From: Breznakibacter xylanolyticus
GTDB taxonomy: Bacteria; Bacteroidota; Bacteroidia; Bacteroidales; Marinilabiliaceae
Reading direction: 5' to 3'
Length of the DNA stretch: 64,000 bases
Assembly (NCBI RefSeq): GCF_003254275.1
Contig: NZ_QKZK01000012.1
Span: 1 to 64,000, forward strand
A program made the translations under genes and the position numbers. The notes beneath the pieces were generated by a model. It saw only the letters and a program-made list of their open reading frames with translations, did no database searches and was not told the DNA's origin. The first letter of the stretch is position 1, and each line of letters starts with the position of its first letter. Positions 1 to 64,000 of the stretch are shown here, one piece after another.

Positions 1-7
1 TTAGAAA

Positions 8-36
8 AGCCAGTTGAGTAATCAGCTGGCTTTTTT
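8..36 (+). terminator. Rho-independent terminator of a gene left of the window
   Basis: A stem of about ten pairs (AGCCAGTTGA with TCAGCTGGCT, one G-U pair) with a GTAA loop is followed by six T residues. The gene it serves lies outside the window. Confidence 0.75.
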
Positions 37-38
37 GC

Positions 39-733
39 GTTATAGACTTTTTTATCCGCGAAGTGCACAGGGGATCAGGTAGAGAAGATTTTTTAAACCG
101 CGAATTACGCGAATTACACGAATTGTTGCTCGATGGTGCTCGGTAAATTTTAATGACACGGAGTTGCACTGGGGGGGGTACGGAGGGGCACGGAGTTTTA
201 AGTTGAGCTGGATTGGGGGAGATTTGGCGTTTTTTTTAACCGCGAATTATACGAATTACACGAATTGTTGCGCTGTGGTGCTCGGAGAATTCTCAGTGGC
301 TCGGTGTAATGTTTTTTAGTGACACGGAGGGGGCGCGGAGGGGCACGGAGTTTTTTTTGAGTTGGATTGGGGGCTTGATGTGTGGGCTGGGTGTGAATGG
401 GGTGCTTGTGGGTACTTGGCGTTAGGGATTGCAGCGGAAAGCCCGCAGCCTTAGCGAGGACTTGTAGCGGAAAGCCCGACCCGGAGGGGAACGCCCTGAT
501 GATGAGTTGAAGAGTTTAGAGTGGAGAAGTTTAGAGTGGAGAAGTTTAGGGTGGAGGAGTTTAGGGGGGGAGTTAAGGGCGATTGAAGGCGGAAGGTGTG
601 TCAGACGGGCAGCGGAATATGATTCCGACGGTCGTCTGAAGGTGTTTCAGACGACCGTCGGAAGGTGTGTCGGATGAGTGGGGGTGTAGGGTGTAGGAGT
701 TGAGGGTTTATGAGTTATTGAGAGAGAATTAAA
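39..733. repeat. Gene-free repeat-rich interval
   Basis: No convincing gene. The motif 'cgaattacacgaatt' occurs near 96-126 and again near 238-268, each time followed by a G-rich 'acggaggggcacggag' block, so the interval holds two diverged copies of one unit. Around 505-570 there is a short 'gtggagaagtttaga' reiteration resembling the longer tract at 13291-13430. The same 'cgaattacacgaatt' motif recurs near 6990, 23325, 26095 and 31485, so it is a dispersed intergenic repeat and not a local duplication. Confidence 0.6.
623..663. repeat. Perfect 18-bp inverted repeat
   Basis: The arms at 623-640 and 646-663 are exact reverse complements, separated by GGTGT. There is no T-run, so it is not a standard terminator. 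It lies 70 bases beyond the stop of the flavoprotein gene at 734-1267. Confidence 0.7.
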
Positions 734-1267
734 TTATTGATCGTTTGGTTGTTTTTTGTGGTTGACGAGGGCTTCGATGCCGCGTTGGATTTTGTATTGG
801 TCGTGGGGAGCACCAAATTCTTTACAGGTGACGGATTCGATGGGGACTTTCCAGATTTTGACGTTGCGGACGGCGGGGTCGTTGTATGAGAATTCGCGGT
901 CGATGTATTGGCCCATGATGATGTTGAGGGCTTGACGTTTTTCGTTGAGGTCGTCGATGAATTGAACGCGTCCGAAAGCGACGACGCTTTTGGCTTTCAT
1001 GCGGTAGCTGCAGGCGACTTTGGGGTGTTGGAAGGCGAGTTGGTGATCGATGCTGAAAGAGATGCAGATTTGGTTGTTTTGGTTGAGGATGTCGATGACG
1101 CGACCGTGGGGGGCGGAGTGGAGGTAAAGGGTGTTGTTTAGGTAGCCGAAGTTCATGGGCAGCACGTAGGGAGTGTTGTTGAAGTCGGCCACGCCAATGA
1201 AACAGATGTCGCTTTGGCGGATGACGGCTTCGATGATTTGCGGGTCGGAGTGGGTGATGGTTTGCAT
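734..1267 (-). CDS. Pyridoxamine 5'-phosphate oxidase family flavoprotein (NimA-like)
   Basis: A 177-residue protein of the split-barrel FMN-binding fold. The N-terminal strand pattern (CFIGVAD, then PYVLPMNFGY and LYLHSAPHGR) is typical of the group that includes 5-nitroimidazole reductases and haem-handling flavoproteins. The family binds FMN and usually reduces or oxidises small molecules in the cytoplasm; the substrate cannot be told from sequence. The start ATG at 1267 is 18 bases beyond the dnaG stop on the same strand, so the two are probably co-transcribed, with dnaG first. Resistance to nitroimidazoles is only a possibility. Confidence 0.8.
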   Translation of the reverse strand: MQTITHSDPQIIEAVIRQSDICFIGVADFNNTPYVLPMNFGYLNNTLYLHSAPHGRVIDILNQNNQICISFSIDHQLAFQHPKVACSYRMKAKSVVAFGRVQFIDDLNEKRQALNIIMGQYIDREFSYNDPAVRNVKIWKVPIESVTCKEFGAPHDQYKIQRGIEALVNHKKQPNDQ

Positions 1268-1285
1268 GGGGATGTTTTTTGAGAG

Positions 1286-3247
1286 TTATTTAACGATGAT
1301 GCGGCCGCCGAGGAGTGAGGCGAGCGTTTTTTTGACGATTTGCCATTTTTGGTTTTCGACCATGAGTTGCATGAGTCGGTCGATATTTTTTTCTTCCTGA
1401 GCTTTTTTGATTTGTTTGCTGTTTTCTTCTAACAGGAGGATGACTTTTTTGTTTTTGAGTTCGAGGACGACTTTAGGGACGATTTCGGTGAGGAGGTCTT
1501 CTTCGGATTTTGGGGTTCCAAACCGCGCATGTATTTTACTCAATTGGTGTTGTCGGCTGACCAGGTCGGAGGCCATTTGGGCGACGTTGACGTCGGTGTG
1601 GTTGATGAAGAGCATGTCGGTGACGGGGATGCCCTGGTTATGGGCATTGGAGAAGATGTCGAGCATACGGTTGTAGGTGGGGTTGGTGCTTTGGAGGTCG
1701 TCGATTTTGAGTTCGCGCACGATGAATTCGCCTACGGAAAGCATGTCGCCTTCGGGAGTAGTGGTGAGCGGGAAGTTTGCAAATTTGACGAGGTATCGGA
1801 GTACTTCGCGTTCCTCGATTTCAAATTTGTTGTCGATGATGTTTGATTGCGCTTGAGCGAACACATCGGGCGGCGCAAAGAGGTCCGCCGGGGGTTCGTC
1901 GGGTCGTTGAATCGGTTGTCGGTTTGATTCCTGTTCGCGTTTTTGTCGGGTGAGTTTGGTGAGTTCGGCATATAGCACCGGTTCCTGCACGTCGAGTTGG
2001 TTGCTGCATTCTTTAATGTAAACGCTTCGGACGATGGGGTCGGGGATGGTGAAGATGGTTTTGACGATGTCCTGAATGAGGGATGCACGCTTAATGGGGT
2101 CGTTTTTAGCATCCTGGAGCAGGAGTCCGGTTTTGAAGCGGATGAAGTCGGTTTCGTGTTGGTTGATGTATTCGATGAGCTGCTCGGCCGGCATCTTTCG
2201 GGAGAAGGAGTCGGGGTCGTCGCCATCGGGCAGGAGCAGGACTTTGACGTTCATGCCTTCTTCGAGCACGAGGTCGATACCGCGCAGGGCGGCTTTGATA
2301 CCGGCGGGGTCACCATCGTAGAGGATGGTGATGTTAGGGGTGAAGCGTTTGATGAGCAGGATTTGATCCTGAGTGAGGGCTGTGCCCGACGAGGCGACCA
2401 CGTTGGTAATGCCGGCCTGGTGCATGGAGATGACGTCGGTGTAACCTTCGACGAGGAAGCACCGGTTTTGTTTAACGATTTCCTGCTTGGCCTGGTATAT
2501 GCCGTAAAGGATACGGCTTTTGTGGTAGATGTCGGATTCGGGGGAGTTGAGGTATTTGGCGGTTTTGGCGTCGGTTTTGAGGACTCGACCGCCAAATGCA
2601 ATGACTTTACCGGTGAGGTTATGAATGGGAAACATGACGCGTCCCCTGAACCGGTCGGCGCGATAGTCGTCTTTGAAGATTCCGAGGCCGGTTTTTTCGA
2701 TGAATTCTTGTTTGAATCCGTTTTTGAGTGCTTCTTTGATGAAAGCGTCGCGTTCTTCGGGAGAATAGCCGAGTTGGAATTTGCGGATGATGTCATCGCG
2801 AAAGCCTCTGGAACGGAAATAGGACAGCCCGACGGATTGACCTTCGTCGGTTTGGAACATGGTGTTTTCGAAGAATTTTTGAGCGAAAGAGCTGACCACC
2901 ATCATGCTTTCGCGTTCGTTGCGAAGCATCTCCTGTTGAGGGGAGACTTCGGTTTCTTCGATGGGGATGTGGAATTTTTTGCCCAGGTAACGGATGGCAT
3001 CCACAAAGGTGAGCTGCTCGTGTTCCATGACAAAGTGGAGGCCGTTACCTCCTTTGCCGCAACCAAAGCACTTGAAGATGCCCTTGGCCGGAGAGACCAT
3101 GAAGGAGGGCGTTTTTTCGTTGTGGAATGGGCAGTTGCCGATGTAGTTGGTTCCACGGCGTTTGAGACTGATGAACTCGGAAACGATGTCCACAATCTGC
3201 GCCTGGGCAGCATCCATAACCCGGTCGATGGTACTTTGGTCAATCAT
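1286..3247 (-). CDS. dnaG: DNA primase DnaG
   Basis: A 653-residue primase that makes RNA primers for replication. The CHC2 zinc finger is complete (C39, H42, C60, C63), followed by the RNA polymerase core with the TOPRIM region around residues 260-345 (VEGYTDVISMHQAG, LYDGDPAG) and a C-terminal helicase-binding region. I use the ATG at 3247: the frame extends to a TTG at 3262, but a TAnnTTTG promoter element occupies 3252-3259, between the two, so an upstream start would not be transcribed from it. Length and domain order are normal. Followed 18 bases later by the flavoprotein gene. Confidence 0.97.
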   Translation of the reverse strand: MIDQSTIDRVMDAAQAQIVDIVSEFISLKRRGTNYIGNCPFHNEKTPSFMVSPAKGIFKCFGCGKGGNGLHFVMEHEQLTFVDAIRYLGKKFHIPIEETEVSPQQEMLRNERESMMVVSSFAQKFFENTMFQTDEGQSVGLSYFRSRGFRDDIIRKFQLGYSPEERDAFIKEALKNGFKQEFIEKTGLGIFKDDYRADRFRGRVMFPIHNLTGKVIAFGGRVLKTDAKTAKYLNSPESDIYHKSRILYGIYQAKQEIVKQNRCFLVEGYTDVISMHQAGITNVVASSGTALTQDQILLIKRFTPNITILYDGDPAGIKAALRGIDLVLEEGMNVKVLLLPDGDDPDSFSRKMPAEQLIEYINQHETDFIRFKTGLLLQDAKNDPIKRASLIQDIVKTIFTIPDPIVRSVYIKECSNQLDVQEPVLYAELTKLTRQKREQESNRQPIQRPDEPPADLFAPPDVFAQAQSNIIDNKFEIEEREVLRYLVKFANFPLTTTPEGDMLSVGEFIVRELKIDDLQSTNPTYNRMLDIFSNAHNQGIPVTDMLFINHTDVNVAQMASDLVSRQHQLSKIHARFGTPKSEEDLLTEIVPKVVLELKNKKVILLLEENSKQIKKAQEEKNIDRLMQLMVENQKWQIVKKTLASLLGGRIIVK

Positions 3248-3251
3248 GGTG

Positions 3252-3259
3252 CAAAGATA
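3252..3259 (-). promoter_or_regulatory. Promoter -7 element for dnaG
   Basis: TATCTTTG on the minus strand is an exact match to the Bacteroidota -7 consensus TAnnTTTG. Only four bases separate it from the dnaG ATG, implying an mRNA with little or no leader. No TTTG is visible at the -33 distance. Confidence 0.55.
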
Positions 3260-3798
3260 CAAATTCTATATGCAAGAATTTTTTTGGGAGGGATGGATGT
3301 TTGATGGTTGAGGATGTGATTCGATTAACGAGAGTTATGGTTAGAATTAGATGAGGCGTTGTTGTCAATAAGCTTAGAAGAGACACAGGGTTCAGCGTTT
3401 TTTCAGGTGAAGATGTAAGTTTGAAAAACCTTAAACCTCAATGCAGATAATTCAGCATTCACTCATCTTCCTTGGCGTAATCAACTAAGAACTAACACTG
3501 AGCTACAGTGAGGTCAGATGAGAGACGGTGAGAAGAAGAAATCTCAGTTTACTCGGCGTTCATTCATTTTCTTGAGCCTAATTAACTAAGAAATGACAGT
3601 GATTTGCAGTGAGATAAGATAAGATCCAGTGAGGAGAAGAAGCCTCAGTGCCACTCGGTAAAAGAGTTATATAGTAGACAACACGGGGGCACAGAGTTTT
3701 TTATTTATGAAGTGTGTTTGATGAAGATCGCATTCTGTGTTCAAATAAAAATGCAGATAACTTGTGAGAGTTATATGGAAGTAACGGTTGTTAATTTA
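3260..3798. repeat. Intergenic interval with degenerate repeats
   Basis: No gene seen. Two diverged copies of a unit reading roughly 'actgagctacagtgagg...gatgagagacggtgag(a)agaagaa' lie near 3440-3535 and 3545-3650; relatives recur at 7120-7410. The open frames crossing this stretch are not protein-like. Confidence 0.5.
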
Positions 3799-3806
3799 TA
3801 ATTTTG
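3799..3806 (+). promoter_or_regulatory. Candidate promoter -7 element for the U32 protein gene
   Basis: TAATTTTG matches TAnnTTTG, 67 bases before the start at 3874. The surrounding sequence (TATAATTTTGCAC, then AAGAGG) resembles that before grpE at 32090. No good -33 box. Confidence 0.45.
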
Positions 3807-3873
3807 CACCATTCACAAGAGGCGATGAGGACGTTGAAATAAGGCGTTGATTCAGAGCTGATAATCAAAGAAT

Positions 3874-5136
3874 ATGTCATTTACACGTCAGGAGATAGAG
3901 ATCATGGCGCCGGCGGGCTCGTATGAGTCGTTGATGGCGGCCATTCAGGGAGGTGCCGATTCGGTGTATTTTGGGGTTGAGAAGTTGAACATGCGCGCCC
4001 GGTCGTCGGCCAATTTCACCATTGCCGATTTGCATGAGATTGTGCGCATTTCACGGGAACATGGGGTGAAGACATACCTGACGGTCAATACGGTGCTGTA
4101 TGATGATGACCTGCCGGTGATGCGCGATGTGATTGACGCGGCCAAGGAGGCCGGTGTGACAGCCATTATCGCCGCCGACCAGGCAGCCATTCATTATGCG
4201 CGGTCGATTGGCGTTGAGGTCCACATTTCTACCCAGGTAAACATCTCAAATATAGAGACCTTGAAGTTTTACAGTCATTACGCCGATGTGGTGGTTTTGG
4301 CGCGTGAGCTCAACATGACTCAGGTCGCAGCCATTCATCGAGAGATTGAGCGACAACAGATTAAAGGACCTTCGGGGGAATTGATTCGGATTGAGATGTT
4401 TGTGCATGGCGCGTTATGCATGGCCGTGTCGGGGAAGTGTTATCTGAGTTTGCATCAATACAACTCATCGGCCAACCGGGGCGGCTGCCTTCAAACATGC
4501 CGTCGCTCGTACGTGGTCACGGATAAGGAGACGGGCAACGAACTTGAGATTGATAACGAATACATCATGTCGCCCAAGGATTTGAAAACCATTGGTTTTT
4601 TGGATACGGTGTTAAAGTCCGGCGTGCGAGTTCTTAAAATAGAAGGGCGCGCCCGTTCGGCCGACTATGTGAAGATGGTGGTGAGTTGTTATCACGAAGC
4701 AGTGGCTGCTGTCATTGACGGGACGTTCGGACCTGAAAAAGTGGCTGTTTGGGACGAGCGTTTGTCGACCGTATTCAATCGTGGCTTTTGGGATGGTTAC
4801 TACATGGGACAGACCATGGGTGAGTGGACCGAGAATTATGGCAACAAGGCCACGCGCAAGCGGGTTTACGCGGGCAAGGTGACGAACTATTTTCCAAAGC
4901 TTGGTGTGGCTGAGATATTGTTGGAGACCCGCGGAGCCAATCAGGGTGACACCATCCTGATCACCGGTCCTACCACCGGGGTTATGGAGCTGGTCATTGG
5001 CGAGCTGCGAGTGGATTTGCAGCCGGTGGATGTCGCCGATAAAGGGGTGCGATTTTCGATGCCGGTACCCGAAAAAGTTCGTCGTTCCGATAAAGTATTT
5101 TTGTTGGTTGATGCCCGGGAGGTGCCGCAACAATGA
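3874..5136 (+). CDS. Peptidase U32 family protein (TrhP/YegQ-like)
   Basis: A 420-residue member of the U32 family. The family signature is present near residue 170 as EMFVHGALCMAVSGKC, followed by the cysteine-containing NRGGCLQTCRRSY segment expected to bind an iron-sulfur cluster. Although named peptidases, characterised bacterial members (TrhP in E. coli) act in prephenate-dependent hydroxylation of the wobble uridine of tRNA; I infer that role here. The N-terminal TIM-barrel portion starts MAPAGSYESLMAAIQGGAD, a family hallmark. The stop overlaps the next start as ATGA, indicating translational coupling with the DUF2797 gene. Confidence 0.88.
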   Translation: MSFTRQEIEIMAPAGSYESLMAAIQGGADSVYFGVEKLNMRARSSANFTIADLHEIVRISREHGVKTYLTVNTVLYDDDLPVMRDVIDAAKEAGVTAIIAADQAAIHYARSIGVEVHISTQVNISNIETLKFYSHYADVVVLARELNMTQVAAIHREIERQQIKGPSGELIRIEMFVHGALCMAVSGKCYLSLHQYNSSANRGGCLQTCRRSYVVTDKETGNELEIDNEYIMSPKDLKTIGFLDTVLKSGVRVLKIEGRARSADYVKMVVSCYHEAVAAVIDGTFGPEKVAVWDERLSTVFNRGFWDGYYMGQTMGEWTENYGNKATRKRVYAGKVTNYFPKLGVAEILLETRGANQGDTILITGPTTGVMELVIGELRVDLQPVDVADKGVRFSMPVPEKVRRSDKVFLLVDAREVPQQ

Positions 5137-5939
5137 GGTGGCAGGGACATATTGAGAAAATGGCGGCACGATTAGAGGGGCTGGTGCATTATCAGTTGCC
5201 GCTTGATGACGTGCTGGTGGATGTGAATGCTTTGTTGGGACGTCGTTTGCGAGTTTCATTTATGCACAGCATCCGCTGTGTGTCGTGCGGCAAGACGATA
5301 CCGAAAACATACGGTCAGGGTTTTTGTTATCCCTGTTTCACCACGGTTCCGGAGGCAGATGCGTGCGTGTTGTCGCCCGAGAAATGCCGCGCCCATTTGG
5401 GCGAAGCGCGCGACATGTCGTGGGCCACAGCTCATTGCCTCATTCCGCACGTGGTGTACCTGGCCATGTCGGGCAACATTAAGGTGGGCGTGACCCGTCA
5501 CACACAGGTTCCAATACGATGGATCGATCAGGGAGCCTCGTCGGCCGTGGTGCTGTGTGAGACGCCTAACCGACACATCGCGGGAGTGATTGAGGTGTTT
5601 TTGAAGCAACATTATCCCGATAAGACCAAGTGGCAGCAAATGTTGAAAGGGGTACATGATGAAGGCGATCTATTGGTTGAGAAACAGCGGGCAGCAGCCT
5701 TGTTACCGCCGATATTACGACGATACGTGAGCGGGAACGATCAGGTGACGAGTTTGAGTTACCCATATGCGGGTGCTTTACCCGAGATGTTGGCGCAGGT
5801 GACCTTTGACAAGCAATCGGTTGTTGAAGGCGTGTTAACGGCTGTGCGGGGGCAATACCTGGTTTTTGATCACCATTGGGCACTCAATGTGCGCCGTCAC
5901 CGGGGTTACTTGGTTGTTGTTGAGACCATTGATGACTGA
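5133..5939 (+). CDS. DUF2797 family protein
   Basis: A 268-residue protein coupled by ATGA overlap to the U32 gene. It has a cysteine-rich segment (RCVSCGK, later FCYPC and a C before LSPEKC) suggesting a zinc site, followed by a segment (VYLAMSGNIKVGVTR ... RWIDQGA) resembling a GIY-YIG-like fold, as described for DUF2797. Its function is not established; the coupling to a probable tRNA-modifying enzyme suggests an RNA-related role. Its last 56 bases overlap the convergent gene at 5884-6807. Confidence 0.78.
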   Translation: MRWQGHIEKMAARLEGLVHYQLPLDDVLVDVNALLGRRLRVSFMHSIRCVSCGKTIPKTYGQGFCYPCFTTVPEADACVLSPEKCRAHLGEARDMSWATAHCLIPHVVYLAMSGNIKVGVTRHTQVPIRWIDQGASSAVVLCETPNRHIAGVIEVFLKQHYPDKTKWQQMLKGVHDEGDLLVEKQRAAALLPPILRRYVSGNDQVTSLSYPYAGALPEMLAQVTFDKQSVVEGVLTAVRGQYLVFDHHWALNVRRHRGYLVVVETIDD

Positions 5940-6807
5940 GGGTAGCTCTGATTTTCGATTCTTCATGGAGACGACCGGCATCACCCGGTTGTTTGTTCTG
6001 CCGTTCGATAAACGATAATTCGGCTATGACGGGGCGGAGGTTGCAGACCAACACCCCATCGCGTGGTGCTGCATCTTTCTTTATGCGCGCGGCATTGAAA
6101 TAACTATTTATGAAGATGTGGTTGCTAATCACCGATTCAAGTGTTGTTGAGGATTTGTGAGATGTGTTGATTTCCTTTAACGGGATGGCATTGCTGTAAT
6201 TGCGGCTCAGTTTTTCTGAAACGGCCTGGGCTGTTTGTGCCTGAAGTGCCGAAGTGACCACCACCGGAGCATCGCCGGCAATGATGCGGATGTGGTTGAG
6301 TAGTGCTAACGATTCGGAAGCCATCGTTGATGAGTCGGAAAAGGATGTGTTGAATAGGTAAAAGATGTGTCCGGTTTTTAAGTAACGCAACTTGAGCCAA
6401 CTGACGATAGAAGGCGCATTCATGATAGAATCGGAAAGTCGGAATTCAGAACGGGCAATGACGTCCAGTTGATTCGCATTGTAAAGAACCGGGTTGAATG
6501 GTTTCGAGTGAGTGGTAGAGAAACGTTTGTCGCCCGCAAAAGTATATTGAGGAATGTCGAGCATCAGGCTGTTTATTTGCGACTTGCTGATGTTTTGTAA
6601 GCCGATGAGATCGGGGGTGGACTCGTTGATGAGTGATAACGTCTTTGATTTTAAGTTGTTCCATGAGATGGTTTGGCCATCGGGTTGATGATCGGGTAGG
6701 AACAGCGACATGACCCTTAGCCCATGAGGTTTTAGACATCCTGAAATGGCCGTCATCCCGAAGATGATCAATAACAGCTGCAGATATTTTTTCATTTTCA
6801 CACGCAT
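5884..6807 (-). CDS. Lipoprotein with degenerate endonuclease/exonuclease/phosphatase-like fold
   Basis: A 307-residue protein with a lipoprotein signal (hydrophobic stretch, then AISGC). The start is at 6807, with a second ATG four codons later (MKKYLQ) that may be the real one. The body has an EEP-like beginning: a segment equivalent to LRVMSLFLPD, then TPDLIGLQNI where active EEP enzymes carry DvigLQE. The usual catalytic glutamate is replaced by N, and I see no clear later His-Asp motif, so the protein may be inactive or bind a ligand. It overlaps the DUF2797 gene by 56 bases tail to tail. Confidence 0.6.
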   Translation of the reverse strand: MRVKMKKYLQLLLIIFGMTAISGCLKPHGLRVMSLFLPDHQPDGQTISWNNLKSKTLSLINESTPDLIGLQNISKSQINSLMLDIPQYTFAGDKRFSTTHSKPFNPVLYNANQLDVIARSEFRLSDSIMNAPSIVSWLKLRYLKTGHIFYLFNTSFSDSSTMASESLALLNHIRIIAGDAPVVVTSALQAQTAQAVSEKLSRNYSNAIPLKEINTSHKSSTTLESVISNHIFINSYFNAARIKKDAAPRDGVLVCNLRPVIAELSFIERQNKQPGDAGRLHEESKIRATLSHQWSQQQPSNPGDGAH

Positions 6808-7421
6808 GAGTTCCCAATCTTCTCGTTAGATGATGGTAAAATTAATGCACTCAAAAAGTGACGTTGGGATGTGTTACGTGGATCGTCATATTTTAGTGAC
6901 GATTTTCGAGAATTTTTTGAGTTAAAAATTCGGAATTATCATAATGATAGTGGTCGGGTTGATGGCTTCGTTTTTTTTGTCCGGGAATTGCGCGAACTGT
7001 ACGAATTGTTTGAAATACAGCGTTTCCGATGAATGAAGATGAGCAAGTAAACGCGGTGGTTAAGGCGCTGTTTGGTTTTGTTAACTGCTTGTATTAGAAT
7101 AAAAAATGCAGATTGCTCAGTGTTCACTCAACTTCTTTAGCGTAATCGACGAAGAACTGATGCTGAGTTGCAGTGAGGGATGATGAGAGTCGGTGAGGGG
7201 AAGAAGTTTCAGTGTGATTTGGCGTTTATTCTTCTTTTTTCGATGAAGAACTGACGCTGAGTTGCAGTGAGTGAAGATGAGGGGCGGTGAGAAATATTAA
7301 AACTCTGTGAATCTTAGTGTTAACTCATATTTCTCAGTGTAACCAGCTAAGAACTGACACTGAGTTGCAGTGAGGGAGGATGAGAACCGTTGAGGGGAAG
7401 AAGTTTCAGCGGAACTTTTTG
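6808..7421. repeat. AT-rich intergenic interval with three repeat copies
   Basis: No gene seen. It contains a diverged 'gaattgcgcgaactgtacgaatt' motif near 6990-7012 and at least three copies of the 'gagttgcagtgagg..gatgaga..ggtgaggggaagaagtttcag' unit near 7120-7210, 7240-7295 and 7310-7410, the family already seen at 3440-3650. Confidence 0.55.
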
Positions 7422-7451
7422 TTACTTTGTGGTTCAAAACATATATAAGCC

Positions 7452-7907
7452 ATGGAATCCCCAGAGCCATCGTATCCACAATTGAAGCTGTCTAATCAGT
7501 TGTGTTTTCCGTTTTATGCCGCGTCGATGCTTATAACGCGACACTATCAGCCCTTGCTCGACACTATTGGGTTGACTTATCCGCAGTATCTGGTGATGAT
7601 GGTGCTGTGGGAGAAGGATGGTTTGACAGTGGGGCAGATCTCTTCGCAGTTGATGCTCAATACCAATACCATTACGCCATTGCTAAAGCGCCTGGAGAAG
7701 TCTGGTTTGTTGGTGCGTACACGTTCGGAAGAAGATGAGCGTCGGGTATTGGTGACATTGACTGATCGCGGAAGATCCTTGCAGCAGGAGGCAGCTCAAA
7801 TTCCGATGAAGTTGGTCGAAAAGGTGGATTATCCCATCGACAAAGCCATGAGGTTGATGCAGGAGATTCGAGATTTTTTGGATGCATTAAAGGGAGAGGA
7901 GCCATAA
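7452..7907 (+). CDS. ohrR: MarR family peroxide-sensing repressor OhrR
   Basis: A 151-residue winged-helix regulator. Its N-terminal segment LSNQLCFPFYAAS is the OhrR signature, with the reactive cysteine at C18. The DNA-binding wing is at about residues 50-105 (LTVGQISSQLMLNTNTITPLLKRLE, split here by position only; then DERRVLVTLT). C18 is the only cysteine, so it belongs to the single-cysteine class, in which oxidation is completed by a low-molecular-weight thiol or overoxidation. Family members repress an organic hydroperoxide reductase gene (ohr); none is adjacent here. A near-consensus TTACTTTG lies at 7422-7429. Confidence 0.85.
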   Translation: MESPEPSYPQLKLSNQLCFPFYAASMLITRHYQPLLDTIGLTYPQYLVMMVLWEKDGLTVGQISSQLMLNTNTITPLLKRLEKSGLLVRTRSEEDERRVLVTLTDRGRSLQQEAAQIPMKLVEKVDYPIDKAMRLMQEIRDFLDALKGEEP

Positions 7908-9337
7908 ATCAGTTTCCTGTTTTCCCAGAGTTTTCAGCGAACACAGAGTCAGAATAAACGCAAAGGCGCGAAGGCGCTGAGTTATTTTGTTACGCCATGC
8001 GTTTAAATAACAAAGCAGATAACTCAAAATTGTTATATAATAGTTTTTAGTGAACACGGAGACACCGGGACACAGAGTTTTATTTTGATTTATCATATCA
8101 TCCTGATGAAGCTTTGCCCCCCCCCCCCTAGTTCAAATAAAAAATTAGATAACACAAAAGAGTTACATCGTAGAAGGAATAAACGCTGAGGCTAAAGGCG
8201 CTGAGTTACTTTGTAACGCCTTGCGTTTGTGTAAAAAAAGCAGATGACTCAAAAGAGTAATATGGTAGAGTGGCTCGGGGTTGGTTTCGTTGTGTTTGCA
8301 GGAAGCGTATTTGAACTCTTGTGCTTTTTTCAATGTCGTATCGTTTGTGTTATTAGGGTGAAAGACAAGAAAATTGTTAAGCTTCAGATAGATCGGAAAG
8401 ACTTATGAGGCCCAAGAACTCATTTATAATCTTTTTCATTTCATTCTCATTGTCTCAATGTCTTATTCTTTGGCTCTATTCTGATTCATATGGGTAATCG
8501 TATGTATTCACTCAAACCTATATTTCGTGCCCTCGAGCCGGGCGGGCTCTTACTTTTAATTCGGCAAGTGTTTGTTTTCATTTGCCCTCATGATTAAGCG
8601 TCGCTGAGCTCCGCTGAATTGGCTACAGCCCCAAAAAGTAAGCAATTTTTGCATTAAGTGAGAGCATTGTGCAAACTGTTTTGTCAATGCCGAACGTTGC
8701 AAAAATCAGCTTTGCTAAAAAAGGCCGCCGCTGACGTAAAATGGCTAAAAATCATAGGCCTTCGCTAAAATCTGCGAACTCGCAAGCTCAAACAGCGCAT
8801 ATTTTTTTACGCTCAGGCCTATGATTTTTTTAACGCCATTTTCATCTGTATATTATTTGTTTTCAATTGGTCAGATGGAACTCGCCAATAATCAACTCCT
8901 GTGTATCGAAGTGTTAGCCAGGGCTCGTTTCCAAAGGCGGCTTAGTTACCTTGTGTTGATTTCGTGCTTTCATATTTTGTTTATCCACAGGATTCGACAT
9001 AGAGCCTATTCTTTTAACTAGACGGCATTGACTTTTATTTGTCGGGTTAATATTAATTAATGTATTTGATTGTGAGCTGTTTGTTTTGATTGTTGGAGCT
9101 AGGTTTACTTTATGTGTGAGCAGTTAGGCAGAACTTGGCTGAAATTATTGACATGAGGTGGTAAGCAAGTTTGAAAATGAGTATCTTGCAAGCCAAATTT
9201 TGCGAACGTTCCGGCGGTAAAATAAGGAGCTTTTGATTTGTCAATGAGAGGGTTGTAGGCCGCATTGGGTGTGTTAATCCGTGCCCTGTTGTGTTGTGTC
9301 ATCACTTCATTGAATAATCAAGTTATCAACTGTCGGA
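7908..9337. repeat. Long gene-free interval with several repeat types
   Basis: I find no credible gene in 1.4 kb. Two copies of a unit beginning 'aataaacgc' and running through 'aaggcgctgagtta..ttgt.acgcc.tgcgttt' to 'gcagat.actcaaaa' lie at about 7952-8045 and 8175-8272; a third is at 51295-51392. A run of nine or more C occurs near 8120. From about 8530 to 9020 the sequence changes character (see the inverted repeat at 8738-8842). The rest, to 9337, is AT-rich and featureless. Confidence 0.5.
8738..8842. repeat. Long imperfect inverted repeat
   Basis: AAAATGGCtaaaaatcatAGGCC at 8738-8760 is mirrored by GGCCTatgatttttttaaCGCCATTTT ending at 8842, leaving a loop of about 55 bases. The segment is embedded in a block (about 8530-9020) starting 'cctcgagccgggcgggctc' that looks like a dispersed element and not a decayed gene. 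Confidence 0.5.
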
Positions 9338-9345
9338 TAAGTTTG
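9338..9345 (+). promoter_or_regulatory. Candidate -7 element for the aminotransferase gene
   Basis: TAAGTTTG matches TAnnTTTG 32 bases before the start at 9378. No TTTG at the -33 distance. Confidence 0.4.
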
Positions 9346-9377
9346 ATTGAAACTATCAATAGCGAGAATCATCAGGA

Positions 9378-10577
9378 ATGCCAAAAATTTCGAACCGAGG
9401 GATTGTGATGCCCGCTTCGCCGATCCGGAAGCTGGTGCCTTATGCAGAATCAGCCAAGCAACGAGGGGTTAAAGTTTACCACCTCAACATTGGCCAACCA
9501 GATATTAAGACGCCGGAGGTGGCGTTGAACGCCATTCGCACTGCGAATCTGAGTGTGATTGAATATAGCCACTCGGCGGGCAACGAGAGCTATCGTCGGA
9601 AGTTGGCGGCGAGTTACAACGCCATTGGCATGGATGTGGATTATTCCGATATTCTGATAACGACCGGAGGATCAGAGGCGTTTGTGTTTGCATTTATGAG
9701 TTGTCTCGATCCGGGAGACGAGGTCATTATTCCCGAGCCCTTTTATGCTAACTACAATGCTTTTGCGGTGATGGCCGGCATTCAGGTTCGCACATTGGTT
9801 TCGACCATCGAGGATGGGTTCGCGTTGCCACCCATTGAAGCGTTTGAAAAACTGATTACGCCGCGTACCCGAGGTGTTGTAATCTGTAACCCCAATAATC
9901 CAACCGGTTATTTGTATTCGGCCGAGGAGATGCAAAAGCTGGAAGCTTTGGTGAAGAAGCATGATTTATTTCTGTTCTCCGACGAAGTGTACCGTGAGTT
10001 TTGTTACGACGGGCAGGCGCATATCTCAGCCATGTCGTTGAAAGATATTTCCCAGCACGTGATAATGATTGACTCGGTGTCGAAGCGCTACAGTGAGTGT
10101 GGTGTGCGCATTGGTGCCATGGTGACCAAAAACAAGCGAGTGGTAGAAGCGGCGCTCAAATTTGGACAGTCGCGATTGAGTCCTCCTTCGTTTGGACAGA
10201 TTGCTGCCGAGGCATCGCTCGACACGCCCATGGATTATTTCAAGGAGGTGTATGATGAGTACCTTGCCCGTCGCAATTTCTTGTTGGAAGGATTGAATAA
10301 AATTCCCGGGGTTTATTCGCCCATGCCTAAAGGTGCATTTTATACCGTGGCACGTTTGCCGGTAGACGATTCCGAGAAGTTTTGCCAGTGGATTCTCAGT
10401 GATTTCTCATACCAGGGTCAGACCGTGATGATGGCGCCGGCCAGCGGTTTTTACAGTCAACCGGGTTTGGGGGTTAACGAGGTTCGCATCGCTTATGTGT
10501 TGAATCGGACGGATTTGGCCAATGCACTGGTGGTGCTCGAAAAAGCGTTAGAGGCCTATCCCGGAAGAACGATTTGA
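9378..10577 (+). CDS. Class I/II pyridoxal phosphate-dependent aminotransferase
   Basis: A 399-residue fold-type I aminotransferase. Visible features are the substrate/cofactor loop LNIGQPDI near residue 37, TTGGSEA at 96-102, NPNNPTG at 171-177, SDEVYREF from 201, the PLP lysine K236 in DSVSKRYS, and an arginine in CGVRIG (R244) that should bind phosphate. The family includes aspartate, alanine and aromatic aminotransferases; the substrate cannot be assigned. The serine-rich SVSKRYSECG around the lysine is typical of a Bacteroidota subgroup. Start ATG follows CAGGA. A terminator follows at 10604. Confidence 0.9.
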   Translation: MPKISNRGIVMPASPIRKLVPYAESAKQRGVKVYHLNIGQPDIKTPEVALNAIRTANLSVIEYSHSAGNESYRRKLAASYNAIGMDVDYSDILITTGGSEAFVFAFMSCLDPGDEVIIPEPFYANYNAFAVMAGIQVRTLVSTIEDGFALPPIEAFEKLITPRTRGVVICNPNNPTGYLYSAEEMQKLEALVKKHDLFLFSDEVYREFCYDGQAHISAMSLKDISQHVIMIDSVSKRYSECGVRIGAMVTKNKRVVEAALKFGQSRLSPPSFGQIAAEASLDTPMDYFKEVYDEYLARRNFLLEGLNKIPGVYSPMPKGAFYTVARLPVDDSEKFCQWILSDFSYQGQTVMMAPASGFYSQPGLGVNEVRIAYVLNRTDLANALVVLEKALEAYPGRTI

Positions 10578-10603
10578 TTGCGTTGCGAAACGAAATAATA
10601 TAC

Positions 10604-10634
10604 AAGGCTGTCGGGTGATCGACGGCCTTTTTTA
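10604..10634 (+). terminator. Terminator of the aminotransferase gene
   Basis: AAGGCTGTCG pairs with CGACGGCCTT (one G-U) around a GGTGAT loop, ending in a run of T. Confidence 0.8.
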
Positions 10635-10674
10635 ATTTGCAAATTTCACGAATCAATGGTCGCTATTGGGGTCG

Positions 10675-10788
10675 TTATGAGAAGGCGTAGATGAGGATGA
10701 GCAAAATAATGACGCCTTGAAAGACGAGGAAACGGTGTGGGATGTCGAGCGAAATTTTTTGAGCAGTTTTTTGGGTTACAGATTTCAT
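10675..10788 (-). CDS. Possible 37-residue single-span membrane protein
   Basis: Read from the ATG at 10788 it has a polar N-terminus (MKSVTQKTAQKISLD) and a C-terminal hydrophobic span FQGVIILLILIYAFS, a normal layout for a small membrane protein. The frame also extends upstream to 10887 but that part is low-complexity and Lys/Asn-rich. No strong ribosome site. Unrecognised; it could be chance. Confidence 0.35.
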   Translation of the reverse strand: MKSVTQKTAQKISLDIPHRFLVFQGVIILLILIYAFS

Positions 10789-11148
10789 TGTGTTGCGTTT
10801 TTTTTTGATGGGGTTATTTTTATTTGACGAATGGATGATGGTTGAGGTTGCGTGGGGAGAGTGCTTATTTTTAGGTTTTGTATTCAATCTGTTTAAATGC
10901 TTTATTTGTTTGTGCTGTGTTGTTTGTTGTGATTGAATCGCCCCAATTTATTGAGCGTAAGATTGTTTGTAAAGACCCTTTTGGGTGGATTTTGAAATTT
11001 TTTGTAAGGTCATTCTGATTTATGTCAATTCAATTATTATGGGTTAATTTGTATTTGTTTAAAGGTATCGACCTTTTGGCGCATTTTTGGTTTCGTGATG
11101 TTTTGAAGGTTGTTTACTGAGCTCATATTTTATAATTATATAGTTTTT
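10789..11148. other. AT-rich intergenic stretch
   Basis: Nothing identifiable apart from the unlikely upstream extension of the small membrane protein frame. It presumably carries the promoter of the glycosyltransferase fusion. Confidence 0.4.
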
Positions 11149-13245
11149 GTGAATATTTTATTGATAAATTCCATCGGGCGCACCAAGTGGGGCGGAGGAG
11201 AGAAGTGGATGCTTTTAGCGGCTGCCGGGTTGAATGCCCGGGGACATCATGTAGTTATTGCGTGTCGTAAGGGTTCAATGATCGCGCTCAAAGCTGCAGC
11301 AGCAGGCTTGCATACCATTCATTTGCCTATTTACACCGATTTTAGTGTCACCGGTGCCTGGAAGTTATGGCGTCAGGGTTTAAAGGAGCGGTTTAATGTC
11401 ATTATTGGTTGTCAGAATCGGGATGTGCGTATTGCCGGTTTTGTGTCGCCATTTATGGGTCATCCGGTGGTGTTGAGTCGTCAGGGGGTACAGTTAATTC
11501 ATCGTTCGTATAAATACAAATGGTCGTTTCAGCATTTTTGTGACGGCATCATTACCAACACGCGCACCATCAAAGAAGAGTATGACTCGTATGGCTGGTG
11601 GGGGGACGATTTTGTAAAAGTGATTCACAATGGCGTGGAACCGCCTGTGCCTGTTGACGAACCTATTGATATTCACCAATGGATTCCACGTACGGAGGTT
11701 ACGCCTCGCATTGTTTTATCGGGTGGGCGTTTGTCCAAACAAAAGGGCTATGAATATCTGATTGAAGCAGCCCGTGATGTGTGTCGGGTACATTCCGATG
11801 TTTATTTTTTCATTGCCGGAAAAGGGAAAGAAGAAGGACGGTTGAACCAGTTGATCGATGCGCTTGGATTGTCGGGGCGGGTGTTTCTGGTTGGTTTTCA
11901 CGAAAATCTGGCTCCATTGTTTCGTCAATCGTCACTTTTTGTGTTGTCTTCGCTTTTCGAAGGGATGCCCAACGTGGTGATGGAGGCGATGATGAACCTG
12001 GTTCCGGTGGTCTCCACGCGTGTCAATGGCGTGGAGGAACTCATCGGGGTCGACGGTGCAGGTGTGATTGTGCCCCCTGCTGATAGCCGGGCGCTTGCGG
12101 CGGCCATTGTGGATGTGTTGAGTCTCGACAGTTGCCAGCCCATGATTGACAAAGCCAAGTTGCGTGTCGATGCGATGTTTTCGGTGGACGCCATGGTGAC
12201 GAATCTTGAGAATTATCTCAAGGAGAAAGTCTCAGCGCGTGCCCCACGACGCTGCTTGGTGATTCAAACGGCTTTTATTGGCGATGTGATTTTGGCCACG
12301 CCGGTGGTTGAGAAGCTGCGTCGTTTTTACCCCGACTGCAAAATCGACTTTTTGTTACGCAAAGGCAACGAAGGGTTGCTCGATCACCATCCGCTGTTGA
12401 ACGAGGTGATTGTGTTTGACAAAAAAGGCGGGAAGTATCGTCAGTTGTTTCATCTGATCCGACGGATTCGTCGCACGCGTTACGATGTGGTGGTGAACAT
12501 TCAGCGTTATTCCACCACCGGCATCATCACGGCATTGTCGGGTGCGCGCCAGACCATCGGTTTTAAGAAGAATGGTCTTTCGCGTTTCTTCACCTTTCGC
12601 ATCGATCACCGCATGCACAGCAGCGGGCCATCGGAGCACGAGGTGGTCCGTAATCTCAAGTTGATTGATCATCTAACCGATCCGGGATTCGAGATGCCCC
12701 GTATGTATCCTCAGCCATCCGATTTTGAGGCGGTGAAGCATGATGCACCATATTACGTGATGGCACCCACATCGGTGTGGTTCACCAAGCAGTATCCCTT
12801 TCACAAATGGGTAGAGCTGATGGATGCCCTGCCATACACCCACACCATTTTTTTGACCGGAGGCAAGGGCGATGCCGCAGTATGTGAAGAATTGAAGAAA
12901 CAATCGCGTCATCCCAACGTGGTAAACCGGGCGGGTGAATTGAGTTTTTTGCGTTCTGCAGCCTTGATGAAGGGGGCGCAGATGAATTTCGTGAACGACT
13001 CGGCACCGTTGCACATCTGTTCGGCCATGAATGCGCCGGTGCGTGCCATGTTTTGCTCTACGGTACCGGCTTTTGGCTACACGCCCTTGTCGGACGATGC
13101 CATGGTACTCGAAACCCATCATTCATTGGCATGCCGCCCTTGTGGCTTGCATGGCAAGCGGGCGTGTCCGCAGGGACATTTTAAGTGTGGTGACATTGGC
13201 ATTGATGCGATTTTGAATGCGTTGCCAATGGAGACCGGGCGCTGA
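11149..13245 (+). CDS. Fused glycosyltransferase: GT4 domain plus GT9 (heptosyltransferase) domain
   Basis: A single chain of about 698 residues containing two complete enzymes. Residues 1-360 are a GT-B family 4 glycosyltransferase: glycine-rich start (NSIGRTKWGGGEKW), LSGGRLSKQKGYE, and the E-x7-E nucleotide-sugar site EGMPNVVME. From about residue 366 a family 9 domain begins (VIQTAFIGDVILATPVVEKL), with MAPTSVWFTKQYP and NDSAPLHICSAMNAP, the pattern of ADP-heptose:LPS heptosyltransferases. I take the GTG at 11149 as start because the family begins there; an in-frame TTG at 11110 is the only other option. It probably adds two successive sugars in LPS core assembly on the inner-membrane face. 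hldD, which makes ADP-heptose, follows. Confidence 0.88.
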   Translation: MNILLINSIGRTKWGGGEKWMLLAAAGLNARGHHVVIACRKGSMIALKAAAAGLHTIHLPIYTDFSVTGAWKLWRQGLKERFNVIIGCQNRDVRIAGFVSPFMGHPVVLSRQGVQLIHRSYKYKWSFQHFCDGIITNTRTIKEEYDSYGWWGDDFVKVIHNGVEPPVPVDEPIDIHQWIPRTEVTPRIVLSGGRLSKQKGYEYLIEAARDVCRVHSDVYFFIAGKGKEEGRLNQLIDALGLSGRVFLVGFHENLAPLFRQSSLFVLSSLFEGMPNVVMEAMMNLVPVVSTRVNGVEELIGVDGAGVIVPPADSRALAAAIVDVLSLDSCQPMIDKAKLRVDAMFSVDAMVTNLENYLKEKVSARAPRRCLVIQTAFIGDVILATPVVEKLRRFYPDCKIDFLLRKGNEGLLDHHPLLNEVIVFDKKGGKYRQLFHLIRRIRRTRYDVVVNIQRYSTTGIITALSGARQTIGFKKNGLSRFFTFRIDHRMHSSGPSEHEVVRNLKLIDHLTDPGFEMPRMYPQPSDFEAVKHDAPYYVMAPTSVWFTKQYPFHKWVELMDALPYTHTIFLTGGKGDAAVCEELKKQSRHPNVVNRAGELSFLRSAALMKGAQMNFVNDSAPLHICSAMNAPVRAMFCSTVPAFGYTPLSDDAMVLETHHSLACRPCGLHGKRACPQGHFKCGDIGIDAILNALPMETGR

Positions 13246-13253
13246 TAATTGAT

Positions 13254-13261
13254 TATCTTTG
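13254..13261 (+). promoter_or_regulatory. Candidate -7 element upstream of hldD
   Basis: TATCTTTG, eight bases after the fusion gene's stop. If used, the hldD transcript would include the purine-rich tandem tract at 13291-13430 in its leader. No -33 box is evident. Confidence 0.4.
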
Positions 13262-13290
13262 TGGCAAAAATGGAAAAGCTTGTAAATGTA

Positions 13291-13430
13291 AGGAGTGGAG
13301 GAGTGGAGGAGTGGAGGAGTGGAGAAGTTGAGGGGTGTAAGAGTGGAGGGGTGTAAGAGTGGAAGAGTGGAGAAGTGGAGAAGTGTAAGAGTGGAAGAGT
13401 GGAGAAGTGGAGAAGTGTAAGAGTGTAAAT
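13291..13430. repeat. Purine-rich tandem repeat tract
   Basis: About 140 bases built from 9-10 base units 'aggagtgg', 'agaagtgg', 'aagtgtaag', 'agagtgg'. A higher-order unit 'agtggaagagtggagaag' occurs twice. It lies between the fusion gene and hldD. Shorter related tracts are at 505-570 and, in the opposite orientation, near 31605-31655. A palindromic 'tccccctttggggga' follows at about 13451. Confidence 0.85.
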
Positions 13431-13501
13431 GGGATTAAACAACTCCAAAGTCCCCCTTTGGGGGATTTTGGGGGCTTGATATAAAAATAAACTAAACAAA
13501 T

Positions 13502-14446
13502 ATGATCATCGTTACCGGAGGGGCAGGGTTCATTGGGAGCAACCTGGTGAAGAGTCTCAATGCGCAGGGTTTTACCAATATCATTATTGTTGACCACTTG
13601 GGGACGTCCGACAAGTACCTTAACATGAATCGGCTACAGTTTGCGGACTATGTTGAGAAGGACGATTTTCTCGGCCTGTTGCCCACTTTGCCCAAGGTGT
13701 CGACCATTTTTCATCAGGGGGCTTGTTCGGCCACGACTGAGCGTGATGCGTCGTATCTGATGCGCAACAATTTTGAGTATTCCAAAACATTGCTGCATCA
13801 TTGCCTTGCCAATCAAATCGATTTTATTTATGCCTCCAGCGCTTCGGTGTACGGCAATGGGGATCATGGTTTTGTAGAAATGCCAGCCTGTGAGTATCCG
13901 CTCAACGGTTATGCCTTTTCTAAGTTCATTTTCGACAACTACGTTCGTCGGGTATTCAACCCCGAGAAGCACAACAGCCAGGTGGCAGGCTTGCGTTATT
14001 TCAACGTGTACGGTTATCAGGAAAATCACAAGGGTAGCATGGCATCGGTGCCGTTTCACTTCTTCAATCAGGCTCGTGACAACGGGCATATCAAGGTTTT
14101 TGAGGGTAGCGATACCTTTTTGCGCGATTTCATCTTTATTGATGACGTGATGGAGGTGGTGAAGTATCTGTTTCAATCGGGAGAGAGTGGCATATTTAAC
14201 TGTGGCACCGGCAAAGCCCGTTCGTTCATGGACATGGCGCACATTTTTGCATCGTTGCATGGCAGTTGCTCCATTGAAACCATCCCTTTCCCCGATCATC
14301 TGAAAGGCAAATATCAGGCCTACACGCAAGCCGATATGTCTGCGTTGATGGAAACCGGGTTTCATGGCAAGTTTCATTCACTTGAAGAGGGGATGAGGAA
14401 GTATTTTGAGAGATTGAAAGAGGGAAACGGATATTTATATGTATGA
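13502..14446 (+). CDS. hldD: ADP-L-glycero-D-manno-heptose 6-epimerase
   Basis: A 314-residue extended short-chain dehydrogenase. N-terminal NADP site GGAGFIG (G6-G12), catalytic Y137 and K141 in YAFSK, and the HldD-type signatures LGTSDKYLN, FHQGACSATTE and LRYFNVYGYQE. It converts ADP-D-glycero-D-manno-heptose to the L-glycero form used by heptosyltransferases, which matches the GT9 domain encoded just upstream and the separate GT9 at 49112. Its stop overlaps the next glycosyltransferase start (ATGA). Confidence 0.95.
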   Translation: MIIVTGGAGFIGSNLVKSLNAQGFTNIIIVDHLGTSDKYLNMNRLQFADYVEKDDFLGLLPTLPKVSTIFHQGACSATTERDASYLMRNNFEYSKTLLHHCLANQIDFIYASSASVYGNGDHGFVEMPACEYPLNGYAFSKFIFDNYVRRVFNPEKHNSQVAGLRYFNVYGYQENHKGSMASVPFHFFNQARDNGHIKVFEGSDTFLRDFIFIDDVMEVVKYLFQSGESGIFNCGTGKARSFMDMAHIFASLHGSCSIETIPFPDHLKGKYQAYTQADMSALMETGFHGKFHSLEEGMRKYFERLKEGNGYLYV

Positions 14447-15378
14447 ACAACAAACTGATTCGATGGGTTGATAATCACAATCCTGCAACAGATAAGAAGT
14501 TTTCAATTATTATTCCAACTTGGAACAATCTTTCATTTTTAAAGACATGCATCGAAAGCATACAACGTCATTCACACTTTCAACATCAGATTATCATCCA
14601 TGTGAATGAGGGTAATGATGGGTCATTAGAGTGGGTTCAGGCTCAGGGCTATGATTTTACACATAGTGAAAATAATGCCGGGGTTTGTTGGGCCATTAAT
14701 GCATGCCGAAGTTTGGTGAAGACAGATTACATTGTTTATATGAACGATGATATGTATGTCCTACCGAAATGGGATTTGGCTTTATGGGAAGAAGTGGCGA
14801 AAGTAAACCATCCCTATTTTTTTCTGTCATCGACAATGATTGAACCAACACCGTCTCCTCATCCGGGAATTATTGCACCATACGATTATGGTCGTGACCC
14901 CTTCAATTTTGAAGAGGAAAAATTACTTGATGAATATCAAAATCTTCCATCATACGATTGGAATGGAGCGACCTGGCCCCCCAATATTGTACACAAACAT
15001 ATTTGGGATTTAGTTGGAGGTTATAGTGTTGAGTATTTTCCGGGTATGTACTCAGATCCAGATTTTTCGATGAAACTTATTAAAGCCGGTGTAACTCACT
15101 TTAAAGGGGTTGCCAAAAGTAAGGTATATCATTTCGGATCAAAATCAACTCAACGTGTCAAACGAAACAATGGGAGCAAACAGTTTTTGAATAAGTGGGG
15201 CATCACATCATCCACATTAACCAAGTATATTCTTCAACGGGGAGCACCATTCAGTGGAGAAATTGATTTGGAGGAAGCTGATAAGCGCGCCCAAAACTCA
15301 AAACTGCGGAGTCGAATAAAGAGAGTGATTAGTTCGTTAAGTAAAACCGGTCAGGTTGATCGTCAATTTAATATGTAA
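14443..15378 (+). CDS. Glycosyltransferase family 2
   Basis: A 311-residue GT-A enzyme beginning FSIIIPTWNNLSFLKTCI, with the metal site motif MNDDMYVLP and a later FPGMYSDPDFSMKL acceptor region. It lacks transmembrane segments and is therefore a soluble or peripheral inner-membrane enzyme. Coupled to hldD by a 4-base overlap and followed after three bases by the next glycosyltransferase. The coding sequence is clearly more AT-rich than hldD. Sugar specificity is unknown. Confidence 0.87.
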   Translation: MNNKLIRWVDNHNPATDKKFSIIIPTWNNLSFLKTCIESIQRHSHFQHQIIIHVNEGNDGSLEWVQAQGYDFTHSENNAGVCWAINACRSLVKTDYIVYMNDDMYVLPKWDLALWEEVAKVNHPYFFLSSTMIEPTPSPHPGIIAPYDYGRDPFNFEEEKLLDEYQNLPSYDWNGATWPPNIVHKHIWDLVGGYSVEYFPGMYSDPDFSMKLIKAGVTHFKGVAKSKVYHFGSKSTQRVKRNNGSKQFLNKWGITSSTLTKYILQRGAPFSGEIDLEEADKRAQNSKLRSRIKRVISSLSKTGQVDRQFNM

Positions 15379-15381
15379 ATC

Positions 15382-16356
15382 ATGGTATTAGCAGTCATCC
15401 TTCCCCACTCAAAACTGTATGGTGGCGTAAAGCGTTTTTTTGAATTGGGAAACATCTTTATTGATCATGGACATCAGTTTATTGTATTTAATGAAAAGGG
15501 TGATCGCCCCAATTGGTTTGACTTTAAAGGAGACATTTGTTCGTTTTCAGAAATAGATAAGTATTCATTCGATGCCTTTTTTTTTACTGAACCACGTTAT
15601 TTAAATCTTGTCCTTCAGGCGAAAGCGCGAAGAAAAATATTTTATTTTGTAAGAGGAAACGAAAATCTGCGGATTTTTAGAAAATTTAAAGAAATTGAGG
15701 TGTTTGCCAATTCTACCAATATGTACGATTTGGCAAAACGCAAGTTTGGGATTGAAGCATTTAAGGCTTTTGGAGGGATCAACACAAAGTTATATCAAAC
15801 GCCAATATTTAAAGAGAGAGATTTAGATGAACCCTTTGTAGTTATGGCTTATGGACGATTGACCGAAGGACGTAAAGGCACCAAATATGTGGTAAGGGCT
15901 TGTGAGCGAATTTATAAGAAAAACCCCAATGTCAGATTATTGTTGTTTGATACTCCTGTGGATGAAAAAATGAAGAAGGCTATAGCCGAATTCACGGCTA
16001 AAGTTCCATTTGAGTTTGTACAGAACCATCCGGTAGATAAAAATCCTGAGTTGTTTCAACGTGCCAATGTCTTTGTTGCACCAGAAAAAAAAGCTGGTTG
16101 GTCAAATACATCTGTTGAAGCAATGGCTTGTGGCATTCCTGTGATAGCCACAAAATCAGGAACCAATGATTTTTTATTTCACGAGCAAACGGGGTTAATT
16201 GTTCGACGCAATTCGTTTTCTGTGGCACGGGCCATTAAGAGATTAATGAAAGACGAAGCGTTACGAGTTCGTTTGGCTAAAGCCGGAAGAAAAGAGATTG
16301 AAAATTTTGATTGGGAAATATTAGCAAATCGAATTTTGAAAAATATATTGACATGA
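15382..16356 (+). CDS. Glycosyltransferase family 4
   Basis: A 324-residue GT-B enzyme. N-terminal LYGGVKRFFELGN and C-terminal site SVEAMACGIPVIATKSGTND with the E-x7-E-type donor pocket. AYGRLTEGRKGTKYVV is the usual start of the C-terminal Rossmann half. It overlaps the following gene by ATGA, making a chain of coupled genes from hldD onward. AT-rich like its neighbours. Confidence 0.87.
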   Translation: MVLAVILPHSKLYGGVKRFFELGNIFIDHGHQFIVFNEKGDRPNWFDFKGDICSFSEIDKYSFDAFFFTEPRYLNLVLQAKARRKIFYFVRGNENLRIFRKFKEIEVFANSTNMYDLAKRKFGIEAFKAFGGINTKLYQTPIFKERDLDEPFVVMAYGRLTEGRKGTKYVVRACERIYKKNPNVRLLLFDTPVDEKMKKAIAEFTAKVPFEFVQNHPVDKNPELFQRANVFVAPEKKAGWSNTSVEAMACGIPVIATKSGTNDFLFHEQTGLIVRRNSFSVARAIKRLMKDEALRVRLAKAGRKEIENFDWEILANRILKNILT

Positions 16357-17044
16357 AAAGATTAACATATATAGTTCCTTTGTATTTCACGAAGGATAGC
16401 AATGCATTATCTGATCTTTTGGATTTGTATAGTACTTATTCTTCAAGTATAACAAGCAATGTTGATTTTATCTTTATTGATGATTGTTCACCACTTCCTG
16501 TTCTTATACCTAGTGACTGTAATTTGAATATTCGATTGTATCGGATTAATGAAGATATTAGGTGGAATCAACCTGGAGCGAGGAATCTTGGTGCTGTTTT
16601 TGCCAAAACTGATTATATACTAATGACTGATTTAGATCATCGAGTTTCAGAAAAGACATTTGAATATTTACTCAAAAAAAATTTTTGGAAAAACAGGGTT
16701 TATTTGTTTCGTAGAAAGGATCATAATGGTATTAAAGTTAGGAGTCATCCCAATACATTTGTCATTTCTCGATCAACTTTTTTCGGTTGTTATGGATATG
16801 ACGAAGAATTTTGTGGCAATTATGGCTATGATGATGAGTTTTTTTTGAAATGGCTTTTATTGAATGGTGTTAGTGTGAAAAAATATCGTTTAGAAATAGC
16901 TTAACTCTTGTGTCTAAGGATGTTGATACGCATCATCTGGTTAGGGATAGTAGTTTTAATAAAGGGCTTTTAGAAAAAAAACTAGCTAGGGGTAAACTAG
17001 GACATAGTAAACTATTTTTAAATTTTGGTTTTGTAAGATGTTAA
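16353..17044 (+). pseudogene. Family 2-like glycosyltransferase interrupted by a frameshift
   Basis: The first frame gives 183 residues (from MKRLTYIVPLYF; FIDDCSPLPV; NQPGARNLGA; MTDLDHRV; FCGNYGYDDEFFLKW) and stops at 16902-16904. A second frame, open across that stop, runs to a TAA at 17042-17044 and encodes a natural family C-terminus (HHLVRDSSFNKGLLEKK, then SKLFLNFGFVRC). The shift needed equals one base missing in the A6 run at 16878-16883. Upstream, its start overlaps the GT4 stop. It may be a real mutation, a slippery phase-variable tract or a sequencing error. Confidence 0.8.
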
Positions 17045-17330
17045 TGCGTTATTGTGATTATTGTTTGAAATAAATTAATTTTAAAAGGTCAATAAATCAT
17101 CAGTATACTATATCTGAATAGTTGTTGAACACAGTCAATAATTGAGACTCATATAAGTAGCATATACGATTAAGTGTATCTTCGTAAAAACGAATTTTGT
17201 TTGTGCTTTGTCTCATAAGTGAATAGTTGTAATTATTTAAAATAATTGCATTTTTCATGTAACGATCATCTGTGATAGATTGGTCTTCGATTCTTCAATG
17301 TTGTTTTTACTTTTGTTGTAAAGTTGCATG

Positions 17331-19175
17331 TTATTGTTTGTAAAACATTTTTGATTTTAACAATATCTTGTTGAACAGTTGTGTATTTATTTGGCCATCC
17401 TGAATTTCATTTAAATGTGAATCAGTGATGTCAAAGGTGCCATTAAAATAAATACTCGTAATACGATTTGGCTCCAGAATTGCATAGTTATCGTTGCTAC
17501 CAACCAGCATCCATTCTCGTTTTGAAGAGTCATTCAGGCATTTACCCATGCTATAATCTGATATGGGATTTTGACACTTAAAAATATCATTCATTAAAGA
17601 CGGTACCAGATCATAATGACTTGACCAATGGTGATAATTACGATTTTTACCTAGCGGCTTATGGATCATAAGAGGAACTTGCATTTGAGCAGGGCTATAA
17701 TTGCCATTGTGTCCCCAGTAGTTCTTTTTATTTTCATTAAACTCTTGTCCGTGATCTCCGCTGATAATGACCCATGAATTTTCAAGACAACCATTGTCTT
17801 TTAGTTGCTGCAAAATTTTACCTATCAAATAATCAATATAATTAGCTGAATTTTTATAAAGATTTAAGAAAGGTGTGGGATCTATATCATTGTTTAAAAT
17901 CTCATATTTCGCATATTCCCATTCAGGCTGATATGGTCCTTTAAATGACTTTGGATGCGAAATTGCATGAAGTCCATCATAAAATAAAAAACTAAATAGA
18001 GGGTTCTTAAAATCTGATTTTGATTGATGTTTGTTCAACCATTGCATGGTAATTATAGAATCTCTGATGGTTGCACTTTCTCCCTCAGTTTTTAGCTGAA
18101 GTCCTTTTACTTTACTAAAGATTGTGCGATCAAATGGAGGATTGGTTAATGATGCACTTGTGTATGTTTCGATCTGATAATGATTTTTTTGTAGTATATT
18201 TACCAAAACAGGTGAAGTTTGTGTTGAAAGGATAGCGTCCCAATAAAGTCCGGGTATGCCATAGAATAAAGAAAACAACCCTGTTCTGGTGCCATTGCTT
18301 CCGCTGTAATGTTGATGATATACTTCACACTCTTTTGAAAAATGGTAAATGTTGGGCATCGTTATAGAATCAAATGTGCAGGGATTCCACGAATCCACTA
18401 ATATCAATACTATATTGGTATTGGCTGTGGAGTCAATCATAATTGGATGTTGAGGGTAGTTTAATCCATTTGATTCATCATCGAATGAAAGATTTGAAGA
18501 AGTGTTATCTGTCGTAGAATTAGACAATCCAAGGCTAGCAATAAGTCGTTTGCCTGTTGTAGGAAAATAAAGTGGGTAGGTACGCGATGAGCGCGTGATT
18601 GAAAAATGATTGGTTGCATCAGCCCACATGTGAATAAAATGGCTCATTAACATGAAGATCAGTAGAGTGATTGTTATCAATTTCCCCCCAAGAAGTGACA
18701 ACGACTTTGACCAGTTGAAAAAATTATATGATGCCCAAAGCATTGTTGATATGAAAATGAGACCCCCAATGATTGATACTATATATTGATAGTATTGAAA
18801 TTCAAATATCTGATTGCCATTACCTCCAAAGATCAATTCTAATACAAAACGGTTGATGTGGAATCGATAGAGATTATAGACCATACTATCTATTAAAAGA
18901 AACAGAGATGTTACTGTTGTTAATATACCAGCTATTACCCAAAGTACACTCTTTTTAGGATAGAGTAGTGTAACGGGCACGAAAATAAGTAAGTAGGGAA
19001 TGAATGAAATCGCAGCAAAGTGGCTAAGTGTTGTGACTGTTAAATAAATGAATGTGATTGTGCTTTTACAATCAGCAAAATATTGAAAATACTTGTATCC
19101 ACTTAAGAGTAGAATAAGAGTATTGAATAAAAAGAACCAAGCACCTTGCTTAATAATATCTATACGTTGCGACAT
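17331..19175 (-). CDS. Inner-membrane sulfatase-fold protein of the DUF3413/PbgA (YejM) type
   Basis: A 614-residue protein with about five N-terminal membrane spans (to residue 185) and a C-terminal periplasmic alkaline-phosphatase/sulfatase fold. The linker HMWADATNHFSITRSSRTYP followed by LYFPTTGKRL matches the DUF3413 region of E. coli YejM/PbgA/LapC, which senses LPS and controls its synthesis. The start of the fold, NIVLILVDSWNPCTFD, has no obvious Thr nucleophile, as in the non-catalytic YejM group. Location next to LPS genes supports an envelope role; regulator versus transferase is undecided. The next gene downstream on this strand is none; the epimerase at 19204 is upstream. Confidence 0.78.
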   Translation of the reverse strand: MSQRIDIIKQGAWFFLFNTLILLLSGYKYFQYFADCKSTITFIYLTVTTLSHFAAISFIPYLLIFVPVTLLYPKKSVLWVIAGILTTVTSLFLLIDSMVYNLYRFHINRFVLELIFGGNGNQIFEFQYYQYIVSIIGGLIFISTMLWASYNFFNWSKSLSLLGGKLITITLLIFMLMSHFIHMWADATNHFSITRSSRTYPLYFPTTGKRLIASLGLSNSTTDNTSSNLSFDDESNGLNYPQHPIMIDSTANTNIVLILVDSWNPCTFDSITMPNIYHFSKECEVYHQHYSGSNGTRTGLFSLFYGIPGLYWDAILSTQTSPVLVNILQKNHYQIETYTSASLTNPPFDRTIFSKVKGLQLKTEGESATIRDSIITMQWLNKHQSKSDFKNPLFSFLFYDGLHAISHPKSFKGPYQPEWEYAKYEILNNDIDPTPFLNLYKNSANYIDYLIGKILQQLKDNGCLENSWVIISGDHGQEFNENKKNYWGHNGNYSPAQMQVPLMIHKPLGKNRNYHHWSSHYDLVPSLMNDIFKCQNPISDYSMGKCLNDSSKREWMLVGSNDNYAILEPNRITSIYFNGTFDITDSHLNEIQDGQINTQLFNKILLKSKMFYKQ

Positions 19176-19203
19176 ATTTAAAAATGGATTATTGATTAAT
19201 TAT

Positions 19204-20205
19204 TCAATCAGCCTGTTGTGATATGTTGGTATATGAGTTGATTTTATAATAGTCTCTGTACCACATTACAAACTTCGAGAGCCCTTCTTTGATGTTGGTT
19301 TGCGGATGAAATCCAACGAGTGTGTTTAATCTTGAAATGTCGGCATAAGTGGCATCCACATCGCCACTTTGTCGTGGTAGAAACACTTTATTGGCTTTTT
19401 TCCCAATAATAGTTTCAAGTGTGGTTATAAAATCCATGAGTTTTACCGGTTGATGATTCCCAATATTAAACACGTTAAAAGGGATAGTGGTTTCGGGTGT
19501 TTTGTCAATCAATGCACCAATGGCCGTTACAATATCATCTACATAAGTAAAATCACGCATTTGATTACCGTTGTTAAATACCTTTACTGGTGTACCTTCA
19601 ATGATGTTTTTTGTAAAAGAAAAATAAGCCATGTCGGGTCGTCCCCAAGGACCATACACAGTGAAAAATCGTAACCCGGTAGTTGGAATTTGGTACAAGT
19701 GTGAATAACTATGTGCCATCAGCTCGTTGGCCTTTTTGGTGGCCGCATACAACGATACCGGGGCATCGGTGATTTGGTTTTCCGAAAAGGGAATTTGCTC
19801 TGAATTGCCATAAATGGAACTGGATGAAGCAAAAATGAGATGTTTCACCGGATTGTGTCGGCAGGCTTCTAAAATGTTAATGAACCCAATCAGGTTGCTA
19901 TCGATATAAGAATAAGGCTTTTCAATGCTATTGCGTACTCCAGCCTGAGCCGCGAGATTGATGACCACATCAAATTTTTCATTTGCAAACAGTGCGTCGA
20001 GTTCTGTTTTGTCGCATATGTTGATGGATCTGAATGAGAAAAGGGGCTGATTGCGAAGAGTTTGTAAACGGTCGAGCTTCAGATTGACATCGTAATAGTT
20101 GTTGAGTGAATCGATACCGATTACTGTATGGCCGTTGTGACACAACAGGGAGGATAAGTGATATCCGATAAATCCGGCTGCACCGGTGACTAATATTTTT
20201 GACAT
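19204..20205 (-). CDS. NAD-dependent sugar epimerase, UDP-glucuronate 4-epimerase-like (copy 1)
   Basis: A 333-residue extended SDR enzyme. NAD site GAAGFIG (8-14), catalytic Y153 and K157 in YAATKKAN, and signatures shared with CapI/UDP-glucuronate 4-epimerases (DSLNNYYDVNLK, GLRFFTVYGPWGRPDMA). It should interconvert UDP-glucuronate and UDP-galacturonate for surface polysaccharide. It is closely similar to the gene at 22289-23254, with long identical blocks. Only 28 bases separate it from the sulfatase downstream, suggesting an operon. Confidence 0.88.
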   Translation of the reverse strand: MSKILVTGAAGFIGYHLSSLLCHNGHTVIGIDSLNNYYDVNLKLDRLQTLRNQPLFSFRSINICDKTELDALFANEKFDVVINLAAQAGVRNSIEKPYSYIDSNLIGFINILEACRHNPVKHLIFASSSSIYGNSEQIPFSENQITDAPVSLYAATKKANELMAHSYSHLYQIPTTGLRFFTVYGPWGRPDMAYFSFTKNIIEGTPVKVFNNGNQMRDFTYVDDIVTAIGALIDKTPETTIPFNVFNIGNHQPVKLMDFITTLETIIGKKANKVFLPRQSGDVDATYADISRLNTLVGFHPQTNIKEGLSKFVMWYRDYYKINSYTNISQQAD

Positions 20206-20326
20206 AAGACTGTTTGTATCGTGTTGTTTAGGTGACGGGAATTATAATTTAAGAGAGGCTGGTTGGTCTATGCAATGTCTTGTTTGAAATGTTGATCTGT
20301 CATGGAGAACATAGATTCAAAACGGC

Positions 20327-22270
20327 TCAATAAGTACACATATATATCCGGTTCTCAATGATACGATTATAGTATTGTTGCTCAAAAGCTTTTCCATACT
20401 GGATCAATGAATCCATGGATTCAATTTCGGGGGTGAATTTTTGATTCGGTGCCACGTATCCTTTTTCAAGATCCATCCACTGCAAAATGGTTTCATGTTC
20501 CCTCACCATCATCAGGTGGTTGTGAAAAATCTGCATCCGATCTTTATTGGCCGAAATTGTAAAGTTCTTATTGGGTGGCGTGTTGATGAGAGATTTTCCA
20601 AACGCGAAATAGGGTTTGTTGTAATTCAACAAGTCCATAATGGTGGGCATGATGTCAATTTGCGAGGCCACGGTGGTTGTGTCCTTGGTTGCAGCGATTG
20701 AGCCATCGGGGGCGAAGAAGCAGAGAGGAATCGCAAATTCACCGGGCAAAGTTTTATACTCATCATACCAGGGGATGGACGCATGGTCGGCCACCAGAAC
20801 GAATAACGTGTTATGGTACCACGGCATCTGTTTGGCCTTCTCAAAAAAGCGACGTAGTGCGTGGTCGGTGTACCCGATGCATTTGTGCATGGGTAAATGG
20901 CCTTGGGGGAATTTGTTGTGGTAACGTTCCGGAATTGAGAACGGATGATGTGAAGTCACCGTAAACACACTTGTAACAAAGGGCTGAGGCATCTTGGTCA
21001 TTTCGTGGGCATAGTATTGCAGGTATTCTTCATCCCACATGCCCCACATGCCGTCAAAATCTTTCTCGTTGTTGTACTCTGTACGGCCAAAATATTGATC
21101 GAAACCGGCCATTTTCATAAACGCATCAAAGCGCATGGTGCCATTGTCGGCACTGTGGAAAAAAGCCGAATGATACCCCTTCTCATCCAAACAATGAATC
21201 AAGCTTTTCAACTCATTGTTCGCGTTTTGCGATAGTGTGTAAGGCATCGATAAGCTGGGGATGGATGCAAAAATGGCTGGGGGTGCTTCAATTGAAACCC
21301 TACCATTGGCGAAAGCATGTTGATAAACCCTGCCCTGTTGAAACAGCGAGTCCAAAAACGGCGTGTAACTCACAAATGGTTCTGCATTGGGCAGCGTGTT
21401 TACGGCGCCGATGTATTCACGACCAAATCCTTCGAGGATGATGATGACCACGTTTTTTGCATCGAATGTCGCTGTGGAGTCGGGTACGTGAATGGGGTTC
21501 ATCCATTGTTCAAGTTCTTTTTCGGAATTAAAGTAATTCTTCTTTTCAAAGCTCATTTTGCCAAGGGTGCGAATGACCGAAAAAGGCGTGGACAGAATGA
21601 GTGGGACTTGTGACGGAGATTCGGCATAAGCAGCAGCATCATTCAGGTACAGGGGTTTGGCACCCGATCGCAGATTACCCCTGATGCCCAAAATGACCAC
21701 GAAAATATATATTGGAATTAAGAGCGATGAGGCCAAAATATAACGACCCTTGTGCCTGATGTGAGGCAAGCCGGTGGTGAGGCGCGATGCCGCAAACACG
21801 AACAGGATTGCCATTGTGATGAAGATGACGAGCAAATGCCAGTAGTCAATTAAAAATTGGGAAAACAGTTTCAGCTTATTGGCTTCCTCTGAAAATTGAG
21901 CAAACACACTGGCTGTGGTTCGAGTTTTGGTGAATGGGTAATAACCGATGTCAGCAATGTTGAGTGCGAACCCTATCAGGTTAAATGCCACAAACAGGAT
22001 GAATACAATCTTTTGGTAAGAAGGGTTATGTCTGAATTGGAATGGGACGACCGACGCCAAAATAACCAGCGCATTGAGGTACATGATGCCGGCCGCATCG
22101 AACCGAAAACCACCGATAAAAATGTTTACGAATGCCGTCGCGTTGAGCGGTTCAAAGGCCTGATAATGGAAGGCTAAAAACAGGGCACGACAAATGGCAT
22201 AGGCCACAAAAACAATCAGTAGCCGGTAAATAATAACCAGATTAATGTTTGCTTTCCTTTTGGAAATCAT
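20327..22270 (-). CDS. LTA synthase-like membrane sulfatase
   Basis: A 647-residue protein with about five N-terminal membrane spans and a large extracytoplasmic sulfatase-fold domain. The metal-site start NVVIIILEGFGREY, the nucleophile region NGRVSIEAPPAIFASIP (Ser in place of LtaS Thr), VLVADHASIP and TSHHPFSIP are recognisable. Relatives transfer phosphoglycerol, phosphoethanolamine or related groups to envelope glycans or lipids. It lies between two copies of a sugar epimerase, with 18 bases to the upstream copy. Substrate unknown. Confidence 0.85.
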   Translation of the reverse strand: MISKRKANINLVIIYRLLIVFVAYAICRALFLAFHYQAFEPLNATAFVNIFIGGFRFDAAGIMYLNALVILASVVPFQFRHNPSYQKIVFILFVAFNLIGFALNIADIGYYPFTKTRTTASVFAQFSEEANKLKLFSQFLIDYWHLLVIFITMAILFVFAASRLTTGLPHIRHKGRYILASSLLIPIYIFVVILGIRGNLRSGAKPLYLNDAAAYAESPSQVPLILSTPFSVIRTLGKMSFEKKNYFNSEKELEQWMNPIHVPDSTATFDAKNVVIIILEGFGREYIGAVNTLPNAEPFVSYTPFLDSLFQQGRVYQHAFANGRVSIEAPPAIFASIPSLSMPYTLSQNANNELKSLIHCLDEKGYHSAFFHSADNGTMRFDAFMKMAGFDQYFGRTEYNNEKDFDGMWGMWDEEYLQYYAHEMTKMPQPFVTSVFTVTSHHPFSIPERYHNKFPQGHLPMHKCIGYTDHALRRFFEKAKQMPWYHNTLFVLVADHASIPWYDEYKTLPGEFAIPLCFFAPDGSIAATKDTTTVASQIDIMPTIMDLLNYNKPYFAFGKSLINTPPNKNFTISANKDRMQIFHNHLMMVREHETILQWMDLEKGYVAPNQKFTPEIESMDSLIQYGKAFEQQYYNRIIENRIYMCTY

Positions 22271-22288
22271 GGATACAATGTTGATAAA

Positions 22289-23254
22289 TTATTGATAATA
22301 TTTTTTGTACCAATTCACAAATTGAGAAAGTCCTTCCTCAATATCCGTTTTTGGCTGAAATCCCACCAGGTGAGTAAGTTTTGTGACATCCGCGTAGGTG
22401 GCATCAACGTCACCGCTTTGGCGGGGGAGCATGATTTTTTTTGCTTCTTTGCCGATGATGTTTTCCAGGGTGTTGATGAAATCCATCAGTCGCACCGGCT
22501 GGTGGTTTCCAATGTTGCACACTCTAAAGGGGATATTATGTTCGGGCGCTTTAGATACCAGGGCTCCCATGGCTTCCACAATGTCATCCACATAGGTGAA
22601 GTCGCGCATTTGGTTGCCATGGTTGTAGACGTTGATGGGTGTTCCTTCAATGATGTTTTTGGTAAATGAGAAGTAGGCCATGTCGGGACGTCCCCAGGGG
22701 CCATAGACTGTGAAAAAGCGGAGCCCGGTAGTTGGGATGCCGTAGAGGTGAGCGTAGCTGTGAGCCATCAGCTCATTGGCTTTTTTGGTGGCCGCATACA
22801 ACGACACCGGTGCATCAGTGATGTGATCTTCGGAGAAGGGTATCCGGTCGGAATTACCATAGATGGAGCTCGATGAGGCAAAAATGAGGTGTTTCACCGG
22901 GTTGTGGCGGCAAGCCTCCAGTATGTTGATAAACCCGATGAGGTTACTGTCGATGTAAGCATAAGGTTTTTCGATGCTGTTGCGCACCCCGGCCTGTGCC
23001 GCCAGATTGATCACCACGTCAAATTTTTGCGCGGCAAAAAGGGCATCGAGTTCGGGTTTGTCGCAAATGTTGACCGGTCGAAACGAAAAGTGTGATTCAC
23101 GGCGAAGTTGGTTGATTCTGTCGAGTTTCAGATTTACATCGTAATAGTTGTTGAGCGAATCGATGCCCATGACTTGGTGACCATTTTTGCACAACCACGA
23201 CGATAAGTGATAGCCAATGAATCCGGCAGCTCCGGTGACGAGAATTTTTTGCAT
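22289..23254 (-). CDS. NAD-dependent sugar epimerase, UDP-glucuronate 4-epimerase-like (copy 2)
   Basis: A 321-residue paralogue of the protein at 19204-20205: same GAAGFIG, Y153/K157, and long stretches identical from AAQAGVRNSIEKPY to YGPWGRPDMA; differences cluster near the termini and in 55-75. Probable function the same. It is the first gene of a minus-strand group (epimerase 2, LtaS-like, epimerase 1, PbgA-like). The copy is about as GC-rich as the rest of the genome, whereas copy 1 and its sulfatase are more AT-rich. Confidence 0.88.
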   Translation of the reverse strand: MQKILVTGAAGFIGYHLSSWLCKNGHQVMGIDSLNNYYDVNLKLDRINQLRRESHFSFRPVNICDKPELDALFAAQKFDVVINLAAQAGVRNSIEKPYAYIDSNLIGFINILEACRHNPVKHLIFASSSSIYGNSDRIPFSEDHITDAPVSLYAATKKANELMAHSYAHLYGIPTTGLRFFTVYGPWGRPDMAYFSFTKNIIEGTPINVYNHGNQMRDFTYVDDIVEAMGALVSKAPEHNIPFRVCNIGNHQPVRLMDFINTLENIIGKEAKKIMLPRQSGDVDATYADVTKLTHLVGFQPKTDIEEGLSQFVNWYKKYYQ

Positions 23255-23299
23255 GATGATAGATGTCCGAAGTGCAAAAATAGCTTTTTTGGCACACTA

Positions 23300-23470
23300 T
23301 TGAGTCTGTTTTGATAAGTTCGGAATCCACGAATTGCACGAATGACACGAATAGAAAAACAAATATGATATTTCCATGACTTGCGAATGCAAGTCATTCA
23401 ATTCGTTTAATTCGTGGAAATGATCATTAAACTCATCACAACATTGCGGAATAGCGAGTTCACTATTGGA
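23300..23470. repeat. Intergenic repeat with hairpin
   Basis: It contains 'cgaattgcacgaatgacacgaat' and the hairpin ATGACTTGC-GAAT-GCAAGTCAT (23376-23397). A diverged copy in the opposite orientation is at about 26090-26245, including the trailing 'catcacaac.ttcgg.tagcg' segment. Confidence 0.6.
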
Positions 23471-23474
23471 GCAT

Positions 23475-23504
23475 AAAAAAGCCGAACGGGTTGGTTCGGC
23501 TTTT
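23475..23504 (-). terminator. Terminator of the small membrane protein gene
   Basis: AAAAGCCGAAC pairs with GTTCGGCTTTT around six bases; the T-run is on the minus strand, 19 bases after the stop at 23523. The + strand T-run is shorter, so it may work both ways. Confidence 0.8.
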
Positions 23505-23522
23505 AGGAATATTGTAGAGGCA

Positions 23523-23963
23523 TTAAGCCGTTTTTGGTTTTGCTGCGTAAATGATCAGAAGCGTTAGAAGAATTAATCCAAAGATCAGTTTACCGCCAAT
23601 GCTGTTCCAAAACGAAGCCTTGACCTTTCCGCTCATGTCAATTTCATTGATTTGCGCGATGGCATCCACGTCTTCTTGAGTCAGTTCCACATAGTTGTCG
23701 CCGTCGATGTAGCCACAGGGTTGAGCTTCCTGAGTGACCCAAAGCGGAATCCAAAAGATGTGGAAAATGGAATATTTCACGCCCATGTCAAAATTTTGGC
23801 CTTCAGTGGTTTGATAGTCTTCGCTATCGGGGAGTTCAGCCACTTTATCCATTTTGTCGGCTGTGCCATAAATAAAGAGTCCCTTGGCTTGGGTTGTTTG
23901 AGATGTGGCAAATAAGCCGGCGAAGAGCGCAATTGCAAATGCAATAAAGAATCTTTTTCTCAT
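23523..23963 (-). CDS. Secreted/membrane-anchored protein of unknown function
   Basis: 146 residues: a signal peptide (RKRFFIAFAIALFAGLFATSQTTQAKG), a soluble middle portion of about 90 residues with acidic segments (AELPDSEDY, ELTQEDVDAI) and one C-terminal span (LIFGLILLTLLIIYAAK). The predicted topology places the middle portion in the periplasm. I do not recognise the family. Monocistronic by position, with its own terminator. Confidence 0.72.
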   Translation of the reverse strand: MRKRFFIAFAIALFAGLFATSQTTQAKGLFIYGTADKMDKVAELPDSEDYQTTEGQNFDMGVKYSIFHIFWIPLWVTQEAQPCGYIDGDNYVELTQEDVDAIAQINEIDMSGKVKASFWNSIGGKLIFGLILLTLLIIYAAKPKTA

Positions 23964-24310
23964 GTGAATTAAAGTTTAACGATTAATAAATAGGAATTAT
24001 ACACCGTGGTGTGTTGTTTTCAACGGCTGTTTTGTAACCGTTATTTGTTTGGATGAATGTGTTTTCCCTTTTCAATCATTCTTTCTTCACATGCGATCAA
24101 CGGTGATTGATTTCGTTTTCTCTGGGGTGTTAAAAATATTAAAAAAATATCAATGCGCAAGTTGTGATCGGGTGTTTGTTGAAAACTTCTGTGCTACACT
24201 AAGTGATTGCTTAAAGGTGTTGACTGTGCTTATCACTTCTTCCAATCAGTCGGTATCATCTGTGTGTGTTAAAGGTGATGAAAACTAAGGGGTATTATCT
24301 GAGTCGAAAA
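23964..24310. other. Intergenic stretch, nothing identified
   Basis: AT-rich sequence before the first TIR element. The short frame at 24049-24288 has no protein-like features. Confidence 0.4.
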
Positions 24311-24686
24311 TCAATGTCGTTTAGTTAGTGATTTGCAATCATTTCTCCCAATTCTCATGTCTCAAAATCATATCGGACTTGACCTTTCAAGCTTTTTTAT
24401 GGTGCCTTTGGGCACCAAAGCTCGATAGATGAAGGTTAGCAAACCATCTTTCGCCCCGATTGGGGCGAGAGGTAAACGAATCCCCTAAATGCTACCGATA
24501 TTTGGCCCCGATGGGGCCTCTAAAAAAAAGTATTGCTCGCGTTAAAAATGAGATCATATGGTAGTTGATCTATTCTTTTACTTGCGTTTGTAGCTTTAAT
24601 TTATCGTATAAACAGTGATTGGCAAACACCTTGACTGACCAGAAAGCCTCACTGAACAGTTCAGCGTCATAACTAAACGACATTGA
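24311..24686. mobile_element. TIR element, subfamily A, copy 1 (complete)
   Basis: A 376-base segment with perfect 17-base terminal inverted repeats: TCAATGTCGTTTAGTTA on the left and TAACTAAACGACATTGA on the right. No coding capacity. Inside are three hairpins: GGTGCC-TTTG-GGCACC (24401-24416), TCGCCCC-GATT-GGGGCGA (24451-24468) and GGCCCC-GAT-GGGGCC (24504-24518). Bases AAT may flank both sides as a target duplication, which is weak evidence. MITE status is inferred from structure and copy number. Confidence 0.7.
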
Positions 24687-24773
24687 ATCGTAAATGACAG
24701 TAATGTTACCGTCATGAATCAGTTGCGTGAAGTGACACATCATTAGTGTCATACGAATTTAAAGACAGTTTTA

Positions 24774-24920
24774 TGCTCCCCCGGGGGGTATTAAAAAGTG
24801 TTTCCTCGGGTCTGCTTCGCCCTTTCTTCGGGTCTGCTTCGGGTCTGCTTCGACTGTTCTTCGACTCCGCTTCGATACCGCTTCGACCCGGAGTCGAAGA
24901 AAGGGCGAAAAAGGGGCGAT
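24774..24920. repeat. GC-rich 'cttcgggtctg' repeat with palindrome
   Basis: Begins CTCCCCCGGGGGG, then several copies of 'cttcgggtctg' and 'gcttcga', and ends with an inverted arrangement CTTCGACTCCG ... CGGAGTCGAAG. It contrasts sharply in composition with the flanks and is not coding. Confidence 0.6.
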
Positions 24921-25029
24921 GTTGGTGCGAATATGACTCCTTGATGGTAGAGAACGACGGCCGATGATAGGTGTTTGGGATGGTGGAATATCATTTTGTG
25001 TGCTAGCGATTTTTATAAATCGCGTTACA

Positions 25030-25185
25030 ATGTCGTTAAGTTAATAGAAGAAGACGTACGATTATGAGACAGATGATGAGATAAGGAAAGATATTTAGAT
25101 CTGTCTTCTTCGTCTTCACAGTTTAATCTATCTGCTATCTAAAATTCTTCTTGTCTATTATTCGATTGTCACTAACTTAACGACA
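25030..25185. mobile_element. TIR element, subfamily B, copy 1
   Basis: About 156 bases bounded by AATGTCGTTAAGTTA and TAACTTAACGACA, so the ends are those of subfamily A with TTAAG in place of TTTAG. The interior (gagacagatgatgagataag ... tctaatctatctg-like) differs from subfamily A. It ends 38 bases before the sirtuin gene. Confidence 0.68.
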
Positions 25186-25223
25186 AAGAATCGCATTATC
25201 TTTCGGAAAAAAATAAGGAGTTC

Positions 25224-25919
25224 ATGCAAAACATAGTGATATTGACCGGTGCTGGCATCAGCGCCGAGAGTGGGTTAAAGACGTTCCGCGACATGGATGG
25301 TTTGTGGGAGAATTATGCCATTGAAGAAGTGGCCACGCCCGAAGGATGGGCGAAAAATCCGCAGTTGGTGCTTGATTTCTACAATCAGCGTCGCAAACAA
25401 TTGATGGAAGCAGAACCCAATGCAGGGCATCGTGGCCTGGTTGAACTCGAGAAGCATTTTGGTGTTTTCATCATCACGCAAAATGTGGATAACCTTCACG
25501 AACGTGCCGGCAGTGGCAATGTGTTGCACTTGCATGGCGAGTTGATGAAGGTGCGCAGCACCGTTGACGATTCACTGGTTTATACCGTGCAGGATTGGGA
25601 AGTGAAATGGGGTGACTGCTGTGAGAAGGGCTCGCAGTTGCGGCCGCACATTGTTTGGTTTGGAGAGGCTGTGCCTGCCATGGATCAGGCCATTGCCATA
25701 GCGTCTATGGCCGATGTGTTTGTGGTGATTGGGACGTCGCTCAATGTGTACCCGGCAGCGGGATTGTTGCATTATGCGCCACGTGAAGCGCCCATTTATT
25801 TGATTGATCCCGGTCAACCGGCCTTTTCTCCTTCACCCCGCATCACGCACATCAAAGAGCCGGCTAGTAAAGGGGTAAGGTTGTTGTTACAACGTTTGGT
25901 TCCTGATGAGTTGCAGTAA
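25224..25919 (+). CDS. cobB: NAD-dependent protein deacylase, class III sirtuin
   Basis: A 231-residue Sir2 enzyme: NAD site GAGISAESGLKTFRD, TQNVDNLHERAG, the general-base histidine in LHLHGE, and GTSLNVYPA. FYNQRRKQ carries the Tyr-x2-Arg pair that in SIRT5 and CobB recognises succinyl/malonyl-lysine, so desuccinylase/demalonylase activity is likely. The zinc-binding cysteines are incomplete: after HGE the first cysteine is Ser (VRST), and only an adjacent pair remains (GDCCEKG). The start at 25224 has a clear AAGGAG site. Confidence 0.93.
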   Translation: MQNIVILTGAGISAESGLKTFRDMDGLWENYAIEEVATPEGWAKNPQLVLDFYNQRRKQLMEAEPNAGHRGLVELEKHFGVFIITQNVDNLHERAGSGNVLHLHGELMKVRSTVDDSLVYTVQDWEVKWGDCCEKGSQLRPHIVWFGEAVPAMDQAIAIASMADVFVVIGTSLNVYPAAGLLHYAPREAPIYLIDPGQPAFSPSPRITHIKEPASKGVRLLLQRLVPDELQ

Positions 25920-26401
25920 TTTTGGTGTGTTTTTGATTCATCGTTCGCAATCATAGGTCGTGTATCTCCGTGAAGCACTGTGTGTCCTATGTGTGACTCA
26001 ATGAAGAAAATGATGTATAATGCTGATTAGCACAGAGTAAACGCAGAGTTTTAAACTTGCGATCCCTCTATGTTGTGATGAGTTAAAAATGATTTTCCAC
26101 GAATTCCACAAATTAAATGACTTGCATACGCCAGTCATGGAAATATCGTAATTGCTTTTCAATTCGTCAAAATAGTGAAATTCGTGGGTTAATGCATTCA
26201 TTGTCATGGATTTCACGTGATTCATCACAACGTTCGGGTAGCGCGTCAAATAAATTGTCTTCTTGTGTTATTTTTGAATAAAACTAACTTGACGACATTG
26301 GATGAAGAATTGAAGCATGTTGTCTTGACGGATTCTCCTGAGTCTTTGGTTGTTCTGATTCTTAAAATTTTCTTATCTTTTGTGTGATTAATCGTTTCTA
26401 T
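25920..26401. repeat. Intergenic interval with inverted copy of the 23.3-kb repeat
   Basis: No gene seen. The part at about 26090-26245 is a diverged reverse-complement copy of 23360-23450 (gacttgca..gccagtcat hairpin and 'ttccacgaattccac'). Confidence 0.5.
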
Positions 26402-27037
26402 ATGTTGCGTCATTGGGTTCTCTTGTTGTGCTTTATTTTGTTTCCGGTACTTGCTTCGGGTCAGGATTTTTTTGCAGGCCCGCTGGTCGGAGCTGCTTTT
26501 TCGCAGGTCGACGGCGATCGTTACGCCGGATATCACCACGTGGGGCTGGTCATGGGCGGTTTTGTGGGTCGACGCATAGCACCCGACTGGAATGCTCGTT
26601 TGGAGATTCAGTATCTTCGCAAGGGGAGTCGTAAATATGCCGATGTGGAGGCCGGTGATGACCGCGACTATGCCATTGAACTCGATTACATCCATTTCCC
26701 GATGGTGGTGCAATACCAGCGTATAAACTTGTCGTTTGAGGCGGGTTTGAGCATCGGGTCTTTGCTCAGCTCCAGTGAGGAAGTGAATTTTGAACCCATC
26801 CCGGACAATGTTCGCATCCCCTTTAAAACGATGGAGGTTGCCACTGTATTGGGGGTTAATTATCACATCACCCCCGACTTTTGGGTAAGCGGGCGTATGA
26901 GTTATTCCATTATGCCGGTGCGCGAACCTTATGGCGGAAGTATCGCGGTGTATGATCCTGTGTGGGATTTGCGCAAGCCGGGTCAATACAATAACGTGAT
27001 TACCCTGACACTTTATTATAAACTGTTGGGTCAATAA
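26402..27037 (+). CDS. Outer-membrane beta-barrel protein (PorT/OMP_b-brl type)
   Basis: A 211-residue protein with a signal peptide (LRHWVLLLCFILFPVLASGQ) and alternating polar/hydrophobic strands ending in an aromatic-rich terminal strand (VITLTLYYKLLGQ), typical of small eight-strand barrels. I use the ATG at 26402; a GTG at 26384 would add six residues before the signal. Function unknown. Its last seven bases overlap the convergent ComF gene. Confidence 0.8.
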   Translation: MLRHWVLLLCFILFPVLASGQDFFAGPLVGAAFSQVDGDRYAGYHHVGLVMGGFVGRRIAPDWNARLEIQYLRKGSRKYADVEAGDDRDYAIELDYIHFPMVVQYQRINLSFEAGLSIGSLLSSSEEVNFEPIPDNVRIPFKTMEVATVLGVNYHITPDFWVSGRMSYSIMPVREPYGGSIAVYDPVWDLRKPGQYNNVITLTLYYKLLGQ

Positions 27038-27756
27038 CCCATGGCCATGGCCAACGCAGCCACGCTTACACGGGTTCCGGGAATCGCTACCAGGCGGTCG
27101 GCACATGCTTCCAGGGTTGAGCCCGTGGTGATGACATCATCTACAAGCAGGATGTGTTTGCCTGCAATGTGCTCCGGCCTGTCAAGTTCAAAAACGCGGT
27201 TGACATTGTTAAATCTGTCGAATCTGTTTTTGCGGGTTTGTGTCTCCGTGTGAGTGGTGCGGATGAGGATGTTGGAGTGTCGGGTAATGCCGGTGGCCTG
27301 AGCAATGCCCTGTGCGATGAGTTCGCTTTGGTTATACCCTCTTTTTTTGAGACGACGGGGATGCAGTGGCACTGGGACGATGAGGTCGATGTCGTGCATC
27401 ATGCCGTTTTGTAACAATCGTTCTCCCATGACGTTGCCCATGTGTATGGCCAGGTCTTTGGCATTTCGGTATTTGATGTAATGCAGTATTTTTTGAGGTC
27501 TTTCGCCTTTTCGGAAGTTGAGCAATGCCGCGGCACGTTCAATAGGCACCTTGCCCCAAAAGAGTTGCTCCACCACATTCCCTTTCGTGCCTTCGATGCG
27601 GGTAAAGGGAAGTTTTTCGGTGCAATGACGGCAGATGCCTTTTTCTTTTGCCAGCAAGGGATTGTGGCAAAGGATGCACATGCGCGGAAAGATGAGGTGC
27701 GAAAGGGCCTCGCGGTATTTGCGAAGCGGTGATGGTGAGAGTCGGGTTAGGGACAT
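27031..27756 (-). CDS. ComF family phosphoribosyltransferase-like protein
   Basis: A 241-residue protein: N-terminal zinc ribbon (CILCHNPL ... CRHCTE), then the double PRTase half with PVPLHPRRLKKRGYNQSE and the PRPP loop ILLVDDVITTGST. Members are linked to DNA uptake (ComFC) or nucleotide recycling; competence in this organism is not shown. Transcribed alone, convergent with the barrel gene. Confidence 0.9.
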   Translation of the reverse strand: MSLTRLSPSPLRKYREALSHLIFPRMCILCHNPLLAKEKGICRHCTEKLPFTRIEGTKGNVVEQLFWGKVPIERAAALLNFRKGERPQKILHYIKYRNAKDLAIHMGNVMGERLLQNGMMHDIDLIVPVPLHPRRLKKRGYNQSELIAQGIAQATGITRHSNILIRTTHTETQTRKNRFDRFNNVNRVFELDRPEHIAGKHILLVDDVITTGSTLEACADRLVAIPGTRVSVAALAMAMGY

Positions 27757-27824
27757 GACATACGGTTAACAATTGATTAAACATCCTTTAATTACGCCTT
27801 AACAATCTCTTCACATTCCAGCCC

Positions 27825-27832
27825 TACTTTTG
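27825..27832 (+). promoter_or_regulatory. Candidate -7 element
   Basis: TACTTTTG (TAnnTTTG) 26 bases before the start at 27859. No matching -33 box. Confidence 0.45.
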
Positions 27833-27858
27833 CGTTGTACAAATAAAAGAAGAAAAAA

Positions 27859-28272
27859 ATGAAAGCACAATTATTAATAATCGCAAGTGTGTTGTTTTTA
27901 GGACTGAACCATATGAATGGAGAGAAAAAAGTATCCTCTTCTGTTCAGCCTAATGTGTGCGTGACCGGCACCATTGTTGACGGATCGACCGGAGAAACCC
28001 TTGCTGGGGTAGAAGTGACCATCGATGGTACCGACCTGAAGACCTATACCGATTTTGAAGGTAAATTTTCGTTTAACGGGCTTGCTGCCGGTAATTATAA
28101 AGTAGTGACCAATTATGTCTCTTATGGACGTGTTGAGACTCGCACCATTGATGCACAATATAATCAGGTTCACTCATTGAATTTGGAGTTGTTTGCACAA
28201 AACCAGAATGAGTTGCTCGAGAAAGTGGCCTCATCAAAAATGATGGCCAGCCATTCTGCAGCCATTCGATAA
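27859..28272 (+). CDS. Secreted CarboxypepD_reg-like (Ig-fold) protein
   Basis: 137 residues: a signal peptide (MKAQLLIIASVLFLGLNHMNG) and one carboxypeptidase-regulatory-like domain (VTGTIVDGSTGETLAGVEV ... TYTDFEGKFSFNGLAAGNYK). This domain is the usual N-terminal plug-associated module of TonB-dependent receptors; here it stands alone with no receptor fused. Role unknown, probably periplasmic or surface. A terminator follows. Confidence 0.82.
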   Translation: MKAQLLIIASVLFLGLNHMNGEKKVSSSVQPNVCVTGTIVDGSTGETLAGVEVTIDGTDLKTYTDFEGKFSFNGLAAGNYKVVTNYVSYGRVETRTIDAQYNQVHSLNLELFAQNQNELLEKVASSKMMASHSAAIR

Positions 28273-28295
28273 TGTATTATCCTCCCTATTGTCCG

Positions 28296-28332
28296 GGTCG
28301 CTGCGGTTGTTGTTCCGGAGCGGCCTTTTTTT
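28296..28332 (+). terminator. Terminator after the CarboxypepD_reg-like gene
   Basis: GGTCGCT...CGG pairs with CCGG...AGCGGCC (one G-U) followed by seven T. Confidence 0.75.
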
Positions 28333-28423
28333 GTTTGTGATTGAAATAGGATGCCTGCGGAACGATGGCCGCAAAGGGCTTCCGTCATCTCATGTTAGAA
28401 ACCGATTCATTTAATTATTATCC

Positions 28424-28885
28424 ATGAAACAGTTGAAGTTAATTTTCGGATTGTTGCTTTTATTGCCTGCCATGTCGTTTGCTCAGTTGGTACAGCACGA
28501 CGATGGGCGCTTTTATGATCATGCCGGTAAACCCTATTCGGGTGTTTACATTGAGTATTATCCGGGAGGGAACAAGCGGGTTGAGATGAATTTGACCGAA
28601 GGTCAGAAACATGGCAAAACCATTCTTTATTTTAAGAATGATTCGGTGCAGGAAATCCGTTCCTTTTATCAGGATTTGATGGATGGCACCTGGATTACTT
28701 TTAACGACAAGAGTGTGAAAGTTGGTGAAGCTAATTATCTGCGAGGTGTCAAACACGGCAAGTGGTACATTTGGGACGACAATGGGGTGCTGCGTTATGA
28801 AATGGAATATCTCAATGGAGCCAAGTGCGGAACCTGGAAGATTTGGGATGATAAAGGTGTGCTTGTAAATGAAAAAACGTATTGA
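28424..28885 (+). CDS. Secreted YwqK/MORN-variant repeat protein
   Basis: 153 residues: a signal peptide (KQLKLIFGLLLLLPAMSFAQ), then about five repeats of a 20-24 residue unit with the pattern G-x-Y/W-I-x-Y/W-x-x-G-x-x-x-x-E (GVYIEYYPGGNKRVEMN, GTWITFND, GKWYIWDDNGVLRYEMEY, GTWKIWDDKGVLVNEKTY). These repeats are the YwqK-type MORN variant often annotated as an antitoxin, but the secreted form here argues against that role. The TonB-like protein at 29634 contains the same repeat type. Confidence 0.78.
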   Translation: MKQLKLIFGLLLLLPAMSFAQLVQHDDGRFYDHAGKPYSGVYIEYYPGGNKRVEMNLTEGQKHGKTILYFKNDSVQEIRSFYQDLMDGTWITFNDKSVKVGEANYLRGVKHGKWYIWDDNGVLRYEMEYLNGAKCGTWKIWDDKGVLVNEKTY

Positions 28886-28986
28886 TTGAAGTCTGTCACT
28901 TTTGGGCTTTGCGAGCAGGCACGTTGTCGTGACGTGTCTGACTTTGAAAGAGAAGGATATGATAATTGAAATAGAGACTTTGTAAA

Positions 28987-29335
28987 TCAATGTCGTTTAG
29001 TTCGTGATTTGCGATCTCATTTCTCCCAATTCTCATGTCTTAAAGTCATATCGGACTTGACCTTTCAAGCTTTTTTTATGGTGCCTTTGGGCACCACAGC
29101 TCGGTAGGTGAAGGTAAGCTAACCATCTTTCGCCCCGATTGGGACGAGAGGTAAACGAATCCCTTAAATGCTACCGATATTTGGCTTCTATGGGGTCTCA
29201 AAAAAAGTATTTCTCGCGTTAAAAAAGAAATCATAGGGTGGTTAATCCATTCTTTTACTTGCGTTTGTGGTTTTAATTTGTCGTACAAACAGTGATCGGC
29301 AAACAGCTTGACTGACCAGAGCGGCTAAACCTTTA
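28987..29335. mobile_element. TIR element, subfamily A, copy 2 (right end lost)
   Basis: Starts with TCAATGTCGTTTAGTT and is collinear with copy 1 through the 'ttgactgacca' segment near 29325, after which the match ends and no right TIR follows directly. The GGTGCC hairpin is intact; the other two hairpins are degenerate. Confidence 0.65.
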
Positions 29336-29387
29336 TGTAGGCGACTGCTTGTTGTTGTCCATGAGCCTATTTCAATTTGATAATTTT

Positions 29388-29430
29388 AAAAAAAAAAGTC
29401 GCAGAGCGTTAGTTGATCTCTGCGACTTTT
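29388..29430 (-). terminator. Strong terminator, probably of the TonB-like gene
   Basis: GTCGCAGAG pairs with CTCTGCGAC with an 11-base loop; the minus strand ends in a T-run of about ten, the plus strand in four. It lies about 200 bases past the stop at 29634, with element B copy 2 in between. Confidence 0.75.
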
Positions 29431-29447
29431 ATGTGAATATAAGAGAT

Positions 29448-29608
29448 AGTGTTGTTAAGTTAAGAGAAGAAGACGCAAGACTATGAGACAGATGATGAGA
29501 TAAGGAAAGATATTTAGATCTGTTTTCTTCGTCTTCACAGTCTAATCTATCTGATGTCTAAAATTCTTCTTGTCTTTTATTCGATTGTCACTAACTAAAC
29601 GACATTGA
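29448..29608. mobile_element. TIR element, subfamily B, copy 2
   Basis: About 160 bases from GTTGTTAAGTTA to TAACTAAACGACATTGA, collinear with copy 1 (25030-25185), including 'gagacagatgatgagataag' and the closing 'cgattgtcactaac'. The right end is of the TTTAG type and the left end of the TTAAG type. Confidence 0.68.
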
Positions 29609-29633
29609 TATAATAGATGATTTTGTGGGATAA

Positions 29634-30524
29634 TTATCTCAGTTTAAAATTGACAGGCAGGGTAAACTTGACCGGGACCGGTTTTCCTTTGATTTTACCC
29701 GGTGACCACGCGGGCATGGCGCGAACTACGCGGAGTGCTTCCATGTTAAGTGAATGATTGGGGCTGCTTTTAGCAATGTGAGCGTCCGTTACTTCACCCT
29801 TTTCATCCACAATGAAACGGACAAACACGCGCCCTTCGATTTTGGCTTTGGCAGCTTCTACAGGATATTGCATGCTGCTGGTAACGAACTGCAATAGGGC
29901 TCTTTCGCCCCCGGGGAATTCGGGCATGACCTCGAAGGGGAAAAATTCACATTCAGCCCCGGTGGTGTCGTAACATACGCCTTTGATGGTTTTTAGGTTT
30001 TCACTTATTTCGTCGCGTTGCAGTTGTCCGTTGCGATGATACGAAACAATGTGTTTGCATTGTTTCTTGTTGGCGTAAGTGATGGCGATAGAATCTTCAA
30101 TTTGTCCGTCGGGGTAGTACGACACCTGATTGATTAATAGTCCGTTTTGGTGCTCGAGTTTCAAGTTGCGCTCTTGTGGGGTGAGTTTTGATAACTCCTC
30201 GGGTGCTTTGTCGGAATAGATGTGTTTGGAGTTTTTTTTTCCATCCGGAGTATAGGTGATCCATTGCCCGGTTTTGAAGACGTTTTTGTACTTCATGGCC
30301 CATTGGGCGTCATTGGTTTGCCCTTCGCACACGAGAACGCCTTGATTGTCATATTCTTTTAGGTAACAACGCCCGTTCTCGGGCAAGCCCACTTCGCGAA
30401 TGGTGATGGCTTTTTCTTTCTTTTTGGTGATGTGGTCTTTTTTGTCGAACATGATCGTTGACTGGCCATTCATCCATGTTGTGCAGATGGCTGACAGGGT
30501 GATAAGTAAGATGGTTTTCTTCAT
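29634..30524 (-). CDS. TonB-like energy transducer with YwqK-type repeats
   Basis: A 296-residue secreted protein. Signal peptide (KKTILLITLSAICTTWMNGQ), then MORN/YwqK-like repeats (ITYTPDGKKNSKHIY, SYYPDGQIEDS, SYHRNGQLQRDE; residues 50-185), and a TonB C-terminal domain at about 205-296 (FPGGERALLQFVTSSMQYP, GRVFVRFIVDEKGEVTDA, SPGKIKGKPVPVKFTLPV). Typical TonB has an N-terminal membrane anchor and Pro-rich linker; here there is a cleavable-looking signal instead. It could act in receptor energisation or envelope sensing. Monocistronic. Confidence 0.85.
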   Translation of the reverse strand: MKKTILLITLSAICTTWMNGQSTIMFDKKDHITKKKEKAITIREVGLPENGRCYLKEYDNQGVLVCEGQTNDAQWAMKYKNVFKTGQWITYTPDGKKNSKHIYSDKAPEELSKLTPQERNLKLEHQNGLLINQVSYYPDGQIEDSIAITYANKKQCKHIVSYHRNGQLQRDEISENLKTIKGVCYDTTGAECEFFPFEVMPEFPGGERALLQFVTSSMQYPVEAAKAKIEGRVFVRFIVDEKGEVTDAHIAKSSPNHSLNMEALRVVRAMPAWSPGKIKGKPVPVKFTLPVNFKLR

Positions 30525-30681
30525 GTGGTTGAAAAAGTATTAAGATGTGATTATTAAGACGCAAGATAATGGATTTAGTTGTGTGCACATGGTGCTGTCA
30601 TGGTAGTTTTATGTGTTTGTAATAGTATTAAGTTGGCTTTTAGCGTAAGAAGCTGCATTAACTTAAAAGGGAGGTTGGAAA

Positions 30682-30713
30682 TTTGGATAAAGATAACTTT
30701 AGAGTTAACTTTG
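30682..30713 (+). promoter_or_regulatory. Consensus promoter of the higBA operon
   Basis: TTTG (30682-30685), a 20-base spacer and TAACTTTG (30706-30713) match the full Bacteroidota promoter. The higB ATG begins four bases later, so the mRNA is expected to be leaderless or nearly so. Confidence 0.75.
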
Positions 30714-30717
30714 TAGA

Positions 30718-31062
30718 ATGGAAGTTCAAAGACAAATCATTTTTCACGGAAACTATTTCATGGATTTTTATTTGGAACAGCCAGAAAAAGTCCAAGAGAA
30801 AATCGAATTTGTTTTCAAAGTTATTCGTACCGTCCAGAATGTCCCGAAAAAGTTTCTAGAACACTTGACCGGAACTGATGGCCTTTATGAAATCCGCATT
30901 GAATTTGAGAGCAATATTTATCGAATATTCTGTTGTTTTGACAAGGGAAAATTAGTTGTACTCTTTAATGGATTTCAAAAGAAAATGCAGAAAACACCTA
31001 AGAGGCAAATTGATTTGGCGTTGAGACTCAAAGACGAATATTTTAACTCAAAAAAGAAATAA
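30718..31062 (+). CDS. higB: RelE/HigB-type toxin
   Basis: 114 residues of the RelE/ParE (Gp49-like) fold: KVIRTVQNVPKKFLEHLTGTDGLYEIRI then NIYRIFCCFDKGKLVVLFNGFQKKMQKTP, which are the conserved strands and basic helix of HigB-type ribosome-dependent mRNA interferases. Toxin precedes antitoxin, the characteristic higBA order. It is more AT-rich than the flanking genes and is bordered by TIR elements on both sides (29448-29608 and 31670-31925), suggesting acquisition by transfer. Confidence 0.88.
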   Translation: MEVQRQIIFHGNYFMDFYLEQPEKVQEKIEFVFKVIRTVQNVPKKFLEHLTGTDGLYEIRIEFESNIYRIFCCFDKGKLVVLFNGFQKKMQKTPKRQIDLALRLKDEYFNSKKK

Positions 31063-31063
31063 A

Positions 31064-31369
31064 ATGGAAAAGGAATTGATTAGAAATGCTAAAAACTTTG
31101 ATGAGTTATTAGACATTAAATATGGAAAAATAGGAACAGAAAAACGGGACGGCTTTGAAGAAAGAGCTCAATACTATGTGATTAGCGCAATGCTAAAAGA
31201 AGCGCGAAAAGAAGCAAAAATGACTCAAGAACAGCTTGCTGAAAAGGTTGGAACCAAGAAAAGTTATATTTCTCGACTTGAAAATGGGAAATGTGATATT
31301 CAACTGTCCACACTATTCCGGATATTTGAATTTGGACTTGGGAAAAGAATTAATCTCTTGATTAGCTAA
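31064..31369 (+). CDS. higA: HigA-type antitoxin, XRE-family helix-turn-helix
   Basis: 101 residues. A 45-residue N-terminal portion (possible toxin-binding) precedes an XRE helix-turn-helix (MTQEQLAEKVGTKKSYISRLENGKCDIQ). One base separates it from the higB stop, so the two are coupled. Expected to neutralise HigB and repress the operon promoter. Confidence 0.88.
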   Translation: MEKELIRNAKNFDELLDIKYGKIGTEKRDGFEERAQYYVISAMLKEARKEAKMTQEQLAEKVGTKKSYISRLENGKCDIQLSTLFRIFEFGLGKRINLLIS

Positions 31370-31669
31370 AAAGACGCCAAACAGCCAACACGCATATACC
31401 CAATGGGCATATGTAACCGATATGATTATCAAGATGCAAGACGATGAGGTTTTACATTCCCGAATTATATATCATCGCTGTTAGCTAAGAATTACACGAA
31501 TTTTTCCTTCTGCCTGCGTTTATGCGGCTTTGCAAAGCAGGCAATTGCCTTGAATTACATGAATTTAAGTTGTGGTGGAAACTGATGTTCTCTTGCTCTT
31601 TTCAACGTCAAACACCTCCACTTTTAAACCCCTTCACTCTTAACCTCCTCCATTATTTTTAATCATTTT
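31370..31669. other. Intergenic stretch with repeat fragments
   Basis: Holds a 'gaattacacgaatt' relative near 31485-31560 and a short CT-rich 'cctccacttttaaaccccttcactct' tract at 31605-31655, the reverse-strand form of the tract at 13291-13430. A perfect hairpin 'catatacccaatgggcatatg' lies near 31391. Confidence 0.45.
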
Positions 31670-31925
31670 TCAATGTCGTTTAGTTAGTGATTTGCTGTCG
31701 TTTCGTCTAATTCTTATGTCTCAATGTCTTATCTGACTTGACCTTTCGTGTTTTTTATATGGTGCCTTTGGTCATCAAAGCTCGGTAGAAGAAGGTAAGC
31801 AAACCATCTTTCGCCCCAATTGGGGCGAGAGGAAAATGATTCCCCCAAATGCTACCGATATTTGGCCCCGATGGGGCCTCTAAAAGATTGCTCACGTATA
31901 AAAAGAAATGATAGGGTCGCTGATT
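31670..31925. mobile_element. TIR element, subfamily A, copy 3 (right end lost)
   Basis: Starts TCAATGTCGTTTAGTTA and follows copy 1 to about 'aaaaagaaatgatagggt', then diverges. The CGCCCC-AATT-GGGGCG and GGCCCC-GAT-GGGGCC hairpins are intact; the first hairpin is not. Confidence 0.65.
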
Positions 31926-32089
31926 GGTTGATGCGTGATTTGTGAATGTTGATGTTAGTTTTTTTAGTGGAGCTGATGAGGTATGTTCAATGATTTTTGA
32001 GTGTTGGGGGTGGAATGCTCATTTTTTTAGAAAAAAAGGGCGTGAACCTGTCATTTTGTCTATTGCTTCCGAATGGCAGAATAATTGTA

Positions 32090-32097
32090 TAATTTTG
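32090..32097 (+). promoter_or_regulatory. Candidate -7 element for grpE-dnaJ
   Basis: TAATTTTG 38 bases before grpE. No -33 box at the normal distance and no CIRCE inverted repeat visible. Confidence 0.45.
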
Positions 32098-32135
32098 CAC
32101 ACCCAAAAGAGGACGAAAATAAGAATCAATAAGAT

Positions 32136-32747
32136 ATGACCAAGAAAGCACATCACGAGGCCCATGAGCCCGAGACCGAAATGGACAATCAATCAGTGGA
32201 ACAGCCTGTGGCCGAAACAACTGCCGATGGCACCGGCAATAATGGCGATACGGAGGAACAACCCTCTTTGGAGCCGGCTGTTGAGAATGAGTATGAGGAG
32301 ATGATTGGCAGTTTGAACGTGAAATTGGCTGACATGACTGACAAATATTTGCGACTTTCTGCCGATTTTGACAATTATCGCAAGCGCACCCTCAAAGAAA
32401 AGGCAGAGCTTATCACCAGCGGAGGCGAAGGGGTGTTGAAAAATATCATTCCATTGGTCGACGATTTTGAACGCGCCATGGCACATATCGACACCGCGCA
32501 GGATATGGCGGCGATGCGTGAAGGCATTGCGTTGATTTACGGTAAATTTGTCGATTTTCTTACCCGTCAGGGGGTGAAGCCCATTGATGCCAAAGATCAG
32601 CCCTTTGATACTGATTTGCATGAAGCCATTACCAAAATTCCTGCACCAACGCCCGAAATGAAGGGGAAGGTGATTGATTGTGTCGAAAAGGGTTACCTGC
32701 TCAACGATAAGGTGATTCGTTTTTCAAAAGTTGTTGTGGGTGAATAA
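32136..32747 (+). CDS. grpE: Nucleotide exchange factor GrpE
   Basis: 203 residues. A polar acidic N-terminus (about 50 residues), a long helix ([20 protein letters not shown]), then the beta-domain ending PALE-like [20 protein letters not shown], the family C-terminus. It drives ADP release from DnaK. Fourteen bases separate it from dnaJ; dnaK is not in the window. Confidence 0.96.
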
Positions 32748-32761
32748 ATAAACCAACCATC

Positions 32762-33919
32762 ATGTCAAAAAGAGATTATTACGAAATTCTGGAAGTCTCC
32801 AAAAATGCTTCTGCCGAGGAGATTAAGAAGGCTTATCGCAAGAAGGCCATTCAATATCACCCCGACAAAAACCCCGATGACAAGTCGGCCGAGGAGAAGT
32901 TTAAGGAGGCAGCCGAGGCATACGAGGTGCTGAGCGATCCCTCCAAACGGCAGCGTTACGACCAGTATGGTCATGCCGGCGTCGGTGGATCGGCCGGCGG
33001 TGGTTTTGGTGGCGGCATGTCTATGGAGGACATCTTTTCGCACTTTGGCGATATTTTTGGTGGCGGTTTTGGCGGCTTCGGCGGTTTTGGCGGCGGTTTT
33101 TCGTCGCGGGGCGGTGGCCGGAGAGTCAATAAAGGCACCAACTTGCGGGTGAAGGTAAAGCTCAATCTTCAAGAAATTGCCAATGGCGTTGAGAAAAAAA
33201 TCAAGGTGAAAAAAATGGTCGAGTGTAAGCACTGCCATGGTTCGGGTGCAGCCGACGGATCCAGCCATTCCACCTGTAGCACTTGTCGCGGAACGGGTCA
33301 GGTGACACGCATCAGTAACACCATTTTGGGTCAGATGCAAACCGCATCGGTATGTCCCACTTGCGAAGGTTCAGGTAAAATTATCACCAACAAGTGTACC
33401 TATTGTGCCGGAGAAGGTGTGGTGCGTGACGAGGAAGTGCTCTCGATCAACATCCCCGCCGGGGTAGAGGAGGGCATGCAGCTTCAGGTATCAGGCAAAG
33501 GCAATGCCGCACGTCGTGGCGGTGTAAATGGCGATTTGCTGGTAGTCATCGAAGAAGAGCGACATGCTGAGCTGGTGCGCGATGGCAATGACTTGATTTT
33601 TAATTTGATGCTAAGCATCCCAGATGCCATTTTAGGCGCGCCCATCGAGATCCCCACCATTGACGGACGGGTGAAGGTGAAAATCGATCCCGGTACACAG
33701 CCCGGTCGAATTCTTCGATTGCGAGGCAAGGGTTTGCCCGAAGTCAACAGCTACGGTCGTGGCGATTTGTTGGTACACATTAACGTTTTCATTCCTAAAG
33801 AGGTGAATAAGGACGATCGCAAGGTGGTTGAGAAACTGCGCGAGAGTGAAGCATTTCAACCTACCGGCAGTAATGATGACGGGGGCTTTTTCTCCCGGAT
33901 GAAAAATATGTTTGAATAA
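32762..33919 (+). CDS. dnaJ: Chaperone DnaJ
   Basis: 385 residues with full type I architecture: J-domain (H33-P34-D35), a Gly/Phe-rich region (about 75-120) unusually rich in GGFGGF repeats, four CxxCxGxG zinc motifs ([32 protein letters not shown] at about 158-230), and the C-terminal substrate domain. Co-chaperone of DnaK. Operon with grpE; a terminator follows. Confidence 0.97.
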
Positions 33920-33941
33920 CGATTACCCACCGTTTCGAACC

Positions 33942-33971
33942 ACACCTGTCCTTTACCGGACAGGTGTTTTT
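33942..33971 (+). terminator. Terminator shared by dnaJ and the convergent glycosyltransferase gene
   Basis: ACACCTGTCC pairs perfectly with GGACAGGTGT around TTTACC, then a T-run. The loop contains the stop codon (33953-33955) of the minus-strand gene. Confidence 0.85.
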
Positions 33972-35077
33972 GTTTGCACCCGTCGCTCTTTCCATGTCAC
34001 GTTGAGCACAAACCCGGCACTGGCAATGGCGGTTGTGAATAGAGGATGTGCAGCCATGACGCAGAGAAACTGTATGAGGGCAGGTCGATCGAAAAGGAGT
34101 TTTCCGGCGCTAAAGAGTTTCCATTCGAAGATTGCTTTGATGGTCATGATCCCCAATGTCAATAACCATATTTGAGGGACGCACAGCGTTGTAAGCATCA
34201 GGGCAGTCATCAGTACGTTCGTCGTCAGAACCATTATTGCGACGATAATGGTATCACGGTCGGTGTAAGCTTTGCTTTTTGATGCCCATCGGATGCGCTG
34301 TTGGATGAACGACGACAGTGTGGGCTGAGCGGACGTGAAGACCACGGCATGGGGTGAGTTTGCAAATGCAATGCACATGTTGTGTCGTTTGGCGGCATGC
34401 AGCAGAAACATGTCGTCGCCCGAGAGGAATGTGTCGTTGATGTGATGCATCAGTTGGTGGTATGCTTTGGCCGTAAAGGCCAGATTGGCGCCGCTGCACA
34501 TGATGGGATGTTGCATATTGGCAGCACCCGCACTGCAGAGTTGCAAGGCTCGATAGTCGAGTGCTTGCAGGTTTTGCATCCACGAGCCGTTTGAGAGCAT
34601 CTCTACGGGGCCAATGAGGATGTCGGCGCGGTTATGGTGTATGAGTTGTAGGATGGATTCGAGCCATCGGGGTTGCAATCGGCAGTCGGCATCGGTGGTT
34701 ACGATGATATTGCCTTTGGCCATCAGGCATCCCTGGCGGATGGCGCCTTTTTTTCCCGTTTGGGTGGCGTTGACGATTGTCAGGTTTGGGAGCAGCCTGG
34801 GTGTGATGGTTTTTTGCCAAAGGTCAGAGGAATGGTCGTTCACTAAAATGATGTCGAAGTGCCCGGCAGGCAGTGTTTGCGCGGCTAAGTCGTCGAGGAG
34901 CATTGGCAGGTTGGGCGCTTCGTTACGAAAGGCCACCACTACTGTTATTCTTTCGCGAAGATCATTGGGCGTTGCATTCAGTGGAATGTTTTTTCTGATG
35001 CCTCGGATAAAAAAAATAAGCATCCCCATATAGCCCATCATGGCGATGAGTAATATGGGGATGAATATGCACGTCAT
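33953..35077 (-). CDS. Membrane glycosyltransferase family 2
   Basis: 374 residues: an N-terminal membrane span, a GT-A catalytic domain (VVVAFRNEAPNLPMLL; TDADCRLQP metal site; SGDDMFLLHAAKR; QQRIRWASKSKAY, a QxxRW motif of processive or lipid-linked transferases), and three to four C-terminal spans. It acts at the inner membrane, perhaps on a lipid-linked or membrane glycan. It starts seven bases after the HU-SPOR gene, so they form one transcript. Confidence 0.87.
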   Translation of the reverse strand: MTCIFIPILLIAMMGYMGMLIFFIRGIRKNIPLNATPNDLRERITVVVAFRNEAPNLPMLLDDLAAQTLPAGHFDIILVNDHSSDLWQKTITPRLLPNLTIVNATQTGKKGAIRQGCLMAKGNIIVTTDADCRLQPRWLESILQLIHHNRADILIGPVEMLSNGSWMQNLQALDYRALQLCSAGAANMQHPIMCSGANLAFTAKAYHQLMHHINDTFLSGDDMFLLHAAKRHNMCIAFANSPHAVVFTSAQPTLSSFIQQRIRWASKSKAYTDRDTIIVAIMVLTTNVLMTALMLTTLCVPQIWLLTLGIMTIKAIFEWKLFSAGKLLFDRPALIQFLCVMAAHPLFTTAIASAGFVLNVTWKERRVQTKTPVR

Positions 35078-35083
35078 TTTGTC

Positions 35084-36091
35084 TTATTTGATGGTCAAAA
35101 CGTAGCTTTCGATGCGGTATTTGTTTACAATCTCTTCCTGTCGTGCATCGGCACTGATGAGGTCGGGTTGTGCATCAATGCTAACCAGGAATTTGTTGTC
35201 GCGAGGCAGAATCATTGCGTTTTCAAACCCTTTCTCTTTGAGTTTTGCGACCTGTTCAATGGCAACCTGTTCATTTTTGAGGGTTGCCACAATGATGTGG
35301 TACTTGTTGTCGGTCGTGACAGGAGTTTCTTCTACCACCGGCGCAGGAGTTTCTACCACCGGTGCAGGCGCAGGAGCCGGAGTTTCGACCTTGGGAGGAG
35401 CCGGAGTTTTTTTGTTGAATAAGTTGCTTAAGATGGGATTCACAGCTGTGAAATAGTATATCGCACCGGCAATGAGCAGCAGTAGCAATAACCACAGTAG
35501 CAGGCGTGGTGATTTTTTCTTCTTTTCAATGATTACGGTGGTTTTCTCAGGTGTAGGATTGCTTGTGTTTACATTTGTCATGGGAGGGGGAGTCGTTGTG
35601 TTGCGCTCGGTATTGTCGGGTTCGTTATCGATGTTTAAAATGCTATCGTTGGATGTATATGATGGCGTTGTGTCGTTTTTTTCAGTGATGATGGGAGCGT
35701 CGGCGGCTTCGGAGGGCGGCATCAAGTCGAGCAGTTCGTCTGATTCGGCAATTTTTTCGGCTTGTATCAGGCTTTCACTATCCTGTATGAAGCGGATGAT
35801 GCCGGTGGTGTCTTTGGTAAAGCGTCCGAGGCCCGGGATGTCGTAGCGTCCGGTGGTGTCGAGTGTGTTTTTCAATCCATCTACAAAAGCGTTGACTTGT
35901 TCCAATGCCAGTGTGCTGTCAATCGATCGGCTGGCGGCAATGTGGTTGACCAGCAGGCCGTCGTTAAAGCTGAGGAAATTATTGAACAATACCGAAAACC
36001 CGTTTTTTTCCGATGACACAATGAATGCGCCAAAGTTGGGCAAAATCACACGGTTGTTATTTTTGACAAGGTCTAAGATGTCTTTGTTCAT
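35084..36091 (-). CDS. HU-domain (CCDC81-like) protein with membrane span and SPOR domain
   Basis: 335 residues in three parts. An N-terminal HU/CCDC81-like region (1-120: ILPNFGAFIVS, then DIPGLGRFTKD), a charged linker, one span (LLLWLLLLLLIAGAIYYFTA, about 195-215) preceded by KKKKSPR, a Pro/Ala-rich linker (TPAPAPAPVVETPAPVV), and a C-terminal SPOR domain (YHIIVATLKNEQVAIEQ ... KFLVSID). By topology the HU part is cytoplasmic and the SPOR part periplasmic, where SPOR domains bind denuded peptidoglycan at division sites. Conserved across Bacteroidota; mechanism unclear. Confidence 0.85.
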   Translation of the reverse strand: MNKDILDLVKNNNRVILPNFGAFIVSSEKNGFSVLFNNFLSFNDGLLVNHIAASRSIDSTLALEQVNAFVDGLKNTLDTTGRYDIPGLGRFTKDTTGIIRFIQDSESLIQAEKIAESDELLDLMPPSEAADAPIITEKNDTTPSYTSNDSILNIDNEPDNTERNTTTPPPMTNVNTSNPTPEKTTVIIEKKKKSPRLLLWLLLLLLIAGAIYYFTAVNPILSNLFNKKTPAPPKVETPAPAPAPVVETPAPVVEETPVTTDNKYHIIVATLKNEQVAIEQVAKLKEKGFENAMILPRDNKFLVSIDAQPDLISADARQEEIVNKYRIESYVLTIK

Positions 36092-36201
36092 AGCTCAGAA
36101 TATGAGTGAGTTGGTGCGTAAGGGTAAAATTTTTACGGAACAAATCCGATTTTAAAGTGCTAAAGATAACCAGTTTTCTCAAATACATTGAGTGGCTTTG
36201 G

Positions 36202-37170
36202 TTATCTTTTTTGTTGTAGAAGCACGAAAGTGTTGTTTTTTTGTTCCGATGACCATAAATAGACGAGAGATCCCAAGAGGGTTGGTCCACAGGTGGTGAT
36301 GAGCCATTGGCAGAAAATGGCTGAAATAATGGCCACGATGTTGATGCCGGTAAGGGAGAAAATAAAGACCCCAATGGATCCTCGGATGCCCAGGTCGGCC
36401 ACGAAAAATGAGGGAATTACTGTCACCATGAGGTAATAGATGGCGAGCGGGGCCATGATTTCAGAAAGCGCTGTAGTGGGTGAAAAAAATTTAAACCACA
36501 GGAGCAGTTGTGCTGCAAAGCAGATATAACGGGCAGCCGTGAGTAAGGAGAGCAAGGCCAGGCGTGTGCCAGTGACCATTTTCAAAGCATTTTGAATTTT
36601 GAGGATGATGGCTTTCAGGGAATCCGGTCTGATGAAACGATGCCAAATCCAGATGCCCGAGATGATGAGCGCCATCATCCAAGCAGCATGCGTCAGGTTG
36701 ACTGCCGAAAGGGTGGTTTGAAAGGGGTTAAAGAATATCAAGGCCGTTAGGCCGCCAATGGTGATGATGAGCGATAGGAGTATTCCGCCTAAAAATCCCA
36801 ATATCAACGCTTTTAGTCTTTTCTCTTTGGGGATTCCCCACAGTCGACCGGCCGGTTCGCCCAGTCGTGCCGGGGTAATGGCGCCCACGGTGGTGCCCCC
36901 TAATGTTTGCCATATCGATTGACGGAGCGTTTGGTGATGGATGGTTAGGATAAGTGCATGCCATTTTGTCGATTCGAGCATGAAATTGATCACTTGCAAC
37001 ACTATTTGCATCAGTGTGAATGCGATAAAAACGCCCAGCCGATCGGATGCCGTTTTCACGATGGCATCCCAATTTTGAAATCCCCACAGACGCCATCCTA
37101 CATAAGCAAATGCCATCCCGGAAATGGTGATGATGATGCTTCGGTTGAGAATGTTGCGACGGGGTTGCAT
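36202..37170 (-). CDS. Flippase-like lysylphosphatidylglycerol synthase TM-domain protein (copy 1)
   Basis: A 322-residue integral membrane protein with about eight spans. Conserved family pieces include GAITPARLGEPAGRLWGIPK and FVADLGIRGSIGVFIF. The frame extends upstream into the preceding gene, but that part is not protein-like; the ATG at 37170 gives the natural start (MQPRRNILN). Related proteins (AglD/UPF0104) move or modify lipid-linked sugars. Divided from the second family member by 28 bases. Confidence 0.8.
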   Translation of the reverse strand: MQPRRNILNRSIIITISGMAFAYVGWRLWGFQNWDAIVKTASDRLGVFIAFTLMQIVLQVINFMLESTKWHALILTIHHQTLRQSIWQTLGGTTVGAITPARLGEPAGRLWGIPKEKRLKALILGFLGGILLSLIITIGGLTALIFFNPFQTTLSAVNLTHAAWMMALIISGIWIWHRFIRPDSLKAIILKIQNALKMVTGTRLALLSLLTAARYICFAAQLLLWFKFFSPTTALSEIMAPLAIYYLMVTVIPSFFVADLGIRGSIGVFIFSLTGINIVAIISAIFCQWLITTCGPTLLGSLVYLWSSEQKNNTFVLLQQKR

Positions 37171-37198
37171 GAAAGATGGGGCTGTCTTAATTGATCGA

Positions 37199-38188
37199 TT
37201 ATGAAATCTCTTTTTTGATAGGGTTGACAAGAGGAAAAATGATGAACGACAGTAATCCCAGTACAACCACCAGCAGGTTTTGTGCCCCATGCAGCAGCAG
37301 TGCGAAGGCGTATGCCGGTTCGCTGGTGACGCCGTACATGGCCAATGTGGCAATGACCATGGCATGCCAGGGGCCAATGCCGCCCTGTACGGGTACCAAC
37401 ATGCCCAGGCTTCCGGTTACCAAAATTACCAGGCCTGCATTAAGGGAGAGTCCCGATGTGGCCGGTAAAGCAAAAAAACTCACGTACTGCATCCCAAAGT
37501 ACATCAGCCAAATAAACAGGCTGAAAAAAAGATAAAGACTTTTGTTTTTAAGCTGTCGTACCGATAGAAAGCCCTCGGCAAACATCTGCCATACCCCCCT
37601 GATTTTCTTAACCACGCGCCATTGTGCAATGAATTTCCGAAGTGCATAAATGGTGGCGGTAAGAATTATCAATCCCATCAGGCCCCATCCCCATGGGAAC
37701 GAGGCTACCGAGCTGCTTCCCAGTTTATTGCCCAGGAATTTTGTGAGCATTGAAAATTCGATGCTGAGCGCCAGTGTTATCACCAGTATCAGCATCACCA
37801 GGTCGGTGAGTCGTTCGGCAGCCACGGTGCCCACCAGTCGGGTGAACGAAATTTTTTCGTGTCGGCTCAGCACGGCGCAACGCGTTACTTCGCCCATGCG
37901 GGGGAGCACCAGGTTGGCCAGGTAGGCCACAAACACGGCCATGGCAGTGTTGTACCACTTGGTGCGTTTTTCGGCCTGTTCAATGAGCATTTGCCAGCGC
38001 AAGGCTCGAGCCAGGTGGCTCATTACACCCAGGAACAGCGATAGCCATATCCAGTTGAAGTTGACTTCGTTTTGGATAACATCGAGCAGTTGCATCGGGT
38101 TTTGGTCGTGGTACAGCCATATAAAAACGCCTGCTCCGATGGAGAGGAACAATAAAAAACGGAGGATTTGAAGGATTTTCTTTTTCAA
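37199..38188 (-). CDS. Flippase-like lysylphosphatidylglycerol synthase TM-domain protein (copy 2)
   Basis: A 329-residue membrane protein of the same superfamily, with VAYLANLVLPRMGEVTRCAVL and PVQGGIGPWHAMV, the two most conserved stretches. The predicted start at 38188 is a TTG (KKKILQILRFL follows), with no in-frame ATG close upstream. First gene of the minus-strand run that continues to 33953; divergent from rsmA. Confidence 0.85.
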   Translation of the reverse strand: MKKKILQILRFLLFLSIGAGVFIWLYHDQNPMQLLDVIQNEVNFNWIWLSLFLGVMSHLARALRWQMLIEQAEKRTKWYNTAMAVFVAYLANLVLPRMGEVTRCAVLSRHEKISFTRLVGTVAAERLTDLVMLILVITLALSIEFSMLTKFLGNKLGSSSVASFPWGWGLMGLIILTATIYALRKFIAQWRVVKKIRGVWQMFAEGFLSVRQLKNKSLYLFFSLFIWLMYFGMQYVSFFALPATSGLSLNAGLVILVTGSLGMLVPVQGGIGPWHAMVIATLAMYGVTSEPAYAFALLLHGAQNLLVVVLGLLSFIIFPLVNPIKKEIS

Positions 38189-38286
38189 TGGATGAATGCT
38201 TTTAACGTGGAGTCGCGAAGAAATAACTCCAGGTGGTCAGTGCGAAATTAATTCAACAATCGCCTCTTTTTTTCCTGTTTGGATGA

Positions 38287-38319
38287 TTTGGCAAGAGGGG
38301 TGTGTTGATGTTATATTTG
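38287..38319 (+). promoter_or_regulatory. Promoter candidate for rsmA
   Basis: TTTG (38287-38290), 21 bases, TATATTTG (38312-38319). A second -7-like element TACCTTTG is at 38362-38369 without a -33 box. Confidence 0.5.
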
Positions 38320-38371
38320 TGTGAACCCTTTATAAATCGTGGTCGGGCAAGGGAATAATTGTACCTTTGCC

Positions 38372-38423
38372 GCGCAAAGATTGCGCAAGTTTAGTAAAGT
38401 TATCCCTTTTCGCCAAGTGGCGA
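38372..38423 (+). promoter_or_regulatory. Two hairpins in the rsmA leader
   Basis: GCGCAA-AGA-TTGCGC (38372-38386) and TCGCCA-AG-TGGCGA (38410-38423) are perfect short stems between the promoter elements and the start at 38439. Confidence 0.5.
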
Positions 38424-38438
38424 CACAAAACCGATTGC

Positions 38439-39215
38439 ATGAAGCAGGTAAGAGCCAAGAAACATCTGGGGCAGCATTTTTTAACCGACTTAACCATTGC
38501 CCAGCGCATTGTGGAGAGTTTGTCGACCGGGGTGCCGGTGATTGAAGTAGGACCCGGGATGGGGGTGCTGACCCAATATTTGGTTCAAAAGCCCGAGATT
38601 GATTTGCGATTGATTGAGATAGACACCGAGTCGGTGGCCTATCTGCATGCCCATTATCCGGCGCTGCAGGGGCGCATCATAGAGGGCGATTTTTTGAAGC
38701 TTGAGTTGAGTGCCTTGTTTAGTGGTTCTTTTGCTGTGATCGGAAATTTCCCTTACAATATCTCCAGTCAGATATTTTTTAAGGTTCTCGAGTATCGCGA
38801 TCAAATACCCGAAGTGGTTGGCATGTTGCAAAAGGAAGTGGCCGAACGTTTGGCTGCGCCTCCGGGAAGCAAAACCTATGGCATCTTGAGCGTGTTGTTG
38901 CAAGCGTGGTACGATATTGAATATCTTTTTACGGTAAGCGAGCACGTATTTTCACCCCCTCCAAAGGTTAAGTCGGCTGTCATTCGTCTGAAACGTAACA
39001 GTTGCACCCATTTAGGCTGCGACGAAGTGTTGTTTAAGCAAGTGATTAAGGCAACTTTTAATCAGCGACGCAAAACCATTCGTAATTCGCTGAAGGCGAT
39101 TGCTTACAACCGGGAGTCGTTTCCCGATACTCCGCTCCTCAACGAGCGTCCCGAGCAACTCTCAGTGGCTCAGTTTGTGGAACTGACCAATTTGGTGGCT
39201 GCACACCAGTGTTGA
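38439..39215 (+). CDS. rsmA: 16S rRNA (adenine1518/1519-N6) dimethyltransferase RsmA/KsgA
   Basis: 258 residues. Starts MKQVRAKKHLGQHFLTD, the family N-terminus, so the ATG at 38439 is used and the upstream TTG-led frame is dismissed. S-adenosylmethionine site EVGPGMGVLT and catalytic motif NFPYNIS. It dimethylates two adenines of helix 45 in late 30S assembly. The downstream gene mgtE is separated by a TIR element. Confidence 0.97.
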   Translation: MKQVRAKKHLGQHFLTDLTIAQRIVESLSTGVPVIEVGPGMGVLTQYLVQKPEIDLRLIEIDTESVAYLHAHYPALQGRIIEGDFLKLELSALFSGSFAVIGNFPYNISSQIFFKVLEYRDQIPEVVGMLQKEVAERLAAPPGSKTYGILSVLLQAWYDIEYLFTVSEHVFSPPPKVKSAVIRLKRNSCTHLGCDEVLFKQVIKATFNQRRKTIRNSLKAIAYNRESFPDTPLLNERPEQLSVAQFVELTNLVAAHQC

Positions 39216-39226
39216 TAAATGATTAG

Positions 39227-39393
39227 TCAATGTCGTTAAGTGAGTGCGATTCACAAAAGAGACAAGAAGATGATTATACAAACGACAGATAGATTAGACT
39301 GAATAGGCGAAGAGAACGGTTCTAAACAACTGTTTTCTTGTCATCATCTGTCTCTTATACTGGCGTCTTTTTCTCTTAACTAAACGACATTGA
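39227..39393. mobile_element. TIR element, subfamily B, copy 3 (inverted)
   Basis: A 167-base segment starting TCAATGTCGTTAAG and ending CTTAACTAAACGACATTGA. Its reverse complement aligns with copy 2 (29448-29608), including 'gagacagatgatga' and 'agtctaatctatctg'. It fills nearly the whole gap between rsmA and mgtE. Confidence 0.68.
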
Positions 39394-39426
39394 ATCATTA
39401 GTATTCATATTTTTAATGATTGCCCA

Positions 39427-40800
39427 ATGCCAAACATGACCACTTTTGATCTGACACGTGAGTTTATTGATTCGTTGCGCGAATTGATTGACCATCATGA
39501 TGAAAAGGCGGTGTTGGCATTGTTGGACGATTTGCATCCGGCCGATATTGCCGAAATATACGGGGAGCTTGATCTCGACGAGGCCAAGTACATTTATTTT
39601 TTGCTCGATGATGATACGGCCGCCGATGTGCTGACCGAGTTGCCCGAAGATGACAAGCTCCGTTTTCTCGAAAGCCTTCCCAGTGAAGTCATTGCAAAAC
39701 GGTTCATCGACAAGATGGATTCGGATGATGCTGCTGACGTGTTGGGGCAGCTCGATTCCTCTACACAGCAGGAGGTGCTTTCGCACATTGAGGACATAGA
39801 GGTGGCTGGCGACATTGCTGATTTGTTGACATACGACGAGCACACTGCCGGAGGTATCATGGCCAAGGAGCTCATCAAGGTGCGTGATTCCTGGAACATG
39901 AACACCTGCATTCGCAGCATGCGTCAACAGGCCGAAGAGGTAGATGAGGTGTATTACGTGTACGTGGTCGATAGCCGTGATGTGCTGAAGGGGACGCTTT
40001 CGCTGAAGCGTTTGTTGTTGAGCCCTGAAGACATTCAGATTCGTGATATTTTAAATGAGGATGTGATTTCGGTGCGTGTGGATACATCTACCGATGAGGT
40101 GAGTAACATCATGGACAAATACGGCCTGGTGGCGCTTCCGGTGGTGGATGGCGTGGGGCGTTTGGTAGGACGCATTACCATTGACGACGTGGTGGATGTG
40201 ATGCGCGAAGAGGCTGAGAAGGATTATCAGTTGGCTTCGGGGATTACCGAGGATGTGGAAATATCTGATAGTGTGTGGATTCATACCCGTGCCCGTATTC
40301 CGTGGTTGTTAATCGGCTTGTTGGGCGGTGTACTTGGTTCGCGGGTGATTGGAGGCTTCATTGGGATATTGGGTGAACACCCGCATTTGGCACTTTTTAT
40401 GCCTCTGATTGGCGCCATGGGGGGTAATGTGGGCATTCAGTCGTCGGCCATCGTGGTGCAGTCGCTGGCCAGTGGTTCCATGGGGCTCGATACCAATTGG
40501 GGCAAGTTGGTGAAGGAGCTCACCATTGCGTTTTTAAATGCCACGGTGCTGTCGTTAATCATGTTTGGATATAACTACATTGTCGATGCAGGATGGCCGC
40601 TGTCGTTGACCGTTTCGGCAGCCATGTTTTCAGTGGTTGTGTTTGCATCCATGTTTGGCACCTTTGTACCGCTTCTGCTTAAGCGCATTAATATTGATCC
40701 GGCCGTGGCCACCGGCCCTTTTGTTACCACGTTGAACGACATTATTGGAATGTTTATTTATTTGACGTTCGGGGCGTTGTTTTACGCGTTGTTGTTGTGA
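39427..40800 (+). CDS. mgtE: Magnesium transporter MgtE
   Basis: 457 residues with the family layout: an acidic helical N-domain (1-130, LDDLHPADIAEIYGEL), two CBS domains (about 135-255), and five membrane spans (about 285-457, containing PLIGAMGGNVGIQSSA and ATGPFVTTLNDIIGM). A Mg2+-gated channel. Start ATG lies 34 bases after a TIR element, which may supply its upstream region. Confidence 0.95.
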   Translation: MPNMTTFDLTREFIDSLRELIDHHDEKAVLALLDDLHPADIAEIYGELDLDEAKYIYFLLDDDTAADVLTELPEDDKLRFLESLPSEVIAKRFIDKMDSDDAADVLGQLDSSTQQEVLSHIEDIEVAGDIADLLTYDEHTAGGIMAKELIKVRDSWNMNTCIRSMRQQAEEVDEVYYVYVVDSRDVLKGTLSLKRLLLSPEDIQIRDILNEDVISVRVDTSTDEVSNIMDKYGLVALPVVDGVGRLVGRITIDDVVDVMREEAEKDYQLASGITEDVEISDSVWIHTRARIPWLLIGLLGGVLGSRVIGGFIGILGEHPHLALFMPLIGAMGGNVGIQSSAIVVQSLASGSMGLDTNWGKLVKELTIAFLNATVLSLIMFGYNYIVDAGWPLSLTVSAAMFSVVVFASMFGTFVPLLLKRINIDPAVATGPFVTTLNDIIGMFIYLTFGALFYALLL

Positions 40801-40812
40801 TGTGGATGTGGT

Positions 40813-40836
40813 AGAGACGCGCTATAGCGCGTCTCT
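40813..40836. repeat. 24-bp perfect palindrome between mgtE and gpx
   Basis: AGAGACGCGCTA followed by TAGCGCGTCTCT. No T-run on either side. It sits between convergent genes, where it may act as a terminator or a REP-like element. Confidence 0.7.
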
Positions 40837-40855
40837 GCGTGATGACGTTTAATAA

Positions 40856-41341
40856 TTATAACCCCAACAATTTTCTAATTTGATTTTCCATTTTTAATGG
40901 CGATGTGATAGGAGCATAGCGTTTTACCGGTTTTCCCTGACGGTCGAAAATGAATTTTGTGAAATTCCACACGATGCGACCTCCCAATATTCCCGGCAAT
41001 TCTTTTTTGATGTGTTTGAATAGGGGATGAGCCGAAGAACCATTCACATCTACCTTGTCGAACATCTGGAATGAGACCCCGTAATTGAGCAGACATCCCT
41101 CTGAAATTTCTTTAGCACCGCCGGGTTCTTGGTTTCCGAATTGGTTGCAGGGGAATCCCAAAATTACCAGGCCGTATTCCTTGTATTTGTTGTAAAGCGT
41201 GTTCAGGTCGGCGTATTGGGGTGTGAATCCGCATTTGCTGGCGGTGTTGACCACAATGACAACTTTACCCTTGTAGTTGTCCATGCTGATTTCTTTTCCT
41301 TGTAAGGTTTTGGCGCTGAATTGATAAATGTTGTTGCTCAT
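40856..41341 (-). CDS. Glutathione peroxidase family thiol peroxidase
   Basis: 161 residues, cysteine type: peroxidatic C37 in NTASKCGFT, FPCNQFGNQEP (65-73), and WNFTKF near the C-terminus. A further cysteine at C83 is in the place of the resolving cysteine of thioredoxin-dependent members, so thioredoxin is the likelier reductant. Reduces organic or hydrogen peroxides. See the palindromic site upstream at 41399. Confidence 0.94.
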   Translation of the reverse strand: MSNNIYQFSAKTLQGKEISMDNYKGKVVIVVNTASKCGFTPQYADLNTLYNKYKEYGLVILGFPCNQFGNQEPGGAKEISEGCLLNYGVSFQMFDKVDVNGSSAHPLFKHIKKELPGILGGRIVWNFTKFIFDRQGKPVKRYAPITSPLKMENQIRKLLGL

Positions 41342-41381
41342 GGCTCGTTTGTTTTAATGTTTTAATGTGTCGTTCGCGATA

Positions 41382-41414
41382 CAAATATAAGAAGAATAAT
41401 GTCGCATGCGACAT
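41382..41414 (-). promoter_or_regulatory. Promoter and palindromic operator candidate of the peroxidase gene
   Basis: TATATTTG on the minus strand (41382-41389) is a consensus -7 box. A 16-bp perfect palindrome ATGTCGCATGCGACAT (41399-41414) occupies the place where the -33 element should be, the usual position for a repressor or activator site. Confidence 0.5.
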
Positions 41415-41668
41415 AGATGATTATTTTTTCAAATAATTAACGGTTCATGCGTTTTTTTGATAACATGGATCGAAGTGGCCTCCCAATAAATAGGTAGGTG
41501 AGAATTGTTGTGTAATCAGTGATTATGGACGATTTATGAGTATTCGGACGGTAGATTGATGTTTTTTGGGGTAAATTTTTCACCACATTAAGCGATTGTA
41601 GGAGCAATGCATGAGACCTATTTTTGTAATGAAAGTTTTGGTTTTTAATCAGGTAGTTTTTTGATAAT
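41415..41668. other. AT-rich intergenic DNA, nothing identified
   Basis: No protein-like frame between the peroxidase operator region and the hairpins at 41669-41805. Confidence 0.4.
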
Positions 41669-41805
41669 ACACTCCGTGAATGGTAAAAAGTTGCCACACG
41701 GAGTGTTTATCGCACTTTGCATTTTCTCAATCTGTTTTCTCCTATTACATTTTCGTATTGTCCGGGCATACAGGGTTTCACGTCCTCCTGTGTGCCCGGT
41801 TTTTT
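41669..41805 (+). ncRNA. Possible small transcript ending in a strong terminator
   Basis: A perfect hairpin ACACTCCGTG/CACGGAGTGT (41669-41706) and a strong terminator CCGGGCATACAGG/CCTGTGTGCCCGG with six T on the plus strand (41762-41805). No plus-strand gene lies upstream back to the divergent peroxidase start, so the terminator has no mRNA to serve. No convincing promoter found. Confidence 0.3.
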
Positions 41806-41812
41806 ATGGTAC

Positions 41813-41846
41813 AAAAAAAGCCCCACGGCAATGAGTGGAGCTTTTA
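41813..41846 (-). terminator. Terminator of metF
   Basis: On the minus strand AAAAGC-CCAC/GTGG-GCTTTT with one mismatch, ending in a run of seven T, 23 bases past the metF stop. Confidence 0.75.
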
Positions 41847-41868
41847 AAGATGTTTTATCTGATTGTTT

Positions 41869-42822
41869 TTAATACACCGCTTTGGCCACTTCGCGGACGC
41901 TTTGGGTTGCCATGAGCGTGTAGAAATGCACAATTGGGACGCCATTTTTAATCAGGTCTTTGGCTTGCATGGTGCACCAATCAATGCCAACACGAGTCAC
42001 TGCTTCGTCGGTTTTGCATTTGCGCATTTCCTTTGCAAAATCTTCGGGTATGTCCACATGGAATATTTTGGGAAGAACCGTGGCCTGATTCATAAAGGTG
42101 ATCGGTTTTAAACCCGGAATGATAGGGATGGTGATGCCTTCGGCGCGACATCGGTTGACAAAATCGAAATATTTTTGATTGTCGAAAAACATTTGTGTAA
42201 CAATGTATTCGGCGCCGGCTTCTACTTTTTTCTTGAGCCAGTAAAAGTCTGCATCAAGGTTGGGAGCCTCATCGTGTTTTTCGGGATATCCGGCCACTCC
42301 AAAGGCAAACGGGGTATCGAGTGGATTGCCCATGCTGCCGTCGATGAACTTGCCGGCATTGAGGTCGGTTACCTGATGAGCCAAATCAATGGCATTGGCA
42401 TTGCCACCCTCGGCAGGTTTGTAAAATTTGTCCATCCCCCCTTTGTCTCCCCTCAGCACCAGGATGTCGTGTATGCCCAAATTGTTGAGTTCTATCAGAG
42501 CTTGTTGGGTTTGAGTACGGGTAAAGCCGCTGCAAATGATGTGAGGCACCACCTTCACGTTGTATTTTTGCATGATGGTTGCGGCCATGGCCACGGTTCC
42601 CGGCCGCTTGCGTTCAATTTTGCGTTCGTAAAGGCCGTTGCCAACACTGACAAAGGTTTCTTCGGAACGGTGCGAAGTGATGTTGATGAACAACGGGTTG
42701 AATTCAATCAGCGCATCAATGGTGTTGAACACCCGGTCGATGGAATTCCCTTTGAGGGGAGGCAACAGCTCGAATGAGAAGGCTGTGCTTTTCGTGTGGT
42801 TGATTAGCTGGGCTACTGTCAT
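41869..42822 (-). CDS. metF: 5,10-methylenetetrahydrofolate reductase
   Basis: A 317-residue TIM-barrel flavoprotein. FSFELLPPLKG carries the catalytic Glu-equivalent; DILVLRGD, VAGYPEKHDEAPN and ITQMFFDN-type (VTQMFFDN) motifs are the family fingerprints. It makes methyl-tetrahydrofolate, the substrate of MetH, encoded upstream on the same strand; a large hairpin separates the two. Confidence 0.96.
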   Translation of the reverse strand: MTVAQLINHTKSTAFSFELLPPLKGNSIDRVFNTIDALIEFNPLFINITSHRSEETFVSVGNGLYERKIERKRPGTVAMAATIMQKYNVKVVPHIICSGFTRTQTQQALIELNNLGIHDILVLRGDKGGMDKFYKPAEGGNANAIDLAHQVTDLNAGKFIDGSMGNPLDTPFAFGVAGYPEKHDEAPNLDADFYWLKKKVEAGAEYIVTQMFFDNQKYFDFVNRCRAEGITIPIIPGLKPITFMNQATVLPKIFHVDIPEDFAKEMRKCKTDEAVTRVGIDWCTMQAKDLIKNGVPIVHFYTLMATQSVREVAKAVY

Positions 42823-42854
42823 TGTTTTTCTGTTTTTTTGATGACATAAAAAAT

Positions 42855-42900
42855 GAGCTGCAAGATATCACGAATGGCCATTCGTGATATCCGGCAGCTC
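42855..42900 (-). terminator. Long palindromic hairpin between metH and metF
   Basis: Contains a 28-bp perfect palindrome (42864-42891, centre GG|CC) extended by GAGCTGC/GCAGCTC arms with two-base interior loops; on the minus strand followed by ATTTTTTAT. It lies 32 bases before the metF ATG, so it could end metH mRNA or act in the metF leader. Confidence 0.7.
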
Positions 42901-42955
42901 AAAAAAACATTCGATGCTTTACCAATCAGCTTAATAACAGTGTTGTTTCTTTTAG

Positions 42956-43098
42956 ATATGAAGATGTCAAAACGATGAGACAGAAATGAGATGATGCAAG
43001 ACTTTTTTGATCTGTTTTTTTATCTCTTTAGTCTAATCTATCTGTCTTCAGTCTAATAATCTTCATGTCTTTTATTTGAATGAACTAAACAACAGTGA
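42956..43098. mobile_element. TIR element, subfamily B, copy 4 (degenerate)
   Basis: Shares 'acgatgagacagaaatgagatgatgcaag', 'tagtctaatctatctg' order and 'gaactaaacaacagtgag' with the B copies; the left terminus is not recognisable. Located just downstream of the metH stop. Confidence 0.5.
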
Positions 43099-43112
43099 GT
43101 TGTGCCTTGTAG

Positions 43113-46100
43113 TTATTTATAGGCTAAGTTGAGTGGAATCCATTTTTCGGTTTCTTCCGGGCTGACGCCTTTGCGCCGGGCAAGATCTTCTACCTGGTCG
43201 GCACCAATTTTGCCTACGCCAAAGTAAACCGCTTCGGGATGAGCCAGATAAATGCCACTCACGGCCGCCGTGGGGTACATGCTGAAGTGTTCGGTGAGGG
43301 TGATTCCGGATTTTTCTTCCACTTTCATCAGGTCAAACAGTTTGCGTTTTTCGGAGTGATCGGGGCAGGCAGGATATCCCAGTGCGGGGCGTATGCCTTG
43401 GTATCGTTCGCGCACAATTTCGTCCATGGAGAGACTTTCGTTGGCGGCATAGCCCCAAAACTGAGTTCGCACGCGGTGATGCAGCAGCTCGGCAAAGGCT
43501 TCGGCCAGTCGGTCGGCAACAGCTTTGAGCAGGATGCTCTTATAGTCGTCGTGATCTTTTTCGAACTTTTCAATCCATTTCTCGATGCCGATGCCGGTGG
43601 TAACGGCAAAGCCCCCAATGTGATCGAATTTGCCACTCGATTTTGGAGCCACAAAGTCGCTTAGGCAGAAATAGTTGGTTTTGCCGGCCTTTTCCTGTTG
43701 TTCGCGAATGTGGCAGAAACGGGTGAGAACCTTGGTACGCGATTCGTCTTCGTACACCTCAATGTCGTCATCATCGACGCTGTTGGCTGGGAAGATGCCA
43801 AACACGGCGTTGGCTTGCAGCATCTTATCCGATATAATACGGTCGAGCATTTGTTGGGCATCGCGGTACACATTCAGGGCTTCGAGGGCCTTGATGCGTT
43901 CGTCGCCTTCTTCGTAACCTTCCAGCCAGACCTTTTTCGAAGCCTCGTCGGTTACTTTATCTACCCCGTCAAAATTGCCTTGCAGGCGCCATGCGTGGAA
44001 AAAGAAACGCCAGTCGATGTATTTTCTGATTTCGGCAATGGGGTAATCTGTCAGGGTATGCACGCCCGCAAATTCGGGTAAATCGAAATCGACTTGATTC
44101 CAGTCAATTTGAAATTTCTTTTGGCGAGCTTCGGCCAGTGAAACCAGGCGGATGTTGGTTTTTCGGTTGTTTTGTTCACGCAATGCTTCATATTCGGCAC
44201 GCGTTTCGGCAATGAAGGTTTCTTTGTCTTTCGAAAGCAAGGCGCTGACCACTTGCACGCTTTTTGAAGCATCTTTGACGTACACCACGGGGTGTGCATA
44301 GTTGGGCTCAATTTTGACGGCCGTGTGGATTTTGGAGGTGGTGGCACCGCCAATCATCAGGGGCATGGACATGCCTCGACGTTGCATCTCTTTGGCCACA
44401 TGCACCATTTCTTCGAGAGATGGGGTGATGAGACCACTGAGGCCGATGATGTCGGCATTGTGTTCGATGGCGGCATCCAAAATTTTGTCGCAAGGCACCA
44501 TCACGCCCAGGTCGATGATTTCGTAGTTGTTGCATGCCAGGATGACGCCCACAATGTTTTTGCCAATGTCGTGTACATCACCTTTCACGGTGGCCATGAT
44601 AATTTTGCCGGCCGACGTTGAAGTGTTGCCACTGGCCGCTTTTTCGGCTTCGATGAAGGGCTGCAGATAGGCCACCGCTTTTTTCATCACGCGGGCCGTT
44701 TTCACCACTTGGGGGAGGAACATTTTGCCGGCGCCAAATAAATCGCCCACGATGTTCATGCCATCCATCAAGGGGCCTTCAATGATGTCGAGCGAGAAGG
44801 GGTATTTGGTGCGAGCTTCGGCCAAATCTTCTTCTAAAAAGTCAGCAATGCCCTTTACCAACGAGTGGTTGAGGCGTTCCTGCAGAGGCAGCTCACGCCA
44901 TTTGAGCTTGTCGTCGTCTTTGCCGGCCAGTTTCTGGTCTTTAATTTTCTCGGCAAATTCAATCAGCCGTTCGGTGGCATCGGGGCGTCGGTTGAGAACC
45001 ACATCTTCCACCAGTTCGAGCAGGTCTTTGGGTATCTCATCATAAATCTGCAACATGCCGGGATTCACAATGCCCATGTCCATGCCTTCTTTGATGGCGT
45101 AGTAAAGGAACACCGAGTGCATGGCTTCGCGCACCACGTCGTTGCCGCGGAACGAGAACGACAGGTTACTGACCCCGCCGCTCACACGGGTGTATGGCAG
45201 GTTCTCCTTTATCCATTTTACCGATTTGATAAAGTCAACGCCATAATTATTGTGCTCTTCGATGCCCGTGGCAATGGCCAGAATGTTGGGGTCGAAGATG
45301 ATGTCTTCGGCCGGGAATTGTACTGTTTCAGTGAGTAGTTTGTAAGCCCGCGAGCAGATTTCTTTGCGTCGTTCCAGATTGTCGGCCTGCCCCTTTTCGT
45401 CGAAAGCCATCACCACCACTGCTGCGCCATATTGCTTAATTTTTTGGGCATGGGCAATGAATTCTTCTTCGCCTTCCTTGAGGCTGATAGAGTTGACGAT
45501 GGCCTTGCCCTGCACACATTTGAGGCCGGCCTCGAGCACTTCCCATTTGGAACTGTCGATCATCACCGGCAGGCGTGATATCTCGGGGTCGGAAGCCATC
45601 ATGTTGAGGAACGTCACCATTTCTTTTTTGGCATCGAGCATGGCATCGTCCATGTTCACGTCAATGATTTGCGCGCCGCCTTCGACCATGTCACGAGCCA
45701 CCGACAGCGCCTCTTCGTATTTCTCTTCTTTGATAAGACGGGCAAATTTCTTGCTGCCGGCCACGTTGGTGCGTTCGCCCACGTTCACAAAGTTGATTTC
45801 GGGCGTGAAAGTAAATGGTTCCAAGCCGCTCAGTCGGGTGGTGTGGTCGAGGGGTCGAGGGTGGTGTATTTTTGCTTCGTGAATAATTTTGGCAAAAGCC
45901 CGGATGTGGTCGGGAGTGGTGCCACAGCAGCCTCCCAAAATGTTCACCAGCCCGCCGGAGAGATATTCTCTGATTTGACGGGTCATCTCTTCGGGGGTCT
46001 CATCGTATTCGCCAAACTGGTTGGGCAATCCGGCGTTGGGATAGGCACTGATGAAAAATGGTGATTTTTCGCCCATTTCTTCAATGTAGGTGCGCAGGTC

Positions 46101-46850
46101 GGTGGCGCCAAATGAGCAGTTCAGACCCACTGACAGCAGGTCGATGTGTGAAACCGAGTTTAAGAAGGCTTCAATGGTTTGTCCCGAAAGGGTTCGGCCG
46201 CTTTTGTCGGCAACGGTTGCCGATACCATGAGGGGGAATTTGGCAATGCCGCGGCTTTTAAGTTCTTCGTTAATGGCCACCAGGGCTGCTTTGGCATTGA
46301 GGGTGTCGAAGATGGTTTCGACCAGCAGAATGTCCACACCACCATCGAGTAGCCCTTTGACTTGCTCGCGATAGCAGTTACGGAGGTCATCAAAACTGAC
46401 GGCTCTAAAAGCCGGCTGGTTCACGTCGGGACTCAGCGAGGCCGTTTTGTTGGTGGGCCCCAGGGCGCCGGCCACAAAACGAACGCGGTCGGGGGTGCTC
46501 ATTTCATCGGCCACCTTGCGTGCGAGAAGGGCTCCGCGGTAATTGATGTCATACACCAGGTGTTCACAGTGGTAGTCGGCCTGAGAAATGGAGGTGGCGT
46601 TGAATGTGTTTGTTTCGATGATGTCCGAACCGGCCTCCAGATATTGACGATGGATGGCTTCAATCACATCGGGGCGTGTGAGTACCAGGATGTCGTTGTT
46701 GCCCTGCATGGGGTGAGCATGATTTTTTAGGATGTCGCCTCTGAAATCCTCTTCTTGTAGTTTATATCGTTGAATCATGCTGCCCATGGCGCCATCGAGC
46801 AAAAGCACCCGCTCGCGCAGGGCGGTATAGAGTTGTTCGTTCCGGTTCAT
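43113..46850 (-). CDS. metH: Cobalamin-dependent methionine synthase MetH
   Basis: About 1245 residues with all four modules: homocysteine-binding/zinc domain (1-330, [21 protein letters not shown]), pterin domain (350-610, [11 protein letters not shown]), cobalamin-binding domain ([11 protein letters not shown], the DxHxxG base-off motif) and the activation domain with the SAM site. It methylates homocysteine using methyl-tetrahydrofolate from MetF. The frame is open up to an ATG at 46958, but the family starts at MNRNEQLY (46850), and the intervening bases form stems (see 46851-46956). Confidence 0.96.
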
Positions 46851-46956
46851 TCTTTGATGTTTGTATGGTTTTGTCGGCTTAAAACTAATAGTCCCCTTCG
46901 TTATTTTGATGTTGAAGGTTCCGGAAGCTGTTGCGACAGCCCTTAGTTTTATAAGC
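46851..46956 (-). promoter_or_regulatory. Structured metH 5' leader, riboswitch candidate
   Basis: In transcript orientation an outer stem pairs GCTT(AT)AAAACTAA at the 5' end with TTAGTTTTAAGC (46877-46888). Inside are GCTGT-CGCA-ACAGC (46927-46940), a TTCCGGAA palindrome, and CCTTC/GAAGG (46895-46899 with 46914-46918). The 5' arm begins about where transcription should start. I cannot match it to a known SAM or cobalamin riboswitch core. Confidence 0.45.
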
Positions 46957-46960
46957 ATTG

Positions 46961-46992
46961 CAAAGATACAACCCCCCTGTCATTTCCGCAAA
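46961..46992 (-). promoter_or_regulatory. Consensus metH promoter
   Basis: On the minus strand TTTG (46989-46992), a 20-base spacer and TATCTTTG (46961-46968), a full match to the Bacteroidota promoter. Confidence 0.8.
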
Positions 46993-47075
46993 TGAGCTGA
47001 TTCTATTTCAATTATCGTTGCCGGTCGTTTTTTTCCGTTCGTCAAAGAATAATTTTTTGTTTTCGATAAACTTTT

Positions 47076-47083
47076 TAGATTTG
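47076..47083 (+). promoter_or_regulatory. Candidate -7 element for the GIN lipoprotein
   Basis: TAGATTTG 27 bases before the start at 47111; a TTTG lies 16 bases upstream, shorter than usual. Confidence 0.45.
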
Positions 47084-47110
47084 TGGCAAATTGTACATCT
47101 CCTGAGATTT

Positions 47111-47893
47111 ATGAAGAAAATATTATGGGTGGCCGGCCTGATGCTGGCCTTGTTGACTGCATGTGATTCGGAAGCCGGACAACAGACTGTGACCGGAAAT
47201 GGCGTTTTAACAACCGTGACACGTGACTCTGAGACTTTTTCAAAAGTTGAAACCACCGGCGACATCACGGTGATGTATCTCAAGGGTAGTACGCCTTCGG
47301 TGAAAATAACCTGCGATGAGAATCTGGCTGATTACATCGAGACTTCCGTCAATGGGAATCAAATGTCTGTGAAGGCTAAGTCGGGCGTTGTGTTGACCTC
47401 TAAAAATTTGATTCGCGTTTTAATTACATCACCTTCGTTGAATACCATTGATTTGTTGGGTTCCGGCATTGTGAGTGCCGATGAAATGACAGGGCAAAAC
47501 ATTTCTGTGACCATCAATGGCACCGGCCGGTTAAGTGTTAAGAATATGACAACTGCCAACCTGGATCTTAAAGTTTATGGGAAAAGTAGCGTGGCCATTG
47601 GTGGTGTTTTTACCAACATCACTTCTTATGTGAAGGGCGATGGCAATGTGGTTCTCACAGGCACCAACGCCCAAACCCATACCTTGACCATGGAAGGGAA
47701 AGGTGCTGTGAAGTGTTATGATTTGAAATCGACCAATGCCAAGGTGGTTCAAACCGGTGCTTGTACGGCCGAACTTTCGGTTGCTAATAAATTGGATGTG
47801 GATGCAGCACAGGGTGCTTATCTTTATTATAAAGGGAGCCCAACGATAACCGCCAATTTGCACAATTCGGCTAAGATGATTGAGAGCAACTGA
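47111..47893 (+). CDS. GIN-domain (DUF2807) lipoprotein
   Basis: 260 residues: lipoprotein signal (MKKILWVAGLMLALLTAC, lipobox LTAC) and a DUF2807 repeat-rich beta-helix-like body with recurring I-x-G-S-G/NGTGRL units (LLGSGIVSAD, INGTGRLSVKN, VYGKSSVAIG). These putative auto-transporter adhesin head domains are common in the phylum; function unproven. The frame is open back to 46958, but only from 47111 does it look like a lipoprotein. Divergent from metH. Confidence 0.87.
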   Translation: MKKILWVAGLMLALLTACDSEAGQQTVTGNGVLTTVTRDSETFSKVETTGDITVMYLKGSTPSVKITCDENLADYIETSVNGNQMSVKAKSGVVLTSKNLIRVLITSPSLNTIDLLGSGIVSADEMTGQNISVTINGTGRLSVKNMTTANLDLKVYGKSSVAIGGVFTNITSYVKGDGNVVLTGTNAQTHTLTMEGKGAVKCYDLKSTNAKVVQTGACTAELSVANKLDVDAAQGAYLYYKGSPTITANLHNSAKMIESN

Positions 47894-47928
47894 TCGCTGT
47901 CAGGTTTTTCAAAATATTAGTGATACGG

Positions 47929-47972
47929 CACCCGATGAACCATAAATGATTCATCGGGTGTTGTGTTTTTTT
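47929..47972 (+). terminator. Terminator of the GIN lipoprotein gene
   Basis: CACCCGATGAA pairs perfectly with TTCATCGGGTG; seven T follow within ten bases. Confidence 0.8.
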
Positions 47973-48027
47973 GAAGTTGTGGTTTGCCTTGTTTGTTGGG
48001 AAAGCGCCCTGCTTGACGATTAATTAT

Positions 48028-48035
48028 TAATTTTG
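48028..48035 (+). promoter_or_regulatory. Candidate -7 element for ribF
   Basis: TAATTTTG 22 bases before the GTG start. Confidence 0.4.
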
Positions 48036-48057
48036 ACGCCTTAAGAACAGACACAAC

Positions 48058-48996
48058 GTGAAGATTCATTCAGGACTCAGCGATTTTAAAGCCCATCGGC
48101 CAGTGGTGACCATTGGGATGTTCGACGGGCTACACATGGGGCATCGTCAGTTGTTGCAACAATTGGTGAGCTGTGCTCGTGAGCGCGATGGCGAATCGGT
48201 AGTGCTTACCTTTTGGCCCCATCCGCGCATTGTGCTCAATAATGACCCCGAGTCGTTGCGTTTCCTGACTTCGCTGGAGGAAAAAACACGTTTGTTTAGT
48301 GAGCTCGAAATTGACCATTTGGTAATTATTCCTTTTACACTCGATTTGGCAGCCTTGACAGCCCGGCAGTTTACGCATCAGGTATTGGTTGGCCACATTG
48401 GGATGGTGCACGTGGTTGTTGGCTTCAACCATCGTTTTGGGAGTGATTCGCGTGCCGTGTTGCCCGATTACGAAGGCATGGGTCAGGAGATGGGTTTTGG
48501 AGTGACCAGAGTGGGAGCTGTGTCGTTTTGCGATTTGAAAGCCAGTTCGACAGCGATTCGTAATTTGCTCAACAAAGGAAATGTGGAAGATGCAGCCCGG
48601 CTGCTGACTTATCCTTATCGTCTTACCGGGCGAGTGGTGGGCGGAAATCGGATGGGTCGAACCATACAATATCCGACAGCCAATATTGAGGTGGAGGATC
48701 CATTGAAGTTAATTCCTGCTGTGGGGGTGTATGCTTGTCGCGTCATGGTGATGGGCAGACATTATGGCGGGATGATGAACATTGGGTTTCGTCCCACGCT
48801 TCAATCAGCCGTGGCTGTTAAAACCATCGAAGTGCATCTGTTCGATTTTTCCGGCGATATATATTCCGAAGAAATTGTGGTTGAATTCATTTACCGAATT
48901 CGTAACGAAGTGCAGTTTGCCGGTTTAGGTGCGCTTAAGGCACAGCTTTCAGAGGACGAAAAAGTAGCTCGGGAGTTGTTGGCCGGTTATGAGTAG
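48058..48996 (+). CDS. ribF: Bifunctional riboflavin kinase/FMN adenylyltransferase
   Basis: 312 residues beginning at a GTG. The FAD synthetase half has VVTIGMFDGLHMGHRQL and GFNHRFG; the flavokinase half has GNRMGRTIQYPTANIE and NIGFRPT. Makes FMN and FAD. Followed after 115 bases by the GT9 gene. Confidence 0.95.
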   Translation: MKIHSGLSDFKAHRPVVTIGMFDGLHMGHRQLLQQLVSCARERDGESVVLTFWPHPRIVLNNDPESLRFLTSLEEKTRLFSELEIDHLVIIPFTLDLAALTARQFTHQVLVGHIGMVHVVVGFNHRFGSDSRAVLPDYEGMGQEMGFGVTRVGAVSFCDLKASSTAIRNLLNKGNVEDAARLLTYPYRLTGRVVGGNRMGRTIQYPTANIEVEDPLKLIPAVGVYACRVMVMGRHYGGMMNIGFRPTLQSAVAVKTIEVHLFDFSGDIYSEEIVVEFIYRIRNEVQFAGLGALKAQLSEDEKVARELLAGYE

Positions 48997-49111
48997 TTGT
49001 CTTAGGCATGTCTGTTTATGACACTGGGCAATGCGATGCGCAACCTGTATGCTTACGACAGGAACAGTGATGGCGGGGGGGTATCCCATCGCTAATAAAA
49101 AATCATTCATC

Positions 49112-50134
49112 ATGGCAAAAATCCTGATTATTCGTTTTAGTTCCATTGGCGACATTATTCAATGTATGTCAGTCACATCTGGCATCCGACAGAAGTTTCC
49201 TCACGATGAACTTCATTGGGTGGCACGCCGTGATATGGCGCCCTTGTTACGTATCGATCCCAATATCACCCGCATTTGGGAGCTTGACCGAAAGTCCGGA
49301 TTGAAAGGTCTGTTGAATCTGGCTTTTGAGTTACGCCGTCAGGGTTTTACCCATGTGTACGATGCGCACAGTAATATTCGTTCTTCGATTTATAAGTTGG
49401 TGATTTGCCCGTTAAGTGCCTTGTTCGGCTTTGGGAGTCCCTTGTTGGTGACGCGTCATAAACATCGGGTGAAACGGATGATGCTTTTTTCGTTTGGCAT
49501 CAATCGTTTTCCCAAGCCTTTTCGGGCTTTTAAATCGTTTCAGAAGCCGCTCGAAAAGTGGAGGATACATCAGTTTCCAATCAACTCAAAGACGTGGCAT
49601 TTTGATGCCGGATTGCTCGAAAAAGTTAAGATGTTGATGGATTATCAGCCGGGACGTCAACTCACGGCATTGGTTCCCTCGGCTGCGTGGGAGTTGAAGC
49701 GCTGGCCGGTAGCTTATTGGCAGGCCGTGGTGGCACAATCATCTGACCGGTATTTTGTGGTGTTGGGCGGTCCCGACGACCATTTTTGTGCCGATATTGC
49801 CGGTGTTGCACCCAATCGGGTGATTAACCTGGCCGGTAAGACCTCGTTGTTGGAGAGTTTTGCCGCCATTTATCTTTCCGATTATGTCATTAGTGGCGAC
49901 ACCGGATTTCTACATGCTGCCGATTTGTTTGGTAAACCCGGCATGGCGATTATTGGGCCAACGGCATTTGGTTTCCCCACCGGACCTCAAATTAAGGTGA
50001 TGGAGGTTGATTTGCCATGTCGCCCCTGTACCAAGGATGGCAGTACCCGTTGCCGCATTGCCGAAAAGCGCAAGTGTCTGATGGATATCCGTCCCGAGCT
50101 GGTGGTGGCGCAGATGAAGGCGACGATGCGTTAA
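49112..50134 (+). CDS. Glycosyltransferase family 9 (heptosyltransferase-like)
   Basis: 340 residues starting MAKILIIRFSSIGDIIQ, the typical family 9 entry; later SAAWELKRWPVAYW and SGDTGFLHAADLFGKPG mark the donor site. Related to the C-terminal half of the fusion at 11149-13245. The frame is open further upstream but the natural start is ATG 49112. Likely LPS core heptosyltransferase II-like. The stop overlaps the convergent thioesterase by four bases. Confidence 0.88.
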   Translation: MAKILIIRFSSIGDIIQCMSVTSGIRQKFPHDELHWVARRDMAPLLRIDPNITRIWELDRKSGLKGLLNLAFELRRQGFTHVYDAHSNIRSSIYKLVICPLSALFGFGSPLLVTRHKHRVKRMMLFSFGINRFPKPFRAFKSFQKPLEKWRIHQFPINSKTWHFDAGLLEKVKMLMDYQPGRQLTALVPSAAWELKRWPVAYWQAVVAQSSDRYFVVLGGPDDHFCADIAGVAPNRVINLAGKTSLLESFAAIYLSDYVISGDTGFLHAADLFGKPGMAIIGPTAFGFPTGPQIKVMEVDLPCRPCTKDGSTRCRIAEKRKCLMDIRPELVVAQMKATMR

Positions 50135-50556
50135 CCTTTTTCGCAGGTTAAAAATTTCTCGCGCCAGGCATCCGGAATCTGCATGGTTTGATGGTCGCTC
50201 GTTCTGAAGCACACCATTGTTGACTGGCAGGTGGCTTTCAGTTCACCTGTATGGCTGTCCACCACGTGTTGTAGCATTTTAAGGCTTTTATTTCCTATTT
50301 CATCAATTTTAGTGCGCACTTCAATGATGTCATTCAGCCGAACCGGCGACACAAAATTAGTGTAGATGGATGCAATGACAAGTGCGGTGTCTTTGGTAAA
50401 TAACTGCCCGTCGAATATCTGTTTGAAATACTGTACGCGTCCCAGGTCGAAGTATTCCTGATATGTGGCATTGTTAACGTGGCCAAAGGGGTCGATGTCG
50501 TTGAACCGAATCTGAACCGGAAGGCTCATTGGAAAATGGATGGGTTGGTCGGTCAT
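50131..50556 (-). CDS. Acyl-CoA thioesterase, 4-hydroxybenzoyl-CoA thioesterase (hotdog) family
   Basis: 141 residues. VQIRFNDIDPFGHVNNATYQEYFD contains the D-x-x-G-H-V-N active-site motif of YbgC/FadM-like enzymes. Substrate not determinable. Fourteen bases after the Sua5-family gene on the same strand. Confidence 0.88.
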   Translation of the reverse strand: MTDQPIHFPMSLPVQIRFNDIDPFGHVNNATYQEYFDLGRVQYFKQIFDGQLFTKDTALVIASIYTNFVSPVRLNDIIEVRTKIDEIGNKSLKMLQHVVDSHTGELKATCQSTMVCFRTSDHQTMQIPDAWREKFLTCEKG

Positions 50557-50570
50557 GGCGATGATGTTTT

Positions 50571-51134
50571 TTAGGGTCTGATGATTTTCACTTCACCGGA
50601 GGCTCCCAATTTGATGATGCCCGAAGGGGTTGCTTGTTTTGTTTCGTTTTGGCGGTGCATCACCACGTAATCCACGCCTTTTTTAATGATTTCCGATATC
50701 TCACTAAAGTTTCGCGGCGATGGTTCACCGCTAATATTTGCCGATGTGGAAACGATGGGTTTTTTGAATCGCTGGCACAAGGTTTTTGAAAATGGCTCGG
50801 AGGTGATGCGGATGCCAACGCTGCCATCTTCGGCAATCAGTTTTTTTGCCAAATTTTTGGCTCCGTCATAAATGATGGTCATTGGTTTGTCGCTCAGGTC
50901 GATGAGGTCGTATGCGACATCGGGTACGGTGTCGACGTACGAAGCCAGACGTGCCGCGTTGTCGAGCAGTATCAGCATGCTTTTGCTGTCAATGCGACGT
51001 TTGAGGTCGTAAATGCGTTTCACTGCATCGCCATTGGTGGCATCGCATCCTATCCCCCAAATGGTATCGGTAGGATAGAGGATGATTCCTCCTTTGTGTA
51101 AGACGTCCAGTGCGTTGTCGATATCTTGTTTCAT
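50571..51134 (-). CDS. L-threonylcarbamoyladenylate synthase (Sua5/YrdC/TsaC family)
   Basis: 187 residues: LYPTDTIWGIGCDATN, KRRIDSKSM and STSANISGEP are the family motifs. It makes threonylcarbamoyl-AMP for t6A modification of tRNA. Lacks the Sua5 C-terminal domain, so closer to TsaC in length. Probable operon with the thioesterase. Confidence 0.93.
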   Translation of the reverse strand: MKQDIDNALDVLHKGGIILYPTDTIWGIGCDATNGDAVKRIYDLKRRIDSKSMLILLDNAARLASYVDTVPDVAYDLIDLSDKPMTIIYDGAKNLAKKLIAEDGSVGIRITSEPFSKTLCQRFKKPIVSTSANISGEPSPRNFSEISEIIKKGVDYVVMHRQNETKQATPSGIIKLGASGEVKIIRP

Positions 51135-51430
51135 TTTTTCTAAATTTGTTTTTCAATGGCTACATGGAACTTATTGGCAATGATGCTCCTGTATGTCGGA
51201 GTGTTTGACGAGGCTCGTTTCGTCTTGTTGCAATTTGCTATATGTTGGCTGACATGTTCAAGGTATTCAATTATGTCATTTTATTTTCCACAGAGTAGGA
51301 ATAAACGCTGAGGTGCAAAGGCGCTGATTTGGTATGAGTAATAGATCGCGTTTAAATCATAAATGCAGATAACTCCGAAGCATTATATCGTCGGTGTGTC
51401 TGGATTGTGTGCTCTATGGGAATTTTATAA
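51135..51430. repeat. Intergenic interval with a third 'aataaacgctgagg' repeat
   Basis: The segment 51295-51392 is a copy of the units at 7952 and 8175. Otherwise nothing recognised. Confidence 0.5.
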
Positions 51431-51468
51431 ACAACCCGAAAAGCGTTGTCGGTACTTTTCGGGTTGTG
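51431..51468 (-). terminator. Terminator of dapD
   Basis: ACAACCCGAAAAG pairs perfectly with CTTTTCGGGTTGT around 11 bases; the T-run on the minus strand is short (TTTATAAAATT). Confidence 0.6.
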
Positions 51469-51490
51469 TGATGATGAAATTGTGAGTTTC

Positions 51491-52312
51491 TTAAACGGCC
51501 ACATGGAAATCGCGCAATGCATCGTTGAGCGACGTCTTGGTGTCTGTTGATTCTTTTCGTTTGCCAATAATCAGTGCTGCAGGTACCTGGTATTCACCTG
51601 CAGGGAATTTTTTGGTGTACGTGCCCGGGATAACAACCGAACGCGGTGGTACATAACTTTTGTATTCAATGGGTTCGTTGCCCGATACGTCGATGATTTT
51701 TGTCGAGGCGGTGAGAACCACATTGGCGCCCAGAACTGCTTCTTTGCCCACGTGGCATCCTTCTACCACAATGCAGCGAGAGCCAATAAACGCATTGTCT
51801 TCGATAATGACCGGAGCGGCCTGTACCGGTTCCAAAACTCCCCCAATGCCAACGCCTCCGCTCAGGTGAACGTGTTTGCCAATTTGGGCACAGCTGCCAA
51901 CTGTAGCCCAGGTGTCCACCATTGTCCCCGAGTCCACATAAGCGCCAATGTTGACGTACGATGGCATCATAATCACTCCGGGAGCAAGGAAGGATCCATA
52001 ACGAGCCACAGCAGGAGGAACCACCCGTACCCCCAGCTGCGTGAAGTTGGTTTTTAGGGCAATTTTATCGTGAAATTCAAAAATACCAACCTCATGGGTT
52101 TGCATCTGTTGAATGGGGAAATACATCAATACGGCTTTCTTAACCCACTCGTTGACTTGCCATTGCTCCATGCCCGTTGGTTCAGCTACGCGTATCTGCC
52201 CCTTGTCTAACATTTCTAAAACCTGACGGATGGCATCCTTGGTTTCGTTTTTTTCAATTAGAGTCCGGTCGTTCCAAGCACTCTCAATGATTGGTTTCAG
52301 TTGATCGATCAT
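51491..52312 (-). CDS. dapD: 2,3,4,5-tetrahydropyridine-2,6-dicarboxylate N-succinyltransferase
   Basis: 273 residues. A helical N-terminus followed by left-handed beta-helix hexapeptides (VNIGAYVDSGTMVDTWATVG, IGKHVHLSGGVGIGG, IEDNAFIGSRCIV). Catalyses the succinylation step of lysine and meso-diaminopimelate synthesis. A promoter is visible immediately upstream. Confidence 0.96.
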   Translation of the reverse strand: MIDQLKPIIESAWNDRTLIEKNETKDAIRQVLEMLDKGQIRVAEPTGMEQWQVNEWVKKAVLMYFPIQQMQTHEVGIFEFHDKIALKTNFTQLGVRVVPPAVARYGSFLAPGVIMMPSYVNIGAYVDSGTMVDTWATVGSCAQIGKHVHLSGGVGIGGVLEPVQAAPVIIEDNAFIGSRCIVVEGCHVGKEAVLGANVVLTASTKIIDVSGNEPIEYKSYVPPRSVVIPGTYTKKFPAGEYQVPAALIIGKRKESTDTKTSLNDALRDFHVAV

Positions 52313-52331
52313 TGTTCAGTTATTTTTTTGC

Positions 52332-52363
52332 CAAAAGTAGCTGATTGCTTTTGATAACACAAG
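52332..52363 (-). promoter_or_regulatory. dapD promoter
   Basis: On the minus strand CTTG (52360-52363), 20 bases, TACTTTTG (52332-52339). Confidence 0.6.
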
Positions 52364-52499
52364 TGTTTGACAAGGGGCGGATGGTGAACTTTTTTCCTTC
52401 AGATGCTGTTTTTATAACACGATTGTGTCATTTCATCGACACCTTTATTAACTTGTTGCGATGGGGCTTTTATGGCCGTTGCTATTAATCTCATTTTAT

Positions 52500-53381
52500 A
52501 TGGAACCTCACAGACGTATAACCAAACCCGATTGGCTCAAAATACAACTGCCCAATACTGCCGATTACAGTTGGATGCATAAAACGATCAGAGATAATCA
52601 TCTTCATACGATATGCACCAGTGGCAAATGTCCAAATGCCGCTGAATGTTGGAGCAAGGGCACGGCTACATTCATGATTTTGGGGAACATCTGTACCCGT
52701 GCCTGTAAGTTCTGTAATGTGCCTTCAGGTCGCCCATTGGCTGTCGATATGAATGAACCGTTCAAAGTAGCGCGTTCCATCCAAATTATGAAGTTAAAGC
52801 ATGCCGTCATCACCTCGGTCGATCGCGATGATTTGGAGGATGGTGGTGCATCTGTGTGGGCAGCCACTATTCGTCAGGTTAAAGAGATGAATCCCGGTAT
52901 AACCATGGAAGTGTTGATTCCCGATTTTAACGGTTTGCATCACCTCATTCAACAGGTCATTGATGCCAAGCCTGAAGTTATTTCCCACAATCTGGAAACC
53001 GTTCGCCGGTTGACGCCTCAAATACGGTCGAAAGCCAAGTATGATTTAAGTCTTAAAACGCTTCGGTACATTTCCGATAGCGGGATGGTCACCAAGTCTG
53101 GAATCATGTTGGGATTGGGCGAGACATTCGAGGAGGTGTTGCAAACCATGGACGATCTCCGATCTGTGGGGGTGCAGGTAATGACTATCGGGCAATATCT
53201 GCAGCCTTCAAAAGATCACCTTGCTGTGGTGGAGTATGTTAGACCTGAAATATTTAATTCTTTAAAGGAAGAAGCGCTCAGTCGAGGTTTTGCCTTCGTC
53301 GAAAGTGGGCCGCTCGTTCGTTCGTCTTATCATGCCGATGAACATATTCATGCTTTAAAAGTGAAACGTGTTATCTCCTAA
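52500..53381 (+). CDS. lipA: Lipoyl synthase
   Basis: 293 residues from ATG 52500 (MEPHRRITKPDWLKI); an ATG 13 codons earlier adds only a hydrophobic stretch unlike the family. Both iron-sulfur sites are intact: auxiliary cluster C39, C44, C50 and radical-SAM C65-x3-C69-x2-C72. C-terminal SYHAD-type motif (SSYHADEH) present. Inserts sulfur into octanoyl groups. Directly followed by lipB. Confidence 0.96.
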   Translation: MEPHRRITKPDWLKIQLPNTADYSWMHKTIRDNHLHTICTSGKCPNAAECWSKGTATFMILGNICTRACKFCNVPSGRPLAVDMNEPFKVARSIQIMKLKHAVITSVDRDDLEDGGASVWAATIRQVKEMNPGITMEVLIPDFNGLHHLIQQVIDAKPEVISHNLETVRRLTPQIRSKAKYDLSLKTLRYISDSGMVTKSGIMLGLGETFEEVLQTMDDLRSVGVQVMTIGQYLQPSKDHLAVVEYVRPEIFNSLKEEALSRGFAFVESGPLVRSSYHADEHIHALKVKRVIS

Positions 53382-54095
53382 ATGCCTTTTGATATGTCTG
53401 TTATAATTAAATTTGAAGATTTGGGAGTGAGTGATTACCAAACAGTTTGGGATTATCAAGAACGCTTGTTCAACGAATTAATATCCCAAAAGAGTTTACA
53501 GCGTTCTCATTCTGAACCCTTCATGACGGATTCCGGTCATCTTCTTTTTGTGGAACATCCCCATGTCTATACTTTGGGAAAAAGCGGGGTAGAGAACAAC
53601 CTTTTGGTCGATGATGATTTCTTGAAATCAATCAAGGCTTCATTTTTTCGCATCGACAGGGGAGGGGATATCACCTATCATGGTCCCGGGCAAATTGTTG
53701 GTTATCCCATTTTCGATCTCGAGCAAATGGGATTAGGGCTCAAATCGTACATTTTTAACCTCGAAGAGGTGATTATACGCACTGTTGCCGATTTTGGCAT
53801 TGATGGGAAACGCCTCGATGGCGCTGCCGGTGTTTGGCTTGATGTTGACAAGCCTGGCCATACGCGGAAGATTTGTGCCATTGGTGTGCGTGCCAGTCGT
53901 TTCGTGTCGATGCACGGCTTTGCCCTCAATGTCAATACTGATTTGAAATATTTCAATTTTATCAATCCTTGTGGATTTGTGGATAAAGGAGTTACTTCCA
54001 TTCAGAAGGAGTTGGGATTTGATGTGGATGTTTCCAATGTTAAAGAATCCTTGAGACGTCATTTTCAAGAAGTGTTCCATATTTTATGGAAGTGA
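53382..54095 (+). CDS. lipB: Octanoyltransferase LipB
   Basis: 237 residues. RGGDITYHGPGQIVGYP is the family signature; the catalytic lysine lies in RKICAIGVRASR and the cysteine in NPCGF. Transfers octanoyl from acyl carrier protein to lipoyl domains, the step before LipA. The start abuts the lipA stop (TAAATG); M5 is an alternative start. Confidence 0.95.
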   Translation: MPFDMSVIIKFEDLGVSDYQTVWDYQERLFNELISQKSLQRSHSEPFMTDSGHLLFVEHPHVYTLGKSGVENNLLVDDDFLKSIKASFFRIDRGGDITYHGPGQIVGYPIFDLEQMGLGLKSYIFNLEEVIIRTVADFGIDGKRLDGAAGVWLDVDKPGHTRKICAIGVRASRFVSMHGFALNVNTDLKYFNFINPCGFVDKGVTSIQKELGFDVDVSNVKESLRRHFQEVFHILWK

Positions 54096-54165
54096 ATATA
54101 TCTCAGGTCGTTTCCTTTGTTTAAAGGCAATTGTTAAAAACTATTTTGGCAATCGCCCACTATCA

Positions 54166-54191
54166 TTGCTAAAAAAGAGATATTTTAGCAA
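54166..54191. other. Hairpin in the lipB-recJ gap
   Basis: TTGCTAAAA and TTTTAGCAA are exact reverse complements with an eight-base loop. It may terminate lipAB or lie in the recJ leader. Confidence 0.4.
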
Positions 54192-54217
54192 GAATTTCTT
54201 TATAAAGACCTTTTTGA

Positions 54218-55930
54218 ATGGAAAAACGATGGACCATTAAACAACCCGGGGACGAAGCCACCGTACGAGAGTTGGCAGAGTCGCTTAATATTAGCCCGGT
54301 GTTGGCCAACCTGCTGGTTCAGCGTGGGGTCACCAATTTTAATGAAGCACGAGCCTTTTTTCGACCACAATTGACCGATTTGCATGATCCTTTTTTGATG
54401 AAGGACATGAATCTGGCCATTGACCGAATTGATGAGGCAATACGAAATAATGAGCGGATTCTGATTTATGGAGATTATGATGTGGATGGAACCACGTCAG
54501 TGGCTCTTGTTTATTCGTTCCTGAAGAATTATCATCCGAATCTCGATTTTTACATTCCCAATCGATATGAAGAAGGGTATGGCGTTTCAATCAAAGGTAT
54601 TGATTATGCAGCCGAAACCGGTTGTTCTTTAGTCATTTCTCTCGATTGTGGGATCAAGGCTGTTGAAAAGGTCGAGTATGCGCGTAGTCAGAAGATTGAA
54701 TTTATCATCTGTGACCATCATACTCCTGGTGATAAATTGCCTCAAGCCGTTGCTTGTCTCGATCCCAAACGACTTGACTGCCCCTATCCCGATAAGAATC
54801 TGTCCGGATGTGGGGTCGGTTTTAAGTTAATGCAGGCATGGTGTCGTCAAAATCAGGTCTCCGAAGAGCCACTTTTTGAATTCCTCGATTTAGTGGCAGT
54901 GAGCATTGCTTCTGATATTGTTCCTATTGTCGGTGAAAATAGGGTGATGGCACATTACGGACTTAAAAAGCTTAATGCGTCACCATCTACCGGTTTGTCC
55001 TCCATCATCAAAATATCGGGAATGGAGGGGCGAGAAATGAATATCAGCGACATTGTCTTCAAAATCGGCCCGAGAATCAATGCTGCCGGGCGAATTGACT
55101 CCGGACGCGATGCCGTTGATTTGTTGGTCAGTGAAAACGAGTCGCTGGCCGAAATGATGAGTATTGACATAAACGTGTGCAACGAAACTCGAAAAGATCT
55201 TGATCGAAATATCACTCAGGAAGCATTAGAGCTCATTGCTTCTGATAAAAGTCTTTTGAGTCGCAAAACCACAGTGCTGTTTAAACCTGAATGGCATAAA
55301 GGAGTTGTAGGCATTGTGGCTTCCCGATTGACAGAGCATTATTATCGTCCAACAGTAATTTTAACAGAATCAAAAGGTTTAGCAACCGGATCTGCTCGTT
55401 CTGTCGAGGGGTTTGATCTTTATAAGGCCATTGACGCATGTAGCGATTTGTTAGAGAATTTTGGTGGGCATATGTATGCTGCCGGATTAACATTGAAACC
55501 ACAAAACGTCCCCGCATTTATAGAAAAGTTTGAGCGAGTGGTTTCAGAATCCATCCATCCCGATTTGTTGGTGCCCCAAATTGAAATTGATGCAGAGTTG
55601 CATCTTCGCGATATTGATGATAAGTTTTATCGAATTTTAAAACAGTTTCATCCCTTTGGGCCAGGTAATATGAAGTCCATTTTTGCCACATATGATGTTT
55701 TTGATTACGGCACTAGCAAAGCTGTTGGTAAGGAGAAAGAGCACCTAAAACTTGAACTCATTGAAGAGCATTCGGCCGCCATTAAGCAAGGTGTTGCGTT
55801 TGGAATGTCGCAGCATTTGCCCCGAATTAAAAATGGGGAAGCCTTTCATGTTTGTTATTCCATTGAGGAGAACATTTTTAATGGCATCACATCTTTGCAG
55901 GTGATGGTGCGTGATGTGAAATTCCCTTAA
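54218..55930 (+). CDS. recJ: Single-stranded-DNA-specific exonuclease RecJ
   Basis: 570 residues of the DHH superfamily: YGDYDVDGTTS, SLDCGIKAVE and CDHHTPG form the catalytic metal site; the DHHA1 region (NAAGRIDSGRDAV; GHMYAAGLTL) and C-terminal OB-like part follow. 5'-3' exonuclease in recombination and mismatch repair. Perfect hairpin after the stop. Confidence 0.96.
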   Translation: MEKRWTIKQPGDEATVRELAESLNISPVLANLLVQRGVTNFNEARAFFRPQLTDLHDPFLMKDMNLAIDRIDEAIRNNERILIYGDYDVDGTTSVALVYSFLKNYHPNLDFYIPNRYEEGYGVSIKGIDYAAETGCSLVISLDCGIKAVEKVEYARSQKIEFIICDHHTPGDKLPQAVACLDPKRLDCPYPDKNLSGCGVGFKLMQAWCRQNQVSEEPLFEFLDLVAVSIASDIVPIVGENRVMAHYGLKKLNASPSTGLSSIIKISGMEGREMNISDIVFKIGPRINAAGRIDSGRDAVDLLVSENESLAEMMSIDINVCNETRKDLDRNITQEALELIASDKSLLSRKTTVLFKPEWHKGVVGIVASRLTEHYYRPTVILTESKGLATGSARSVEGFDLYKAIDACSDLLENFGGHMYAAGLTLKPQNVPAFIEKFERVVSESIHPDLLVPQIEIDAELHLRDIDDKFYRILKQFHPFGPGNMKSIFATYDVFDYGTSKAVGKEKEHLKLELIEEHSAAIKQGVAFGMSQHLPRIKNGEAFHVCYSIEENIFNGITSLQVMVRDVKFP

Positions 55931-55971
55931 AAAGGCTGATGACTTTATACTAATTGATATCCCCATCAATG

Positions 55972-56007
55972 GAGAAAGGCAACCTGAATCATCAGGTTGC
56001 CTTTCTC
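55972..56007. terminator. Bidirectional terminator between recJ and the 56-kb gene
   Basis: GAGAAAGGCAACCTGA and TCAGGTTGCCTTTCTC are perfect complements, 16 pairs, with a four-base loop; T-rich on both exits. Confidence 0.75.
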
Positions 56008-56028
56008 TAATTATTTAATTCGAAAGGA

Positions 56029-56469
56029 TTAATTCCCCATTTCTTCTGCGGTGAATTGTTTAACGAGCGATTGTACTGCACGTGCACATCCGGCTCCTCC
56101 TCCTTTTGTGTAAAATTTCAAGGTGTACACTTTGGTTTTCCCGATGATGATTCCTGCTGACGTGATATATTTCCCCCCGTCGGCGGTGCTAAATAATACA
56201 TTGCCAGCATCTAAGAGTTCCATGACGATATTTTCGCCGTTGCCGCTTCCATTTACAATGTTGAAATTGTATTGGCTACGGCTGTTGAGGATGATTGAAA
56301 ATTTAACCTCTTTCGTGTCACTTTTAATATCAATATTAAAGTCTTTAATGTATTGGCCGTTGCCCATTTCGTTCAATGCCTTTTTGAGTACATCTTCTCC
56401 ACATTGGGCATTAGCCGTTAAGCTCCCCAGTGAAAGTAAGATCATCAAACTGATTATAACCCTTTTCAT
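56029..56469 (-). CDS. Small secreted protein of unknown function
   Basis: 146 residues from the ATG at 56469 (a start seven codons earlier at 56490 is possible). Signal peptide KRVIISLMILLSLGSLTANAQ, then a basic-acidic domain with two cysteines (one near CGEDV, one at GAGCARAVQS) that could form a disulfide. Unrecognised. Not obviously linked to the Sia-like cluster upstream on the same strand, though only 62 bases separate them. Confidence 0.68.
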   Translation of the reverse strand: MKRVIISLMILLSLGSLTANAQCGEDVLKKALNEMGNGQYIKDFNIDIKSDTKEVKFSIILNSRSQYNFNIVNGSGNGENIVMELLDAGNVLFSTADGGKYITSAGIIIGKTKVYTLKFYTKGGGAGCARAVQSLVKQFTAEEMGN

Positions 56470-56531
56470 GGTGTTCTTTTTAGTGATCATTTGATTTGTT
56501 TAGGTTTTTAGAAGCAAATAGCAGGCCAAAC

Positions 56532-57443
56532 TTATTCAATGATAGATTGACGAATGTTTTTAATTTCCTGCATGATTGCCTTCATTGTTTCAGGAGAAGC
56601 TTCAATATGACTGATTTCGTTTTGTACAATAATCAAAACACCATCTTTTTCCAATCGTTTAGGTTCTCCAACCTCTGTCGTAATTTTTACTTTGCTATAT
56701 GCTTCCTTCAGTTTTTCAATCTGACTTGCCAAATTGGCAAAGTTTTCGTCTTTGTTATAGTTGTTTAAGATGATCAATAAGATGTCTAGGATGTCTTTTT
56801 GTTCGAGGATACGATCCGACAATTCTTTGTTGTTGGTTTGTTCTACTACGTTAGATGCAATGTAAAGTCCTTCAATCCAAGCTCCTGTGATAATAAGAGT
56901 ACTCACGTTGCTTCGGTTTTGCTCACGAAGGTAACTGTCCATTTTGTTGAAGCTCGATACTGAAATTTCCATTAAGGAGTCCAGGTTGTTGCTATTGGTG
57001 GCCAGTCGTTTTAATGAGTTGAAATCAAAAAATTGACCGACTTTTATTCCTTCAGCCAAATTTTTAATCGACAAAAGGTATGAAACAACAATGTTGTTTT
57101 TGTCAAAGATGTTGATGTAACCCAGATCAGCACTAAAAACACCCAAGTTTAAAGCTCTTTTGAAACTGGTATTGTAATCGGTAACCTTATCGGGATTGTT
57201 GAGTACTTTTTGAGAGAATTCTACGCCGGTTGATTTAATCAATGCGGCCATTTCAACAGGAGATGAGATGTTTTGAACAACGTCACCAACCAATTCTTCC
57301 GATAATTTCAGAGGAGCATCGCTCACCAATGAGTCAGGGAGCGTCAGTTCATCTTTCGATTTTTGTGTTTGACAGGTGGTGCAAGCATTAAATACTTGAA
57401 ATCCTGCCAGTATAAACAAAGCGGTGCTAATTTTTCTGAGCAT
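56532..57443 (-). CDS. Lipoprotein linked to the SiaABC-ABC transporter cluster
   Basis: A 303-residue lipoprotein (LRKISTALFILAGFQVFNAC, lipobox FNAC) that is almost wholly helical by residue pattern, with segments such as SEELVGDVVQNISSPVEMAAL and KEAYSKVKITTEVG. No catalytic motif seen and I do not recognise a named family. It ends the minus-strand group beginning with the SpoIIE phosphatase and starts 38 bases after the transporter gene, so it is likely the periplasmic partner of that transporter. Confidence 0.75.
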   Translation of the reverse strand: MLRKISTALFILAGFQVFNACTTCQTQKSKDELTLPDSLVSDAPLKLSEELVGDVVQNISSPVEMAALIKSTGVEFSQKVLNNPDKVTDYNTSFKRALNLGVFSADLGYINIFDKNNIVVSYLLSIKNLAEGIKVGQFFDFNSLKRLATNSNNLDSLMEISVSSFNKMDSYLREQNRSNVSTLIITGAWIEGLYIASNVVEQTNNKELSDRILEQKDILDILLIILNNYNKDENFANLASQIEKLKEAYSKVKITTEVGEPKRLEKDGVLIIVQNEISHIEASPETMKAIMQEIKNIRQSIIE

Positions 57444-57481
57444 GATAATAGAGATTAAATGATTAGTATGAATTTTCTATT

Positions 57482-60400
57482 TTACTTTGATTTTAACCAC
57501 TTTATGTCGCTAAGCTTGTCCAATCCTTTTTTTAACAAATCGAAATAAAGAACAGCATATAAAGCGATGGTGATGAGCCAAACTATGCAAATATTGAACC
57601 ACAAAGTGTCATAGAAGGTGCCGGCAAAGTGTTTTTTTGGGGCAAAAAAATGGGTTCTGAACGATATTGCAGATGTTGGTTGTGGCATTTGATAGATTGG
57701 ATCCACGTTTTGTATCAAATGTGTCCCGTCTCTCAGGATCTTATTTTTTTCAAATACTTTCCTCACAATATCCGAGATGCTTTCGTTGAAATAGGCATTT
57801 TTGATTGCATCAAAATTTTCTCTGTCTTTCGAAATATTGTGGTTGAGCCATTTTTCTTTATAGGTATTTGCTTCAAAAAATTGATGATTATAATGCCCTT
57901 TAATACTTTCAAGAGCATTTCGTGTGGCTCTGGCTATTTCTTTCGAAAAACTTGTTTCTGTTAGTTCGGTAATCTCCGGGAACGAAACTGATGGGATACG
58001 ACTTAATTCTTTACCAATTTCGTAACTAAGAAGTTCAAGATCAGATAGGAATTGCTTCTTATCTTCAGCCTCAGGTGATTTTAGGTACCGTTCACAGTCT
58101 TCAAGGATGGATTCCAGTTCGGGTATCATGTAAGCTACTCTAAAATCCGCGTAGCTTTCTTTGAGTTCAACATCGAAAATATTCTTCTTGAATTTGTTGT
58201 TGACAAATTGATGAACCACTAATCCCTCGTAAATCCAACGAGAAGGCATGAATTCAGCCACCAAGGGTACTTTGTCTGCAGTGGTTAGATCACGATTGAG
58301 TTTATCGAAGGTGAACATTGCTCCCCCTAAAACCATTTGAGGGATTAGCAATAACGGGATAAGAATATAAATAGTAATGATTGAGTTAAATGATGCAGAG
58401 ATAATCAATCCCAAGACATTTGCAAATGCAGAAAGCGAAAAGAGCGCAAACCAGAATTCAAAGTTCATACCCTTAAATCCAATTACACTATTCCCTACCA
58501 ATACAAATAATCCCATTTGAATGGCAGAGATGGTAAATATGATGAGGATTTTTGATGCCAGATAACTCGATCTGCTTAAATTGAGAAATGCCTCTCGTTT
58601 TAGTATTTTAGCGTCTTTAAAAATTTCTTCAGCGCTGATAATTAGGCCAAAGAACAATGCTACAACTATCCCCATAAAGATATAGGGAGGAATATTCTCA
58701 TTGTCGCGGAAAATGTAAATATCAGAGTTGGGATCTACAATATATCGAATCAGATATGCCAAGATAAACCCAAGCAGAGGACCTTCCAAGAGGTTAAGGA
58801 GGATATATTGCGTATTGCTAATTTTTGCAAAGAAATCCCTTAATGTATAAATCCAAAATTGTTTGAACCAGCCGGGGATATCTAACGTTTTAGGTGGCGC
58901 CGTTTTAACATCGGACGAGGTAGGTAAAACAATGTTTTCCTTATATAGACTGTGCCATTCTTCAGGCGATTTTTTTCGTTTATTTGTGTAATTACCATAT
59001 TCATCAATGACATTTGCGTCAATGATGTTGAAAATCATTTCAGGATTAAGGTTTCCACATGTAGGACATTCTCCGATGTCACTGTTGACCTGTAAATCAA
59101 GTCGTTTAAAATAGATGAGCGATTCACCCGGATTCCCGTAATATACAGGGTATCCACCAGTGTCAAGAATAAACATCTTGTCAAACATCTTGTAAATGTC
59201 TGATGATGGTTGGTGTATCACTACAAATATTAATTTCCCCTTCAACGTAAGTTCTTGCAGGAGATTCATCACGTTTTCCGAATCACGTGATGATAATCCG
59301 GAGGTGGGTTCATCTACAAAAAGAATTCCAGGTTGACGAATTAATTCGAGGGCAATGTTCAAACGTTTTCGCTGACCTCCTGATATCATTTTGTTTAGTG
59401 GTGAGCCAACTTTGAGATCTTTTCTCTCAAAAAGCCCCAAACTTTTTAATGTTTCTTCAACAACCTGATTGATTTCTTCTTCAGTCTTGTTTTTGAAGCA
59501 TAATTTTGCGTTGTAGTAGAGGTTTTCAAATACAGTTAGCTCTTCAATGAGCAAATCATCTTGTGGGATGTATCCAATGATACCTTCTAATTCTTCTTTT
59601 TGATGGTGTAGATCGCGACCGTTAATTAGTACATGTCCTTCGGTGGGGGTTTCAATGCCACACAATACATTGAGCAACGTGGTTTTACCGGCACCACTGG
59701 CGCCCATAATTCCGATGAGCTTGCCTTGCTCTTCTGTTATGTTGATGTTACGTAAACCAATTCCCCCTGTTTTAAAGCGATAACCGACATTGTCTACAAC
59801 ATAGGAAATTTTTTCCGCTATGGTATCGGACATGAAATGTGACACCACATCGGTATAATAAACCGGTTTGCCGATGGGGAGCCTGATAAAACTACCCTTG
59901 GCAAATAGATATATTCGTTTACTGTTAATTAACAGACCGTTAAGTAGTAGGTCTTGCGTCCCGGTGTATCTCAAGAAATAGAGATCCGAGCTTTTGACTC
60001 TTAAAATAATTACACTGCCATCTAGTGTTCCTGATAAGATGTGTCGATGCTTTTCTCCAATTTTTTCTTGATCATTAACAATCAGAATGTCTTCAAAGTC
60101 AAGTTTCGATAAATCGTTGTGAAGGACAAACGATTCAATAAGTGTAAACTCCTCTTTACTGAACTTGAAAACTTCAGCAACGGTATTGATGATGGCCATG
60201 CGCTGGTCGGTGAATTTGCGATCAGCATTCACCAATTCATATAATCTAACCAGCACAACCACCTTCTGTTCGCGATTCAGCTGCTTGTTGATTTTTTTGC
60301 AAATTCCAAGAATTCGCACCGAGTCCTTCACCGAAGTGAGTTGCACTTTTCCTTCTTCTTCCGATTTTGCAGCCTTTTCATCGGTTGCATGTTCTAAGAA

Positions 60401-60550
60401 AAACGCAAAATACTCCTCAACAGCTTCGGCATTCAGTTGCTCTTCAAGGAAATTCTTGACATATTCAGCTTCATTGGAACCGGCGCCACCATCTTGTTTG
60501 GCAATGAGGCCAAACAATTGCATTAGCGCCTTTAGAATTTCTTCACTCAT
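57482..60550 (-). CDS. ABCG/White-type ABC transporter with N-terminal TerB-like region
   Basis: 1022 residues. Residues 1-155 are helical and resemble a TerB-like domain (LFGLIAKQDGG, NREQKVVVLVRLYELVNADRKFT); 160-250 is beta-rich, possibly FHA-like. The ATPase spans about 255-480: Walker A GASGAGKTTLL near 282, signature SGGQRKRL, Walker B ILFVDEPTSGLSS near 413. A CxxC occurs in GECPTCGNL. Six or so membrane spans follow from 580, interrupted by a long soluble insert (about 805-985) before the last span. A half-transporter that would dimerise. Substrate unknown. Confidence 0.88.
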   Translation of the reverse strand: MSEEILKALMQLFGLIAKQDGGAGSNEAEYVKNFLEEQLNAEAVEEYFAFFLEHATDEKAAKSEEEGKVQLTSVKDSVRILGICKKINKQLNREQKVVVLVRLYELVNADRKFTDQRMAIINTVAEVFKFSKEEFTLIESFVLHNDLSKLDFEDILIVNDQEKIGEKHRHILSGTLDGSVIILRVKSSDLYFLRYTGTQDLLLNGLLINSKRIYLFAKGSFIRLPIGKPVYYTDVVSHFMSDTIAEKISYVVDNVGYRFKTGGIGLRNINITEEQGKLIGIMGASGAGKTTLLNVLCGIETPTEGHVLINGRDLHHQKEELEGIIGYIPQDDLLIEELTVFENLYYNAKLCFKNKTEEEINQVVEETLKSLGLFERKDLKVGSPLNKMISGGQRKRLNIALELIRQPGILFVDEPTSGLSSRDSENVMNLLQELTLKGKLIFVVIHQPSSDIYKMFDKMFILDTGGYPVYYGNPGESLIYFKRLDLQVNSDIGECPTCGNLNPEMIFNIIDANVIDEYGNYTNKRKKSPEEWHSLYKENIVLPTSSDVKTAPPKTLDIPGWFKQFWIYTLRDFFAKISNTQYILLNLLEGPLLGFILAYLIRYIVDPNSDIYIFRDNENIPPYIFMGIVVALFFGLIISAEEIFKDAKILKREAFLNLSRSSYLASKILIIFTISAIQMGLFVLVGNSVIGFKGMNFEFWFALFSLSAFANVLGLIISASFNSIITIYILIPLLLIPQMVLGGAMFTFDKLNRDLTTADKVPLVAEFMPSRWIYEGLVVHQFVNNKFKKNIFDVELKESYADFRVAYMIPELESILEDCERYLKSPEAEDKKQFLSDLELLSYEIGKELSRIPSVSFPEITELTETSFSKEIARATRNALESIKGHYNHQFFEANTYKEKWLNHNISKDRENFDAIKNAYFNESISDIVRKVFEKNKILRDGTHLIQNVDPIYQMPQPTSAISFRTHFFAPKKHFAGTFYDTLWFNICIVWLITIALYAVLYFDLLKKGLDKLSDIKWLKSK

Positions 60551-60600
60551 GGTTTAATGGTCAACAAAGTAGGGTTGTATAATAGCAGGTATTCTTTTAC

Positions 60601-60981
60601 TTAATCAGGCAAAAGGATGTATTCAAACGGTATTTCAACAATATCAGCGTACTCTTCACCAGCTTCAAGCATGTCTTCTTCTTCTTCGTGGTAGTGCCAT
60701 TTAATTTTAACAGATTTCCCCGATTCGAAGATTTCTTCAAATTTAAGTAAAATATCTAAAATAACTTTAGACGAAGCCGTATTGAAGTATTCCAGCTTGA
60801 AGTTGAAAATCGTTTCAGCATTGGCATCCGATGCGTATTGGTCAATCCAGTTTAAGATGGGTTCATAAAAATGGTTGACGTCCTCAGGCAGAGAGCGTCC
60901 GGAAATTTCAAAAGTTCCATTAGCTTTGTCAAGAACCACATTTGGCGTATCTTCTGTCCCTTTAATGTTGATGACTTCCAT
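60601..60981 (-). CDS. siaC: SiaC-like phosphoprotein (DUF1987)
   Basis: 126 residues. EISGRSLPEDV and WIDQYASDANAE then LEYFNTASSKVILDIL are the DUF1987 hallmarks. T68 in FNTASSK corresponds by position and context to the threonine phosphorylated by SiaB in Pseudomonas SiaC. It has an acidic loop (HEEEEDMLEAGEEY). Thirteen bases separate it from the kinase gene. Confidence 0.88.
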   Translation of the reverse strand: MEVINIKGTEDTPNVVLDKANGTFEISGRSLPEDVNHFYEPILNWIDQYASDANAETIFNFKLEYFNTASSKVILDILLKFEEIFESGKSVKIKWHYHEEEEDMLEAGEEYADIVEIPFEYILLPD

Positions 60982-60994
60982 ATCTGTTTTTTAA

Positions 60995-61564
60995 TTAGTT
61001 ACGTTTAATGGTTGAAGTTAAGATAAAGAATGAACGGTCTTCATTCAGTGTTTTAAATTGATAGGTCAGTTTGCTTCCTGTTTTTTTAGCAATGTCAATT
61101 AATCCCAGGCCTGCTCCTCCTTTGTCGGAAATACGCCCTTCTTTAATTTGTTTTTTGTACAATTCCGACAGTCCTTCTTTGTCGAGACCGTTGACCGTTT
61201 CAAGGGTGCTTTGTAATTCGGCTACTTTATCATTTTTAATGATGTTTCCTGTAATGATGTTATAACTTTCTTCACCTTTGCTGACCATCACAATGCCACG
61301 TCGTTCTTCATCATCCTCGCTCAACGTGTCAGCATGTTTGCTAATGTTTTGCAAGCATTCAACCATGACATTAAATACTTTACGTTGAACCTGATTCGAT
61401 TCTGCGCTTTTGGTTAAGCTTTTTTCTGTCAGTGAGGTAAATGTTTTGGTGATTTCTTGTGTGACTTCACCTTCATAAACCAGACTGATTTCGTTTGTTT
61501 TCATGGTTTTGTAAAGCTGGTAAGCAAAATCCAGAAAACTTTGGTTTTCTTTTACGCTGTTCAT
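60995..61564 (-). CDS. siaB: SiaB-like protein kinase (DUF6272)
   Basis: 189 residues with a GHKL-type layout: N-box-like helix (RKVFNVMVECLQNISKHAD) and a glycine-rich lid GGAGLGLIDIAKKTG. In Pseudomonas, SiaB phosphorylates SiaC, opposed by the phosphatase SiaA. The order phosphatase-kinase-substrate here repeats that logic. No sensor region, so it is cytoplasmic. Confidence 0.86.
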   Translation of the reverse strand: MNSVKENQSFLDFAYQLYKTMKTNEISLVYEGEVTQEITKTFTSLTEKSLTKSAESNQVQRKVFNVMVECLQNISKHADTLSEDDEERRGIVMVSKGEESYNIITGNIIKNDKVAELQSTLETVNGLDKEGLSELYKKQIKEGRISDKGGAGLGLIDIAKKTGSKLTYQFKTLNEDRSFFILTSTIKRN

Positions 61565-61593
61565 GATTTTTTTCTTTGATTTCGTAACTATTC

Positions 61594-64000
61594 TTAAAGT
61601 TCAATTCCTATTAATAAGACATCATCGACTTGTTTTTCTTCTCCCATCCAATCATAAAAATCTTTGGAGAAAAATCTCGCGTAGTGTGCCATTGTTGCAT
61701 CTTTATCTTCTGTGAGCGCTTCTCTAATTCTTTTGTTCAAATATTTTTTACCGTCTTTGCCGGTTTGATCAGGCAATCCGTCTGAGAATATAAAGAATTT
61801 ATCTCCAGTTTGATAGTCAATGATGTTGTTTTCAAAATCCAGTTCAATTTTTTTCGCTAAAGGAATCCCTCCGATTGCTTTCCGTGATCCCTTGTATTCT
61901 GTTAGTTCTCCATTGCGAAGGTAATATAAAGGACGATGCGCACCTGCATATTGCAATTCATTTTTTTTCGGATTGATTTTACAAAGTGCCAAGTCCATGC
62001 CATCCCGTCCGTTTGCCCCGTCTTGATCCTGACGCAATGTCCGTCTGACTTTTTGATGTAACTGATCTAATATCTCGGAAGCGCTTAGGTCTTTGTCTGC
62101 ATTGACGATGTTGTTTAATAAGAAATAACCAATGAGTGACAATAATGCTCCAGGGACGCCATGTCCTGTACAGTCAACTGCAGCAATATAGAAAATGTCA
62201 TCTTTCATAAAGAACCAAGGGAAATCACCACTGACCACATCTTTAGGTCTGTAGAAGATAAAAGATCTAGGGAAATATTGCTGGATAACACCGGTATCTG
62301 GTAAAATCGAAGTTTGTATCCGTTGTGCATAATTGATACTGTCAGAGATTTTCTTGTTTTTATCTTTTATTTCCTGTTCAATGATCTTCATCTCAGTCAG
62401 GTCGTGCGTCACAAATAACACTGACTCAAGTTCTTGGTCTTCGCTGAATTCGGGTATGGCTTTTATTTCCATAATCCTCATATCCCCATGGGATTGCATC
62501 TCAATTTCTGCAACCATTTGTTTTGGGTCTTCCCTCATTGTGGAAAGCGAAGTCCGTACAAAATCGATAAATTGTGGGTCAATGTCAAGTTCGTATATTC
62601 TTTTTTTGATAATCTCGGTGGATGGAACTCCGATGAACTTAGAGATTGCCGGGTTTACATATACCAGTTTTCCGGTATTGCTGATCCGTAAAATCATATC
62701 GGGACTATTCTCCGATAATGATTGCATACGGCTTTTCATTCGTTCCTCTTTTTCGGCTCTTTTTCTTTCAGTGATATCTTGTGTGTTGAAGATAATTCCT
62801 CTAATTGCAGGGTCGTGCAGTAAGTTTTTTCCTTTTGTTTCCAAAAAGAGTTTTTCACCGTTTTTCTTGAGATAAGTGTATTGAGCAACGTGTTCGCCAC
62901 CCGGCGTTTCGAGTAGGAATTGGAATAGGTTGTTAATCGTTTTAAAACCTCGAGGTGTTAATAATTCCGGATCCATCCCGGAAACCTTGTCATTATCGTT
63001 ATAGCCTAATATTCGTTTGACAGAAGGACTTTCAAAGACAAGTTCCTGTTTTTCGTTGTATATAGAAATAAATTCGGATGCATTCGTCAATAAAGCTTGA
63101 AGTCGTTTTTGTCCGTGCTCGACTTCTTGAATCTGATTGGCCAGTAATTTGTTCGACTTCTCGAGATTTTCTTGAGCAACCATCATTTCACGAGCATTTT
63201 CATGTAGTGTCTGCTCGTTTTCTTTGAGGACAATCGTTAATTCCTGTGATTCTTTTAATAATTGAGCCGTGCGAATGTTTATTTTTAAGTTATAAATAGT
63301 TCGTCCGATTATGTTGCTTATTTCTTCAATAAAATGGAGAATATATTTTGGTAATTTGTTGTTTAAGAAGGCTAATTCCATCACCCCCTGTAGTTCATCT
63401 TCTTGCATTAATGGAATAACAATGAGGCTCTTGGGTTTTTTATCTCCAATGAGGCCAGAAGTCAACGTGAAGTAATCGTCCGGTATTTCGGTTCGATAAA
63501 TCATTTGCTTTTCATAGGCGACTTCCCCCACTAACCCTTTCCCGATTGGGATTTGCATTTTTTCATATCGCTGGCGGTTAAATGCGTATGCTGCGGCATT
63601 CACAAGAACATCACCTTCCGGTAAAAATATCCCCCCCTGAATGGCTCCTGTATAGTCGATGGTCGCTTTTAATACATTGATTGTTAGTTCATCAATTGTT
63701 GTGGTTATTCGGAGTATATCCGATACCCTTTCTTTGCCTCGAGCAATCCAGTTTAAGTCGTCTTCTTTTTTGCGAGTGCCCGATAGACTTTTGCCCAGTG
63801 CAATAAGCGCTGCAGCTAATTCGTCATCAGCAGCTTCAAAACGATTAAGTTTGCCTTCACCAATCCGCGTAGCCAATTCAATGCTTGAGTGGATTTTGCT
63901 CTTAAGTGCATCTATTTCAGTCTTAAGTTGTCGGCTTTTTTGGATGTGATAGTTTACAAAAAATACGACCTGGACCGGAATTGAAAGAATAATCAAATCA
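61594..64000 (-). CDS. SpoIIE-family protein phosphatase with GAF and PAS domains (5' end cut)
   Basis: At least 800 residues; the frame is open to the window edge, so the start and probably further membrane spans are missing (the first residues, SIPVQVVFFVNYH, look like the end of a span). Order: coiled coil, GAF (about 70-240), coiled coil, PAS 1 (about 300-410), PAS 2 (425-545), PP2C-type phosphatase (560-800) with GDF, VDCTGHGVPGALL, DGMDLAL, FSDGLPDQTG and VDDVLLIGIEL. By analogy to SiaA it dephosphorylates SiaC. 29 bases to the kinase gene. Confidence 0.9.
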   Translation of the reverse strand, partial: DLIILSIPVQVVFFVNYHIQKSRQLKTEIDALKSKIHSSIELATRIGEGKLNRFEAADDELAAALIALGKSLSGTRKKEDDLNWIARGKERVSDILRITTTIDELTINVLKATIDYTGAIQGGIFLPEGDVLVNAAAYAFNRQRYEKMQIPIGKGLVGEVAYEKQMIYRTEIPDDYFTLTSGLIGDKKPKSLIVIPLMQEDELQGVMELAFLNNKLPKYILHFIEEISNIIGRTIYNLKINIRTAQLLKESQELTIVLKENEQTLHENAREMMVAQENLEKSNKLLANQIQEVEHGQKRLQALLTNASEFISIYNEKQELVFESPSVKRILGYNDNDKVSGMDPELLTPRGFKTINNLFQFLLETPGGEHVAQYTYLKKNGEKLFLETKGKNLLHDPAIRGIIFNTQDITERKRAEKEERMKSRMQSLSENSPDMILRISNTGKLVYVNPAISKFIGVPSTEIIKKRIYELDIDPQFIDFVRTSLSTMREDPKQMVAEIEMQSHGDMRIMEIKAIPEFSEDQELESVLFVTHDLTEMKIIEQEIKDKNKKISDSINYAQRIQTSILPDTGVIQQYFPRSFIFYRPKDVVSGDFPWFFMKDDIFYIAAVDCTGHGVPGALLSLIGYFLLNNIVNADKDLSASEILDQLHQKVRRTLRQDQDGANGRDGMDLALCKINPKKNELQYAGAHRPLYYLRNGELTEYKGSRKAIGGIPLAKKIELDFENNIIDYQTGDKFFIFSDGLPDQTGKDGKKYLNKRIREALTEDKDATMAHYARFFSKDFYDWMGEEKQVDDVLLIGIEL

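Follow-up and report, generated by a model that had tools for sequence, protein, structure and literature searches.

A SiaABC-type partner switch encoded with an ABCG-type half-transporter in Bacteroidota, and its possible role as a transporter gate

In Pseudomonas aeruginosa, unphosphorylated SiaC binds the helical stalk of the diguanylate cyclase SiaD, and phosphorylation of SiaC at T68 prevents this binding (PMC8457831). What, then, might the same partner switch control in a bacterium that has no SiaD? We addressed this question at a locus lying at the end of a 64,000-nucleotide stretch of Breznakibacter xylanolyticus DNA (the window), where five open reading frames on the minus strand follow one another in the order SiaA-SiaB-SiaC-TR-LP; here, TR denotes an ABCG-type half-transporter and LP a helical lipoprotein. 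An earlier reading made from the sequence alone had described these five collinear genes with gaps of 29, 13, 50, and 38 bases, and we found all five again with the same spacing. The unit is larger than that reading supposed, however, because a gene for a small secreted protein (SP) lies downstream and a GAF-CheB-CheR-CheR block lies upstream. We propose that the SiaABC switch gates TR, with an ABC transporter taking the role that a diguanylate cyclase has as its output elsewhere, and we give this reading a probability of about two in three (0.68).

The siaA-like gene (61594..64000, minus strand, cut by the window end) encodes 870 amino acids at full length and extends to contig position 64206. 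Its product has two hydrophobic segments at the N terminus, matches SpoIIE (1.9e-19) together with GAF and PAS domains, and aligns with the solved PP2C domain of SiaA (6k4e, E 4.7e-34), with the PP2C metal-site motifs kept. The siaB gene (60995..61564, minus strand) encodes a 189-aa GHKL-type protein kinase that matches DUF6272 (2.7e-43) and the NCBIfam SiaB_fam_kinase model (NF038262, 172.5 bits against a cut-off of 85) and aligns with chain A of 6kko (E 2.3e-16), retaining the active-site motifs and the predicted catalytic Glu, E69. The siaC gene (60601..60981, minus strand) encodes a 126-aa STAS-like phosphoprotein of the DUF1987 family, which matches PF09345 at 5e-42 and aligns with 6kko/6k4f (E 4e-18); its T68 (codon at 60778-60780, minus strand) sits in the motif FNTASSK. 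These results bear out the sequence-only reading, which had named a SpoIIE phosphatase with GAF-PAS-PAS, a GHKL-like kinase, and a DUF1987 protein with the conserved T68. The metal-binding residues of the phosphatase, a SiaB-family kinase with its catalytic Glu, and T68 of SiaC are all present, and the three proteins score below the NCBIfam equivalog cut-offs set for SiaA, SiaB, and SiaC of P. aeruginosa. At other loci, we saw two SiaB-type (DUF6272) domains fused in one chain (L114:2067-3584, L115:5822-7381, and L167:4720-5814); the L114 fusion is followed by SiaC, and L115 is similar in look.

The next gene encodes TR (57482..60550, minus strand), which had been read as a 1022-residue ABC half-transporter with a TerB-like N-terminal region, and family matches agree (ABC_tran, 5.4e-34; ABC2_membrane, 7.9e-19; TerB, PF05099, 8.4e-8). 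In the predicted structure (pLDDT 85.3, 74 sequences), a TerB-like helical domain (helices within residues 3-143; residues 1-143 at 60122..60550, minus strand) is followed by a β domain with strands at 155-223, an ATPase domain at 249-515, membrane helices from 580, long helices at 792-930, and TM6 at about 982-1002. ABCG structures align to residues 245-1011 (Z about 32), and TR is a single chain of ABCG fold, its ATPase domain preceding the six-helix membrane domain. The same layout, an ATPase domain ahead of six TM helices, is found in eukaryotic ABCG1, ABCG2, and ABCG5/8; unlike these, TR has ∼245 extra residues at the N terminus and about 235 residues in the loop between TM5 and TM6. Because of the position of TM6 and the extent of the ABCG alignment, the long soluble C-terminal region described earlier has to be reinterpreted as mostly this loop (residues 746-980; 57611..58315, minus strand), which the model leads us to expect in the periplasm. 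The β domain (residues 150-235; 59846..60103, minus strand) had no Pfam match; its profile gave a single weak match, to the FHA domain of MEK1 (E 0.022), in which the NG motifs line up, and the canonical phosphothreonine-binding residues are not evident, so we take its FHA-like character as a lead only. Just past the ATPase domain, a nearly invariant C495-x-x-C498-G-N motif (residues 495-500; window positions 59051-59068) is possibly a metal or redox site.

Two genes for envelope proteins follow TR. LP (56532..57443, minus strand; 303 aa) is indeed a helical lipoprotein, as previously described: its C21 is invariant in a 67-row alignment, and its predicted structure (pLDDT 83.9) is mostly helical. 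LP had no match in family searches, and a fold comparison gave no clear match, the best VIA-align rows lying under Z 8. SP, the sixth member of the unit, begins 41 bases past the LP gene (56029..56490, minus strand; 153 aa), is supported by its alignment, and had no significant match among PDB sequences. At the other end, outside the window, siaA is preceded by closely spaced or overlapping genes, one for a GAF protein that bears two hydrophobic segments, one for CheB, and two for CheR-type enzymes, and farther upstream by genes for a GAF-PAS protein, a REC-CheB protein, CheD, and a protein with a histidine-kinase-type ATPase. The whole block (L003:8229-15925, contig C12 about 64228-71924) runs straight into siaA. 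Promoter and terminator scans gave counts near the shuffled expectation (51 versus 46.7 and 15 versus 10.7, respectively), and we set them aside.

The gene-neighborhood survey that the sequence-only reading had proposed speaks for a functional unit in class Bacteroidia. We distinguish three types of TR locus, and this genome has one of each: type A on contig C12, with SiaC immediately upstream of TR on the same strand and LP downstream; type B on C8, with TR convergent with its own SiaC-SiaB pair, mostly 58-554 bases apart; and type C on C5, with TR adjoined by LP and no SiaC beside it. Among relatives, the type A arrangement holds at 40 of 45 loci; of the five exceptions, three (G010, G012, and G013) have a TR that reaches the contig end, and two (G018 and G029), from one genus, have SiaC elsewhere. 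Across the 47 A-type loci with enough flank, LP is present in 46, SiaB in 45, SiaA in 44, SP (downstream of LP) in 43, CheR in 41, and CheB in 40; the CheR-CheB-GAF genes are conserved ahead of siaA in about 40 of the 47. The order SiaA-SiaB-SiaC-TR-LP-SP recurs from Bacteroidales/Marinilabiliaceae to Cytophagales, with carriers including Anaerophaga, Saccharicrinis, Breznakibacter, and Salinivirgaceae and, in Cytophagales, Marivirga, Cesiribacter, Nafulsella, Fulvivirga, and Flexithrix. The conserved unit is established. The SiaC genes of types A and B form largely separate groups in a tree (8 label changes versus 49.9 when shuffled), although parts of this tree have poor resolution. Type B loci in more distant families carry LP and SP as well, and TR-LP sets without an adjacent SiaC are common; TR-LP-SP is a transporter set conserved in Bacteroidota and not yet named. 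In some Bacteroidales MAGs (L198, L203, L218, L228, and L187), TR-LP-SP stands without SiaABC beside it and with differing upstream genes, and is followed, in the opposite direction, by a ∼331-aa gene (DUF6427-like in L228) and a purD-type gene.

SiaC and TR also travel together at the level of whole genomes. Both are present in 46 of 61 relatives and both absent in 14; in the remaining genome, which is 72% complete, TR lies at the end of a contig and SiaC was not found. Thus 46 of 47 TR genomes among relatives have SiaC, compared with 8 of the 193 sampled phylum genomes without TR. In the phylum sample of 198 genomes, SiaC occurs in 13 and TR in 5, and all five TR genomes have SiaC. A second sample, of 40 TR holders most of which were picked since SiaC had not been seen beside that TR, has SiaC in 39; a second TR beside SiaC in the B arrangement was present in 5 of the 20 that we inspected. 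Fisher tests of this co-occurrence give p-values of 7e-13, 5e-7, and 3e-35, whose strength is overstated because the genomes are related. An objection raised in advance, that SiaC in relatives might usually lack the transporter, holds outside class Bacteroidia and fails within it.

The absence of SiaD from this genome is established. We found no GGDEF domain in the whole genome or in 60 relatives, using a search whose control was positive in 8 of 14, and therefore exclude a SiaD-type output, including a SiaD hidden elsewhere in the genome. The sequence-only reading had noted no SiaD here and had named a GGDEF gene just outside the window, next to the phosphatase, as the finding that would count against it; reading the contig past the window end, we found none there. 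Other classes of this phylum have, directly after SiaC, a gene for a GGDEF protein (two loci), for a histidine kinase, for an AAA+ ATPase, or for still other proteins; in Bacteroidia type A, this gene encodes TR, which therefore occupies the output slot. This agrees with the proposal, made by the authors of the SiaC-SiaD work, that members of the DUF1987 family modulate the proteins encoded next to them (PMC8457831). Large multi-domain AAA+ ATPases with a CbxX-like lid immediately follow SiaC at L160:1893-6345 and L162:3679-7244 and are a candidate for another switch output. At L258, L260, L261, and L266, the order is a SiaA-like gene, a gene for a ∼285-aa protein, SiaB, SiaC, and a ∼350-aa gene (a DeoC-type aldolase in L260 and L266); the TR of these genomes is not beside SiaC. 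Since SiaC copies elsewhere adjoin unrelated genes such as this aldolase gene, adjacency alone does not name the target. We had also considered SiaC beside other ABC proteins as independent support and rejected it, as these are UvrA-like and ABC-F ATPases and not transporters.

If SiaC acts on TR, where might it bind? The absence of a domain in type C could not locate the site, because type C also has a TerB-like N terminus and only conservation differs. We therefore compared conservation among A-type TR, B-type TR, and TR with no adjacent SiaC at matched ATPase-domain identity (0.65-0.70), a contrast in which pairs are not independent and transporter subtype is confounded with SiaC linkage. 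Where SiaC is a neighbor, constraint is highest in residues 1-20 (MSEEILKALMQLF...), with identities of 0.85, 0.74, and 0.62 in the three groups, respectively; for residues 21-143, the values are 0.48, 0.44, and 0.35. Little difference was seen in the FHA-like segment (0.39/0.34/0.34), TM1-5 (0.61/0.63/0.62), or the loop helices (0.24/0.27/0.27). The extra identity in residues 1-143 suggests that it is the N-terminal domain whose conservation follows SiaC. It lends independent, if indirect, support to the earlier suggestion that the switch works through this N-terminal extension, although binding, gating, and the role of periplasmic partner given there to the lipoprotein are still inference, and we are less certain of this site than of gating itself.

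By analogy with the binding of SiaC to the helical stalk of SiaD, unphosphorylated SiaC may bind the helical N terminus of TR. In the scheme that we infer, from the phosphorylation step through to the direction of the effect and export, SiaB would phosphorylate SiaC at T68, and membrane-anchored SiaA would strip this phosphate upon stimulation of its GAF/PAS sensor, which the neighboring CheR/CheB enzymes possibly tune. Unphosphorylated SiaC would then bind the cytoplasmic TerB-like domain of the TR half-transporter dimer and change its ATPase or assembly state, and TR would move a putative cargo outward, with the periplasmic TM5-TM6 helices, LP, and SP making up the envelope side. We hold this complete picture, in which SiaC on the TerB-like N terminus gates envelope-spanning TR-LP-SP export and methylation enzymes tune SiaA, tentatively and at slightly less than even odds. 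Against gating, the type C TR keeps the same TerB-like N terminus with no SiaC adjacent.

A variant that differs in the site only would have SiaC bind the ATPase domain of TR and not its N terminus. SiaC is a structural relative of the STAS proteins (PMC8457831), and the STAS protein MlaB binds the MlaF ATPase, an interaction weakened by a phosphomimic at T52, the Thr corresponding to the phosphosite (PMC7367683); however, MlaB differs from a switch in staying in its complex permanently, and the extra constraint in TR falls in residues 1-143 at matched ATPase-domain identity. We consider this placement rather unlikely, at perhaps one chance in a few. Somewhat less probable still is that SiaABC and TR-LP-SP are merely co-transcribed for one response and that the target of SiaC lies elsewhere, for example in a sensor kinase. 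Genomes with several SiaC genes do carry copies beside unrelated genes, and type C transporters work without an adjacent SiaC. On the other hand, TR fills the slot that SiaD has in other classes, SiaC and TR are paired in each of two separate configurations (A and B), their co-occurrence holds even without adjacency, and N-terminal constraint in TR tracks SiaC adjacency. We consider it improbable that signal flows in reverse, with TR, LP, and SP sensing the envelope or a cargo and feeding SiaABC as in transporter-coupled sensor systems while SiaC acts elsewhere: the long helical periplasmic loop, the lipoprotein, and the secreted protein would suit such a role, and the CheR/CheB block suggests an adapting sensory complex, but SiaA has its own membrane segments with GAF and PAS input, the block encodes no other recognized SiaC output, and TR-LP pairs exist without an adjacent SiaC. 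The suggestion in the sequence-only reading that the phospho-switch gates the transporter is supported in part: a conserved unit in a genome lacking SiaD speaks for it, and TR paralogues without an adjacent SiaC temper it.

The locus resembles SiaABCD of P. aeruginosa in its SiaA phosphatase, SiaB kinase, SiaC T68, and gene order (PMC8457831, PMC7647112), and the solved P. aeruginosa structures align with all three proteins; unlike that system, the genome has no SiaD or GGDEF protein, and an ABC transporter stands in the place of SiaD. As in MlaFEDB/MlaFB of Escherichia coli, a STAS-like protein is found with an ABC transporter, and like SiaC, MlaB has a phosphosite Thr, within its binding face; in contrast to our locus, MlaB has no known kinase or phosphatase, and Mla is an MCE-type system of separate subunits and not an ABCG half-transporter (PMC7367683). 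In Rv1747-PknF of Mycobacterium tuberculosis, an adjacent gene puts an FHA-bearing, single-chain half-transporter with an N-terminal regulatory part under threonine phosphorylation; there, phosphorylation falls on Rv1747 itself, a protein with two FHA domains, whereas here the phosphoprotein is separate and the FHA-like domain uncertain (PMC3908365). A literature search, with most subscription journals outside its scope, found no paper linking SiaC/DUF1987 to an ABC transporter, in line with the earlier statement that no function had been described for this arrangement.

On post-translational switching of ABC transporters, still an unsettled subject, the MlaFB authors consider phosphorylation of the STAS protein as a possibility, without evidence for it (PMC7367683). 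At the present locus, the genes for a STAS-like phosphoprotein, its presumed kinase, and its presumed phosphatase adjoin that of an ABC transporter, with one gene order shared by dozens of genomes, which makes this idea directly testable. Our reading gives SiaC a possible output in bacteria that lack diguanylate cyclases; if true, ABC transporters would be a new target for a SiaC-type switch across many Bacteroidota, and partner switching would be an output-swapping module that drives cyclases, kinases, AAA+ machines, and transporters.
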